This document shows positions 1-64,000 of a stretch of DNA of 64,000 bases, one piece after another; the first letter of the stretch is position 1, and every line of letters starts with the position of its first letter. This DNA is from Balamuthia mandrillaris. Lineage: Eukaryota; Discosea; Longamoebia; Balamuthiidae. Under the pieces are notes generated by a model, which did no database searches, was not told where the DNA came from, and was given only the letters and a program-made list of their open reading frames with translations. A program made the position numbers and the translations under genes. The stretch spans positions 1 through 64,000 of the forward strand of contig JAVKOQ010000121.1 of the NCBI GenBank assembly GCA_031835245.1. Direction: 5' to 3'.

Positions 1-77
1 TAACCCTAACCCTAACCCTGATCTGATCGAAATTTCCTTTAGCCCTAGACCTAACCTAGCTTTGCCCTAACCTTACC
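1..77. repeat. telomeric repeat and degenerate subtelomeric junction
   Basis: The first 20 bases are three CCCTAA-type units (TTAGGG on the other strand), as expected at the left end of a chromosome. From about 40 to 77 there are degenerate relatives (cctagacctaacctag, ccctaaccttaccta) before a poly-T run. The intact array is very short, so the assembly probably stops inside the telomere. Confidence 0.85.
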
Positions 78-600
78 TAATGTTTTTCTTTTTTTTTTTT
101 TTTGTACGTCTCTCTTCTTTTCCATCTAGCCTTGTGGTGTTACTTTTTATTTATTGTTGATATATTACATATCTTCTTATTTATTGCAAGGCAGTTGAGC
201 CTTTTGGTCCTTGCTCACTGCACTTTCTCTTTAACCGTTAGTAAATACCTAGTAAATCTGAACAACAATGCTTTAGTTTGTTACTGAATATAATACGTAC
301 TTGAGTTTTATTTGCTTTGTTGTCCACTTGCTCATTCACTCACCTACTCACTCGCTCATTCGCTCAAAAGCTTTTTTATATAACTAATTCATTAGCAAAG
401 ACTTTGTCTTTTTCTACTTTCATCCATTCATTCCTACACAACTAACTTGTTTAAACTAAACATGAATACAAAGCAAACAAACCTTTCTTATTTTACTTTT
501 GTTGTCCTTGTTGTTCATGGTCGGTAATACTGTATATTCTTGTTTTTGAAATGATTGTTAATACTTAAAATCGAGAGAGCGTACTGCTAATATCAGAATG
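78..600. other. AT-rich subtelomeric DNA without a convincing gene
   Basis: AT-rich sequence with a poly-T run at 87-102 and short (CTCA)n-like stretches around 325-365. The only reading frame (102-287) is hydrophobic low-complexity sequence, and I see no gene here. Confidence 0.6.
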
Positions 601-726
601 ACGTTTGGACAATGCGGCATTAGTGCATAGCACTAAATTTGCAAAGCTCGGCATCGTGAAAGCCTCAGAACGTTTGGACAATGCGGCATTAGTGCATAGC
701 ACTAAATTTGCAAAGCTCGGCGTCGT
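601..726. repeat. 57-bp direct repeat pair with internal hairpin
   Basis: Two 57-bp copies (601-657 and 670-726) differ at one base and are separated by 12 bp, giving a 69-bp period. Each copy contains TTAGTGC-ATA-GCACTAA (first copy 620-636), a 7-bp stem with a 3-nt loop. The pair is not part of any simple-sequence run, so it may be a fragment of a subtelomeric element. Confidence 0.85.
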
Positions 727-1670
727 AACAACATCTGACCCACAGTACTATTGGTGTTTATAGACTTAGTATTGTTTTTAACTCTTTGTTATCCCAAATA
801 AAAATGTCATATACCTTCATTCCTGAGAAAAACGACCAAAGTCAGAATCATCACGAGAAGTAATGGATTTGCTTCGCAGTTATTTTGGTCGTACCGTTAT
901 CACAGCTCGCTCACTTGCTAGTTCACTCGCACTTGATAAAAAAAAAGTCCAACATAGTCTATAATATAAAATAATTGCCATCGCAGGTCTTTTAATTACT
1001 CCATCTATTCCATTTATCCATCCATACATGTATGCGTGTATCAAAAGATGACAAGTGTAAAGTTAGAGGATTCTTTGTTTGCATATCAAGAATGAGAGGG
1101 CCAAAAACAAATACAACCGCTGTTATTCATGTTGCTCTTGCTTCAAAGAAGTATTACTTTCCATCTATTCAATCTTCTTGGTCCGTTGACACTTTAAAAG
1201 CTCTTCCCGAAGAGTCCTTGGCCTTTGATAGTCCAAGTTTTATCTATTTTGCTTTGTTAACAAAGCCATTATTTAGAAGTGAGCAAAAATACAAGCAAGT
1301 AAGCAAGCAAGCAAGTCCTTATGAAACAAAACAATAACAACAACAACAACAACAACAACAACAAGTCAATGTAGAATAAGCATGTCAGTCAATAGCTGAC
1401 AGAGCCAACCAACGAGTGAGTGAGTGAGTGAATGAGCAAGTGGATGAATGATCAAGTAATTGCCTGTTCCCTGAAGATAAACAAACAAAGCAAAGAGTAT
1501 GTTAGTTAGTTAGTAAGATAACCAGTCAATTTGTCCGTCTATCCATCCATCCATCCGTCCGTCCGTCCGTCCGTCCGTCCGTCCATCCGTCCATCAATCC
1601 ATCTGCCTGCCCACCATCTAGCCCACTATCCATCTGCTCCATTTTTATCTCATGCAGAGGCTGTCAGTTA
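727..1670. other. subtelomeric DNA with tetranucleotide runs; no supported gene
   Basis: Contains (AAC)n at 1334-1362, (GAGT)n at 1414-1432, and (TCCA/TCCG)n at 1543-1592. The frame at 1032-1337 (101 codons) has mixed composition, but I see no recognisable domain, splice signals or other coding support. It could be a decayed gene fragment. Confidence 0.5.
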
Positions 1671-1684
1671 GTTAAGTAAATAGA

Positions 1685-1942
1685 ACAGCTATATAATTCA
1701 AATAAATAAATAATAATAATAATAAATAAATAATAATAAATAATAATAAATAAATAAATAAATAAATAATAAATAATAAATAACAATAATAATAACAATT
1801 AATGTCAATAATAACAATAAATTTGTTATAAATAAATAATAAGAATAACAATAACAATAATATTAATAACAATAACAAATAAATAACAACAACAACAATA
1901 ACAATAACAAATAAATAACAACAACAAATAACAACAACAAAT

Positions 1943-2025
<83 letters not shown>

Positions 2026-2035
2026 ATAAAAGAGG
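1685..2035. repeat. AT-rich (ATAA)n / (ACA)n microsatellite block
   Basis: About 350 bp that changes from (AATA)n-type repeats into a pure (ACA)n run of roughly 30 units at about 1935-2024. Both strands show only poly-Leu, poly-Val or poly-Asn frames, which reflect the repeat and not a protein. Confidence 0.9.
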
Positions 2036-2189
2036 TGATTCCTTTGAAAATACAGTGCTGAGCAAGCCAATGCTTCTACTCGGGTTTAGTAGGTCAAAAA
2101 AGAGCTCAGCCATAACGAAAAAGGCAAGTAAATGAATGAGTGAGTAAGTGCATGCAATGAGTGAATAGAACGACAATAACAAAGAGAGT

Positions 2190-2262
2190 TTAAAAGAAAA
2201 GAAAAGAAAAGAAAAGAAAAGAAAAGAAAAGAAAAGAAAAGAAAAGAAAAGAAAAGAAGTAT
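2190..2262. repeat. (AAAAG)n pentanucleotide microsatellite
   Basis: Around 14 near-perfect copies of a 5-bp AAAAG unit at the left edge of the purine-rich minisatellite that follows. Confidence 0.95.
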
Positions 2263-2289
2263 ACCAAAAAAACAAGCAAAGCAAAAAAG

Positions 2290-3965
2290 AAAGATGAACA
2301 GGCTAACAAGGCCGTGAAGAGCAGTGAGTACAGTCACAAAGGAAAACAAAGATCATGGAGAGCAGTGCGGCCAGTCACAAAGGAGAAGAAAGAAAGGTCG
2401 TGAAGAGCAGCACGGCCTCTAAGAAGAAAGGTCATGAAGGAAAAACCAAGGCCGTGAAGAGCAGTGAGTGCAGTCACAAAGGAAAACAAAGATCATGGAG
2501 AGCAGTGCGGCCAGTCACAAAGAAGAAGAAAGGTTGTGAAAAGCAGCATGGCCTCAAAGAAGAAAGGTCCTGAAGGAAAAACCAAGGCCGTGGAGAGCAG
2601 TAAGTGCAGTCACAAAGGAAAACAAAGGTCATGGAGAGCAGTACAGTCAGTCACAAAGGAGAAGAAAGGTCGTGAAGAGCAGCACGGCCTCAAAGAAGAA
2701 GAAAGGCCATCTATGAAAGAGAAGAAAAGCACAAAGGAGAAGAAAGGCTGTGAAGAGCAGTACAGCCACGAAGGAAAAGAAAGGCCGTGAAGAGCAGTGA
2801 GTGCAGCAGCCAGCCAGCCGCAAAGGAGAAGAAAGACAGCAAAGAGCAGCCAGTGTGGCCTCAAAGAAGGAGAAAAGCCAGCCAGCAAAGAGGGAAAACG
2901 GCTGTAACGAGCAGTGAGTGCAGTCATAAAGGAGAAGAAAGGCCATGAAAAGCAGCGTGACCTCAAAGAAGAAGAAAGGCCGTGAAGGGCCGTGCGGGCA
3001 CAACGGAGAAGGCCATGAAGAAAAAGAACAGCCAGCGCAACCAAAGAAGAAGAACGGCCATGAAGAGCAAAGCGGTCAGTCGGTCGGTCAGTCAGTCGGT
3101 CGGTCGGTCAGTCAGTCGGTCGGTCGGTCGGTCGGTCGTTCGGTCGGCCAGTCGGTCGGTCGGTCGGTCGGTCGGTCGGTCGGTCGGTCGGTCGGTCGGT
3201 CGGTCGGTCGGTCGCAAAGAAGAAGAAAGGCCGTGAAGGGCAGAGCAATTGCATGCAAAGAAGAAGAAAGGCCGTGATGGAGAAGAAAAGCCACGGAGAG
3301 CAGTGCAATTGCATGCAAAGGAGAAGAAAGGCTGTGAAAAAGAAGAAAGGCCATGGCCATGAAGAACAGTGTCATTACAAAGGGGAAGAAAGGTTGTGAA
3401 GAGCAGCAGTGCAGCCTCCGAGGAGAAGAAAGGCTGTGACGAGCAGTACAGCCACAAAGGGAGAAAAAGGCCGCGAAGAGCAGTGTGGCTGGCTGCGAAG
3501 AAGAAGAGAAGAGCAGTGCGGGGGCCTCAAAGGAGGGGAAAAGTCATGAAGGGAAAGAAAGGCTGTGAAGAACAGTGCAGTCCTAAAGGAGAAGAAAGGT
3601 GATGAAGAGGAAAAAGGCCGTGAAGAGCAGCGCAGCTTCCAAAAAGATGAAGAAAGGCTGTGAAGGGCTGTGCGGGATGGAGAAGGTCATGAAGAAAAAG
3701 AAAAGCCATTAAGAACAGTGCAACCACAAAGAAGAAGAAAGGCCATGAAGGGCAGAGTGGTTGGTCGGTTAGTCGGTCGGTTGGTCGGTCGGTCGGTCGG
3801 TTGGTCGGTCGCCAAGAAAAAGAAAGGCCGTGACGGCGGGGCCGAAAAGCCACAGAGAGCAGTTTGACCACAACAGAGAAGAAAGGCCATGAAGAACAGT
3901 GTGGCTACAAAGAGGAAGAAAGGTGTGACGTGTGGGTCATGAAGAGGGAGGAAGGCCGTGAAGGG
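2290..3965. repeat. degenerate purine-rich minisatellite with two (CGGT)n islands
   Basis: About 1.7 kb of variants built from the word AGAAGAAAGGCCGTGAAGAG followed by CAGTG(C/T)GGCC-like spacers. Units of roughly 30-36 bp are shuffled and partly deleted. Tetranucleotide (CGGT)n islands sit at 3071-3214 and 3754-3811. The many open frames (Lys/Glu/Ser-rich one way, Phe/Leu-rich the other) are by-products of the repeat. Copies diverge too far to give one exact period by eye. Confidence 0.8.
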
Positions 3966-4071
3966 TGAGTCCTCGTGCGATCCGTGCCACTTTTATCTTT
4001 CTTTTTTTTTTTTCGGCCTGCTGATTAATTTGTTTTCCCTTCCCTGTTACCCCCCTTCCCCCTTCCCCCTT

Positions 4072-4114
<43 letters not shown>

Positions 4115-4148
4115 GCCCGGTCGAAAACGGACCCGGAGAAAAAAGAAA

Positions 4149-4464
4149 ATGAAACGTAACAGAGGGGAACTGAAGGAACACTACCAAACGCTAGAGCGAC
4201 AGCTACGATGCCAGCAACAGCAGCAGCAGCAACAGCAGCAACAAGAGAAGGCAGAAAACAAGCGACTGAAGCGCGTACGGCTTCGACAAGCGAAAATGAA
4301 ACGCAGGCACGTCTTTTTAACAGTATTATTGTTGTTATGTTGTTGTTGTTGTTGTTGTTCTTCTTCTTCTTGTTCTTCTTGTTCTTGTTCTTGTTCTTGT
4401 TCTTGTTCTTCTTCTTCTTCTTCTTCTTCTTCTTCTTCTTCTTCTTCTTCTTCTTCTTCTTCTT

Positions 4465-4495
<31 letters not shown>

Positions 4496-5911
4496 TTGGT
4501 TACCATAGGTTGTTTGGTTAACTTTAGGTTTGCTTTCCGCTTTTTGCTCCTCCTTTGTTCATATTGGTGGCATTGTTCTATGCAACTTGACCGACTGTTG
4601 AATTGCAAACGTAGACGAGCAGGGATTCACCTCTCACCTCCATTACCAAAGATAAAGCTACCATTACTTAGTAGCGAGGAAAAGTTACAAGTCCTGTGGT
4701 CAGCACCTCTGACTTTGGAAGAAAGCCAACAATCTGGCCCCTTTTCTTCTTATCGCTTGCTGTCCGCAAAAGACCTGCTGGACTCTTTCCAGTTTGAGGC
4801 CGAAGCTAGTACCCACAGCTTAAAACGACTTTTTCCCTGCAGCAGCAGCGGTGGCAGCAGCGGCGGCGACAAAAACAAGATGAACTCAAAGGCAGCTTAC
4901 AAGTAATTTCTCTTTCTTCTTCTTTATGTTTGTTCTACTCAATGTGTTTTCTTTTTTTCCGTTCTCCTGGTTTGTTCATTGTTTTTTTTCTTTCTTTCTA
5001 TCTCTTCTTTTTCTTTTTCTTTTTCTTTTTCTTTTTTTTTTTTTTACTTTGCTTGCTCTCTTGCTCGCTCGCTCACTCGCTCGCTCACGTTTTTGATAAA
5101 CAGGTTAGCTTATATTTATGTTCCAGTGGATAAGCAACTTAAAGAATGGAAAGAAAGGCATTGTCTCTCCAACCAAGACCTTCACTTGATTATGACCTCT
5201 AGCGGTGGGAACTTGGGCAAAAGAAACAACATTGCCAGTGCAGGGAAGGCAGCTGGCGTGGGAAAGCGACCAGGCACGGACAAAGGATACTTTGGGCTGT
5301 CATATACCCTTGCTCCACGTGGTCCAATTTTTCAGGAATGGCTTTCAAAATGGTGGACGCAGCAACCCTTGCAGTTGAGAACTAGAAGAGAGGAACAAGA
5401 AGAAATGGAGAAAAAGGAAAAGGAAAGTGCAACCACAAAAATGATAACAACAAAGAAGACCATGGAAGAGAAAGAGGAGGAGGAAGAGGAAGCGGACGAG
5501 GACGAGGACGAGGACGAGGAAGAGGAAAAGGAAGAGAACAAGGAAGAAGAAGAGGAAGAGGAAGAGGATAAGGAAGAGGAAAAGGAAAAGGAAGAGGAAG
5601 AGTCAGAAGAAAAACAAAAAGAAAAGAAAAGAAGCACTAGACCTCACTATCACCACAAGGATTTTCCCTACAAGGAACTAAGGAACTTGGAAACTCTCCG
5701 CCCAGATCTCTACGCTTCTTTCGAGTCGTTGGCTTGCATTTTGGCCGCAATAATGCAACAGCACTGCCAAAGGGCTTCAAAGTATCGAAAGAAAACCCTG
5801 AAGAGGCTTTTTTCAACAACTGTAGGAGCATCAATGTCATCTTCATCTCCATTATCATTCTCTTCCTTTTCCTTCTTCCCCTCCTCTTCCTCTTCGTTGT
5901 CATCATCCTCG

Positions 5912-5965
<54 letters not shown>

Positions 5966-6631
5966 GCAGCACTGAAGGAAGGGATAAAGACATCAATAAA
6001 GTGGAAACGCTACCTAGAGGCCGTGGCCATCAGGATGGCCCACAGAGGTACTCTTCTAGGCCAAGGCTTTGCCACAAACCTTATTTTTAGTTGGAATTTT
6101 AGTTCAGCGCCACATGTGGATCCGCAAGATGATGCTAAGGGATTGGCCATTGTGGTTTGGTGGCGCGGTTGGGACCAAAGCAACCGCTGCCCCTACGGCA
6201 GTGATGATGGAAAGCATCGTGCAGCAGGAGAGGTATGGGCCTTTTTTTTCCCTCAATTCTATCGTGCAGTGCGCCTGCATGACCTGGCAACTATTATCTT
6301 CAATTCGGCTGAAGTGTGGCATGGTTCGATCTTTCAAAGAGCTCCGCATTGCACATGTTCAGTTTATGGCTCAATCTCCGCCTTGAACAAACGATTTTTG
6401 AGTGCAATGCACAAGAAAAAGAGCAATGATGACAGCCAGCAACAACAACAACTACCTCCATCACAACTACAACCACAACCACAACCACAACAGCAACAAC
6501 AAAAACAACCCCAACAACAACAACTCTCATCACCACTACTGCCACCACCACTATTGCAAGACTTAACACGATCCTTGTTTGAAATGGCCTCGTACTTTAG
6601 TGCCCCACGAACGACTACAACGACAAAATAA
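4149..6631 (+). CDS. low-complexity protein with candidate 2OG-Fe(II) (TET/JBP-like) oxygenase core
   Basis: The reading frame from 5104 to 6631 is one exon. It follows an intron whose donor lies at about 4903 and whose acceptor is at 5103, with a long CT-rich tract before the acceptor. The upstream coding part (about 4590-4902) is clear, but the first exon around 4149-4310 and its join across a TTG/TTC repeat are uncertain. The protein contains poly-Glu (about 5470-5600), poly-Ser (5830-5965) and Gln/Pro-rich (6430-6560) stretches. Between them a structured block (about 6000-6400) has HVD (His 6113, Asp 6119), then WAFFFPQFYRAV, then FNSAEVWHGS (His 6320). This HxD...H order with hydrophobic flanks is what 2-oxoglutarate/Fe(II) dioxygenases of the TET/JBP-like class show; a downstream Arg could bind the co-substrate. 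No CXXC or other DNA-binding domain is seen. A different jelly-roll oxygenase is possible. Confidence 0.45.
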
Positions 6632-6660
6632 CAGTCAGCAGCAAGCAGATTAGAACAATT

Positions 6661-6984
<324 letters not shown>

Positions 6985-6989
6985 GATAT

Positions 6990-9900
6990 TTACAACACTA
7001 ATAAAGGATCCACAAAGTCATCTTCAGCTGTCCTTGAAATAATAACAACATCATCATTAGAATCTTCATCTTCATCTTCCTCTTCAACAACAGCACACTC
7101 CTTCTGTGTGGTCTTTCTTTGAACAGCTGCTCTTTTGCTCTGTTGTCCTTGTCGAAGTCGTCGTCGTCGTTGTTGTGATGATGAGTGTTTATTCCTCCTT
7201 CTTCTCGATTTTAGGGTTGTGGTCCTGCTTTGGTCGTTAGTTTGTCTGGTGGTGGTGGTTGATTGTTGTAGGCCATCCTTTTCCTCGTTTCCCACCCTCG
7301 TGACAGCAACCACAGCACTTCCTCCGCCACCATCCTCACCACAGGTTGAAGAAGTAACAGCCGCAGCCCCAGTCTTTCTTCGTTTTGCTTTGCGAAAACC
7401 AGTGTCGATCTGGTCGTTACCCTCTTGGCTGAAATCTAGAATGCCGATGCAAGGACCGCGAAGACGTTGTTTCGGTTCCATCATCAGCAGATTGTGTAGG
7501 TCCTGGCAATTGTTGCAGTTGTTGTTGTTGTTGTTGTTGTTGTTGTCATTGTTGTAGTGGTGATGATGATAAGGATCCTCCTCTTGTGCCTCTTCGTTGT
7601 TGCTCTCATGGTCGTTGGTGTCGTGGGTAAGAAGGTGACGATGATGGCGAGTAGCACGCCGCTTGTTGTGGGAGTTGGGCATCGAGTGTTGGCCGAGGCG
7701 AGCGAGCTCCTTTGGTAACTGCACCTGCTCCCATTCCACATCATCAACAGTGGTCCTGAGAGGGCGAGCATAGCCCGAAATCTCGAGGTCCCTTTGAAGT
7801 CCTGGGTAATCCCCTTTTGTCATCCCCATGGAGGCCTTCGTGGAACGAGACACTTCTTCATCGTCGTCATCGCCTTCGTTGCTGTCGCTGCTGCTGCTGT
7901 CCTCCTCAGGACTGCTGAAGGCTGCTGAGGAACCGCCACCGCCACTCCCACCGCCACCACCACCGTCGCCACCACCACCACTACCACAACAACGGATAAA
8001 CCAAGCATTTGTTTGGTCTAAAACGGACCTCACTCCTTGTTGCAAAAGCTCATCCACCAGCTGCTGTTGGGTTCTCCATGTTTCCTCAAACGTACTGTAG
8101 CGATTGTAGTTTTCGCGCATAACCATCTCTTGCACGTTCAACAAATCGGCCAGGGCACTCAACCATTTGGAGAATTCCTCGGTGTCCAGGCTACCTTTCT
8201 TGCGGAAAACATCGGTCAAGGTCATCCTTCGGTATTGAATTGGCGTGAGTCCAGCCACATAAGGATTGAAGTCTTGGCCCATCTGACGAACCTCTTGGCT
8301 GAACTGCTTGTACTCCATCGCTTGGCCCTTCCTGTTGATCCACAAAGCCCAAGGATTGAATGGATGTTCCTTGCGACTTTGTTGTCCGGAGGTGGCGCAG
8401 CAATGGTTGTTGCTGTTGTTGTGGTTGTTGCGGCGGTTGCCATGGGTCAGGTTGCGTAGCATCGTCGTGTCACCCTCAGCATGGTTGCTGTCCTCCTCCT
8501 CCTCCTCCTCCTCCTCCTCCTCCTCTTTCACAATCTTCTAGGCAGTGGTCCTCATCCGACATGGTATTCTCTTTATCTTCATCATCATCATCATTGTTGT
8601 CATGAGTGTCGTCGTTGTGTTTGTTGTAGTTATTGCCGTTATCTTCGACATCAGTATTGCCGTTGACAGTTGTTGTTAAGGGACGGTGATGATGAGGAGA
8701 ATGCAAGTGGCTGCTATCGAGTAACGAAGGACGAACCGTACTCAAAAAGTAATCCAACAAAGGTATAAAGCAGGATGGCAAAGGAATCTTATTTGTTTTG
8801 GTTCGAGTTTTTTTCTCTCGAGTGGAGATGATGTAAAGTATCACCTCTTCGTGGCGCTTGTGTGATGAAGCAGCACTAGCCTCAGCTTCAGTAGATAGGG
8901 AAGAGGATGCAGAAGAAGAAGAAGAAGAAGAAGAAGAAGAAGAAGAAGAAGAAGAAGAACAAGAAGAAGAAGCCGAAGATGATGATGATGATGATGACGA
9001 TGTTGAAGGCGAACCCACTTTTAAACGATCGAGTCGTAAACCAGCCACTACTTGTCGTCTCAAACCACCGCAAAAATTCATAAGCAATGTCATCAAACAA
9101 CGTTGAAAAAGCCTTGCTTCCTGTCGTTGAAACAGTAGTTTTTTGGTTTGTAGCCGTTGTCGTTTCTTTCGACGACGTTGCTGTCGCTGTTATAATTAAC
9201 AGAGCCACCATGAAGAAAAAGCAAAGTAAGAAAAGTAAGAAAAGTAGGACTCACTCACCACAAAAACAAACAAACGAAACAAACAAACAAATTATTGCCC
9301 TCCCTAAGCAATGTTTCCTCACCCTAATAAGACGGACAAACAGATAAAACAATAAAAATGGAATCTATCCATCTGTTCATTCTAACCAGCCAGCCAGCCA
9401 GCCAGCCAGATTACCAACCTTTCTTTTAATAGCCTTGCAGGTTAGAGCATGCATCTTGTTCAACATCCAGATGGCAAACACAGCCCTTTCTTCCGCAGTG
9501 ATAAACTTGCCGTTGTTGATCATATCCTTTTCATGGAAAATTTCACTTTGATAGCTGTGGTTTTCGTGCATAGCTTGATTTGCTACTTCTCGAATTAACT
9601 AACCACCAACCTTACATCAGTTATAGAAAGAAACGACAAGAAAGAAAGAAAGAAAGAAAGAAGAAAGAAACAACAACAAGAAATGACAAGAAAGAAACAA
9701 CTACAAAGAAAGAAAGAAAGAAACGACTAGAAAGAAATGACAAGAGAGAAAGAAAGAGACCAAAAGGAAATAGCTACATACGAGACGACAAAATACGATT
9801 TGCCGAACATAACCACGAAATTCAGGTTGGAATGACATCCACCACAGCACTCGTGCCAATATAGCCGCTTTGTTTCGTCGCGTCTTTGCCTGTCCCCAAC

Positions 9901-11869
9901 AGCAGTTTGCAAACTTAACCCAGATACGAACTCGCACACAATCATACAACATGCTAATATGTGGTTTCCATTCGCCACCGCTGCTGCCACCACCGTTGTT
10001 CCATTTTTGGTTGGTTGGTTGGTTGGTTGGTTGGTTGGTTGGTTGGTTGGTTGGTTGGTTGGTTGGTTGGTTGGTTGGTTGGTTGGTTGGTTGGTTGTAT
10101 TGAGATGTAGAGTTGATTGGTTAGTTCATTGGTGAGGTAACGAACAAATGAATAACGCTAATGATGCAAGAGTTGGTTGGTCCTCCAAGGCACTTACCTT
10201 TGTTTGCCACTGCAGCCATAAGTTACTTCGCATTCATAAATCAAACGATAAAACTGGGCCAATACGCTTTTGATATCGCTAGCTGTTTGGTCGCAACTGC
10301 CAAAAGTAACACTTTTTCTTTTTTCTTGGCTTTGTGTTTGAAGGATCCTTCGGGTTTCTGTATCCACACGGTTCTTTTTCAGAGCCGCTTCTTGCTTCAC
10401 GTAGCATGCTAGATATGGAACAAATGGAGCCACTTCCTTATTGAAATTCAGTCCCTTTGTGAGAAGAACAACAACAATAACAACAATCAATCACAGTTAG
10501 CTGAGAGTAACCAACCAACCAACCAACCAACCAACCAACCAACCAACCAACCAACCAACCAAGAAATGGTGAACAAAGAGGCGATGGAAAACAAAATAGG
10601 CCTTACCAAGAAACGGTTGTTGCGGTCTGTTCCTTTTTCTATCAAAGCCATAAGTAGCTGTTCCTTCTTTTTACTAGTGTAGATGGTAGAGAGTTTTGTA
10701 CTATCATCATCTTGAATTTCTTGTTGTTGTTGTTGTTGTTCTGCTTCTTCTGCTTCTTCTTCTTCTTCTTCTTCTTCTTCTTCTTCTTCTTCTTCTTCTT
10801 CTTCTTCTTCTTCTTCTTCTGTTTCTTCTTCTTCTTCTGTTGCTTCTTTATGTACGTCTTCTTTGTTTTGTGCTTTTTCATCTACTTCTTCTGCTTCTGT
10901 TGTTGCTTCATCGTTTTCTTCATCTTTCCGTTTTCTTACTTCCAATTCCTTGCTGCTGCTGCTGCTGCTGCACTTCCACATGTTGTTCTCAGCAGCGCGA
11001 GCATTCTTTCTGGCATCATCCTCAATTTCTGAAGAAGCATTCGAAGACTTCAACAAGAATAGATCATCCTCCTCTTCTTCAAGAATGTCCGTCACCTCAT
11101 CATGGTTTACTGCTGCTGTTGCTTGTTCTGCTGCTGTTGCTGAGAGAAAAGAAGAGGAGGGAAAAGAAGAAAAGAGGAAGGATGATAATGGTGATGCAGT
11201 GAATGTTTCCATGGTCTCCATCGACATTATCGATGGATCAACCGCACCACTTGAGGCCACAGTCAAGGGAGTTACTGTTTGTGTTGTTGTTGTTGTTGAA
11301 GAGAAAGAAGGTTCCAAGTAGTCGCCAAGGAACTGGTGCATTGAAGATGATGCGTATGAGGAAAAGGGATGTTGTTGTTGTTGTCGTTGGAGCTGCACCT
11401 GTTGTAGTTGTTTGGGTTATTGTATGTTAGTATGAACAATAAAAGCAGCACTTATACAGAGTGTTTTGATGGATGGATGGATGGATGGATATGGATGGAT
11501 GGATGGATGGATATGGATGAATGGATGGATGGAGGGAGTGAGTGAGTGAGTAAGGGAAGAGAAAGAAAGGCAAGGTAGGCTACTCGCAATCAAAGTTCTT
11601 GTGCTTACCTGTGAGTTGTCCTCAAAGGCCATTTTCACCTCATTTTCACCAACTGCAGGGCTTGTAGTTGTCGTTGTTTGAGTTCGTTGTTGTTTTCGTT
11701 GCTTACGACGTAGTCTTCTTGCCTTTCTTCTCTGAAGTCGGTTGTGATAACGACAACAACGAACAACTGTTTGCTCTTTGTCCATCACACAGCAACACTT
11801 TCCATTGTTGTTGTTGTTGTTGTTGTTGCTGTTATGATCCCTGTAGAACTGTTCTTCTTCTTTTTCCAT
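6990..11869 (-). CDS. multi-exon low-complexity protein of unknown function
   Basis: Splice-site reading gives exons 11869-11609, 11398-10607, 10454-10198, 9953-9782 and 9598-9419, then a last exon from 9186. Frames agree across every junction, giving 554 codons for the first five. Introns carry GGAT, GGTT and GAAA tetranucleotide runs. Exon 2 has poly-Ser, a long poly-Glu and poly-Gln. Exons 3-5 (e.g. [40 protein letters not shown]) look structured and basic. The last exon has Gln/Arg, poly-Ser, His/Asn/Asp-rich parts, then a conserved-looking block (about 8000-8380) containing [20 protein letters not shown], and a basic C-terminus. In the last exon the frame changes inside a GGA tract at 8487-8525: one frame stops at 8476, the other runs to 6990. 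I recognise no domain and propose no function. Confidence 0.55.
8476..8531 (-). other. frame switch inside (GGA)n tract of the preceding gene
   Basis: Two long open frames of the same gene overlap here by 56 bp. Upstream coding reads the tract as poly-Gly and stops at 8476. Downstream coding reads it as poly-Glu and continues to 6990. No strong GT-AG pair resolves it. A repeat-length error in the assembly, a real length polymorphism, or an unrecognised small intron would each explain it. Confidence 0.6.
10010..10098. repeat. (GGTT)n microsatellite in intron
   Basis: About 22 tandem GGTT units lying in an intron of the minus-strand gene at 6990-11869. A second, complementary AACC run occupies 10510-10560 in the neighbouring intron. 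Confidence 0.95.
11466..11552. repeat. (GGAT)n / (GAGT)n microsatellite in intron
   Basis: Three blocks of GGAT units followed by GAGT units, inside the first intron of the minus-strand gene at 6990-11869. Confidence 0.9.
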
Positions 11870-12289
11870 TTCTGCTCGCTTCTTTACTTGCCCTTGCACT
11901 TACTCACTTGCAGGCTTGCTTTCTTTTCTTTCTTTTCTTTCTTTTTTGTGTCTTCCATCCCATCTTCGTCACCTGTTCGCTCTTCTCTTCACCCATCAAT
12001 TTTCTTCTATTTTCACCAATGTTTTTTTTTTCATTAATTATTTCTATTAAATCTATCTTCTCATTGGATGGCTTTTGGTGATGGTTGTTTTTTGGTCTTT
12101 GTTTCCGTTTTGTTGTAGTTTTTTTTGAGCTACGTACGTACGACAAAAAAAAACAGTTTTGCTGTTCGCTGCAATAGTAAGAACAACACAGCACAGCAAA
12201 GGCAAACAAAAGTAGTGAGAACGAACTTGTTTGCTTGCTTCTTGGCTTGCAACAGCTATGTGGACTTGCTTCCTTGGATGGAAAAGCTC
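11870..12289. other. T-rich intergenic DNA upstream of the minus-strand gene
   Basis: Pyrimidine-rich sequence (CTTTT runs near 11920-11945) that leads into the minisatellite. It probably holds the promoter and 5' leader of the gene at 6990-11869. Reading frames here are Phe/Ser/Cys-rich and unconvincing. Confidence 0.45.
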
Positions 12290-14190
12290 GCTGCTGATAC
12301 TTCTTCAGCAAAGAGATGAAACCAAGGGAGTAGGTCTGCGTGCATGACACAACAGCTGTGCGGACTTGCTTCCTTGGGCTGAAAAGCTCGCTGCTGCTGA
12401 TGCTTCATTCAGCAAAGAGATGAAACCAAGGGAGTAGGCCTGCATGCACTATGCAACAGCTGTGTGGACTTGCTTCCTTGGATGGAAAAGCTCGCTGCTG
12501 ATACTTCTTCAGCAAAGAGATGAAACCAAGGGAGTAGGTCTGCGTGCATGACACAACAGCTGTGCGGACTTGCTTCCTTGGGCTGAAAAGCTCGCTGCTG
12601 CTGATGCTTCATTCAGCAAAGAGATGAAACCAAAGGAGTAGGTCTGCGTGCGCTACGCAACAACTGTGCGGACTTGCTTCCTTGGGCAGAAAAGCTTGCT
12701 GCTGATGCTTCATTCAGCAAAGAGATGAAACCAAGGGAGTAGGCCTGCATGCACTATGCAACAGCTGTGTGGACTTGCTTCCTTGGATGGAAAAGCTCAC
12801 TGCTGATGCTTCATTCAGCAAAGAGATGAAACCAAGGGAGTAGGTCTTCTTCAGCAAAGAGATGAAACCAAGGGAGTAGGTCTGCGTGCATGACACAACA
12901 GCTGTGCGGACTTGCTTCCTTGGGCAGAAAAGCTCGCTGCTGATGATGCTTCATTCAGCAAAGAGATGAAACCAAGGGAGTAGGCCTGCGACGCCACACA
13001 ACAGTCAGGCGGACTTGCTTCCTTTGATGGAAAACTCGCTGATAATTTCTTCAGCAAAGAGACGAAACCACAGAGTGAGGGTCTGGCGCCAAGCATTTAA
13101 TAATAACAACAGCTAAAGGACTTGCTTCCCAAGAAAGTCATTGACGATGCTTCATTCAGCAAAGAGATGAAACCAAGGGAGTAGGCCTGTGTGCGCTATG
13201 CAACAGCTGTGCAGACTTGCTTCCTTGGATGGAAAAGCTCGCTGCTGCTGATGCTTCATTCAGCAAAGAGATGAAACCAAGGGAGTAGGCCTGTGTACAC
13301 TACACAACAGCTGTGCGGACTTGCTTCCTTGGGCAGAAAAGCTCGCTGCTGCTGACACTTCATTCAGCAAAGAGATGAAACCAAGGGAGTAGGTCTGCGT
13401 GTGCTACGCAACAACCAGCGACTTGCTTCCTGGGCAGAAAAGCTCATTGATATCATTCAGAAGAGACGAAACCAGCGGGAGCAGGGAAGTCTGCGGTGAC
13501 GCTACACAACAGCTAAAAGCGGACTCTGCTTCCTGGACAGAAAAGTCATGGCTGATGCTTCCTATCCAGCAAAGAGATTTAAACCAAGGGAGTAGGCCTG
13601 CATGCACTATGCAACAGCTGTGTGGACTTGCTTCCTTGGATGGAAAAGCTCGCTGCTGATGCTTCATTCAGCAAAGAGATGAAACCAAGGGAGTAGGTCT
13701 GCATACGCTACACAACAGCTGTGCGGACTTGCTTCCTTGGACAGAAAAGCTCGCTGCTGATGATGCTTCATTCAGCAAAGAGATGAAACCAAGGGAGTAG
13801 GCCTGCATGCAATATGCAACAGCTGTGAGGACTTGCTTCCTTGGATGGAAAAGCTCGCTGGATACTCTTCAGCAAAGGAGATGAAACCAAGGAGTAGGTC
13901 TGGCGCCGCAGACGACACCAACAATTGTGCGGACTTGCTTCCTTACAGAAAGCTTGCTGCCGGGCGTCATTCAAAGTAAAGAGAGATGAAACCAAGGGAG
14001 TAGGCCTGCATGCGCTACACAACAGCTGTGCGGACTTGCTTCCTTGGATGGAAAAGCTTGCTGCTGCTGATGCTTCTTCAGCAAAGAGATGAAACCAAGG
14101 GAGTAGGCTGTGCAGACTTGCTTTCTTGGGCAGAAAAGCTTGCTGCTGACGCTTCAGCAAAGAGATGAAACCAAGGGAGTAGGTCTGGCT
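12290..14190. repeat. ~100-bp tandem minisatellite, about 20 copies
   Basis: A unit of 100-104 bp is repeated head to tail. Each starts near TTCAGCAAAGAGATGAAACC, continues AAGGGAGTAGG, then a variable TCTGCGTGCATGACACAACA-like part, then CGGACTTGCTTCCTTGG and AAAAGCTCGCTGCTGATGC. Unit starts can be followed at about 12308, 12412, 12512, 12615, 12716 and so on to about 14155. A truncated unit lies at about 12850. Units at 13020-13130, 13400-13600 and 13860-13980 are more diverged. Translations of it are artefacts. GC content is higher than in flanking DNA. Confidence 0.9.
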
Positions 14191-14499
14191 GGGATGAAGG
14201 ACAACATTCCTTTGAACCTGCTTACGCCCAGGCTTGATGCTGTTGCACCACCTGTGGTACGCGATGATCGGCAAACAAAAGAGCTGAAGCAAGAGTGGTA
14301 GTTCTGAGAGTGCATAAGATGTTCGGTTGGTTGGTTAGTTAGTTGGTGGTTCAAAAAAAAGAAACAAGAGAATGAGTTGAGAAGTAAGCAGGTTCCGAGC
14401 CAGCTTGTGTGTCGGTCCCCGAGGTCTTTATGGCTCTCATGTCGTCATGAAAGTCTCAAACATTTCGTCTCTTCCTTTTTCTCTTCTCAGCCTTCTGCT
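14191..14499. other. spacer between minisatellite and hairpin repeat
   Basis: Mixed sequence with a short GGTT/AGTT run at 14324-14348. I see no gene, RNA or mobile-element terminus in it. Confidence 0.5.
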
Positions 14500-14743
14500 G
14501 CTTCCTCGCGTTCTCTGCCTCAGGCGGCTTCGCCGCCTTCGGCAGGTGGCCTTCAGCCACCCTCTAGAAGCCTGGTAGACCCACATTTTCAACAGAAAAA
14601 GTGGGAAAGCGACATTTGTCTCGCGATTCCACCGGAAATTGCACTTTTGCGGCCTTGGGCCGCTTCCTCGCGTTCTCCGCCTCAGGCGGCTTCGCCGCCT
14701 TCGGCAGGTGGCCTTCGGCCACCCTCTAGAAGGCCGGTAGACC
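14500..14743. repeat. 82-bp GC-rich direct repeat made of triloop hairpins
   Basis: Two copies, 14500-14581 and 14662-14743 (162-bp period), differ at only a few positions. Each contains adjacent short inverted repeats with 3-nt loops: GGCGGC-TTC-GCCGCC and, in the second copy, GGTGGCC-TTC-GGCCACC. A further one, GCGGCC-TTG-GGCCGC, precedes the second copy. The block is far more GC-rich than its surroundings and abuts the broken copia gag. Confidence 0.8.
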
Positions 14744-14749
14744 CCTAAC

Positions 14750-15781
14750 CCATCCAGCGATGTTTTGTGATCCTTGCTCCGTTTTTGGTTTGCGCAGTTT
14801 CAAAGGGCATTGTTCATCCTTGTGACCAAAACCACAGCAGTTGTCATACTGATTAGATTGCTTGTTTGAAGGTTTCGTGTTGTGTCGTTTGTCAGAGTTG
14901 AAGGATGGTTTTTCTTTTCCTTTTGGGTGGTTAAAAGAAGAAGAACCTTTGTGGTGTCGTCCTTGGCTATGGTTATGATAGCCGCCGTTTTGCTCTTGCA
15001 TTTTTCGATGAGCTTGTGCAATCTTCAATCGATATCCCATCTTTAAAGCATCTTTGACGCTCTTCTTGTCGTCGAGCTGGTTTTGCTTGATATGCTCGAT
15101 AGTCCAGCCGTATTCATCTGTCGGAATCAAAGAAAGGAGTTTATTGACGTAATGGTGAGCAGGAACTTCAACATCAAGTTCTCTGAGCGCAGCACAGAGA
15201 GAGTCGATTTTTGCCAGGTAGTCAATCATGTTGCCACTTTTGACCAGTCGAATTGTTTCGAACTCGTTGTCGTATTTTTTGATCATGTCTCTTTTAGACG
15301 CTCTAAATTGTCTAGTGAGAAAGTCCCAAAGCGAACATGAAGTCGGTAGCTTGTGTTGTCTGACTTCGTCGTAGAGAGAATCAGACAATCTTTCGATTAT
15401 GAGACCTTTTGCACGTTGGTCTCGTTTCTTCCAGGCACGAACTGCCGTTCATTTGTCTGAATCAACTTGCTTTTGTAGATCGATTAATTGTTGTTTCGCT
15501 CTTGCAAGTTCTTCGTTCATTTCTTCTTTTCTCTCTTTCCCTTTGGTAAACGAGGGAGCTGCATCCTTGTCAGAATCAGTATCTGATTTGTTGAGCGGTA
15601 AAAGAAGAGAAAAGACGGACTGCGAGGAGCATGAAGATGATTCTTCAGGTTCCTCTGGGCTTCTTTCTTCTCCATTCACTATGTCCCACACATTCTCCTT
15701 GATAAGGAGCTTTTCCATCTGGCGCTTCCATTGCCAGTAGTCACCGTCTTCCTGTAGACTTCGTACTTTTTCTGCCGACAT
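14750..15781 (-). pseudogene. Ty1/copia-type retrotransposon gag remnant
   Basis: From ATG 15781 the frame has DYWQWKRQMEKLL and VWDIV, the usual N-terminal pattern of copia gag proteins. After an acidic Ser-rich stretch an in-frame TGA (15449-15451) interrupts it. The same frame reopens with LWDFLTRQFRASKRDMIKKY and a typical UBN2/gag helical core. It ends in a CCHC-like knuckle in which the first Cys is replaced (CCGFGHKDEQC). There is no protease, integrase or reverse transcriptase downstream; the frame runs into the hairpin repeat at 14743. I could not identify LTRs. It is a non-autonomous, decayed fragment. Confidence 0.8.
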
Positions 15782-15829
15782 TTTCTTTGCGCAAAAGACT
15801 GGAATTTGTCCAGAGTTTCGAAGAAGCAA

Positions 15830-16093
15830 TCGGAAAGTTTAGAAGAATGTAAGGAATGTAAAGGACAAAAAAAATTTGTGGGGAATGTGGAGAATGTGAA
15901 AGCAAGGGCACGTGCTAGTGTGGGCCCATAACCTGTTGAGCAGTGGGAGCAAGCACAACCAGGAAGTGATGTGTGTTGAATAAGTATTTTTGTGCTAAAG
16001 AAAAAAATAACAAAGAAGAGTATAAATAGTAGAAGGTAGAGGGTAATTCCAAGAAGTAACCTAGAATCTGTGAAAAGAGAAGAATGATGAGAG
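15830..16093. other. AT-rich spacer right of the copia remnant
   Basis: Purine-rich AT-rich sequence, possibly what is left of the element's 5' flank. No LTR pair, target-site duplication or gene could be seen. Confidence 0.4.
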
Positions 16094-16537
16094 AAGTTGT
16101 ATATGATGCTATGATAAGTTTGTCACCTATCAAACACTTCATTCCAACACTACCAAACCTGCCCTCATTTATGAGTTGCTTCTTTGTCTCTACACAACAG
16201 AAAAAGACAGCATTATTGATTTGCATCCCTCTGGGTGTATGGCCTTTGCTTGTTTAGCACAAAAGCATTGATATCTTGCTTTTCTACCCATTTTTTGGAC
16301 AATGAAAAAGAAAGCATTATTCAACATCTTAGTGCATTAACAGTAAACCTGTTGAAGGACAACATTATTCAACAGGGATTGGCCTTTCTACAACAATTTG
16401 TAGCTTCTTCTTCTCCTTTTTCTTTCCACTCCTCTACTGTCAAGTCAACTATATCCAAATATGCTTATTTAGTATCACAACAAAAGACAAAAATGAAAAA
16501 GAAGAATAAAGAAGAAAGTGATAGTAGTGATGAGTAA
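16094..16537 (+). CDS. possible 3' part of an alpha-helical repeat protein
   Basis: Two adjoining open stretches look coding: about 16105-16219 (contains KPALIYELLLCLYTTEKDS) and 16243-16537 (contains LDNEKESIIQHLSALTVNLL, ending in a Lys/Glu/Ser tail before TAA). They are in different frames and would be joined by removing about 23 bases with GT-AG ends, which is unusually short. The helix pattern resembles ARM/Puf-type repeats, but no start or upstream exon is visible. This may be a gene fragment stranded beside the retrotransposon remnant. Confidence 0.3.
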
Positions 16538-16710
16538 TATAAGTAAGATTCTTTATTGTTCTTCTCTTGGACACAATAAATTTGGATTTTTTAAGGATTT
16601 TTCTGAAAAACCTAATTATTTTTGGTCAATCCTTTAATTTTTTTTTATTTATTTATTTTTCAAGTTAAAAGAATTTCCAAAAAGGGACGCCCTTTTTAGT
16701 TTAGAACTTG

Positions 16711-19700
16711 TTATTTGCTTTTATTTACTTCCTTACAACAAATACATTGAAAAATCCACCATTGTTTTCTATTAGAAATCAACTTAGCTTCTTCTTGTAT
16801 ACTTTCTTGTGTAAAGACTGTCTGCTTTTCATAATACAGTTGCTCAATAGCATTAACATACTGAGCAAGCTTTGCTCCATTGATACAATGCCTTTCATTT
16901 GTCTCATGTTTGTTGAATGTCATTGATGCTTTTTTCTTTGGCATTTTGTTTGTGACTATAACGAGTTGTGCCTCCTCTTTGCCAAATGCTCTCTGTACTA
17001 GCACCAATAACAAGTCAGAAAAGTGTATACTCTCTTCATCCACAGAATCCACTCCAATGTCCATTGGGTCTATATCAAAGAGTTGATTACTTGAAGACAT
17101 GTTTCGTGTAGCTGTGTGTTTGTCCACAAGACCTAAAGGTTTGCTAAGTTGTTGTAAAAAGATAGGCAAGTGCTCAACAGGAAGAGTTTCTGTTCTATCA
17201 GGATCAAATTCGCCCCACAACTTTGAAAAGCTGAACAAAAAACCAAATTAGTAATAGATAATATAACTAGAGAAAAGCCAAACCTGTCAAGATCCATCAA
17301 TGATACTGATCCTTTCTGCTCCAAGTCAGTAACAAAGCGGAAATTTTCAATGACAACAGCAACAAATAGCTGAACACCAATAAAAAAAACCAGCACATTG
17401 AATACTGCAAAGTAGATAAGTGACCATGGGCCTTTGACATTCATTACATCATGCATAATACCATTCCAATCTTCTCCAGTGGCCATCCTACAGACCAAAA
17501 GAAAGGCGAAATAAAAGTTTTTAAAGTTGACAATGTTGTCATTGAGCTGTTCTCCAGTGGTTATATCACTAAATAAGGCCATGCCTAGGATTGAAAATAT
17601 ATAAAATAGAATAAAGAGGACCAATCCTACATTGGCCATTGCTGGAAGAGAATAACTAACAAAATTGGGAGATTTTAGCTATTAACGAGAAGCAAGAAGG
17701 AAAAGGGGAAGCACAAAGAGCAGAGTGCCAGAGAATGAGAAGAGAGGAGAGATGAATCAGAAAGCAGAGAACATACACTAGAGCAGTAAAGAGAACGTAT
17801 AATGGCTTGATAACCTTGAATGACTTTAGCACTCTGAGTATTCGCAACACTCGAATTGCAGCCAGTGAGGGAAAAGCTGCTAAGCAGAGAGAAACAATGC
17901 TAAGCAATACAATAGCAAAGTCTAGAATGTTCCACCAATCCCCAAAATAGCGCTTTGGGAACCAAGCTGCTATCTTGGCACCCGCCTCCATTACATAAAT
18001 GACTGTAAATATAATGTCCATAATAACTGAGACAAGTATTGTGAGTCAGACCTAGAATAAATGAATTGACAGCAGAAAGATGTACATTGAAAGTCGGTAA
18101 ACGCTTGTGGCTGTTCGTAATGGTATGTAACCAACACGCAGATATTGGAAAATATTACAGCTGCAATGAAATACTCAAACGCAGGTCGTGTAACAATGTC
18201 ATAGAGCCATCGTCGTGCTTTCAGTTTTGGTTTTTGTATATTCCGCTTGATGCCAAGTTTCATTATCAACTGTTGCAGCTGTGAGAGCCTAGTTAAGGAA
18301 AAAAACAAATAAGACCATATGATGGTTGATAAAAAAAAAAAAGACAGTGACACAAAGAATAAGGATATGAATCCATTCTCTTTGCTGCTCTGTAAGAAAC
18401 ACCGTGCCCTTAAAGCTCTCTTCTAATCGGGTCTTGCTGAACTGATCGATGATGCCTCCAGTAAACAAGCCAAGCACCAACCAGCAGCACATCGGAATAT
18501 ATGCCAGAAAATACCACACATTATATGCGCTGACATCTCTCTGAGGTTGTTCATCTTCACCAGTGATATCCACCGCTTGAAATAACACCGTTTGAAAGTT
18601 CTCCAGTGACGCCATCTTGAACACTGTAAACAACGCTTCTCCAAAGTTGTCAAAGTTGTCATTTGGCGTGAGCCATTCTCTCTCTTCAACAACACCGTCC
18701 TCCGTTGTATAGTTGCCAAGACATTGTGCCTTCGAAGAAACAGACGAATCGTTGCAATAATCAAACTTTCCAACGAACAACTGGAGACCCAAAATAGCAA
18801 AAATGATCCAAATAAAGCCTGATATACATAGTAAGCTTGGCAGAACAGGTAGCGTCCTCATCATGGCTTTCAGCACAACCTATCCCACGATGAAAAGAAT
18901 AAGAGAGTGTTTTTGTAGTAGAAATTGATTTTTCTTTCGAAAAAAAAAAATAAAGCACAAACGCACCCGTGTTGGTGTAAAACGAATAAGCAAGCGGATT
19001 GGTCGAAAGGCCCGCAAGGCCCGTAAAAAAGCTAAATCGGTGCCGACAGGCATAAGCAGCAAACTGACAACAGAAACAAACACCACCAACGCGTCCATTA
19101 CATTCCATCCGCTACGAAAGTAGGCATAACGGTGTGCAAATAAACCCTAAATGACAAAGCGATATTCTGAGTTAAACATAAGCGCTGTTGAAAAAGGTGC
19201 ATTCTAAAATAAGACAATACACACCTGGCCTACCCATTTCATTAGCATTTCTATGAGAAAGATAACGGCAAGAGTAATGTCCAAAGAAAGGAATACAGCA
19301 AAAGGCACATCACCATCAAAGTGGAGTTCCACGGCAAGGGATATACAGCTAACCATGATAGCTATGCCGATGGCCGTCTCAAAATGGGGATGGGTGGTGA
19401 GGCGCAAGCAAAAAATGCGAACCGTGTTGTCTGGTGCAATTCCAAAAAGGGATTTATGCGCAAGACGTTTTTGTATTCTCTGCTCTCTTCGGTTTTCTCT
19501 TACTTGTGCGGTGGCAGACTTGTCTGCCTCTTCAACACTGACTGCTATGGAAAATGCATTTCCTTTGTTTGGAGTGAAATTAGTAGCCCAATTAAGCAGT
19601 AAAGGTTGTGTTTGTCCGACGAACCCTGCTCTTCCTCATTTGTTAAGCCTATCCTCAAAACCACTTTGTTCTGCTGCTGCGCTGACGATGTTTCAGCATC

Positions 19701-22025
19701 GCTGCCATTGCTATCCAACCACTCTTCCTCGCTTTCTTCATCCGAGTCCTTTTTGCTGATTTTATCGGGAATAGATTCCTGCTCTTGTCGTTCGTCTGCT
19801 TCTTCCTTTTCGTTGGCAAGATTCGTTGCTGCTTCCTTCTTGTCTGTGTGAGACGGTTCTTGTCCACTTTGGTTGTTGGTTCGGTCAGCTTGTGCTTGGT
19901 TGGAGGTGAGATCAAAACTTCCCAAAAGAATAGAAAGGAAGAGATTGAGGACGAGGAAGGAGCTGATTGTCAACATTGCGATAAAATAGACAGAAGCAGC
20001 CCACGAGGTCGCGCGGATAGCATCCCGCATGGCAAATACCCAGTCCGTGCCGGATATGAGCTGAAAGACCGTCATGAAGGACCAGAAGAACGAGTCAAAA
20101 TGAAGCCGAGGCTTTTCCTCTCCGGGAAAGTCGAACTTGCCGCCAAAGAGATACATTCCCATCACCGCGAAGATGAAAATCAACACCACCAGAAGCAAAA
20201 GGTTGTAGACAAGACTGCTTATCACTCTTCCGATAGTTTTGACCAACTGGTTGAGCGAATCCCAGAATCGAACAAATCGTAGTGTTCTCAACAACCGTAG
20301 TGCACGTAACGTGGTAACACCTGGAGTTGACCGGTCCGCTAGGACCACAAGAACTATTTCGACCCACCCGATAATGACCACCACGCAGTCGAATAGGTTG
20401 AAGCCGCTTTTGGTGAGATACTTCCACAAGCCCAAGGCGTACAGCCGTATGAAGATTTCCACCGTAAACAAACTGTTGAGTACGATGTTGGCAATGAAAA
20501 GGAAGTGCGTGTAGCTGTCTGGTTGGTCCTTGAAGACCATAGCCAGTATCACCGTGTTCAGTACTATGAGGCACATGATGGCGACCTCGAACCACCGAGT
20601 GTTGGCAACACGACGATCCACCCATGTGGCTCCGCTATAATACATCCTTCGTAAAGTAGTCCAGTGAGGAAACGAGTGCCCGTCCAATTGGTTCCATTCG
20701 TTGGCTGAAGGCCGTTTAAGCCAGTTGCATAAGCATTGCCATTTCCTGTGACATGCCCTAACCAGCTGCGTGCCTTTTGTTCCGTTCGGCTTTGTGTTTT
20801 TGCCCAGAGAACAGGTGTTGTGCTGTTCGGTCTGGTACAATTCACTTGACCTTAATTCTTTGTCTTGATCATGTTCACCTGATCTATCTTCCCTTGGTTG
20901 TCTCTCTGGTTCCTCTTCTCTTTCCGCAGCATTTAGCGATTCGTCCTCGTCACTGTCTTCAATTCTTAAGTCCTCTTCACCCTCTGCCTCATCTCGGAAT
21001 GTTCGCATTTCAACTTCTCGTGGTGATACTCTCTTTGCCGCGATATCCCTTCCACCCACCCTCTCAGTGTCTCCACCTCTTCCTTTTGTAGGCTGGTTCT
21101 GTGGTGTTTGTTCTCGTTTCTCGTTCTTTTGGTTGCTCTGTTGTTCGCCCTCTCCGAGACCATGATACGTGCTCTCTACAATGCCGAGAAAGAGGTTGAT
21201 AATGAAGAAGGCGCCAATAAAGACTACGACCAAGAAGAATAGGCCAGCAAAGTAGTTAGTTGCATCCATCACCAGGTACATGGTGGCGGTCCACTCCTCC
21301 ATCATGGTGCACTGGAACAGGTTGATTGTGGCTATCAAGAAGTTGTCGAAGGATACCGTACCAAATGCTGGATTGGTGTTGGTCTCCTGGCAGGTGGCCT
21401 CCTCCAGCCCCTCCACTTCATCACACTCCAAGCCCCCCACCACGGTATCATCCCTCACACAAGTTATGTCGGCATCGAAGAAGACCTCCATGGAAGACGA
21501 AGAGTTGGTTTCAGATGATGTTACGACGCAATGCTTTCGAAGTTGGCCACCAAAGAGAACTACAGAAGGTATGCCGAAGAGCAGGAAAAAGAGGCAGAGC
21601 AAGCCTAGCACGTTCACCACGTATGGTATGCTGAGAATGAGAGTAGCCACGATGCGACGCAGCTTGGGGATTGCTGACAACAGCCGCAACGTTCGAAAGA
21701 CCCTCACGACTCTTACCACGCTGGCCACGTTCGCCGTCTCAGCGCCTGACAGCTCCACTAGCAGCATCACCCAGTTCACCAACAGGATGATAAAGTCCAC
21801 CCAATTCCACCCGTTTCTTAGGTAGGCTCCTTTGTGGAGGATCAAGCCCAGGGCTAAGACTTTGAGCACCAGTTCCACCGTGTAGATCCCCAAGAAAACT
21901 TTGTCCGCTGTGTCCACCGCTCTGTTGCGCGGCGAGTCGGATGGGGCAGTGGGGTCTCCGCATGCCAGAAAGATGGCGTTAAGCAGAACCACCGTTATGA
22001 TAAAAGCTTCAAACCATGTGATCAT
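16711..22025 (-). CDS. four-domain voltage-gated cation channel (Cav/NALCN/Cch1 class)
   Basis: Eight phase-consistent exons: 22025-19625, 19562-19225, 19146-18967, 18879-18352, 18278-18086, 18026-17777, 17655-17284 and 17230-16711. They encode 1593 residues. The protein has four repeats of six membrane segments. S4 segments keep Arg/Lys every third residue: RVVRVFRTLRLL, RALRLLRTLRFVRF, RALRAFRPIRLL and RVLRILRVLKSFK. Pore loops align with calcium channels as TMMEEW (I), SGTDW (II), SLENF (III) and TGEDW (IV), so the four filter positions read E, T, E, E. The I-II and II-III linkers are long, acidic and Gln/Glu-rich. After IVS6 comes LWGEFDPD, matching the EF-hand-like region of Cav proteins. 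The protein begins directly at IS1, so an extra short 5' exon is possible. The likely role is depolarisation-gated or leak cation entry at the plasma membrane; ion selectivity is inferred only. Confidence 0.88.
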
Positions 22026-22501
22026 CCATCATTCATTGAAAACAAGAGAAACATAGGAAGAGAAAGAAAGAAAATGAAAGTCAAGGAACTAATGGAACAA
22101 CATTTAAAGAAGAAAACAAACAGCACAACACATAAAAGAGAAAGGATATCTGCTGGTGACGACGGCAAGCAATGCCCGCCGGAGAGGGTTGTTGCTCCAC
22201 AAAAAGAACAAGGCACGTTTGGAGTGAAGCCCACAGCAGGAACCACCGCCACAGCGGGAAGAAGGACGTCCCTTTTTGTTGTCAGAGCGCATCTGGCATA
22301 GCGTGGGGGTGTTCTCTCTTTCTTCTCCTCCTGCCACCAACCACCCCCACACACAGGGAGAGAGAGAGAGCATCCATTGTTGGGCTGCAGCCCAATTAAT
22401 TTGCAGCATTCCTTGAAGGGCCTGCAAAACAACTGCAGCCCTCGACCTCAGCTACTGCTGCACACCGAGGCTCGATCAGCAGAGCGGGTGAGAGAGCTGC
22501 T
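22026..22501. promoter_or_regulatory. divergent intergenic region, channel gene / Ycf45-like gene
   Basis: About 475 bp separates two divergently read genes and should hold both promoters and 5' leaders. It contains a (GA)n run at 22360-22370 and mixed-GC sequence. I see no clear TATA box or operator. Confidence 0.45.
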
Positions 22502-24855
22502 ATGCAAAAACCAAACACACCGAAAGAAGGTACTCCAACCCCCACACAGAGGCTAAACTCTCTTTGTCCCCCCCCCCTCCTCTCCTCCTCTCCTCCACTG
22601 CACAGGTGCATTGACCTCTTTATGGCTGTGCCACTGCGCAGGTGCAGCTGCCTCGCCACTGCGCAGCCCTGCCCACCACCAGCAGCACAAGACCCAGGAG
22701 CGGAGGTCCAGATCGCCCCAGCACAAAAAAGAACCCAATGCACCTGCTCTTTCTCCCTCGCACGTGACTGCCAGTGCTGCTGGCAGCAGCGTAGGAAGCA
22801 GCGGGAGCTCTAGAGCAGCACAATCCGTGTGGCGACCGAAGCGGGTGCTAACACCACTGCAAAACGTGCTGGACGTAGACAGCCCTCCGCGTAATGTCGC
22901 GCTACGCCTGAGTTTCAACGTGACGGAGGAAGACCAAACCTGTGAAGCAACATACACCCTGCTCACTGCGGCTGACAAAGAGACCACCTCCACGAGTACT
23001 GCCCGTAAAGCCAAGGCTGGCCTTTATGAACCGGTGCCCCTGATAGAGGACACTGAGCTGATCATCTTGCTTGATACCCTCCCGGATACCTTGCGACAAC
23101 CCATTTGGGACTTTCTCAGTGGTGAGACGGAACGGCAGCTGGTAGAAATCTTGGTTGACGTTGGTACCTATCATTGATCACATATTACTTTTTTTGAAGC
23201 TACCCGCTTATTAACGTTTGGCAAGGTCGTCCGCCTACCCTTTGGTTTCTTAACGACACGTCCGTAAGAGCCCAACAGGACGTAACGCCGGAACACTTGG
23301 GGCAATGCTTGGAGGCCCTCCTGGACGGTGGTAAAATGAGTTTTACTTCTGATAATCGGTTTGACTCTCTCTGCTCTTTCCTACTGCCGTTGTTCTGTTA
23401 ATGCTGAAATGCTGCATTAAGCATTGGTATATCAAAGACATTACACAGGATCAGCGCCATGCGAAATAGAGTTGATGCCGTGGTCGGCCTTACATACCGC
23501 ATTGGGCGTCACATTCCAGGTATGTTATTCCTTTGGGCGTTGCCGACTCCTAAAGCTAACGCAAATCATTTCTTTTAAAAGGCGTGTGTAACCTTATACA
23601 GGATCTTATCTTTCAGTACTGCATTCTCTCCTCCCATTCTTTCTTCCTTGCTTATCACTTTTTCTCGTTTTTTTTCTCTTTTGTTATTTTCTTTGCTTTC
23701 TTGTCACGTCTTGTGCTTTCTTCTCTGTGCTAACATCAAACAGATGTGCGAGAAAAAGTAACAGCAGAACACCAAAATCACTGCTTCTGTTGGGTCCACC
23801 TGGCGCTGGTATTTTATCTTAATTCCTCGTTATTTTATTTACACTGTGAAATAATCAGGTAATGCTTCCATTAGGTAAAACCACTCTTTTACGAGATGTG
23901 GCACGCTGTCTCTCCGATGAAATGGGAAAACGGGTGTTGGTTATAGACACTTCCAACGAAATCGCTGGCGATGGCGATGTTCCACACTCTTGCATCGGCT
24001 TCGCCCGTCGCTTGCAAGTGAAAAACAGAGGCATGCAACACAACATCATGATAGAAGCTGTACAAAACCACAACCCACAAGTTATCGTTGTGGATGAAAT
24101 AGGAACTGCCCCTGAAGTACGTACTCCTTTCACCTTCATAACTTTGTTGGCTGTTGTAAGGTGTTAGGAATTATTATAGCTATCTAACTGGCTGTTCTAG
24201 GTAAACTCAGCACGCACCATCGCCCAGAGAGGAGTTTCAGTGGTGGCGACTGCGCATGGTATTGACCTCGGCAGTTTGTTGAAAAATCCAACGTTAGTAT
24301 CGCTTGTTGGTGGTGTCCATCCAGTTATCCTTGGAGACAAAGTATGTTTATTTCTGTAAATTTATTCTGTTTTTCTCTTTCTTAGCCTCTCTCACACATA
24401 AATAGGCAGCCTCTCAAAGAAAAGGCCCAAGAATGCAAAAAACTGTTTTAGAAAGAAAGGGAGCACCAACTTTTGACATGCTGGTAGAATTAGTTGGACG
24501 AAACGATTGGCGTGTGTACAAAGATGTTGCTGCCACCGTAGACACCATGCTTGCTAATCAACCCAGAGTACTTCTTTCCTTCTCTCCCTCTTCCTCTTTT
24601 TTTCTATTGTCGTGCTCTCGTTCTCCCCCTCTTTCTCATTGTGATTTCTCTGTCTCTTTTCATCTCTGAATAATCATTCATACTAAGGTGGTGGAACGGA
24701 GATGGCTTAATGACGATGGAATAGCAATGGCCCGCTTTTGTTTGTCCAGTGAAGAAACAGAAGCAGCAGCGATGGATGACATAAAAGAGATCAGCAACAC
24801 ATATGACTTTGTGGATGTAACTCCCTCTTTGATGCGCGAAGAGCAATCGCTCTAG
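22502..24855 (+). CDS. Ycf45/SpoIIIAA-like P-loop ATPase
   Basis: Exons read as about 22611-23163, 23200-23358, 23422-23519, 23582-23615, 23744-23808, 23875-24116, 24201-24341, 24406-24567 and 24688-24855. All junctions are in phase except the first. Exon 1 has no in-frame ATG downstream of 22611, so the start may be at ATG 22502 in another exon. Diagnostic blocks are [11 protein letters not shown], a Walker A split by an intron ([14 protein letters not shown]), [29 protein letters not shown] (Walker B), [17 protein letters not shown] and [12 protein letters not shown]. These match the Ycf45/SPD1-SpoIIIAA AAA-type family known from cyanobacteria, plastids and plants. The C-terminus (WRVYK... 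to LMREEQSL) is extended. The molecular role of the family is poorly defined; nucleic-acid association is usually proposed. Confidence 0.85.
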
Positions 24856-25293
24856 ATCAAAGCAGCCAAGGTATCACTCTGCGCTGTGCTTTGCTTTATT
24901 AATAAAAAAGATCAACCAACGGAATTTATTCATACGTTCAGCAAGCTGTGAAAAGACATAGAACGAGAAGACTAATCTTCAGCCATAGTGTGGTTCCATA
25001 ATAATAACTCTTTTACAGTTGCAGAACAATTTTGCCACTGATCATGGATGCTGTGTAGGATTACATCTAGTAACTTATATTGATGTAAGCTGGCAAGCGT
25101 TTGCAAACATTGCTCTATCTATGATGAAGGACCGGTGAACTTTGTGTATCGCACCCTGGAGGGAAAGGAAAGAAAACAGCTTACATGAATTGCAGATTTC
25201 TTCACACTGAAAGTGTCTTGATTGCATTTACTATGGAAAAGAATAGCAGCAGTCATTGCACGACAGTAAACGTCTGTTCGGCTCAGTTTGATC
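24856..25293. other. 3' region between convergent genes
   Basis: AT-rich sequence downstream of both the Ycf45-like and the F-box/Rho genes. It probably holds their 3' UTRs. No further gene seen. Confidence 0.5.
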
Positions 25294-25848
25294 CTACACA
25301 GTTATTTCATCATTCATTAGTGGTGTTGAAACTTTCAAAAAAAAACAAAAGTCTGCAACGTACTCGTTTTGCTGAAGCATTGCTTCACACAGATTGGCTA
25401 GAGCCGCCATCAGGGTGGCATGTTTGGACGTATCTTCTCCCTTGGACAGTAGTGGTCCAGTAAAGGTTGGTGTTAAGCAGGTAAATAGAGGCTTTGAATG
25501 GGTCAATCTAAACGTGAGATTATAAATGGTATCTGCACCAGGTGGAGTCTGGCCAGACTTAGAGCGATCCTGGAGTAAACCGTGAATGTTGCTAGAGACT
25601 GCAGCTGCTAAGGCGTTGGTTATTTTCTCGGGAGCCTGCGAAACAAAGGATTGAGTGATAATAATAATGAAAGTAACATTAAGATCACGTACATTAGAAG
25701 TATCAAATTGAATGATGAAAGATAACATTTCTATCAAAAGCTTTGTCACAGAAGAATTTTTTTCCAAATGCGCTTTGTTTCCTTCCACAAGTTGAGAACA
25801 AGCCGCTTCCACAATGGCACTTGCAGCTGGCAATTAAGACAAAGGTAT

Positions 25849-25892
<44 letters not shown>

Positions 25893-27041
25893 ATGAAAAA
25901 GGGCAAATAAAGTGGAAGAATGACATAAAAAAAAAGGGCAACAGGGTATTTATACACACCGACATTATCAACTACACGAGCATCCCACTCATAAAGAAGA
26001 GTGACATAATCAACCGTTTGGTCTCGTAGTTCCTGCGGGAGATTTGCTGCTTCCTTTGCAATCTCTAAATTCCAGTCCTGTTTTTGAACAAAGGGATAGC
26101 CCTGAAACCAATAACCAGGTTAGTCAAGCAAACACCAGAAAAGATACAGAATGCAGGTACCTGAGAAACAAATTTCCCACAGTAAGTCGCAGAAGAGGCT
26201 CCAATATCACGAATGCATTGCTTGGGATCGGCAAGGAACTCCAAGGCGACTTGCTGGCCGTTGTTTGTTGTCATGGTATATTCGGGCTTGAGGTTAATAA
26301 ACCCTCGTAGATCCTTTGGCAAGAACTTCCCAGAGGTTTCTTTATGCAGACAATTATGAGTCAAGGGTGCATGAAGAACAGAAATGGGAAAGAAAGCATA
26401 TGCCTACTCTTGCTTTTCTTGGATAAGAGATTGTGAAATATACGTAAACCTCCTGCCTTGTTCTTGCGGTGACTTCGTCTCCAATTTGCCATGTGAGTTT
26501 CCACGACCTGTTGTAATAACGCATCCACGCCTTCTCCAGTGGCTATATTGCAGATCAGTGGATTGGAGAGGCCTGAAGGGGGTTCTCTATCAGCGTCGTC
26601 ATCACAGAGTACCACATTGATTATGCTTATGTTCGGCAGGTGGTGCATTACTAAAGTACCCATGAGTACAATTGAAAGGAAAGCACCAGATAAAGGAGAA
26701 ATGAGAGATGAAGATGAAGGTAGAAAGAAAACTCGAGAGACGGAGAGACAGAGAGACAGAGAGGAGGGAGGGAGGTGATACTTTCAGGAGTCCAACGAGC
26801 GTTAATGTTGTTTTGAGTGGTAATTGCTTCTGTGGATCTTCCTCCTCTACAACACAGGAGCGCAACTGTTTTTTTTAACATGTTAGCGAGTGAAAAGAGT
26901 GGCAAACTGCCACGATCGTGGGAAGCCAACCATCCGCCCCCACATAGCACAGCGGCCTTAACCTGTCATAGTCTTCTTCGCCTGGTGTGTCTTGCCTGTT
27001 ATATTAAAAGAAAAGGTCAACAGATGAGAGATAGAAGAAAG

Positions 27042-27072
<31 letters not shown>

Positions 27073-27754
27073 CAGGTAAACGTTTATTTTGTGGCCAGAG
27101 GTGGTTGTGGCAGGCGCTACAAACCTAGGGGCAGGAACACTTTAGATTAATAATATGACCATTGTAAAAGCAGAGAAGAACCTACGAGTTGAACACGGTG
27201 GGCAAGTACCCGGCTCGCACCGTCCCAAAGGCGATGCGCTCACAAAGCCTTTCAGAGAAGAAGTGAACAAGAGTGAAAAAGATAGGGTTGGGAGGAGAGA
27301 GAAAAAGATGTTACTTGGATTTAAGGCACCGCGCTTCTCCAACCACAACCACTTTGGCGGTGTGCACGGGGTTGGTCATTGCAGTAGCCCGGAATAGCTG
27401 TCGGTAATCCTCTTCCCTCGCCATTTCTCCTGGTGGCGCTTCGACTTGTCCAAAGCGTAGCGTGTACCATGCCTTCCATATCTTTCTTACGCGGAGAAAA
27501 AGGAGAAAGGGCTAGCTTAGAGAAGAGGGGAAAAAAAAAGAGAGGAGAGAGCAGCAGAACGTTACATCGTGATTGAGGGAGAGCTCTGACCAGCTACGGC
27601 ACACCAGCGCGATGGCAGGAACGTCCGCAGGCTCCAGATGCTCGACCCATATCTTGTAGACAAGGTCCCACGGAATAACCGCCCACACGTCGCGTCCATC
27701 GGGCTGTCCAGGTTGGCTCTTCTTGTTCTTGCCTTGCTTCCTCTTCTTCTGCAT
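25294..27754 (-). CDS. F-box protein fused to an atypical Rho-family GTPase domain
   Basis: Eleven phase-consistent exons: 27754-27566, 27481-27315, 27248-27186, 27124-27074, 26995-26931, 26865-26782, 26650-26450, 26339-26161, 26101-25960, 25826-25693 and 25635-25294. They encode 538 residues. Residues about 24-63 are an F-box (VIPWDLVYKIWVEHLEPADV, then ALVCRSW), followed by IWKAWYTLRFG as in many F-box proteins. Residues about 104-265 follow Rho GTPases block by block with matching spacing: KVVVVG, a P-loop GEARCLKS (usual GxxxxGKS/T, so Gly is Leu), YLPTVF (effector Thr kept), DTPGEEDYDRLRPLCY (catalytic Gln is Glu), RWTPEIMHHLPNI, and LCDDDAD where T/NKxD is expected. The last ~265 residues are mostly helical and unrecognised. 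The F-box predicts Skp1-Cul1 binding. GTP binding is doubtful, so the Rho part may be a pseudo-GTPase scaffold. Confidence 0.85.
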
Positions 27755-27954
27755 CCTATATTGATCAATATGTGCAATTTAAGTCGACAGAAGATCAATA
27801 TAGGCGGCCATAGCGCATTTATTTGACGTCATTGTTGTCTTTGTAATCCTCCACCACCACCGCACCACCTCCAACTGCCACCACCCCAACCAAGAGTGCC
27901 AACGTTACGAGGCTTTGATCAGCACTAAACGGGGAGGCCTTCAAAAAACCCCCC
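27755..27954. promoter_or_regulatory. 200-bp bidirectional promoter with 14-bp palindrome
   Basis: The whole space between the ATG codons of the divergent F-box/Rho and RhoGAP genes. It contains a perfect palindrome ATATTGATCAATAT at 27758-27771, four bases from the F-box/Rho ATG, and a further partial copy GATCAATATA at 27793-27802. The rest is CCACC-rich. The palindrome is a candidate transcription-factor site, but function is inferred from position only. Confidence 0.5.
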
Positions 27955-30196
27955 ATGGCCGAAACAGCGTCGCGATGGAAGGGGAAGGGAAAGAGCGTGT
28001 TCACCTCTCGCCTTCGAAAGCGGGCTTCCGCCGCGCCGGAAGAAGACGATGCCAACAACAATAACAACGATAAGAGCGCAGCCAAGGTTGAGCACAGCAA
28101 GGCCCTTGAGGCCAACAACAACGAGAAACAAAAGAAAAAGAGCCAAAGCCAGCGCACCTCTCCACGCGTGAGGATAAAAGAGCCCGAAGAAGCATCGGGG
28201 CAAGGCGTTGTTGTTGCTACGTCGCAACAAAAGACAAAGCGAGATGCCTCTTTCCTGCGTCGAAAGTTCTCGCGCGTCCTCCATTCCAAAGCGTCCTCTT
28301 CTACCTCCATTTCAACTTCGCGCGAAGCCTCCGCCGGTCCCTCATCGCCAAGAAAAGCAGCCGCCGAACCTTTGTTTGGCGTTCCTTTGGAGGTTGCTGC
28401 TCTCCGGTCAGACCCAGAGCGAGGCCTTGTCCCTTCTCCACTTGCAAACGCTATTGCATGGCTCAATAAGTATGGTTGGTTTCACCTCCCTCGTTCCTTT
28501 GCTTGCTTCTCTCTCGAGTCCTCTCTTCTCTCGTGTTGCTTCTCTGCTTTCATCCCTGTGTTTGTTGGATTATTCCACTGACAGCAGTGGCTAAGGTCTG
28601 AAGGAAAAGGGCTTGTACAGAATACCGGGGTCTCAAACGACATTCCAACACTACAAAGACATGTTCGATCGAGGTATGGCCCACTGTTCGTTTGCTTGTT
28701 ATTGTTCTCTCTTCTCTCTTTCTCTCTTTCTCTCTTTTTCTCTCTCCTCACTTCGCTCTCTTTCTCTCTCTCTCTCTCTCTTTCGCTCTCCCTTTCTTCG
28801 CTCTCTTATAGCGAGTTCATTTCCTTAACCCTTACTGGTGAACAGGAGAGAACGTGGACTTTGAAGCATTAGAAGAGAAAGTGGTGGAGAACGTTGCCAT
28901 TGTTGTGATTAAATACTTCAAAGAACTGCCTCACAGCATGTTCTCTTCTCGCTTACGTCCTGACTTCGAGGTGGCTGCTGGTACGTATCAGCACATAAAT
29001 GAGGGAGAGGTCCTTTAACAGATGTCGTAGTGCTTATGCTACTAAACACAAACAGGCATCACGGATGAAGAGGAACAGTTGGTCAAGCTCAAACACATAT
29101 TTCCAAAAATGCCGTTGGCCTTCAAGGAAACATTTCGGTTGCTGGCCACGCACTTCAACTTGATAGCAGAGCACGCGGAGACGAACCAGATGAAGCCATC
29201 AGTGTTGGGCATGACTTGGGGTATAACCTTTGGTCCTGCTGTGGGGAAGTGAGTATTACGTTTGCCTCCCTTCTTTTCAAGTCCTCGTGGAGTCTTATTG
29301 CTAACGTGAATGTAGCATCGTTGCTGTTTTGGCGGCTCATCCTGTGGATGAGCTTATACCTCCGTCAATCGTTTTTGGGGTGGAACTATCAGAAGCAGCC
29401 AAGCGCAGTGACCCCGAGGGCCTTATACCATCTCCAATTCGCTTGCCTTTTGCACTATTACACGAACAGGGTATCGCTTAGCTTAGTTGCATTTCTTCCT
29501 CTTTGACGTTTATCTGTCGTCAGCGTTTTCGCTCACTCTTGCTCTTCGTTGCTCACACGTTTAAGGTTGTAGCGAGGACGTATTTCGAGATGGAAATGCC
29601 GACGCGGATGCTTTAAAACAATGGAAAACAGTATTCAATAGTGAAGGTGTGAGTCTACTTACTCTCTCTCTCTCTCTCACTCTTTCTCGCTCATTCAAGT
29701 GGTCTTCCATCTCGTTTTAGGCACATCGCTATCAGAGGAAACTCTTTCAGAAATGCACCCGTCATTGGCGGCTGCTATCATAAAAGCTTTCATCGCTGAA
29801 CTACCAAGCCCTATCGTTATCCCCGAGTCCCAAAGCGAACTAGTTGACCTTAAATGCTTGAATGGTATCGGTACTTAGTAGTTATACTTTGTCTGTCTTC
29901 ACCGCAGCAGACTTACTTCTTGTGCAGAGCTTTCTCGGATAGAGCAGCAGGAACGGTTAGAACAGCTATGGAAAGATCTCTCCCCTGTACAGGTTGCAAC
30001 CCTGAAGTACATCATACAACACTGGCACGGTTTGCGGCGCCGCGAAAGTAAGGAAAAGATAGTAAGCGAGGAGGAAACAGAAAACCGAGAGGAGCTGGAG
30101 TCTGCACCTTTGTTGCGGCATGTCTTTATTGACGAGAGTTACCGTATTGTATTGCCCCTTTGTTTAACATTTGCTGACAGTTTATCTCTTCTTTGA
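27955..30196 (+). CDS. tandem RhoGAP-domain protein
   Basis: Eight phase-consistent exons: 27955-28474, 28596-28673, 28846-28980, 29056-29248, 29316-29470, 29566-29646, 29721-29864 and 29928-30196. They encode 524 residues. The N-terminal ~130 residues are basic and Ser-rich. A RhoGAP domain follows: FGVPLEVAALRSDPERGLVP, KGLYRIPGSQ (arginine finger), VVIKYFKELPHSMFS, LKHIFPKMPLA and MTWGITFGPAVGN. A second, more diverged RhoGAP-like unit begins FGVELSEAAKRSDPEGLIPS. It has EDVFRDGN at the finger position, AIIKAFIAELPSPIVIP, and LKYIIQHW. It stimulates Rho-type GTP hydrolysis by family knowledge; the second unit may be regulatory. It is head-to-head with the F-box/Rho gene. Confidence 0.88.
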
Positions 30197-30524
30197 TAGC
30201 TGTTTTTTTTTTTTTTTTCTCTCTGTAAACCCGTTTTGTAAACTTTTGAGCCTCCTCGTTGACACGTGTGTCTCGAACAAGCGCCTCCTTCGCCAGCATG
30301 CACGGAGCGAAAACGGTTTTTCGTGGGGATCCAACCTTTCGCCTTTCCGGAGAGAATGTCGCCTCCACACCTTTTATGGTTAAAATCTTTTGGCCAAAGT
30401 AAGAAACGGCGATGCACTCTTCTTCTTTGCCTGCTTTGTTCCGCTTCTTCCACACGCGCACCTTTGGTTAGCGTGTTGGTCAACGATAAAAGAGCAAGGG
30501 CACGCAGAAGAGGGCGGAGACAAG

Positions 30525-33395
30525 ATGCTCCTCCAGACGCGCAGCGCGTTGCGCCTGCTTATCGCTTTCTTATTTATCTTCCTCACGTGCCACGCTCAAC
30601 TTTCTCACCGCTGTGAGGAGGCCCTTGATAACCTGCCCAAAGATACTGAATCTGCTCTGCAAAGTACGTTTTTTTTTTTCCTACCACTCTTAAGCTTCCT
30701 GTTTGCACTTGTTTAGCTGTGCTTCTCGAAACTGTTAAGTGCTACAAGGATGTGGCAAGTACCCTGGAGACTGGGGTTACTTTGACTCTTGCCGATTGGC
30801 GGCCAACGCTCAGTACACCATGAACCGAGTGACAGTAAACATAACAGCGCTTCTGTCCGAGTTCAACCGCAATGTGGCCTCCTCACAGCAAGCAACGGGC
30901 TTGTTGACTGTATCAGTGCCCAAACAACTTCGGTTTTTGTTATCAGACTACCTGTCCTTACAGCAGGTTCTCACCGAGCAAGGCGTTACGAGCGAGGACT
31001 TCCCTTCAACGACGATCGAGCCAACAACAGGCATTCCCATTAACTATGGCAAAGTGTTGCACACCTCCAAAGAACCGAGACAGGCCTCTCCGCCCGGTCA
31101 AAACAAGTCGGCAACCATATCCGAGGACTGGGGTCTTTGCCTCCCCTCAGCATGCGATGCCACCGACGTCAAGGTTCTGCTGCAGATGCTGGCAAAAGAG
31201 TCCAGAGGCATTCTCTTGCAGGCGCCTATTGAGACCAAGGTCATTACGCGGGAGGAACTTACACCAGGCGCTATTGTGATGATCTTTTTGTTGTGCCTTT
31301 TGTTTGCGTTGTTAGTGGCTGGCACGGGCCTGGATTACGTGAAGAACCACATGAAAGGGACATTCCGGCAACGGCTGAAAGCGTTCCTCCATCCTGCGTG
31401 GTTCACCACAGACAGCACCTTTGAGTAAGTTTTCCTTTCTCATTGGTGAGGCCTTGCAACACACAACCAAAGGGCGCTCGTTTTTTGCATTGTTACATAT
31501 TGCTCACGCTTCTTATTTTTCTATCAGGCCTTTGGAAGAGGATGAGGACGAGCCAAAGCAAGCAAACGCTGCTCACACCTCAACGTGCAGTTTATCCGGG
31601 TTCCTCCTGTGTTGGTCCGCTATCTACAACTTGGAAAAACTGTTGGCTCCAACGCCAGACCGGTCTCTCTCCCTTCTGAATGGCATGCGTACGCTTTCTA
31701 TGGCTTGGATCATCCTGGGACATACCCTCCTCTACATCCAACGTTTAGGTATGGATAACTTCTTCTATCTGATCCACGAGATGCAAACACAGTGGACGTG
31801 GCAGTTAGTTGCCGCAGCTCCACTGGCAGTCGATACGTTCTTCTTCATCAGCGCCTTCTTGTTGGGATTCCTTGGTCTTAAGGAAATGAAGAAGACGAGC
31901 GGCCGCTTCAACTGGTTCCTCTACTACTTCCACCGCGTTTGGCGCCTCAGCCCCTTGTACTTCTTCCTCCTCTTCATCCACTGGCAACTGGGGCCATTCA
32001 CCGCTTTCGGTCCAAAGTCCCATGTGGTCCTCTCCTCTGAGAATTGCGACCATTACTGGTGGACTGACCTCCTCTACATCCAGAACTTCTACCCCGTTGG
32101 CTTGCATAATGCATGCATGGGCTGGTCGTGGTATCTTGCCAATGACATGCAGTTCTACATCCTAACTCCATTAGTGCTCTACCCTTTCCATCGGTGGATT
32201 GTTAAGAGGTGGAAGAAAGTAATCTCTCTCTCGCGCGCGCGTAGTCATGTTTATCTTCATCTCATCTTTGCTTTTACTTGGTCACCACAGGATGGCAGCT
32301 GCAGTGAACTGAGAGTTGGAGAAATCATTGCCTGGTGTATACTCGGCCTCTTTATGATAGGCTGTATTGGCGCTACCATAGGCGTTATCATCGACTATGA
32401 CATGGATTCGTGGTATTTCTCTCCTAACCAGACCATCAACACGCAATACTACACCAGACCCTATGTTCGTGCCCTTCCCTATCTCATTGGTCTTGCATTC
32501 GGTATTCCTTCCTCTGTGCCACCCCTATGTTCTTGCTTCCAGGCCTAAAGTTTTCTTTTCTCCCGAACGGTCCTTCCACAGCCTTTATGATGACCCACGA
32601 TAGGGTAGCCAAGGCCCGCCCTCATCCGCTCATCACCACAGCCATGCTCGGTCTGGCGCTGGCCATTATGATGGCCTGTATATTCCCCGGCTATCAGCTG
32701 TGGCATGACTCCACGCTGGGCCAACGAGGCGTCTGGAACATGGCCCAAAATGTGTTCTCTTTGACGTTTTCTCGTGCCGGATGGACCGTTGCCCTCTGCC
32801 TCATGACTTACATCTGCGCTGTGGGCGATGGTGGCGTCCTTCAGTGGATGCTTGGCCATGACTTTTGGACACCATTGGCCAGGCTTACCTACTGTGCCTA
32901 TCTCATCCACCCTATTATCATCCTCCCATACGTCGGAAAGTACGTTGCTTTGGCTGTTTGGTTTTCCTCCCTGTTTAGCTCAATGTTTGTTAACTATGTT
33001 TCTTTTTGCTCTACTTCTTCACCACCGGATACAAAAGTATGGCTCGCAAGTATTCTTACAGCATTTGGAACTATAGCATCTCCTACATTGCTTGTTTGCT
33101 GCTGGCCTACCTTATGGCAGGCGTGTTCTTCTTGTTGCTTGAACGGCCGCTGATGAACTTGGAGCGCTTGTTACTGTCTCTCTTCTCCAGGAAGCGACCC
33201 TCTGCTCTTGAGAAGCCCGCTTCGCCAAGACAACCCAAGCCGTACCAAGTGAATGAATCGGAGAAAGATAAAAAGGAGTTGGAGGATAGCGGCGACGAAG
33301 AAGATCAACAAATAATTGAAGATAGCTATGAGGAAAGATCAAGCCTGCTTGCTGCCACACCTTCCCGCCCCGATGTTCATCTCCAATACACGTAA
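30525..33395 (+). CDS. NRF-6-type membrane acyltransferase (acyltransferase 3 family)
   Basis: Six phase-consistent exons: 30525-30663, 30740-31424, 31528-32218, 32291-32501, 32543-32939 and 33038-33395. They encode 826 residues. A signal peptide (LLIAFLFIFLTCHAQ) is followed by a Cys-containing luminal NRF-type domain (LQGCGKYPGDWGYFDSC ... GLCLPSACDATDV). After a first membrane span and an acidic linker comes the acyltransferase-3 module, with about ten spans, starting NGMRTLSMAWIILGHT. Hallmarks include VDTFFFISAFLLG, YFHRVWRLSPLYF, NACMGWSWYLANDMQFYIL and LTYCAYLIHP. The last ~70 residues are a charged cytoplasmic tail. The fold transfers acyl groups between cytosol and lumen in characterised relatives; the substrate here is unknown. 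Confidence 0.9.
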
Positions 33396-33524
33396 TAGTT
33401 TCTGCGCCCGCGCTGACAGAGAAACAACAGAAAGAGAGATAGATCAGCATTTGATATATACATTCTTCACAGCCTAAGCATAAATCAAAACTTCAAACCG
33501 CCAACTATCTGTTTCTGTTTCCTC

Positions 33525-34653
33525 TCAATCCTCTGCTGTCAGATCTATTAAAAGTGGTTCGTTTGGTTTGTATTGGGCTGCTTCTTCTTCTTCTTCTTCT
33601 TCCCGAAGCTCTTGTTGAAGCTTGCTCCAAGTTTCATCGTCATTCCCGCTTGTTAATACCTCCGACCCGCCTAAGCCCTCCTCCATCGGGGCAGTATCGT
33701 CCAATACTATGAGGATGTGTCCTTTCTCTTCTTCCTCCTCGTCTGAATCACACAGGTCGATTACTTCGGGCGCCATATGGCTGTGCGTCAACCAGTTCTT
33801 TCCAAACGTCCGCGATGCGATCTGGAGCAGAGTGTTGATGGATGAGGATCCCCCGAACCGCGACAAGTAGGCTTGTTGGACCAAAATGGCTCTTTCTCTC
33901 TTTCGGCGGAGGTGGCCGAGTGTGTATCTAAAGTCGTTGTCCCTCGAAGCAAGGATGAAGGTGACAGCAGGAGGGGTTTCGTTGTTCGCCTCGGCAGCAT
34001 GAAAGGTGATCCCAAAGTCTGCCGAGTTTCGGCCTGGTCCGCAGACCGTTACAAAGAGCCTTTGTCATTCAAAGAGATCAGCAGGATCAGTGCCCCGAGA
34101 TCAAAGCAGACGAACAAAAGGGGGACAAAGGAAGACGTGCCTGTTGTTGGAGTAGAGCTGTTTTCTGAAAGGATACAAGGATAAGGGAAAGGTGGCCTGG
34201 CCACAAAAACCCCAAATCAGCACGTTGGGAGGTATTTTCTCGCTTGCGTTCAGCCACCGTGGCACGTTATCCAAGTCCTAACAGTGAGGGCAAGCGCGAG
34301 TGAGCGAAGGTGCCATGTGTGAGGCGGAAGTTGAGCGACGAGAAACATGAAACGGTAGGAGGAGGATAACTCTCTGCACCAACCAGAAAGATTACACAGG
34401 CGATTTTGGAAGACTTGAGCTCGCCAATGATGAAGTCGATATCCACCTTTTGCCACGTATGCGGGATGTTCCTTGCGTTCATTTCGAGGCGTTGATCCAC
34501 GAACACAAAAGGGACCTTGGGTTTGTACGTCTCTGGCACGGTGGTGACCTTCGGCTTGTTGCTCCTGCTCGTGTTGCTCTTGTTTTTGCCGCTGGGTCTG
34601 TTGCCCCGCGGCTGGTGGTCCTGTCGTCCAATGCCGCGCCCGCCTCGATGCAT
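33525..34653 (-). CDS. NYN/PIN-like domain protein with SUMO-interaction-like C-terminus
   Basis: I place the start at ATG 34653 (MHRGGRGIGRQ...), giving a basic Gly/Arg-rich N-terminus followed by PFVFVD and VDIDFIIGELKSSK. Another exon (about 34190-34070) and a last exon (about 34064-33525) follow, but their donor/acceptor phases could not all be reconciled. The last exon has NSADFGITFHAAEA and AVTFILASRDNDFRYTLGHL, the acidic-residue pattern of PIN-fold NYN/LabA-like nucleases. The tail carries three clusters EVIDLCDSDEEEE, HILIVLDD and LLIDLTAED, which fit SUMO-interacting motifs (hydrophobic core beside acidic residues). The likely role is RNA processing or decay linked to SUMOylated partners; this is inference. 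Confidence 0.45.
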
Positions 34654-35066
34654 CCTTGGTGTCCGTGTGGTTGAGGCAAGAGAGGAAACGGACGAGGAGA
34701 GAGAGCTTTCCAGATCCCTTCCCGCCAAAAAGTTTTGTTCTCCTTTTTTCTTTTTTTTTTTTTGTCATAATAGAAAACTGCAGATCGACTCCGGAGGAGA
34801 GCAGTTGGTTTTTTTTTAACATTGTAGGCTGCAGATCGACTCCGGAGGTGAGCAGTTGGTTTGTTTCGAATTTTGCAACGGGTGAATACGTCACATATCG
34901 ATGCTCTGTCTTCTTTACTATGGCCCAGATTCGTGACAAAGGTGATGGACAAAATCTTCCGTTCGCCATTTCGTAGACTTTTTCTTAACGTAAATAAATC
35001 CACCACCACTTGAATGAAGAAAAAAAGTAGCGCAACGAAGAAGAAAGAACAGAAACGCGCTCTAAC
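34654..35066. other. divergent 5' region with 36-bp direct repeat
   Basis: Lies between the NYN-like gene and the cyclo-ligase gene and probably holds both promoters. Two 36-bp copies beginning CTGCAGATCGACTCCGGAGG sit at 34778-34813 and 34829-34864 (51-bp period, few mismatches), separated by a T-run. The open frames here are not supported as coding. Confidence 0.6.
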
Positions 35067-36123
35067 ATGAAGGCATCCTCCTGCTTGACGGGCAATGGTG
35101 CCTCCCCGATCGTTTCCTGCGCCACAAAGGCTCTGAAGAAAGAGCTCCGCGCCACCATGCGGAAGCGGCTCAAGTCACTCTCGTCAGAGCAGAAACGGGC
35201 GGAGAGCCTCTGGCTGCAAAACACGCTGCGGCAGGACCCCATCTTTGCGCGCAGCAAGCATGTGGCGCTCTACATAAGCATGCCCGAGGAGGAAGTCGAT
35301 ACCATACCGCTGCTGCGGCATTTGCTTTCTGAAGGTAAAAGCGGAAACGCTCGCGGTTGATTCTTGATCTGGGACTAAAATCGGCGATCTATCAGGTCAA
35401 AAGGTTTGCTACGTGCCTCACATTTTCAAAGACTCCAGCGTGGATGAGATCCGGATGTTGAAAGTGGAGTCGGAGAAGGATTTTGCTTCTTTTGTGGCCA
35501 ACAAGTGGGGCATCTTGGAACCTCCGGTCCACACCCTGCAGACACGCACTGACAGTTTGTTTTCTGTCTTTTTTCTGGTCTCGCAGCGAGCTAATCGTCA
35601 TTGCCCTCCTCTCCTTTTTTGCAGCCTTGAAGGAAGGTGGCGACCTCGATCTGATCATAGTGCCGGGCCTTGCTTTTGATACAAACGGAAGACGCCTTGG
35701 TCGAGGCAAAGGGTACTCTATTCCCCTCCTCTACCTACACACAAAGCGTGTCGGTGTTGTCTTTCGCGTTATTTCTTTATCTTAACTCCACCACCATTGA
35801 ACCTACCCAGCTACTACGACTCGTTTTTTGCAAAATGCCAACGGATAATGCAACAGAGGCAAAAGCCAATGCCCCATCTAGGTTTGCTCCACTCCGCTAA
35901 ACTCCATCCGCCTTTTCCCTTCACCTCGTTCTTTATCATCCCCTCACATGTTACCTCCCGTTCTTTTTGGGCAGTCGGCATATGTTTCAGTACGCAAATG
36001 GTGGAGGAGGTGCCGGTTGCACCGTACGACTACCTCTTGGATAGGGTGCTGTTCTGCCCTCCCAACATGGCTTCTCCCCGTCCCCTTCAGGTGGACAAAC
36101 CTGCCCCCACCGACGAACCTTGA
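35067..36123 (+). CDS. MTHFS: 5-formyltetrahydrofolate cyclo-ligase
   Basis: Five phase-consistent exons: 35067-35334, 35396-35554, 35625-35712, 35811-35881 and 35975-36123. They encode 244 residues, a typical length for the family. Family features are KKELRATMRKRLKSLSSEQK near the N-terminus, LYISMPEEEVDT, VCYVPHIF, WGILEPP, LDLIIVPGLAFD, and the glycine-rich ATP/substrate loop GRLGRGKGYYDSF (RRLGRGKGYYDSF here, split by an intron). The C-terminus ends VEEVPVAPYDYLLDRVLF. It converts 5-formyl-THF to 5,10-methenyl-THF using ATP, feeding the one-carbon folate pool. No targeting peptide is obvious, so it is probably cytosolic. Confidence 0.95.
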
Positions 36124-36907
36124 AAGGAGGAGGAGGGCCAAGCAGCGACTTCCCCGCCAAACCCCAAATGCACGGCGATCTCAAAAACGGACAAAGAGAG
36201 CAATGGAAGGCACCTGTTGCAGCAACGCCTTTTGTCCAACCCATACTCCCTCTCACTCCCCCTTTGGATTTCTGGACGATTTTTCCCCTCGTCCTTTTCT
36301 TGCCGCTTACGTAATGCGAGATTAAGGCAGACATGACCTAAAAAAGAAATGTTTAACCAAATTTCTAAAATTCCAATCTTAAACTTTCAAATTTGTGCCG
36401 CACCACAATAAGAAAAAATAACAGCGCAACAAAGCAGCAGCAGCCAGGGCAAAAAAAAAAGAAGGAAGAAAGAAAAACCCGCCAACGGCAACAGACATTC
36501 TCCCCCTTGTCGGCAAAAAGATTCTTCTTCTCCTCTCTCTTCTATAACGTATTCTTACTCCCCCCTCCCCTCCCCTCCCCTCCCTCTCCCTCTGTTTGCT
36601 TCGCTTTCCTCTTTCTTTTTTTTTTCCTGTTTGGTTTGTGACCGCAGCGATTTATTTTTTTTTTTCGTGAGCGAGTTTCGAAACTCCTGTTCGCTCGGTC
36701 TCCTCTCTTTATTCACCTCAATTTTTTTTCCCCCCGTCTTTCTATTCAAATCTTGGTTTTTCTCAAGATTTTATTTGCACTTCATCGCCGATTTGTTTCC
36801 TTCCTGAAAGCTTTCTTTTGAAAGCAGACCCACAGTCTCATCCCGTTTTTTTATATCTCCCACGCGCACAAATAATAGAGAGCGAACGAATCGAAACACC
36901 ACACATC
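36124..36907. other. intergenic and 5' leader, pyrimidine- and A-rich
   Basis: Nearly 800 bp without a convincing gene. It contains A-rich stretches near 36410-36470, (CCCCT)n-like sequence at 36558-36590, and T-runs before the SAPS gene start. It probably covers the cyclo-ligase 3' UTR and the SAPS-gene promoter. Confidence 0.5.
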
Positions 36908-39659
36908 ATGATGCACTACGGCGATAGCTACGACAGCGATGATGAGGCTGTGGAGGACAAGTTGTTGGACCTCAACAAGGAGCAGAACTATGAGGAGAAA
37001 GCAACAACCATGAGAAAGTTGCTGGATTCTAGGTCTTCCCTTTTCTCCAGGAAGATGCGGGATTGGCTGTTGAAGCCTGGTACCTGAGCCCCCTTCCCCC
37101 AATCATGCTTTTCTCCTGCGGTTTCCCAAACTTACTCTCCTCTTCTCTTTTTCCCCCTTCTCGCCTCTTCTCTCCTCACCTCTCCTCTCATCACACCAAT
37201 AACAAAGATGTCTGTGAGATCTTGCTCAACTTTGTGGTCCGACCAAAGGATGCTGCTGCTTTGATCGGAGACAAAGCTGCTGTGGCCGCCCCCTCCGTCA
37301 CTTCCAACGGCCAAGCCCTGGACTCAGACGAATACATCTTTTCCTCTACCAGGCGACGAGAAGCCCTCTTGAAGCCTGCCAACGCGGAGCAGGAAGAACA
37401 GAAAAAAGAAGCAGGAGAAGAGGACACGGACGAAGATGATGATGAGCTGCTCAACGAGGAGGGTTTTGCCTTCTCTAAGGAGGCTAAAAGAGCTGACAAA
37501 GCTGCCGAGATTTTTGTCTACCAAGTATCCGCCTTTCCCCACTCTTTCTTTGAAGCCAACTTGGCCAAACTCGGTAAGTAGTTCGTGTTTTTATGTTGAG
37601 ACTGTGATTGCTGGCACAGTGTTGCCGCTATTGTTTGGCCTTGTGTTTGTTGGGTTGGCCCTTCGTTGTCTGACGAAAACGAAATATCTTCAAATGGCTG
37701 CAGTAAAAACCATCTTCAAGATCTTCGATGTGGACTCTTTAGGAGACTTTGACAACTTCGACAAAATCTTTCAGTGCTTGTGGACCTCTCGCTCCACATC
37801 TCTTATCTCTATCTTCAGTCAAAACGCGAAGCTTTTCCTCGGTATGCTGAACTACCTTCACAACCAAGCCGTCGCAGAAACATTGTTGAGCATGATGAAG
37901 CCCAACCTCCAAGAACAAATCCTCATCAACTTCTATAACACCCTCAACGCTAACGGCTTCTTCCAGCTCTTGGGAGAAAAGATGTACGGCAAAGGAGCTG
38001 AGTCCTCCTACGAAGACGCCAGTGCCTTCTTTATTCGACTCGTGGAAAGCTGCTGCTCTTTCCGCAACGCGGATGTACTGTTTATGGATATCGGCCGGAA
38101 CCAGTCCCTTGTGGAGGGCCTCCTTCATGCTATGACCAACCAATGCGAATACCCCGTTTCTCACGACCAACAGATTGCCTGCATGTATGCCCTTCGGATG
38201 CTGCTCATCAAGTCTGGAGAAAAGCTGTTCGATCAGTCGTTGGAGGCTTATACCCCCGTGCCGTTGCCCAACATGCTCACCTGCGTTCGCAACGATCTGC
38301 TGAACTTGCTTAAAAGTAAAGCAGCTCTGCTTGGAGATAGGCTCTTGGTGGAGGATGGTATCTACACCGGCAGTCAGCTGAAGAACAAAGACTCGGCTGT
38401 GTCCAAACAAAAGGAATCGGGCGAGTTCAAATACTCTTCCTTCGTCATCAAGAAGCCATTTGGGCTTCATCGCATCGCGCTCCTAGAGATTATTGCTGAG
38501 CTGGTTGAGGAAGTGCCTATTGAGACCCTAGACGGCTTCGATCCTCAAGTTTGGCGGGTGCTCAGTGTCTGGCTTTTTGAACACAAGTGAGTGACTTCTT
38601 ATCTCTCTCTCTCTCTCTCTCTCTTTGCATTCCCTATTTTTCTTCATACCTTAATCGTGTCTATTTGTTTTTTGCTACCTTGGTGCTGACTTGTCACCTC
38701 CTCAGATTTAACAACGTCTATCATGCTCTCTTCTATCGGCTCTTCAAAACTGTGGTTAAACATAACCACGTTCCCTCCCTCAAAGCGCTTCTTTCTCGCA
38801 GCAAATTCTTGACCAAAATGATTAGCCACTACACTTCACACACCATGTTCGAATCTGGTCTTAGGAGCTACATCCTCTTCTTCTCCAACTATCTTCGCCT
38901 CATGGCGGACATTCAACCTCCCTCCGAGTATCTCAAAAACTTCTTGAACTCTCACCAACCTTGGAAAGAATATCTTCCCATCCTCATGTACGTATTGTTT
39001 CTGTTTTGTTTGTGCATTGGTTGTATTGTTGACAAGAGTCGCCATGATGGTTTAGCAAAGAGACAAAACGACAAATGATCACCGATTTCCCAGCGCCATC
39101 TCCCTCAGGCCCCATTCACCCTTTCCTCTTACAAGACAGTTTTGGCATGTACGGACAGAGCGCCAAGCTCAATCCTATCACCGAAGATGATGTTGATATT
39201 GATCTCGGATCATCTTGTACGCTCTATTCTTTTTTTTTCTTTTCTTTTTTGTTTTTCTTTTTTTAACTGACCGTTTATTGCAGATGCGGATAAGCTTGGG
39301 TTTGAAGGAAAAACAGCATTTGAAGAACCACTCAAGACAAAAAAGAACCGCAAAAGAAGAACCCGCAGAAAGTATGACTTATGTTTTTTTGGCTTGTTTT
39401 GTTTTTTTTTTTTGCTTTGTTATTAATCTATTTTTGTAGGAGCCAACAAGTAAGTACATCACGAGAGAACGGCGGAGACAAAAAAGTGTCTTCATCCAGT
39501 GTTCCGGCTATGAATGGCTCCAAAGCGTCTTCTTCCTCCAACTCAGCCTCTGATGATGACGACTCGGACTCGTTTGATTCTGATCTGGATTCAGAGGACG
39601 AGGAAGTTAACGCGCCGGAGCGAAAAGAGGCGCAGCCAAAGGAAGTAACAGCAAACTGA
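36908..39659 (+). CDS. SAPS-domain protein, PP6-type phosphatase regulatory subunit
   Basis: Seven phase-consistent exons: 36908-37079, 37208-37573, 37704-38586, 38706-38987, 39056-39216, 39284-39371 and 39440-39659. They encode 723 residues. The N-terminal acidic segment is followed by KPDVCEILLNFVVRP and AEIFVYQVSAFPHSFFEANL, then KIFQCLWTSRSTSLISIFSQ and FLGMLNYLHNQAVAETLLSM. These match the SAPS (Sit4-associated protein) core, with helical repeats continuing through HRIALLEIIAELVEEVP to NSHQPWKEYLPILM. The last 100 residues are basic, then Ser/Asp-rich (DDDDSDSFDSDLDSEDEE). SAPS proteins bind the PP6/Sit4 catalytic subunit in the cytoplasm and nucleus. Two consecutive ATGs (36908, 36911) could both be used. 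Confidence 0.88.
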
Positions 39660-39803
39660 AAAAGTACCAATATATTTTCTTTATTACCACCAAAAGAGAA
39701 GCAGAAAAAGAGGAGAGAGAAATGAATGCGCGTGTTGTCGCCAAGATAAAGCAGGAGGTTTCAAACTCACAATAAGTGATTTTTTGGGTATGATTGTCAA
39801 CAA

Positions 39804-39876
39804 GCCTCCCTAGCTCAGTCGGTAGAGCGCAAGACTTTTAATCTTGTGGTCGTGGGTTCGAGCCCCACGGGGGGCG
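39804..39876 (+). tRNA. tRNA-Lys (anticodon TTT)
   Basis: A 73-nt cloverleaf with acceptor stem GCCTCCC/GGGGGGC (one T-G pair), A box TAGCTCAGTCGG, anticodon loop CTTTTAA giving TTT, and B box GGTTCGAGCCC. No intron. It is the first of three identical copies. Confidence 0.96.
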
Positions 39877-40250
39877 ATTGATTTTGTTTTTTTGTCCCCT
39901 CTCTGCCTTGTTGGCACCCAAAAAAAAAAGCACAAACAAAAAAAATAAGATGAAAAAAAAGAACTATTGTGCAAGATCAAATTTTCCTCTGCTGAAAAAG
40001 AAAGGAAGCCAGCTATTGGGTTGCTAGAATAGGGAAGAGGCGAAAGTGGTGTGACCTTTGTCGCCATCTGAAACGCAGTTCCATGAAGCATCTTCATTGT
40101 GCGGAATCACTCGCTTTTAACTACTTTGCAGTCAGGCAGTGTCTTCGTGACTGTAGCGCCTCAGGTGGACAAAAAAGATGACATAGGGAAAATACATGAC
40201 ACAGGCAACCGCCAATCCGCTGCACAATAGAGGTGAAACAAAAAAGTTAT
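39877..40250. other. spacer between inverted tRNA-Lys genes
   Basis: Holds A-rich stretches and, next to the second tRNA (about 40177-40250), a roughly 70-bp segment that also flanks the third tRNA-Lys gene at 44.65 kb. No gene seen. Confidence 0.7.
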
Positions 40251-40323
40251 CGCCCCCCGTGGGGCTCGAACCCACGACCACAAGATTAAAAGTCTTGCGC
40301 TCTACCGACTGAGCTAGGGAGGC
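40251..40323 (-). tRNA. tRNA-Lys (anticodon TTT), inverted copy
   Basis: The reverse complement is base-for-base the same 73-nt tRNA as the copy at 39804-39876. It lies tail to tail with that gene, so the two form a large inverted repeat with a 374-bp spacer. Confidence 0.96.
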
Positions 40324-40529
40324 TTGTTGTCCCACACAGACATCATTTTAGGTTCCCATATCAACATAGTTTTGTTAGCCTTTGTGTTTCCTGTCTCTCG
40401 GCGATGAATAACCGGGGCTTTTGCTAAGAAGCACATAAAGACAGCAGCTTGCACACCACAATTAACTTTGCAGCGTTCATTGGGTTATTCAACATTTTGA
40501 ATGGACAATTCGTTCGTTTTTTTTTTTTA

Positions 40530-43500
40530 TTAGGCAGCTTTGAGCATGTTTCCAATCTCTTTGAAAGTAGGCCTGGAAGAGTCATAAAAGAACGTCGTGA
40601 GAAAGGAATCGCACAGGGGGTGTAGGGGGAAGGCTTACCTCTCCTCTGGCTGTGTAGCCCAACATTGTGTGATTATCTCTGCCAGTACCGTTGGAGCACT
40701 TTCTGGGATGTCAAGCTTGATGCCTCTTTCACAAATATGCAAAGCGGCCTTAACAGGGGCCATGCCCTTGAACGGTTCTTCACCCCTTGTTACGATTTCC
40801 CATAAGCACACTCCATAACTTTGCATGGATCAATGTCAGCTGTTTCATGGATAAAATGAAGTCATCCAGCTTGAAACGTACCTCCATACATCGGACTTTT
40901 CTGAGTAGATTTGGTCTTGAATAGCCTCCGGGGCCATCCTACCAACAAACAATAAAAAGAGGGTGAGTTTTTAGTTCAGAAATCCACAAACGGAGAGCAA
41001 GAGTACCATTTTAAAGGGCCGATTTCGCTTTGGGTCTTATGAGCACCACCGTCTCTAGCCTTTCGTGACAATCCAAAGTCTGTAGCAACGCGTGAGCAAG
41101 CTATCGCAAAAGTCAAACGAGGACAGTTCAAACCTGATACTTTAACACGCAACTCTGCAGTCAGAAGTAGATTACGAGCAGCCAAGTCCCTGTGTGTGAT
41201 GCCTTCGTGGTGCAAATGTCCCATTCCAGCTGCATCCCGAGCGCAGTAATAGAATGCAAAATAAGAAGAATGGACTTGAAAAGAAGAGGAGAAATAAAGA
41301 AAAGATAGCACACACCAGCTATGTCAACAGCCCACCGAATCATTTGTTGGTTGTCGATTGAATCTGCATTCTTGAGCACGTAGCTCAACAAGTCACCCAT
41401 CGGAAGGAACTCGGTAACAATACAAAAGGGAGTGCTAACTTCACTGCAAATTCCCATCAACTGAACCACATTTGCATGTGGGCGAAGTCCTCTAAACCAC
41501 ATGAAGGTCAATAAAACTATGAGTGAGTGCGAGAGTGAGAGAGAGACATACTTCATTAATAACGCTTCGGCTTGAAACTCCTGTTGCTCATGTTCGTCCA
41601 TGGTGTTCAGCTTCTTCACCGCCACTTCAGAGTTTCGCCAGGTGGCTTTCCACACCACCCCAAAAGCTCTATTTGTAAGGCCATCTCGCTCAGTCAAAGT
41701 ACTGGCCACAGTCAAAAAATAAAAAAGTACCCTCTGCCAATTTCCTCTTCAAACTCCAACTCGGAGTACTCGATGTCCCAACCTGGAGCATCTTCGTCCC
41801 GCCTCGTTGCACGCCGTTTCTTCTTTGCAGCGGACTGAGATCCGGTGGGGGCCGCGTAAACTGCCTCCAAGTCGTTATGTTCCATTGCAGCGGCTGTGTC
41901 TCGCTTGACCCTCCTCGTTCTCCAAACGAAGTAGATGAGGACAGCAGCCACTGCAACAAGCAACAACAATCCAATGACGACAACAGGCGCGATGACTTCC
42001 GCTCCAACTTCATCGCTACCTTCGCTCTTGTTCCCTTGATTGACGTCGCTACTGCCATTGCTACTGTCGTTTGAGGATTGGCCATCTTCATCACCATCGG
42101 TGTTACCATCTTCCGGTGGATCCACCATGACAAAGCTTAGTGGAAGGGATAGACTTGGGCTTAAGAATGCGTTGAGAGGGTTTTCGAAGGACAAAGCGAT
42201 TGTGCTTTCTTGTCTACTGGTGCTTCGCTTATTACCTGAAGCACACGAATTAACTCATTCTTAATTCCGATAACGTGTGGAGGAAGAGGTACCGGAGTAA
42301 AGAACAGAGAGAGCGACATGAACACTTAGCTCCGAGGTATTAGCAGGAAATACCAAAGGGCTTGGCGGAGTACTGATGACTTGCACTCCTTCCAATGGTC
42401 CTTGATAAGTTGCTTGGAAAGGAAGTACCACATCTTGAGAAGGCGAAGCGGAAAGCTCAAGGGTGAACACGACCAAGGTGGAATTTATGACAGTTTCATT
42501 CTTCATGGTGATCTTCAAGGCATCCAGAAGATGAACGTGGACAACTCCTTTTTGTGAGGCTTTACAATACCAAAACAGCTTTGAGAAATCGTAAACAAGA
42601 AGAAGAAAAGTTGAAGTTTACCTTCACCAGGATTGCCGATGGCAATGTCTGGCACGCCATCCAAATTCAGATCACCTAAAGGACTTATAGAAAAGCCAAA
42701 GCTTTGAAACTGACCCTGGATCGCAAACGTAGATTGGAGGGTTCCATCTGCATTCATGAAGGCAATCCATACACGCCCCAGCCCCAGGCAAGCCACAGCA
42801 AAGTCCGGCACATTATCGTGGTTCCAATCTCCGGACTCCAAGAACTCATCTGAAGTGATACCGGGGACGGGAGCGCCCAGTCCAGACAAACCCCATCCGA
42901 ACCGAGCATTCTCCATTTGATTCAATGCGTCGTACTCTGCTTGCGAAGCAAAGTCCTGCAGGGTGAACTCGTGCCAGTCGGCCACCCCGCCCGTCCTGTT
43001 TAGCATGAGTAACATAATCGTGCCGCGGGTGTTGTCCTTGTAACGGAGACCAACAACGAGGTCCGGCACTCCATCCCCGTTTATATCTCCAACTCCTGTA
43101 TAGTAAAAAGGAGAATTTATATTATCAGTTTTGCAAATTGTCACTACAGATGGATGAATGGACGTACCTGCTAGCGAGGATGCAAACACTACATCATATG
43201 GGTCTTGAGGGGGAGATGGCCCACCAGGTTCTGTGATGGTTGTAGTGGACTCGATCGTCCCGTTGGCATTCATAAACAGAATTCGAAGCTTTCCGTCTTG
43301 TGGGTCACCAACTGCTAGATCACCAACTCCATCTCCGTCTACATCACCTACAAAGCTATCGAGACAGGAAACCACAGCAACAGATGGGTATAGGTTAAGA
43401 GAAAGTGGTAATCGATCCAGTGGTGTGCGTAAATGAACGTACGTTATGACGGTGCCAGAGTTGGAGAGAGATGTTTGCGGGCCTCCCAAAAAAGCTCCAT

Positions 43501-44252
43501 TGGTACCCAATGGTGAAGGCCAAACTTCAACATTCAATAAGAACAAGATAAGCATTAGCCAATCTTCTAAAAAGGAACGAAGAAAACAAAGAATACAAAG
43601 AAAAGCTACCATTGCGGTCACTGGATTGTACCAACAGTCCAGCTCGTCCATCCTGATGCCACTGAGGTACGACCGTGCAACCAGAACCAAATTCGTCATA
43701 GGAGGGGCTGGGCCACAGAAAGTGAGACTCGGTTTCGACGTACCCAGTTTCGTTCAGGGCCAAAATGAAGACAGTTCCTTCTCTATCGATGCCCCAGTCC
43801 TGTGTGTCTATGGGTGTCCTATCGTTATATTCTTTTGTTTTTTGTGCAGTTTGTAAGAGCAAAACGTTACGGAAAAGAAGAATAAGAAGATGAAGCAGAA
43901 GCAGCATCAGTTAGAAGGAGAAGAAATGGCAGAGGATGAGTTCTTACTGAAGCTTGGAGCCCCAACGGCCAACAAGGAAGGACCCGACTCAGTTTGAGGC
44001 CCTAATCCACAGACAGACCATCCAAAGTACTCTCCCTGAGCCCAGCCTTGAGGGTCGGCTGGATAGATCACCGTGTTCAGGCCGCCTTGTCCCGTGGTGA
44101 TGCTTGTCTTCTCTTTCACGCTCCAGTTGGCATAAACTGCACGGTGTTAAGCGAAGAAAAACAATCAGTTGGGGGTGAAGAAGAGTTTTGAAGGAGGAAC
44201 ACCCACCCGACCAAGCGAATAGTAATACAATAAGCAGAGCAAGGGTGTTCAT
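40530..44252 (-). CDS. FG-GAP (integrin-like) receptor with tyrosine-type kinase domain
   Basis: Starts at ATG 44252 with a signal peptide (NTLALLIVLLFAWSG) and ends at TAA 40530-40532. Many introns were read, but boundaries are given only as a span. The ectodomain (about 44140-42300) has repeated calcium-loop/FG-GAP units: DVDGDGVGDLAVGDP, DINGDGVPDLVVG, DWNHDNVPDFAVA and DLNLDGVPDIAIGNPGEG. A membrane span lies at about 42003-41935 (VVVIGLLLLVAVAAVLIYF), then a basic juxtamembrane part. The kinase domain (about 41770-40530) shows an intron-split glycine loop (EEEIGRG / AFGVVWKA), VAVKKL, GITHRDLAARNLLL, DFGLSRKARDGG, PLKW, SYGVCLWEIVTRGEEPF and a last exon ending NMLKAA. HRDLAARN is the tyrosine-kinase form of the catalytic loop. 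It probably senses an extracellular ligand or surface; ligand and substrates are unknown. Confidence 0.85.
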
Positions 44253-44578
44253 CGTTTGGAGTAATGGAAGAAGAATAACAGCAAGCTAACAGAAGGAGCC
44301 GTTTGACGGTTTAACAGGCAAAAAGACCCCATAACATAAAAAAAAGAATGGACGAAACGGCAAATGGCCGAGGCGTCATAGTGCAAATAAACCCATTCCC
44401 CTTAATTAGATCACCGCAGCATTGGACAGAATAATATTACGTCCGACAAACGAGGAGCCGCAGAGAAAAGTGCAGAGGTTTCCTCCACCCCGAAAAACAT
44501 ATAAGCACATTTCGTGTGTGACTAGCTTCGACCCCTATAAAGAGCCTTATGGTTGAAATCGGCGAAAAAGTTCAACAA
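44253..44578. promoter_or_regulatory. upstream region of the FG-GAP receptor kinase gene
   Basis: About 325 bp between the receptor gene start and the third tRNA. It probably carries the receptor promoter. No distinct motif stands out beyond ordinary AT-rich stretches. Confidence 0.4.
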
Positions 44579-44651
44579 GCCTCCCTAGCTCAGTCGGTAG
44601 AGCGCAAGACTTTTAATCTTGTGGTCGTGGGTTCGAGCCCCACGGGGGGCG
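44579..44651 (+). tRNA. tRNA-Lys (anticodon TTT), third copy
   Basis: Identical to the two tRNA-Lys genes near 40 kb. Its 3' flank (44652-44715) matches the 3' flank of the inverted copy over about 65 bp with a few differences, so the duplication unit was larger than the tRNA. Confidence 0.96.
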
Positions 44652-44863
44652 ATAACTTTTTGTTTCACCTCTATTGTGCAGAGGCTTGGCGGTTGCCTGT
44701 GTCATGTATTTCTTTTTTCGTTTTACATTTCAATATTTTTTAATATTTTTTTTTTAAGAGCAATGTGTGCAATATATAAAGTATGATCACCACCAATACT
44801 AACACAATATATTTATTCACAATGTAATAAGAAACAAACGACACTGCTTCGTTTTTTGTCCTG

Positions 44864-46532
44864 TTAGGTTTGTTCCTCGGATCGGTTTTGTTGTTGTTGC
44901 GCAAAGGCCTTTCGAACTCCCGCTCGCATTTGCTCATACAGCCCGATGCTTCCGCTTCTTGCGCGAGCTGGTTCCGCCGCGATGCCCCACCTTTCTTTTT
45001 GCTTATCTCGGACCGATTTTTTCCCTTGCTCGTCTTCCTGGGAAGCCTTTGCTTCATCCCCAGCAGTGGTTTCTTCCTCGCTTTTGGTCGTTGCAGCGTA
45101 ATCATCTGCTAGGCTCTCGATGTTTTCCTCCTTAACAGGAGGTTCAGCTTCCTTTTGTTCTGAGGAAGAAGAAGAAGAAGCAGAAGAGGAAGTGGAAGAG
45201 GAGGAAATCCTCACTTCAGCTGAGGATGCTAATGAGAAAGAAGGACCTGATAATGGAGGAAGATCCGTATAACAAGGACAAGAAGAAGCTAACAACGGTT
45301 GTTCGGTTGTGGTGATGACAACTGGGTCTGAGGAAGAGAAGCATTTGCTGGGAGAGGTCGGAGCGGAAAAGGGAGATGAGGTCTCTTCTCTTCGAGATGG
45401 GAGCGATAAGGAAGGCAGCTCACCACTGTCAGATGAAAGAGAAAGCGTGTTGGTACGTTTTCGTGTCGAAGAGCCTTTGTTGGTCTTTCCTGGAGAGCTG
45501 TCCTCCTTCTCTAGAGCCGAAGTTTGTTCCTTTGTTGAGCTGCTTCGTGACCTACAGCTGTTGCTTTTCTTTGTCGGTTGTTGATCTACATCCTTCTTTT
45601 TCTGGTCCTCTGTCTCTTCCTCTTCTTCTTCACTTCTCTTTTCGCTTTCTTCTTTGCTGGCGTTGAGCATTGCTGTCGAGCCTTCTCTAAGACGGTCGAA
45701 CAGGTCTGTGCTGGAGCTTTTCTGCTGTTTGGGAGAGTTGCTCTTTTGCTTGTGGATCTTCTTGATGAAGCTGCCTTTCTTTGGTGTGGAGTGGTCTTTT
45801 TCCGCTCCTTCTCCATCTTCTCTTGTTTCGTTCTCTTCTGTTGGTTTGTTCTTCACTACAGGGCCCGTCTTCAAAGGAGCAACGTCAAAGCTGTGACGTC
45901 TGCGAAGCCAATCTTCTTCATCTTCTCCTTCCACCTCTTTTCGTTCTTCTGCCTCCTCAACATTCCTTCTGTCTTCAGCTTCTTCTTTGCCCCTATCTCT
46001 GGAAAGAAACGAGCCAAACTTGAGAAACGAAGTCTTTTTGTGTTCCGTTTCGTGGTTGGGGCTTGTCGCGTTACTGCCTCCTTTGAACTGCGCTTTGACT
46101 TGTTCTAAAATGTCGTTGTTGCCTCTCTTTCTTGGTATCTTTCGGAGCGAACCCGTTAAAGAGATGCGCCTGCTGTGGCGTTGGTATATTGGCCTTCGCT
46201 TGATGGAAACGCCGCCTCCTTTCGGTGCATTCGCTCTTGCATTGTTGTTGTCGCTTGAAGAGTCACCTTTTGTTTGAGAGCCGTCAGCGCTATCTCCTTT
46301 CTCTTTCTCTCTCATCTTCTCTTCTTCTTTTGGTCTTTGCTGCATAGCTTTTCTTGGAGAGAGTGGCATCTCCTTCTTGTCGCCAGGTTGTTCCATGACC
46401 ACATTCTTTTCTTGGTGCGTCGTCGGCGACTGTTCCTTAGCATTGTTGGTTGAAGCTGAAACGGTTGGTTTCTTTTGTTTTTGTACTATATGGCCAAAAC
46501 ATGTATATTAGAAGAGAGAGCAAGAAAGAGAG

Positions 46533-46570
<38 letters not shown>

Positions 46571-47425
46571 GTTACCAAGTTCTTCTAGCGCTCTCCTCCG
46601 GAGCAACCGTTCATCCAAGAAACTTCGAACGTTCAAGGCCTTGTTTTGCATCTTCTTCATCATCGTTTCATCCTCTTCTTCATCGTCGTCTCCCTCTTCA
46701 TCACCTTCCTGAGCTGATGAAGAGGAGAACGCCGCGGCAACAGCCGTCTTCAAGCGAGGCGTGATCAACAGCAAGGAAGAGCGCCAGCTCTGCTCTCCTC
46801 CTCCTCCTTTGTTTTGTCCCTCCGTTTCTTCTCCTTCTTCTCCTAACAGATATGCTGCGTCTTGCAACAACTGCGTGTTGGCGTTGCTGTTCCTCAGAGA
46901 GAACGGATTGTACAAACGAGGAGAGGTCACCCTCTTCTCTTTCTTCTGCTGGCTCAGCCATTCCTCCACCTTTTGACGCTCGCCCAGCTCCCACCGCTGC
47001 CATTTGCGCTCCTCCCTGCGCTCTCGTCTCTGCCGCCGCTCCAACCAGCGCCTCTCCTTCCTTTGCTGCTCCTTCTCCCACCGCAGCCTCGCTTTGGTCT
47101 CGTTCTCGTCAACCACCCACGAGCTGTCCCAATAGTTCACCTCTTCCTCAGAGTCGGTCGTGGTGGAACTGTCGTCGTCCTCATCGTCGCTATAGCCATC
47201 GCTACCGCTGTCAAGTCTGTCATCGTTGCTGAAAGGAGGGAGAGGGAGGTGAGTCACTTCTGTCGTTGCTGCCGTCTCGTTCGTTTCGTCCTCGTCCGCG
47301 TCCTCTTCTCCCGCGTCGTCGTCGCTGCTGTCGCTGCTGAGAGGCACGTTGCTTCGATCGAGCAAGTCTTTGAGGCCTGTCGAGAACATCCCTGTCGAGA
47401 GGCGTAACGCGTTCGGAGAACCCAT
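44864..47425 (-). CDS. large intrinsically disordered charged protein
   Basis: Two phase-consistent exons, 47425-46576 and 46485-44864, encode 823 residues. The intron contains a (GA)n run on this strand map (CT in the sense direction). The N-terminal third is Asp/Glu/Ser-rich, followed by a strongly predicted charged helix (KARLRWEKEQQRKERRWLER...) of coiled-coil type and a short ordered-looking block (SPRLYNPFSLRNSNANTQLL). Exon 2 is Ser/Lys/Glu-rich with basic clusters (IKRRPIYQRHSRRISL) that could be kinase sites. I recognise no catalytic domain. A 70-codon open frame ends one base before its ATG. Confidence 0.75.
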
Positions 47426-47426
47426 T

Positions 47427-47639
47427 TTATCTATATTTTTTTTGTTTGTCTTCTTTCCAGCTTGAACCGTTCGCCTTCCTGTGCTTCTTTTCTTTGGCTT
47501 TCAACAGTTGCCGCTCTGCATCGGCGACTCCAACCCACTGTTCTTCCCACTTCCTGCGGCAAATGTCTTTTTTGTTCAGGCTTGACGTTTTCGCTTTGGA
47601 AAAGAGCGAATCCTGTCCCTGGGAAACCGGTATCAACAT
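47427..47639 (-). CDS. short upstream open reading frame (70 codons)
   Basis: ATG at 47639, stop TAA at 47429-47427, one base before the ATG of the disordered-protein gene (TAA-A-ATG). The product is Lys-rich (QLLKAKEKKHRKANG). It could be a uORF in that gene's leader that allows reinitiation, or chance. I see no domain. Confidence 0.3.
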   Translation of the reverse strand: MLIPVSQGQDSLFSKAKTSSLNKKDICRRKWEEQWVGVADAERQLLKAKEKKHRKANGSSWKEDKQKKYR

Positions 47640-47954
47640 GCGTGAGGCCCCGTTGGACGAATGGCCGCAGCAATTCGCCCCGCACGTTTTGCTTTGCCAA
47701 TTTTTTTTTTTGCCCGGCTGGTTCGCTCACGTCTTGTCTCTTCTCTCTCTTCTCTCTCTCTTCTCTCTTCTCTCACTCTCTTCTCTCTTTGAAGGTTCTC
47801 TCTCTCTCTCTTTGAAGGTTTTCTCTCAAACAAAGGAATGAGACATAACAGTTAATTCCACACGCAAAAAGTCAGAGGTCCCATGGGACCCTGCTTCTCT
47901 TCTTTCTTTCTCTTCTCTCTCTTCTTTTTTTGTTTTTGTTTTTGCTCGCAGGCT
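47640..47954. other. intergenic region with (CTCTT)n tracts
   Basis: Pyrimidine-rich sequence with TCTCT/CTCTTT runs at 47733-47815 and 47890-47945. It lies between the disordered-protein gene leader and the 3' end of the SHK kinase gene. No further gene supported. Confidence 0.5.
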
Positions 47955-49872
47955 TTAACCGGTCATGACCTCATAGCCGAGCATCGGCTGCTGATCCACA
48001 AACAAAGACTGGAAACGAGATCCTCCGCAGGCCGCCTTCAGGTTGAGCACATCGCGCAGCTCCGTGACGAGCGCCTCCAGACTTTCAAAGATCCTTTCGT
48101 CGTTGACGCTAAAGCCGGTGGGGTTGCGGTGCTGGCGGATCCGCACGTTGCCGATGGCCATCTGCTCCGATACACGGGTGATGGTGAAGGCGCCAGGGTA
48201 GGCCGCGTTCGTGCTGAAGCGGACGAGGAAGGTGCCAGGGGGCATGCCGCTGAGGCGCCGCTGCGCTTCGTTCATTTCAATGTCTCCGTGGAACCACCTT
48301 CAGTTTTATTCGTTTTGAGATGGTTATGTTTTTATGTTAGTTTCTTATTGGAGAGAGAAAAGAGAATGAGAGAAGAATAGGGAGAGAAAAAGAAGAAAGA
48401 CAAGAGAAAAGAAGGAAAAAAGTGAAAAAAAGACGGAAGGGTGACGAACTGGTTAGAGCAGATGTTGCGCATGTTATCAAGGATGTTAGCTCCCTTAGCT
48501 CCACGCTCCAATGGGCCGAACCAATCCAGCACGCTGCCGAACCACTGGATGTTGACCTGGGACCGGACCTGGCCTCTGCTCTCAGGCTCCGCCACCAACG
48601 CCCTCAGGCAGCGGGCGGCAATGACGTCGTCTCCGACCGTGACCTTCTCCCCGCTTTCCTTCTCCCTATCGAGGATCTTCTTCTCGGCGGCCTTGATATC
48701 CTGCGGCAGGATGTAAGCAGCCACTGGGTCCGGGGCGTTGTCTTGGGGCACGGGGAGGCCCAAAAACTTGTAAAAGGTCTCCTCGAAGCGTTCCCATTTG
48801 ATGGTGTGCTTTTGTAAAAACAAAAGAGAGCATTCAGCAAACAAGCGTAAAAAGCAACACCAAGCAAAACAAACAACTAAAGCACAACAGGAAAAGGCCT
48901 CCGCCTCCAAAGTGAACGCACCAACAAAAACAAAACAAGAAACAAGAAATAAACATAGACAAACCTCTTTGAGGAAATATTTGCTCCAGAAGATGCGGCC
49001 TTCGTGCTCACGAATGGCAGAGTGAACGATGATCTCGTCCAAGCGGTCGTTGATCTCCTGGAAGTTGGGACGCTTGTTGGGGTCGGCGTGCCAGCAGTCC
49101 TCCATGAGGCTTCTGAGGCTGGGCAGGCAGTCCCGAGGGATGGGCGGTCTCTCTCCCTTCCTGCAAATGGCGTTGAGGAACTCGTCATAGTCGCTGTGGT
49201 GGGGGAAGGGGTCCTTGCAGGTGTAGATCTCCCACAGGACGATGCCAAAGGAGTAGACGTCAGCCTTCTCATTGAATTCCTGGCCCAACATTACCTCGGG
49301 GGCCATGTAGAGCGGGGTGCCCTTGGCTCCCTCCTCGTTGTCACGCAGCTTGGTGATCTTCTTTGGTTTGATGGCGCTGAGACCAAAGTCGCAGACTTTA
49401 ATGGAATAGGACTTGCCTGTTTTCTTATACTGTTTGTTTGTGGCGCCAAACAAATATAGGGTTAGTTTAAAGGAAGAGAGAGAGAGAGAGAGAGAGGAGA
49501 GCAAAAAGGAGCAAAAAGGTACAAGCAAGTTGGCAGTTTTGAGATCCCTGTGAATGATAGCAGGGTTTGAGCAGTGGAGCCAGTTCAAGCCAAGGGCGGC
49601 GTCTTTGGCCATGCACATGCGCTCAAAGAGACTCATCTTCTTGCCCTGCTTGTGGAGCAAGCCTTCCAAGTCTCCATCCAGCAGCTCCGTCACGATCTGG
49701 AATTTGCCGGGTATGGTGCACGCACCCATGAACAAAATGATGTTGGGATGCGGGTTTGTGCTGTTGTCGTGTTAACGCAAGAGAGAGAGAGAGAGAGAGA
49801 GAATTGATTTAGTATTTCAATATAGAGAAAAGGAGAGAAGTAGAGAAGAAGACCATGAAGAAAGAAGAAAAC

Positions 49873-49909
<37 letters not shown>

Positions 49910-50264
49910 AGAGAGAGGAGAGAGAAGAGGGAAACAAGGTTTCGGAATGAACGTCAAAGATGTCTTCACACCAATAAGATGAGAGAAGAAAGGAACGCGA
50001 GAGAGAGAGAGAGAAAAGGAGGGCAATTTGAAACCTCATGATATGGATTTCGCTACGAAGGGACTCCAGCTGGTCCTTGTCCAATTTTTGTACATGGGGA
50101 ACCTTGACGGCAACGGGCTTGGCGAAGCACTCCCCTCTCCACACCTTGCCGAAGCACCCGCCGCCGAGCTCCTCCATGAGGTGGATCTCTTGCGGCTCGA
50201 TCTCAGCGCCGCGAAGGGTATTCTCCTTGTCCGGCTTGTTCTTGTTCTTGTGGCTGAACATCAT
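47955..50264 (-). CDS. SHK-type protein kinase with C-terminal SH2 domain
   Basis: Five phase-consistent exons: 50264-50035, 49760-49523, 49429-48965, 48808-48450 and 48297-47955. They encode 544 residues. The kinase domain has LGGGCFGKVWRG, VAVKVPHVQKL, IIHRDLKTANLL, VCDFGLSAIKPKK and GTPLYMAPEVM. A family-specific linker follows (IFWSKYFLKE, WERFEETFYKFLGL, VNIQWFGSVLDWFGPL). The C-terminal SH2 domain starts WFHGDIEMNEAQRRL and keeps the phosphotyrosine-binding Arg in GTFLVRFS. This order (kinase then SH2) is that of Dictyostelium SHK proteins, which are dual-specificity TKL kinases. Introns are rich in CT microsatellites (sense strand). The paralogue lies divergently at 51287. Confidence 0.92.
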
Positions 50265-51286
50265 TTACGTGTTTCTTCTCTTTCTACCTTGAAAGAAAAA
50301 AAAGATCGAAAAGAGAGAGAGAGAGAGAGAAGAGGAGAAAAAAAAACAGTTAAAGAGTTGTTTTGAAGTGAAAAATAAAAGACTGAAGCAATAAAAAAAA
50401 AAAAAACAGGAATGGTCCAGAAGCCAAGAAGAAAGTTTTCCAAGAAGACGTTTATTCACGCGCACACACCTACCCGATGGACAACAACCCGAGCCAAAAC
50501 CACCGAGCAAAAAAAAAAAACTCTTATGAAGAAAGAGGCAAAGAAAAAAAAAAGAAAGAACAAAGAGAGAGGATCGGCTTCTTTGGCTTCGCTTCTCTTC
50601 TCTCTTTTCTATTTTTTCACCGACCAAACAATTTTTTATTTCGGTCACCAAAGTTCAGTTCTGCTGGCGGACAAAATTGGAGCCCTTCAACCGACAAAAT
50701 ATGTCTGCAGGCCATGGGCAGCCCGAACGGCTGTTTTGGTTGGACGTGTTTCCCTCTGATCACGGTAGTTTTCTTTGCGCTGCGCAAAACGTCTGGATAC
50801 GAAATCTGCGAAACTTATTATGCGATAATAATTCTGAGGCAGAAAAAATTTAAGGTGGCCATTCGCGTCGACAAAAATAAAAATATCCTCACACTCATCG
50901 ATTATTGTCAACAGTTTTCGATACCAGTTTGAATTTTCGATAATTCAGCCATATACGACCCTGTAATGATGTGTTGCTGTTCTTCCTGGCCATCTCTGAA
51001 TATTTTCATCAAGAAAAAACAAGAACACTTCAGTTCTTTTACGCCTCCTTTCGCTCAAAGTCCTTTGAGTGTACTGTAGAAAACAACGCAGAAGATAAAC
51101 TCTTATTGGTAACTTTTTTTGTCACTGTAACGCTTCTCTCGCTCTCTCTCTCTCTCTCGTTCTCTCTCTCTCTCTCTCTCTCTGTTTTAAAAAGCGTTTC
51201 GCTTCATCTTCATTTCTCACCAAGCTTTCTCTCTGCTTCCGACCACGCAAAGTTGACACCACATTTTCTAAAAAAAAAACAATAGA
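50265..51286. promoter_or_regulatory. 1-kb divergent region between SHK kinase paralogues
   Basis: Should contain both promoters. It holds CT/GA runs (50312-50330 and 51138-51182), A-runs, and an AT-rich middle (50790-50970). An open frame at 50477-50932 has no coding character I trust. Confidence 0.5.
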
Positions 51287-52126
51287 ATGGAAGTCATAGC
51301 TCAGAAGAAAACCAAAAAGAAGAAGAAGGAGGAAGAGAAGAAGAACAAGAAGAAGAAGAACGACGACAAGAAGCACAAGAAAAAAGAGGACAAGAAGGCG
51401 GCCAAAGAAAAGCAAAAGGAGAAAGCAGAGCAAACCAAAAAGAAAGAGAAGAAGACCAAGAAAAACAAGGAAGCCACCACCACCGCCGACAAGAAGAACA
51501 AGAACAAGCAGCGCGTTCGTCCCGGCGAGGAGACCCTCGCCCAAACCCACAAGGCCACCAAGGACCTCCCCGCCGCCGAGATCCCCGCCTCCGACATCCA
51601 GCTCCTCAAACGGCTGGGCAAGGGCTGCTTCGGCGAGGTCTGGCGCGGGGAATGCCACGCCGCGCAGGTGGCCGTCAAGGTGCCGCTCATCCAGAAGCTC
51701 AACGAGGCCCAGCTGGAGGCGCTGCGCAGCGAGATCACCATCATGGCGGGCAATCCGCACACCAACATCGTGCTGCTGATGGGGGCCTGCACGACCACCC
51801 CTGGCAAGTTCCAGATCGTGACGGAGCTGATGGACGGCGACGTGGAGAAGCTGCTCCACTCCCCGCAGGGCAAGAACATGAGCCTCTTCGAGCGGCTGGT
51901 CATGGCCAAGGACGCGGCCTTGGGCATGACGTGGTTGCATTGCACGGAGCCGGCGGTCATCCATCGGGACTTGAAGACGGCAAACTTGTTGGTTTGTATT
52001 TCTTTTCTTTTCAGTGTTTTTGCTCTTTTGTTGTTTCTTTTTGTGCTTCTCTTTCTCCTTCTTTCTTCTTTCTTCTTTCTCTTTCTCTTTCTTTTCTCTT
52101 TCTCTCTCTCTCTTTCTCTTTCTCTT

Positions 52127-52159
<33 letters not shown>

Positions 52160-54306
52160 TTCTCTTCCTCTTCCTCTTTCCTTCTTCTATTGACTCATTC
52201 TCTTGCTCTTTCCGTCTCCTATGCCCCTCATTCTCATTCTCTCTGTCTCTCTTTGCTTCATAACACAACGACAACAACAACGACAACAGTATAAACGAAC
52301 AGGCAACAGCTATGTCATCAAAGTATGCGACTTCGGGCTGAGCGCCATCAAACCGGACCGCGTCAAGAACATGAGGAACGAAGAGGGAGATGCTCCCGGA
52401 ACTCCTCTTTACATGGCGCCGGAGGTCATGGAAGGACGAGAGTACAACGAGAAAGCCGATGTCTATTCCTTTGGCATCATTCTTTGGGAGATCTACACTT
52501 GCAAAGAGCCGTTCCCTCATCATGAGTTTCGTTTCTCTTCTCTCTTCCCTCTGTTCTCTCGTCATCTCGCTGCTTGTTTACGTTTATCTCTTTTCTTTCT
52601 TTCTTTCTTTCTCTTGTTGTTTCGCTTCTCCTCTTTAACACTGAGAATACGACTAAATTCTTGTTCTCCTCCTCCTCCTCCTCCTCCTTCTCCTTCTCCT
52701 TCTCCTTCTCCTTCTCCTTCTCCTTCTCCTTCTCCTTCTCCTTCTCCTTCTCCTTCCTCCTTCTCCCCTTCTCCTCTCCTTCTCCTTCTCCTTCTCCTTC
52801 TCCTTCTCCTTTCTCCTTCTCCTTCTCCTTCTCCTTCTCCTTCTCCTTCTCCTTCTCCTCATTCCTTCGTTCAGCGACTACGACGTGTTCCAACACGCGG
52901 TTTGCGTTAAGGGCGAGCGACCCAAGATCGACAGAGCCTGCATGCCCTCTCTTCGCCGACTGATGGAGGACTGCTGGCACGCCGACCAAACGAAACGACC
53001 GGACTTTCTGGAGATCAACTCCCGCCTGGACGCCATCTTGGTGGAGGCGGCCATCGACGACCCCGAAGGGCGCATCTTCTGGTGCAAGTACTTCCTGAAG
53101 AACCATTCGGTGAGTTGGGACAAGTTCAGCCAACGCTTCTATAAGTTTTTGGGGCTGGAGAGGCCAGAGTACAAGGACGTCACTGCGGTGAGCTCTTATC
53201 TCGATCGCAACAACCTGCAAGCCGCTGCTGCGAAGGAGAGAGCAGAGCAGAATGGAGAGGAGGCGGAGGAGCAAGCGAGCCTCGACGAGGTTACCCTTAG
53301 GTGCCTCCGAGCCATTGTGGGTTCGTATTTTGTCCCTTCTTCCATTTTGTTATTATTTCTTTGTTCTTTGGTTCTCTTTTAACCTCGTTGAGCCTTTCCT
53401 ACTGAGCTGCATTCTTTCTTTATTGCATACTTTGTTGCTGACTTTCTTTATTTGTTTGTTCTCCTCTATAGCACAACCAGAACCAGGAGAATCGCAGAGA
53501 ACCGAAGTGGACATTCAGTGGTTCGGTATGGTGTTGCAGTGGTTCGGCCCTTTGCACAGACAAGTTCCCGAAGGTGAACTTGGCTTCCTGGACAACCTGC
53601 GAGAAATGCTCTCCCGACCGTACTATCTCCCCTCCTCTCTTCTACTTTCCTAACATCTGCCTTCCTTTCCTTCCCTCTCTCTCTCTCTCTCTCTCTCTTT
53701 CTTGTTCTATGTTCTTCCTCTTCTTGTTCTTGTTCTTGTTCTTGTTCTTGTTCTTGTTCTTGTTCTTGTTCTTGTTCTTGTTCTTGTTCTTGTTCTTGTT
53801 CTTGTTCTTGTTCTTGTTCTTCTTCTTGTTCCTTGTTCTTGTTCTTGTTCTTCTTCTTGTTCTTGTTCTTGTTCTTCTTCTTGTTCTTCTTCTTGTTCTT
53901 GTTCTTCTTCTTGTTCTTGTTCTTGTTCGTCCTCTTCTTCTTTTATCTAAACTTTTCTTTTTCTGTTTCTTTCTTATGAAGTTGGTTCCACGGAGACGTT
54001 GAGATGGAGGATGCTCAGCTGCGCCTGAACGGAGCTCCACCGGGCACCTTCCTCGTCCGTTTCAGCCGTCAGAAGGGCGCCTACGCCATCACCCGCGTCT
54101 CCGAGGGAGGCAGCATCGGCAACATTCGCATCGCGAGGACGAGCCAAGGGCTGAGCGTCTCCGATGATAAGCACTACGCAACCTTGGATGAGCTGATAGC
54201 CGACCTGGGCGATAAGTTGCACTTGATAACGGCCTGCGGGGGGTCCCGCTTCTTGCCCTTGTTTGAGGACGCTGTGGCTTCTTCTGGCTATGAGTTTATG
54301 GGGTGA
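51287..54306 (+). CDS. SHK-type protein kinase with C-terminal SH2 domain, Lys-rich N-terminus
   Basis: Five phase-consistent exons: 51287-51991, 52290-52525, 52875-53320, 53472-53619 and 53982-54306. They encode 619 residues. The first ~75 residues are almost only Lys/Glu (KKTKKKKKEEEKKNKKKK-like) and could be a nuclear or acidic-membrane targeting tail. The kinase domain has LGKGCFGEVWRG, VAVKVPLIQKL, VIHRDLKTANLL, VCDFGLSAIKPDR and TPLYMAPEV. The linker has VDIQWFGMVLQWFGPL, and SH2 has WFHGDVEMEDAQLRL and GTFLVRFS. It is a clear paralogue of the gene at 47955-50264. First-exon codons are very GC-rich compared with neighbours. Two introns are largely microsatellite. Confidence 0.92.
52670..52858. 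repeat. (CCTTCT)n microsatellite in intron
   Basis: About 30 hexanucleotide-like units of CTCCTT, pure pyrimidine on the sense strand, ending 16 bases before the 3' splice site at 52874. Confidence 0.95.
53705..53942. repeat. (TTGTTC)n microsatellite in intron
   Basis: A TTCTTG hexanucleotide array with TTCTTC variants that fills most of the last intron of the SHK gene at 51287-54306. Confidence 0.95.
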
Positions 54307-54437
54307 AGTGAATGTAATGCAAAAAAAAATCGAATGCTATAACTAACGAATCTCACGTCCATTCCAGCATAAAATAGCAGTAAAATTTTATCTACTCTCT
54401 TATCCATAAAGAAACCAAAAGAAAAGAAAAGAAAGAG

Positions 54438-54888
54438 ATGGAGAGAGAGAAGAGGCGGCCGACCAGTTGGAGCGAACTGTTGGCCGCTTCGTCTGCTTCT
54501 GCTGTGGCCACTGCCACCACCACCACTGCTTCTTCGGTTGTGACAGAGGAAGAAGAGAGCGGGGGCAGTTTGTTGGAACGGCTGTTAGATCCGACTGTCC
54601 TGCAAGAAATCTTTGCTCATCCTTCTGTTTCTTCTTCTTCGTCTTCTTCTTCATCATCATCTTCTTCTACAAAAGGTTCATCTTTGTTTGATGCTTCTTC
54701 ATAGATTTCTTTCTGTCTCACACAAAATCATTTCCTTCTGATAGTAGAGGCTTCTCTGGCGGAGAGCTTGCATCCGATGTACATAGAGGACCTTCCCGCG
54801 TTACTCACGTCGCAACGGCCACCCCCTTTCGTCACCTCTCTCCCTGCTTTTGACATCTGGGACTGTTTTCAGCCACAGTGCGTCTTCT

Positions 54889-54928
<40 letters not shown>

Positions 54929-55164
54929 TCTTTTTGCCTCCTCCTTTTATTCTATTCTTCTTTCTTCTCGTCTTCTCTTCTCCCTTTCCTCTTTTCTTCT
55001 TCTCTTTCACTTTTCCTCATTCGTTCTTTCTTCTTTGTGGCTCTTGTCGCAACGTTATGACTCACTTCTCCCATCTCTAACTTTGCTGAAAACAGTTTCT
55101 TTGTTCCGCCATCTCATGGAACTGCACTCATTGTCGGCAGCGCCTCTTACAGTACCAACAAAAA

Positions 55165-55196
<32 letters not shown>

Positions 55197-55904
55197 TCCT
55201 CTTTCCTTTCTTTCTTGTTGTTGTTGTTTCTAGCTTCTCACCTAAGTACTTGTTCTTCTTCTAAAGAGGAGACAGTAACAGGAATAGCACGTTGGATGCG
55301 AACTCTTTGCGAACAAACGTTGAACACCGCTTCCTCTATTGCTTCACGACTCATGGGAACAGCAACATTGGGAGAGGAGTTACGGCTAAAGGCAACAACG
55401 TTCGAGCGGGAGCATTGGCGTTCCGCTTTTCGCTTGACCTCCTCTTCATCACCATCGAAAGCAAAAGAAGGGCTTGAAGAAGAAGAATGCTCATTGCATC
55501 CTTTTCTCCATGACAGCAATGGAAGAAGAGCAGTCGTTCTATTGGTTGAGAAGTGCGGTTCTGCTTCTTTGTGCGACTTTGTATTGATGGAATTGTTGCC
55601 CTTTTTGTTGAACATCATTACAAAAGAAGACAGCGAAGAGAAAGAGATGAAGCTTCATAAAAACGATGACGAAGAGGAAGAAGAGGAAGAAGAGTTTCCA
55701 GATTGGTTGAGCGGACTGTTGGAAGCAGCCGCCACAAACAAAGCAACCATCTTTCAGATGCCGATGGCAGAGTTTACGCGTTGGATGAACAGCACAATAG
55801 TTTGTTCTGCTTCTTCGTCTTCTTCTGTCATAAGAACCAGAGTTCAACTAGAACTGGCTCGTAAGTACTTTACAGCAAAATCAGAACAACAAGACAGAAA
55901 GTAA
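54438..55904 (+). CDS. unknown protein with Ser- and Glu-rich tracts
   Basis: Four phase-consistent exons: 54438-54675, 54748-54864, 55096-55151 and 55272-55904. They encode 347 residues. The last acceptor is the least certain. The N-terminal part has SLLERLLDPTVLQEIFAHPS before a poly-Ser stretch; the middle has LHPMYIEDLPALLTSQRPPP and SLFRHLMELHSLSAAPL. The C-terminal half looks helical (ARWMRTLCEQTLNTASSIAS, LCDFVLMELLPFLLNII) with a poly-Glu insert. I recognise no family. The two larger introns are mostly CT microsatellite. Confidence 0.6.
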
Positions 55905-55964
55905 ATACCTCTCCTCGTTTTCTCCTTTTAGCTTTCGTTTGGTTCGTTCTTTCTTTCTCTATTC

Positions 55965-57922
55965 TCAATGCTGAAGATGTTGTAGAGAGTAATAGGAATC
56001 GAGGAAGAAAGAACCAACAAACAAAGCGAACAGGAAGCGAGTGCGATAGTTGAGCAACGTGAGATTACGGCCTAACGTCGTGATGCTGATCTTCAATACG
56101 CGATGCACGCCCAAGCGAAGCGCAATGTCTCCCAAGATCTCAAAGCCCAGCAAGTAAAGATAGCGATACATCAGACCCCTGTACTGATCCTCCTCCAACA
56201 AGCCGATAGAGGGATAGAGATCCTTGTTGTGGCTCCAACGCACCAACAGGGAGAAGAAGATGGAGCCCACGAGGGAGACGTACTCTGCCACTTCCTCGTA
56301 ATAATACTCCAAAGCGAGACTCCGAAGATGCTCCTCGTATGTTACTTCTGGGGGAGGTGTAGTTGTTGCTTTGTTGCTCTCTTCCTGTTGCTCTGCTTCC
56401 TGGTGTTGACGATGACGACAACAGCAACGAAGCAGCGAGAGCTTAAGAGCTTGGAGGCGCGGAGGAAGCCACATGTACTTGAAGTAATACCACCACCCCA
56501 ACATTTGCATTGGATACAGTATCAACTCCCACAAATAGACTGCCACTGATATGGCCACGGCTACTCCCCATCCCTTTTTTTTTTCCTCGTTTCAGACAAG
56601 CCAAGCCAAGAAGAAGAGAAGGAAGAAGAAAGAAGAGAGAAGGAAGACAGAAGAAGAGAAAGAAAGAAGGACGTACAGAGATACGAAGGAACAGGTTACG
56701 ATAGTAAAGATAAAAGGTGAATGGAACGGCAAACATGGTAAAGTACTTCACTTCTTGCACGTGAGGTAACTTCTTGTTCAACGCCAACATTATTTGAAAG
56801 ATGACCACCCTCACAAACTTTTGTTTTTGATGAACAGTCAGAAAACGACGAGCAAGAGGAAAAAAAGAACATCGCAGAAAGAAAGAAACCTGGTAAAGAA
56901 TGAGAGCACCAATGCTTGCTCCCACCGAGTCGAAGAGCTCGTAAGTCACGAACATTTCTTGTTCAAAGAGAATGAACAGAGGTAAGACATCGAACAAGAG
57001 AGAAAGGGCGGACGAGAATGAAAGAAAGAACAACTGGTACCAGTAAACAGTTGCAACCAGAACCAAATGAGCCCAAACATTAACTTGAAGACCAAACCTA
57101 TCAGGAAAAGGTAACAAGTTAGAAAGCAGAAGCAGAGAAGCAGAGGAAGTGCGAGAGAATGAGAATGCAAGGAGAAGACAGAGGAAGGGCACAAACCCCA
57201 GAACAGCATCGACCAGTTGACCGAATTGCGGAGAGCAGCCACCGAAGAGGTTTCCAGCCGCTTCTTGTCCACATAGGTAAGAAAGCAAAACAGATTGTAA
57301 AAGTAGCGAGAGCAATGCGTGTCCATCCTTCCCTGCCGACGGCGACTCCTGACCTTCTCCCTCTTTCTGTGTTGCTCCTCCACCTTGTTGGCCCCGATGC
57401 GAATGCGGCGTTGGGTGTTGACTTCTTCCTTGCCTCTTCTGTTTTCTCGCCATAACGTCTTTGTCGGGTGCGCGTCTTCATTCTCTCCTTCTGCTCCTTC
57501 TTTGGCCTTTCCTTTGCCCTCTGCTTCAGGTGGATGAGGATGAGAAGGAGGAAGGGAAGGAGGTCGATAGCGGGAGTAGTCTTCTACTGGAGAGCGGAGG
57601 GCTTGCTCCAAGTCGGATTCGTAGCTTCGAACAAAGGCCTCTTCAGGTCCTTGTATCGTCATCTCCAATTCTTCTCCAAAGTTATCATCATCGTCGTCAA
57701 GTGAGGGCTATCGTTTATAGTTAGAAAGAGTATGAGAGGGAGAGGACGGAGAGAGAGAAGTACCTTTGTGTTCGTTTTTGTGTGTCTTTGGATTTGTCTC
57801 ATTGGTCGCCACTTCTTTTGCTTCTTTGGCGAGTTACCTCCAACGCAAAACTCTTGTTCCTGTTTCAAAGCCTTTGTTTGTTGTTCATGTAACAAACAAG
57901 AAAGTAAGAAGAGACCAGAGCG

Positions 57923-57967
<45 letters not shown>

Positions 57968-58120
57968 GCAGAGAGAGAATAAAATTACCGGATAAGCCAT
58001 AATGGAACCATGCCGTGGTCTTCCATAATCCTCATCATCCTCGTCATCCTCTCCTCTATCCACCTCCTCTCCTTCCTCCCGTCCATCCTCACCACCGTCG
58101 CCACCATCCAAATAAGACAT
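55965..58120 (-). CDS. multi-pass membrane protein of unknown function
   Basis: I start at ATG 58120 (MSYLDGGDGGEDGREEGEE, acidic), exon end 57989. Continuing exons include ALKQEQEFCVGG and PSLDDDDNFGEELEMTIQGP..., with a (GA)n run in the first intron (57928-57970). After a charged cytoplasmic region come about six hydrophobic segments. One helix-rich loop has KFVRVVIFQIMLALNKKLPH, and others FYLYYRNLFLR and VAVYLWELILYPMQMLGWWY. The last exon ends FLDSYYSLQHLQH with stop at 55965. The family is not recognised. It lies just downstream of another membrane-protein frame (58180-59076), and the two may be one gene. Confidence 0.55.
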
Positions 58121-58179
58121 ATACACTCCCTCCTCTTCAATTTCGTCTTCTCCTACTGATGACGTTAATAGCGGTTCGC

Positions 58180-59076
58180 TCAACAAACCTTCTTCTCCTC
58201 TTTCACTTCTCTTCTTCTTTTTCTCTTTCTTTCCATCTTCTCTTTCTCTTTCTGCTTTCCTCCTCCTTCTTGTTGCATTATCATCATCGTGCGACGATCC
58301 CGCAGTCGCCGTCGTCGCTGTTGGAACCGCCTTCTCTTCCGTCCAAGCCGAATGCGGGAGATCAACAGGTGAAGGAAGAAACAGGCAAACACGCAGCAGA
58401 CATCAAAGAAAGCCAACGTCAAGAAGGCAAACTTCTCCTCCAACACCTCCATTCGGTGCAGGAGAAAGAGGTAGCCGCCCATCAGCAGCACGTAGAGGGT
58501 GCTGAAGAGGGTGATCAGCCAGGGAGAGCAGCCGGGGAGCAGCATGTCGAAGAAGGCCAACCAGCAGAGGAAGGAGTAGAAGTAATATAGGCTGACCACT
58601 ATAAGGAAGCCTATATGGCTGTCGACTTGGTCGTCGTCGTCCTGGTCATTTTTGTCATCTTCATTCGCTTTAGAAAAAGCAGAAGAAAAAGAAAAAGAAG
58701 AAGAGAAGGAAGAAGAGGAAGAGGAAGTAGACGAGGAGGAAGAAGAAGAGGAAGAAGAAGAGGAAGAAGAAGGGACTTGAACGGGTATTAAAAGCCATAA
58801 ACAGACGAGGAGAAAGGGGATTCCGAGGAATTGGAGGTAGATGAGGAAGGAGCGAGCGGAGATGGGGTTCTTTCGCCCTTCGTGCCACCGTTTCCTAGTG
58901 TACAAAGCATACTTGGCTTCATTCTGTTGCAACGAGGCAGCCGCGGAGGTAGAAGCAGAAGCAGAAGAACTCGAAGGGACAGAGCCGGCGCCAGAGTTAT
59001 TATTATTGTCCGGAGCGGAAACCGTCCATGGTGGCTGGTGCTGTTCCTCGGAGGGTCCTCCTTCGCTCGCTTTCAT
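58180..59076 (-). CDS. four-span membrane protein with poly-Ser loop
   Basis: ATG 59076 to TGA 58180, 298 residues in one open frame. The first ~65 residues are Ser/Ala-rich. Four hydrophobic segments follow (FLIYLQFLGIPFLLVCLWLL; LIVVSLYYFYSFLCWLAFF; WLITLFSTLYVLLMGGYLFL; AFLTLAFFDVCCVFACFFLH). A poly-Ser and acidic loop lies between the first two, and a very basic tail ends the frame. Another frame, open upstream of 58186, leads into the next gene, so the true 3' structure may involve splicing into it. No family recognised. Confidence 0.55.
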   Translation of the reverse strand: MKASEGGPSEEQHQPPWTVSAPDNNNNSGAGSVPSSSSASASTSAAASLQQNEAKYALYTRKRWHEGRKNPISARSFLIYLQFLGIPFLLVCLWLLIPVQVPSSSSSSSSSSSSSSTSSSSSSFSSSFSFSSAFSKANEDDKNDQDDDDQVDSHIGFLIVVSLYYFYSFLCWLAFFDMLLPGCSPWLITLFSTLYVLLMGGYLFLLHRMEVLEEKFAFLTLAFFDVCCVFACFFLHLLISRIRLGRKRRRFQQRRRRLRDRRTMMIMQQEGGGKQKEKEKMERKRKRRREVKEEKKVC

Positions 59077-59847
59077 CCTTCCGTTACGCTTGTCTAAAGC
59101 GTGCTTTTTCTTCCTTTAGAGCAAATGTGGAGAATTCCGGCAGACAAGAGAGCGGATAGGAGATTTGTCGACATTTAACCAAAATTCGTCGACTCTTGAT
59201 GGACATGAGCTCGGATAGGAGATTTGTCGACATTTTATCAAAATTCGTCGACTCTTGATAGACATGGGAGCGGACAGGAGATTTGTCGACATTTATCAAA
59301 ATTCGTCGACTCTTGATAGACATGAGAGCGGATAGGAGAGAAGTCGCATGGAGAGGAGTGAGGACACGAGAGACTCAGTTGGACACGAGAGAGGACAGGA
59401 GACATTCCAAAAAAAAGAAATGAAAAAAAGAAAAAAGAAAAAAGAAAAAAGAAACGAAAAGAATTTGATGGATGAGATGAACACAAAGGTTGACTCCACT
59501 CCACTTTTTGAGAAGCGCTTCTTTTTTTTAAACAAAAGGTAAGAATGCCAAGGGAGGAGAGGCACGATGAGAAGCCAGCACGAAAGGGTGAGTGATACTA
59601 GTGAAATAATGATTATTGAGGGAAAATGCAGCGAAACAGCCTCTTAGATTTCATTCTGCAGCGTCGTTTTCTGCCCGTTTCTTTTCTATGCGTTTCTTCT
59701 CTTCTCCTCCCCCTTCTCTTCTCTTCTCCGTCTTTTCGGCACAAAGTAGAAGAAAGACCAAAAGAAGGTGGGAGGAAGGGAGAGAAGCAGTTGTGAAAGT
59801 GGTGGTGTGCTTTGGGGGAGAAGAGAAGCAGGGAAGAGAGAGAGAGG
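59077..59847. promoter_or_regulatory. divergent intergenic region with tandem repeat
   Basis: Lies between the divergent membrane-protein and DOT1-like genes and should hold both promoters. It contains the 59-bp tandem repeat listed separately and an (AAAAAAG)n-like run at 59410-59460. Confidence 0.5.
59140..59345. repeat. 58-59-bp tandem repeat, about 3.4 units
   Basis: Units start near 59153, 59212, 59271 and 59329 with the words CGGATAGGAGATTTGTCGAC and AAAATTCGTCGACTCTTGAT. Each full unit contains two GTCGAC sites 17-18 bp apart. Copies differ at only a few bases, suggesting recent amplification or conserved spacing. Confidence 0.9.
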
Positions 59848-61450
59848 ATGGATCAAGACTTTTTGATGTGGGATGCCGAGTGGGAGAGAGCGTTCCCTGG
59901 CTTGTATGGCTCCGTCACGCTCAGCGATGCGCACGACATCCCGTGGAAGGAGATCTACTCCATTGAGGCTGTCTCTGGAGAAGACGCAGATACCTATGGA
60001 GAGGTGCCATTCCTTTCCTACCTTCATTCTAAGCTTGTTCTGCTTGTGCATGTTCTTCGTTCATCGTTCATCGTTCATCTTCTTCTTCCTCCTCTTCTTG
60101 CTATTGTTCTTGTTCTTGTTCTTGTTCCCGTGCTTGTTCTTCTTGTTCTTCTTCTTCTTCTTCTTCTTCTTCTTCTTCTTCTTCTTCTTCTTCTTCTTTC
60201 TGTTCTTCTTGTTCTTCTTTCTTCTTCCTCTTCATCTTCTTCTTCTTCTTCTTGTTCTTCTTCTTCTTCTTCTTCTTCTTCTTCTTGTTCTTGTTCTTCT
60301 TCTTCTTCTTCTTCTTCTTCTGCTTATTTTCTTTCTTATCCTTTTTGTCTATTAGATATCAGTCGAAAGTGTGGAAACATTGATAGAAAAGACTGGAATG
60401 AACGAGCAGGACGTGTTCTACGACCTGGGATGCGGACTTGGGAGAGTGGTCATCCATGTTGCTCTCTCCACAGACGTGAAAGCAGCCAAGGGATTGGAAC
60501 TCAGCAAGAGAAGGATCACATTCGCCAAGGAGGCCAAGAAGAAGTTGATGAAGAGAGTAGATAAAGACCCGGAGTACATTGAGCGTTGTCGAGAGATGCT
60601 TCGTGGCGGCTATATAGGACAGAGTGTCTTTGTGAAGAGCAACAGCGACAAGAAAGAAGAGAAAGAACCACAAGAGAAAGAGGAATCTGCCAACGCTTTT
60701 TTTGGAAAGAGCTCCTCTTCCTCTTCCTCGTCCTCCTCCTCTGGAAAGTTGTCCTCTTCTTCGAAGAAGATAACCACAAAGAAGCAGAAAAAGAAGATGG
60801 CAAACGCCGGAAAGAAAGCGGCCAAAAGTGTGGTAGAGAAGATATCCTTTGAGAGGAAAGACGTGACGAAAGGGAGTTGGAAGAAGGACGCCACCATCAT
60901 ATATATGTGCAGCACTTGCTTCTCTGCATCCGCCGTTCAGACGCTCTGCGTCAGCCTTTTGGAAGCGAAGAATCTGCGTTGGGTCGCAGCTTTGGACAGC
61001 CAGGATGATACGCCTCTTCTTGCTCCCTTCAACAAATGGTTCGAGCTGGTAGACACCTTTCCTATCAGGTAGCTTTTTTTTTCTTGTCCTCTTTTCCTTT
61101 GTTTCTTAGTTTCTTTCTATTCTCTTCTTCCTTTCGTCGTTATCTGTAACTAAACACAGTCTCCCTTATTTTGAAACAACACATAAACAAACAGGACTTC
61201 GTGGAGCCCAGAAGAGATAATGTATCTGTATCGTCCTCGAAGGCAAGAAACCTATATCGATAACATAATGACGGGCAGCGGTTACAACAACCATTGCTTC
61301 AGCCAAGAGTCCTTCTTCGGCGTGTCGGACAACAGCCCACGCAAAGACAAGATGATAAAGCACCACATGAACGCTTCCTGCCCTCTTCTCCTTCAGGAGC
61401 GACCTCAACCTCATCAACCCTACGACCCATCCGACGAACTACCAAAATGA
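59848..61450 (+). CDS. DOT1-like SAM-dependent methyltransferase
   Basis: Three phase-consistent exons, 59848-60003, 60356-61068 and 61195-61450, encode 374 residues. The SAM-binding motif I is VFYDLGCGLGRVVIHVAL, followed by AKGLELSKRRITFAKEAKKK. Downstream DATIIYMCSTCFSASAVQTL takes the place of the catalytic-strand motif of DOT1-type enzymes. About 75 residues between them (Glu/Lys-, poly-Ser- and Lys-rich) form a disordered insert. The C-terminal exon (SPEEIMYLYRPRR...) is His/Pro-rich. DOT1 proteins methylate histone H3 lysine 79; whether this protein does so or targets another protein is open. Intron 1 is a long TTC microsatellite. Confidence 0.72.
60100..60332. repeat. (TTC)n / (TTCTTG)n microsatellite in intron
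   Basis: Pyrimidine-rich sense-strand array with occasional G. It fills intron 1 of the DOT1-like gene and ends about 24 bases before the acceptor. Confidence 0.95.
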
Positions 61451-61564
61451 AGGCAGCAAAGGGAAGAGAAGAAAGGAAGAGAAGCAAGAAAGAACAGAAC
61501 AACAGACAAAGCGGAAATTTTGTTTTTACATGTAAAGAGTTGGAAAGAAGGATATTCTCTTTTC

Positions 61565-62145
61565 TCAATCGTTCTTTGCCAAAAGGCCTCGCCGCATTTC
61601 TTCCAGCTCAACGGCGATGCCTCTTCCCTTGTTTCGCACCCACTTTCTCTTGTTGTTTTGGGTATGTGTTGGTCGTTGTGTTTTGCCGCCGAAAGAGAAG
61701 TACTGCGGTTGTTCGTCGTCATCAAAGCCATCGTCGTCCTCCATTAAATAGGGGTTGTGATAGTTTGTCCGTTTTGTTTGTTGCTGTTGCTGTTGTTCAG
61801 CGGAGTGGAAAGGTGGGGATGCATTTGCCGTGGGATACTTTTGTATGAATATGGAGTAATCTGATTGCTCTGTTTTGTCAAAAGAGAAACCATTCAAAAA
61901 ATGAGAAGCAAGAAGCAAAAGAACAAAAAGCAAGAAGAAACGTTACCAGCGATAGAGTAAGAAGTGATTTCAGGTTTTCTGTATAGTTTCAATAACAGAG
62001 AGGAGAGCACGACGGATACAGAAGAGAGAGCCATGGCCAAGCCAGCTACCATAGGCGGAATCATGATTCCAAAAGGAACGCCAATGCCTGCTGCCAATGG
62101 GATACCTTTTCAAATAGTTTATTCAGTCATTCTCTGAAGAATACC

Positions 62146-62176
<31 letters not shown>

Positions 62177-64000
62177 AAGACAACGTACCAACAATATTAT
62201 AGATCATGGCCCACACGAAGTTGATCCTAATCCGTTTGAATGTCTTCCTGGAAAGGTCAATCGCTGTAATGACGTCCCTTAAGTCGCTCTTCACCAGCAC
62301 CACAGCGGCGGCCTCTATAGCAACATCTGTTCCAGCACCGATGGCAATGCCAACGTCTGCCTGCGCCAACGCGGGAGAGTCGTTGATGCCATCACCAACC
62401 ATCGCTACTACGTGCCCTTGCGACTGCAAGTGCTGCACTATTGTAACCTTATCCGCGGGAAGCACCTCAGCAAAGACGTTGGAAGCAGGGATGCTGCATT
62501 GCTTAGCGATGAAGAGAGCGGTTCGCTCGTTGTCGCCAGTGACCATGTAGCTCTCGATGTGTTGCATGCGGAGGCTGCGAAGGTACTCGACAGTACAAGC
62601 AGCTTCCCATTTGACGGTGTCAGCGATTGCTACAAGACCAAAAACATTGTCGTAAACGAGGTCCGCGTTGATCTTCTTCATCACTTCGGAGGAAGAAGAG
62701 GAAGAAGGAGATTGGAAAGCGCAAAGAATGACGGTTTTTCCTTCTGCTTCTAGCTGTTCCATTTGGCTGATTACTTCTGTTGTGATGTTCACTCCATTCT
62801 CTTCCATCCATCTCCGATTTCCTACCAACACACGAACTACGCTCTTGTTGGTGTTATTGTTGTTGTCTTGTTGAGATGTGGTCGTTCTCGCTGAGGAGGA
62901 GGAAGTCGGTCTTGTTGGTTTGTCGCAGAACTTGCCCATATCAATCACGATTTCGCCGCTAATTCCTCGTCCGCCCACATTCACAAAGTTTTTGACAAAG
63001 TTTTCTAGCTGAAGTTGGCTCGAACCAGCTCCTTCTTGGTTCTTATCAGTATTGTTGTCTCGAATCAGAAACTTGACTGTACTAATGTCAAAGTCTGCAC
63101 GTGAAAATGTATATGCGGATGAATGTTCCGCTTCTCGTCCTTCTTCTTCTCTTCCTCGTTCAACATTATCGTTTTGTTTTGCGGCGCTCTCTATATTGTA
63201 ATGGACTATGGCTTGGGCTAACGGATGCTCGCTCGAAGATTCCAAAACAGCTAACAGCTGCATAAAGTTGGAGGAAGATACTTTGGAAGTGAACAACTTG
63301 ATGTTGCTTACTTTTGGTTTGCCTAAATAAACAAAAGTACGAGTAGGTTTTCAGCAACAACAAAGGAAAGAAGTAAAGAAAGAAAAAGAGAGGAAAGGAT
63401 CAGTACCGTAGGTGAGAGTTCCAGTTTTATCGAATAGAACAGCGCTTATCTTATGAGCTGTTTCCAGATGAGCGCCACCTTTTATCAACACTCCTATTTG
63501 TTTGTTTTGTTTTTTTTTAAAGAAAAGTGAGAAATGAGAAATGAAAACAAAAGCGACGAACAGAATAAAACTGACCATTTTGAGCACCAGCACCAGTTCC
63601 AACCATTACTGCAGTAGGAGTTGCCAAACCGAGAGCACAGGGACATGCGATCACGATGACAGAAATACAAAACATGAGAGCAACGAGGAAGGAGTTGCTG
63701 CCTTCCATAATGGTGTGAGGGTCCACCGTTCCCGACCATCCCAAAATCAACCAAAGCAAGAAAGTAAACACGGCAAGCGCTACTACCACTGGTACAAAGT
63801 AGGCTGATACCTTATCTGCAAACGCCTGAAGTGTTGTTTGGTTCAAAAGATGTTAGAAATGAACTACCTCTGTGTGCAAACAAAGAGCAAAAAGAAAATA
63901 AAAAGAATGTACCTGAATGGGAGCTTTTTGTGTTTGGGCTTCTTCCACCAAACGAATGATTTGGGCTAAACCGGTTTCTTTCCCCACACGTTCAGCACGC
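61565..64000 (-). CDS. P1B-type (copper) transporting ATPase, N-terminus beyond the window
   Basis: Exons visible: 64000-63913 (partial), 63826-63576, 63493-63407, 63322-62189, 62105-61947 and 61869-61565; phases agree. In order there are [20 protein letters not shown], two membrane spans with the CPC metal-site motif ([19 protein letters not shown]), the phosphorylation site [21 protein letters not shown] (P1B His-Pro motif), [35 protein letters not shown], and the last two spans. The order matches Cu(I) ATPases of the ATP7/CopA type. The nucleotide-binding domain carries a Ser/Asn-rich insert. The C-terminal tail is poly-Gln and acidic. It exports copper from the cytosol into secretory compartments or out of the cell. 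Heavy-metal-binding domains, if present, lie past 64000. Confidence 0.93.

Follow-up and report, generated by a model that had tools for sequence, protein, structure and literature searches.

Gene model and domain content

The window, which is the whole stretch of 64,000 nucleotides that was analysed, lies on contig C120 of the 64.8 Mb assembly of Balamuthia mandrillaris, a soil-dwelling amoebozoan of the Discosea, and holds a gene encoding an F-box, a Rho-like domain, and a CYRI-like domain (Table 1). The three domains belong to one gene, a member of a small family referred to here as F-box-Rho-CYRI (FRC). The spliced 13-exon model is identical to the NCBI Balamuthia mandrillaris protein P0001; all 12 introns are bounded by GT..AG in both haplotypes, and the exons join in phase. 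The original prediction had recognized the in-phase splicing but counted 11 exons and ended the gene at 25294 rather than 24972, because intron 11 had been read through to a chance stop. A last exon at 25155-25075 was considered and rejected, as P0001 and CYRI homology give 25118-24972. NCBI has named P0001 'Rho-BTB domain-containing protein 1', an automatic label that omits the F-box and CYRI domains and has concealed a different architecture; since no BTB family was found in Pfam scans at E ≤ 10 and E ≤ 1, the RhoBTB identity was rejected.

Table 1. Positions of the fusion gene, its exons, and its domains within the window.
Feature	Position	Strand	Remarks
Whole fusion gene: F-box, Rho-like, CYRI-like	24972..27754	minus	13 exons, 614 aa
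Exon 1 (aa 1-63)	27566..27754	minus	Basic N-terminus and most of F-box
Exon 2 (aa 64-119)	27315..27481	minus	F-box end (IWKAWY), linker, first strand/P-loop of Rho domain (KVVVVGEARCLKS)
Exon 3	27186..27248	minus	Rho domain, switch I region (GYLPTVFN)
Exon 4	27074..27124	minus	Rho domain, beta2-beta3 region
Exon 5	26931..26995	minus	Rho domain, switch II (DTPGEEDYDRLRPLCY)
Exon 6	26782..26865	minus	Rho domain, beta4-alpha3 region
Exon 7 (aa 207-288)	26408..26650	minus	Rho domain end and CYRI domain start in a single exon
Exon 8	26161..26339	minus	CYRI domain
Exon 9	25960..26101	minus	CYRI domain
Exon 10	25693..25826	minus	CYRI domain
Exon 11	25364..25635	minus	CYRI domain; LAAAVS in place of canonical CYRI FSYYRRTL
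Exon 12	25185..25293	minus	Conserved CYRI C-terminal segment (YCRAMTAAILFH); beyond the originally predicted end
Exon 13 and stop	24972..25118	minus	Beyond the originally predicted end
F-box (aa about 21-66)	27473..27694	minus	Spans exon 1/2 junction; family profile vs FBXW7 F-box
Rho-like domain (aa about 104-265)	26475..27361	minus	PF00071; RhoA chain matches
CYRI/DUF1394-like 'Rac1-binding' domain (aa about 278-606)	24999..26438	minus	

The F-box foreseen in the original prediction is detected weakly, by PF00646 exactly at its cut-off (4.3e-4; 20.5 bits at 20.5; aa 38-66) and by PF12937 below its cut-off of 24.3 (3.8e-4; 20.6 bits), a cut-off that the three other full-length family members all exceed (26.7, 34.3, and 30.4 bits); the F-box is conserved in 4/4. 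In a comparison of a profile of the four N-termini with PDB sequences, structures of FBXW7 and SKP2 ranked first (FBXW7 at 1.4e-5, profile positions 21-66), and 29 of the 32 sequences at E ≤ 1 were F-box proteins, including SKP2, CDC4, DIA2, and KDM2B. The genome carries Skp1 and cullin genes, and the F-box is predicted to bind Skp1 and to join a Cul1 (SCF) ligase; some F-box proteins work outside SCF. The F-box repertoire of Balamuthia is very large, with 1114 first-look PF12937 candidates, of which 150 were scored and 150 exceeded the cut-off.

The Rho-family domain, likewise anticipated, is matched by PF00071 at residues 106-227 (4.3e-11; 43.1 bits vs a cut-off of 21.6), and the profile searches that had been proposed as a check detect both the F-box, weakly, and the Ras family. 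RhoA and Rac1 chains match at about 1e-18 to 1e-19 (phmmer; RhoA chains at 2.5e-19), and the family profile matches RhoA chains at 3.2e-23. What had been described as a two-domain protein nevertheless contains a third domain, CYRI/DUF1394, which fills the C-terminal half (PF07159; 2.3e-10, 40.6 bits, cut-off 23.1); among relatives, PF07159 gives 30.2 bits for P0002 and 26.8 bits for P0006, while the P0004 sequence and P0005 fall under the cut-off at 18.7 bits each.

Both domain junctions are bridged by single exons, exon 2 between F-box and Rho and exon 7 between Rho and CYRI. It is unlikely that exons 1 and 2 belong to two separate transcripts, because the F-box match crosses that junction and because exon 2 encodes the end of the F-box together with the start of the Rho domain. 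The match also extends past the end of exon 1 in two relatives: exon 1 of the P0004 sequence ends at residue 63 and the match covers 24-69, while at the P0006 locus the corresponding values are 65 and 25-68.

Single-sequence structure prediction gave a mean pLDDT of 34.8. An alignment-based model reached a mean pLDDT of 67.8 and a pTM of 0.54, was for the most part good only beyond about residue 300, and was biased towards the CYRI fold by the 25 canonical CYRIs in its alignment (A5); over residues 1-290, the 10-residue mean pLDDT was 35-74, and the F-box and Rho parts were poor. Foldseek placed Rho-family chains at ranks 4-7 (E 0.05-0.1), matches so weak that they add little for the Rho half, and it says nothing of the F-box. 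The F-box and Rho assignments derive from sequence profiles and not from the model.

Paralogues, haplotypes, and distribution

A genome search with P0001 revealed collinear exons at three further loci, namely C160/C102, C29/C457, and a tandem neighbour on C29/C457, each present as two apparent alleles; the NCBI models at these loci are P0004, P0006, and P0005, and the precomputed annotation of P0006 combines F-box-like, Ras, Roc, and CYRI domains. All 12 introns of the window gene are common to P0004, in phase and at most 3 alignment columns apart (8 at the same column), and P0004 has two more. The tandem arrangement of two family members is present on both C29 and C457; C29b, the second of the C29 copies, aligns poorly (score 290 vs 655 on C457) and carries an internal stop. 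A fifth relative, on C142 (P0002), retains the CYRI half together with only the last portion of the Rho domain; its NCBI model begins inside the family's Rho-domain region. In its upstream region, the family profile found no recognizable F-box or N-terminal Rho exon, and, with one exception at E 0.13, the weak matches there did not outscore those of the control strand; the 5' part has apparently been lost or has diverged beyond recognition.

A branch supported at 100/100 separates the four fused Rho domains from the rest of their tree, and a branch with equal support does so for the five fused CYRI domains in theirs. The Rho tree was built without C251 and C85, which have no usable full Rho protein, and without the near-duplicates C274, C174, and C59; the CYRI tree included 25 of 56 canonical CYRIs. 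Both trees fit a single fusion followed by duplication, and long branches restrict further inference.

The second haplotype of the window gene, on C597, differs from C120 by 37 substitutions and 0 gaps over 1845 coding bases; the introns, by comparison, show 32 substitutions and 100 gap columns. The coding differences correspond to a dN of 0.0149 and a dS of 0.0397; 20 of the 37 substitutions change an amino acid, fewer than a rough neutral share of 0.75 would give (p = 0.005, an approximation). For the haplotypes of the window gene and for two further pairs of apparent alleles, dN/dS is about 0.26-0.37, with values of about 0.26 for C160/C102 and about 0.30 for C29/C457 from models guided by P0001. 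No differences between the two haplotypes occur in exons 10-12 or in the introns that separate and directly follow these exons, but the haplotypes differ elsewhere, as after gene conversion or recombination. Owing to the paralogues, the common introns, and the second haplotype, a chance origin of the architecture is excluded.

Three protein searches found the domain combination only in Balamuthia; this is a weak negative, because each search missed family members that the others found (P0004, P0005, and P0006; P0001, P0002, and P0006; and P0004 and P0005, respectively). Viral contigs yielded 6 pattern matches, of which 0 were confirmed. Among the literature matches listed, none described an F-box fused with Rho or with CYRI; a paper on Naegleria (PMC8296547) was discarded as a lead on the architecture, since it matched only in its reference list.

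Motifs of the Rho-like and CYRI-like domains

Four family members were compared with Balamuthia's own Rho GTPases and with Rac1, RhoA, and Cdc42. The canonical Rho spacing proposed in the original prediction holds through switch I, with a VVVG-PTVF distance of 31 residues inclusive by alignment count, the same as in Rac1; beyond this point it gives way to small insertions, and the stretch of the Rho insert helix is deleted by alignment in 4/4. In the stretch that follows, the expected site of helix 4, the window gene is shorter and the other members are dissimilar. The P-loop GDGAVGKT is replaced by GEARCLKS, GDERSFKT, GSEQSLKS, and GDGACLTT, such that the G1 motif GxxxxGK[ST] is absent: its second glycine (Gly15) is lost in all four members, and its lysine is retained in three. 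The G4 motif [NT]KxD occurs in 0/4, although the window member retains the Asp by alignment (LCDD). Thr35 is kept in 3/4, and the position of Rac Asp38 is Asn in the three members with a cleanly aligned switch I and, by alignment, in the fourth. Only the window gene has an almost Rac-like switch II (DTPGEEDYDRLRPLCY), a region that the paralogues do not conserve; in P0005, Pfam does not detect the Rho part.

Judged by these motifs, the fused proteins are not functional Rho GTPases, and the Rho part is probably no ordinary GTP switch (a pseudo-Rho). Nucleotide binding may nevertheless persist in the window member, since the positions of Lys16, Thr35, Asp57, Gly60, and, by alignment, Asp118 are still filled by the same residues.

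The CYRI-like domain has diverged at a site of known function. CYRI is a binder of active Rac1 that counteracts SCAR/WAVE (PMC7955166; PMC8305917); in CYRI-B, Arg160 forms a salt bridge with Rac1 Asp38, R160, R161, and S157 matter for binding, and S157A weakens it (PMC7955166). The motif YYRRTL is present in all 56 canonical CYRIs from the protein search, including Balamuthia's own (P0007, YYRR retained). FRC members read LAAA[VI] or MALSI at the YYRR site, and the Arg-Arg pair is present in 0/5, whichever way the gap-dependent alignment of this region is resolved (HMMER places YRR in an insertion, MAFFT opposite Ala/Val). At the S157 position, P0001 has Ala. With the Arg pair gone and Asp38 replaced by Asn, the known contact between Rac and CYRI is altered on each side. 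The N-terminal myristoylation signal is also absent: the protein starts with MQKK, and FRC proteins have no N-terminal Gly for this modification because the CYRI domain is internal.

Known systems and candidate functions

RhoBTB links an atypical Rho domain to BTB domains that bind Cul3 and is proposed to be autoinhibited (PMC4931677), with Dictyostelium RacA as its amoebozoan relative (PMC8305917). FRC resembles RhoBTB (metazoan RhoBTB1-3 and RacA) in combining an atypical Rho domain with a cullin-ligase adaptor domain and may, by analogy, work like it in that a Rho-like domain is placed in a ligase adaptor. Having no BTB domain, however, the fusion protein is not RhoBTB: its F-box stands ahead of the Rho domain instead of a BTB behind it, and a CYRI domain is added. 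The adaptor fusion of the original prediction is upheld insofar as F-box and Rho lie in one protein, but the description 'RhoBTB with an F-box' is too simple. A protein-search hit that does carry Rho and BTB domains (P0003) was dropped from the alignment after its C-terminal half had misaligned with the CYRI part.

ARF-family GTPases are reported to occur fused to F-box or BTB domains, alongside TRIM23 (PMC8358228), and such fusions likewise draw a small GTPase into the ubiquitin system, so a small GTPase with an F-box is not unprecedented as a kind; the GTPase there is ARF rather than Rho, no CYRI domain is described in the excerpted text, and a Rho or CYRI version was not found in the literature searched. 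By its domain profiles, FRC is a new architecture within the known kind of small-GTPase/ubiquitin-ligase fusions. It shares with FBXW7 and SKP2 an F-box, similar by profile, that precedes an interaction module, although this module is a pseudo-Rho and CYRI-like pair rather than WD40 or LRR repeats. Through DUF1394 it is homologous to CYRI-A/CYRI-B (FAM49; PF07159), from which it differs by the fusion to F-box and Rho and by the loss of the Arg-Arg Rac1 contact in 5/5. CYFIP/Sra1 of the WAVE complex is much longer, whereas FRC ends with the DUF1394 region; no FragX_IP region was listed after it at E ≤ 10 in the Pfam scan of the window protein.

We give roughly even chances to FRC proteins being SCF substrate receptors with a fossil Rac-CYRI module as the receptor half. 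The F-box would dock Skp1-Cul1, forming an SCF ubiquitin ligase, and the fused pseudo-Rho and CYRI-like domains, presumably packed as a cis-linked fossil Rac-CYRI pair, would constitute the substrate-binding half, which would no longer act as an ordinary GTP switch and would leave the CYRI Arg-Arg contact to Rac unused. The CYRI C-terminus makes Rac / SCAR-WAVE control the closest functional neighbourhood, and, since Rac and its brake gave rise to the receptor half, the target would most likely be a protein of that circuit, such as a reader of the Rac surface or a CYRI/CYFIP partner; active Rac itself is less likely, because the Rac-binding arginines are gone. Once bound, the target would be marked for degradation. 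The loss of Rac-binding residues could also be decay rather than new use. If the SCF-receptor reading is true, a Rho-family member is tied to a cullin-1 ligase instead of cullin-3, and nature has fused a Rac-like domain with its own CYRI partner; a testable question is raised, namely whether a dead GTPase and a dead effector can serve as a substrate receptor. A more elaborate proposal, which we advance tentatively and consider rather unlikely, holds that fusion turned Rac and CYRI into one non-switching receptor, that the salt-bridge partners (Asp38, changed to Asn, and Arg160/161) were lost together because the halves are held in cis, and that the resulting composite surface lets the F-box deliver SCAR/WAVE-circuit proteins to SCF. 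If true, this would be a lineage-specific, multicopy system degrading actin regulators.

Other explanations assign the domains different roles. The CYRI domain might capture Rac-GTP and the F-box have it ubiquitylated, providing negative feedback on Rac; such a role would accord with domain homology, with the binding of active Rac1 by CYRI in other organisms (PMC7955166), and with the F-box protein FBXL19, reported to mediate Rac3 ubiquitination and degradation (PMC3994216), but is improbable with the R160/R161 positions not Arg in 5/5 and the S157 position Ala in P0001. Similarly improbable is a decoy or scaffold without ligase function, in which the pseudo-Rho would titrate Rac GAPs, GEFs, or effectors and the F-box-like helices would be structural. 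The almost Rac-like switch II of the window member and an adjoining RhoGAP-domain frame, read away from the gene, are in keeping with a decoy; conservation of the F-box in 4/4 full-length members, and of switch II in none of the paralogues, argues against it.

A nucleotide-bound Rho domain that opens an autoinhibited ligase, as in the model for RhoBTB/Cul3 (PMC4931677), would suit the Rho homology, the near-canonical switch II, and the several nucleotide-contact residues kept in the window member, yet Gly15, the G4 motif, and the Rho insert stretch are each missing in 4/4 and BTB was not found, leaving this switch quite improbable. Finally, separate genes might have been fused by annotation, or copies might be in the course of being lost. 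Signs of decay do exist, given the C142 relative without a recognizable F-box or N-terminal Rho half, the poorly aligning C29b with its internal stop, the P0005 Rho part that escapes Pfam, and the long branches; nevertheless, exons 2 and 7 bridge the junctions, exon order is kept at four loci, introns are common, and dN/dS is about 0.26-0.37 in three haplotype/allele pairs, all of which makes artefact or decay very improbable as an account of the family.

The neighbourhood of the gene offers further observations. On the plus strand, an open frame begins at about 27955, separated from the fusion gene by about 200 bp and diverging from it. It continues into a RhoGAP domain (a hand-joined piece at about 28.58 to 29.25 kb matches PF00620 at 1.1e-27); the fusion gene and this putative RhoGAP frame possibly share a promoter. 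On the left, at about 23850-24855 on the plus strand, lies a neighbour with similarity to the SpoIIIAA ATPase family (a hand-joined piece matches PF19568 at 6.9e-11), an unexpected presence in an amoeba.
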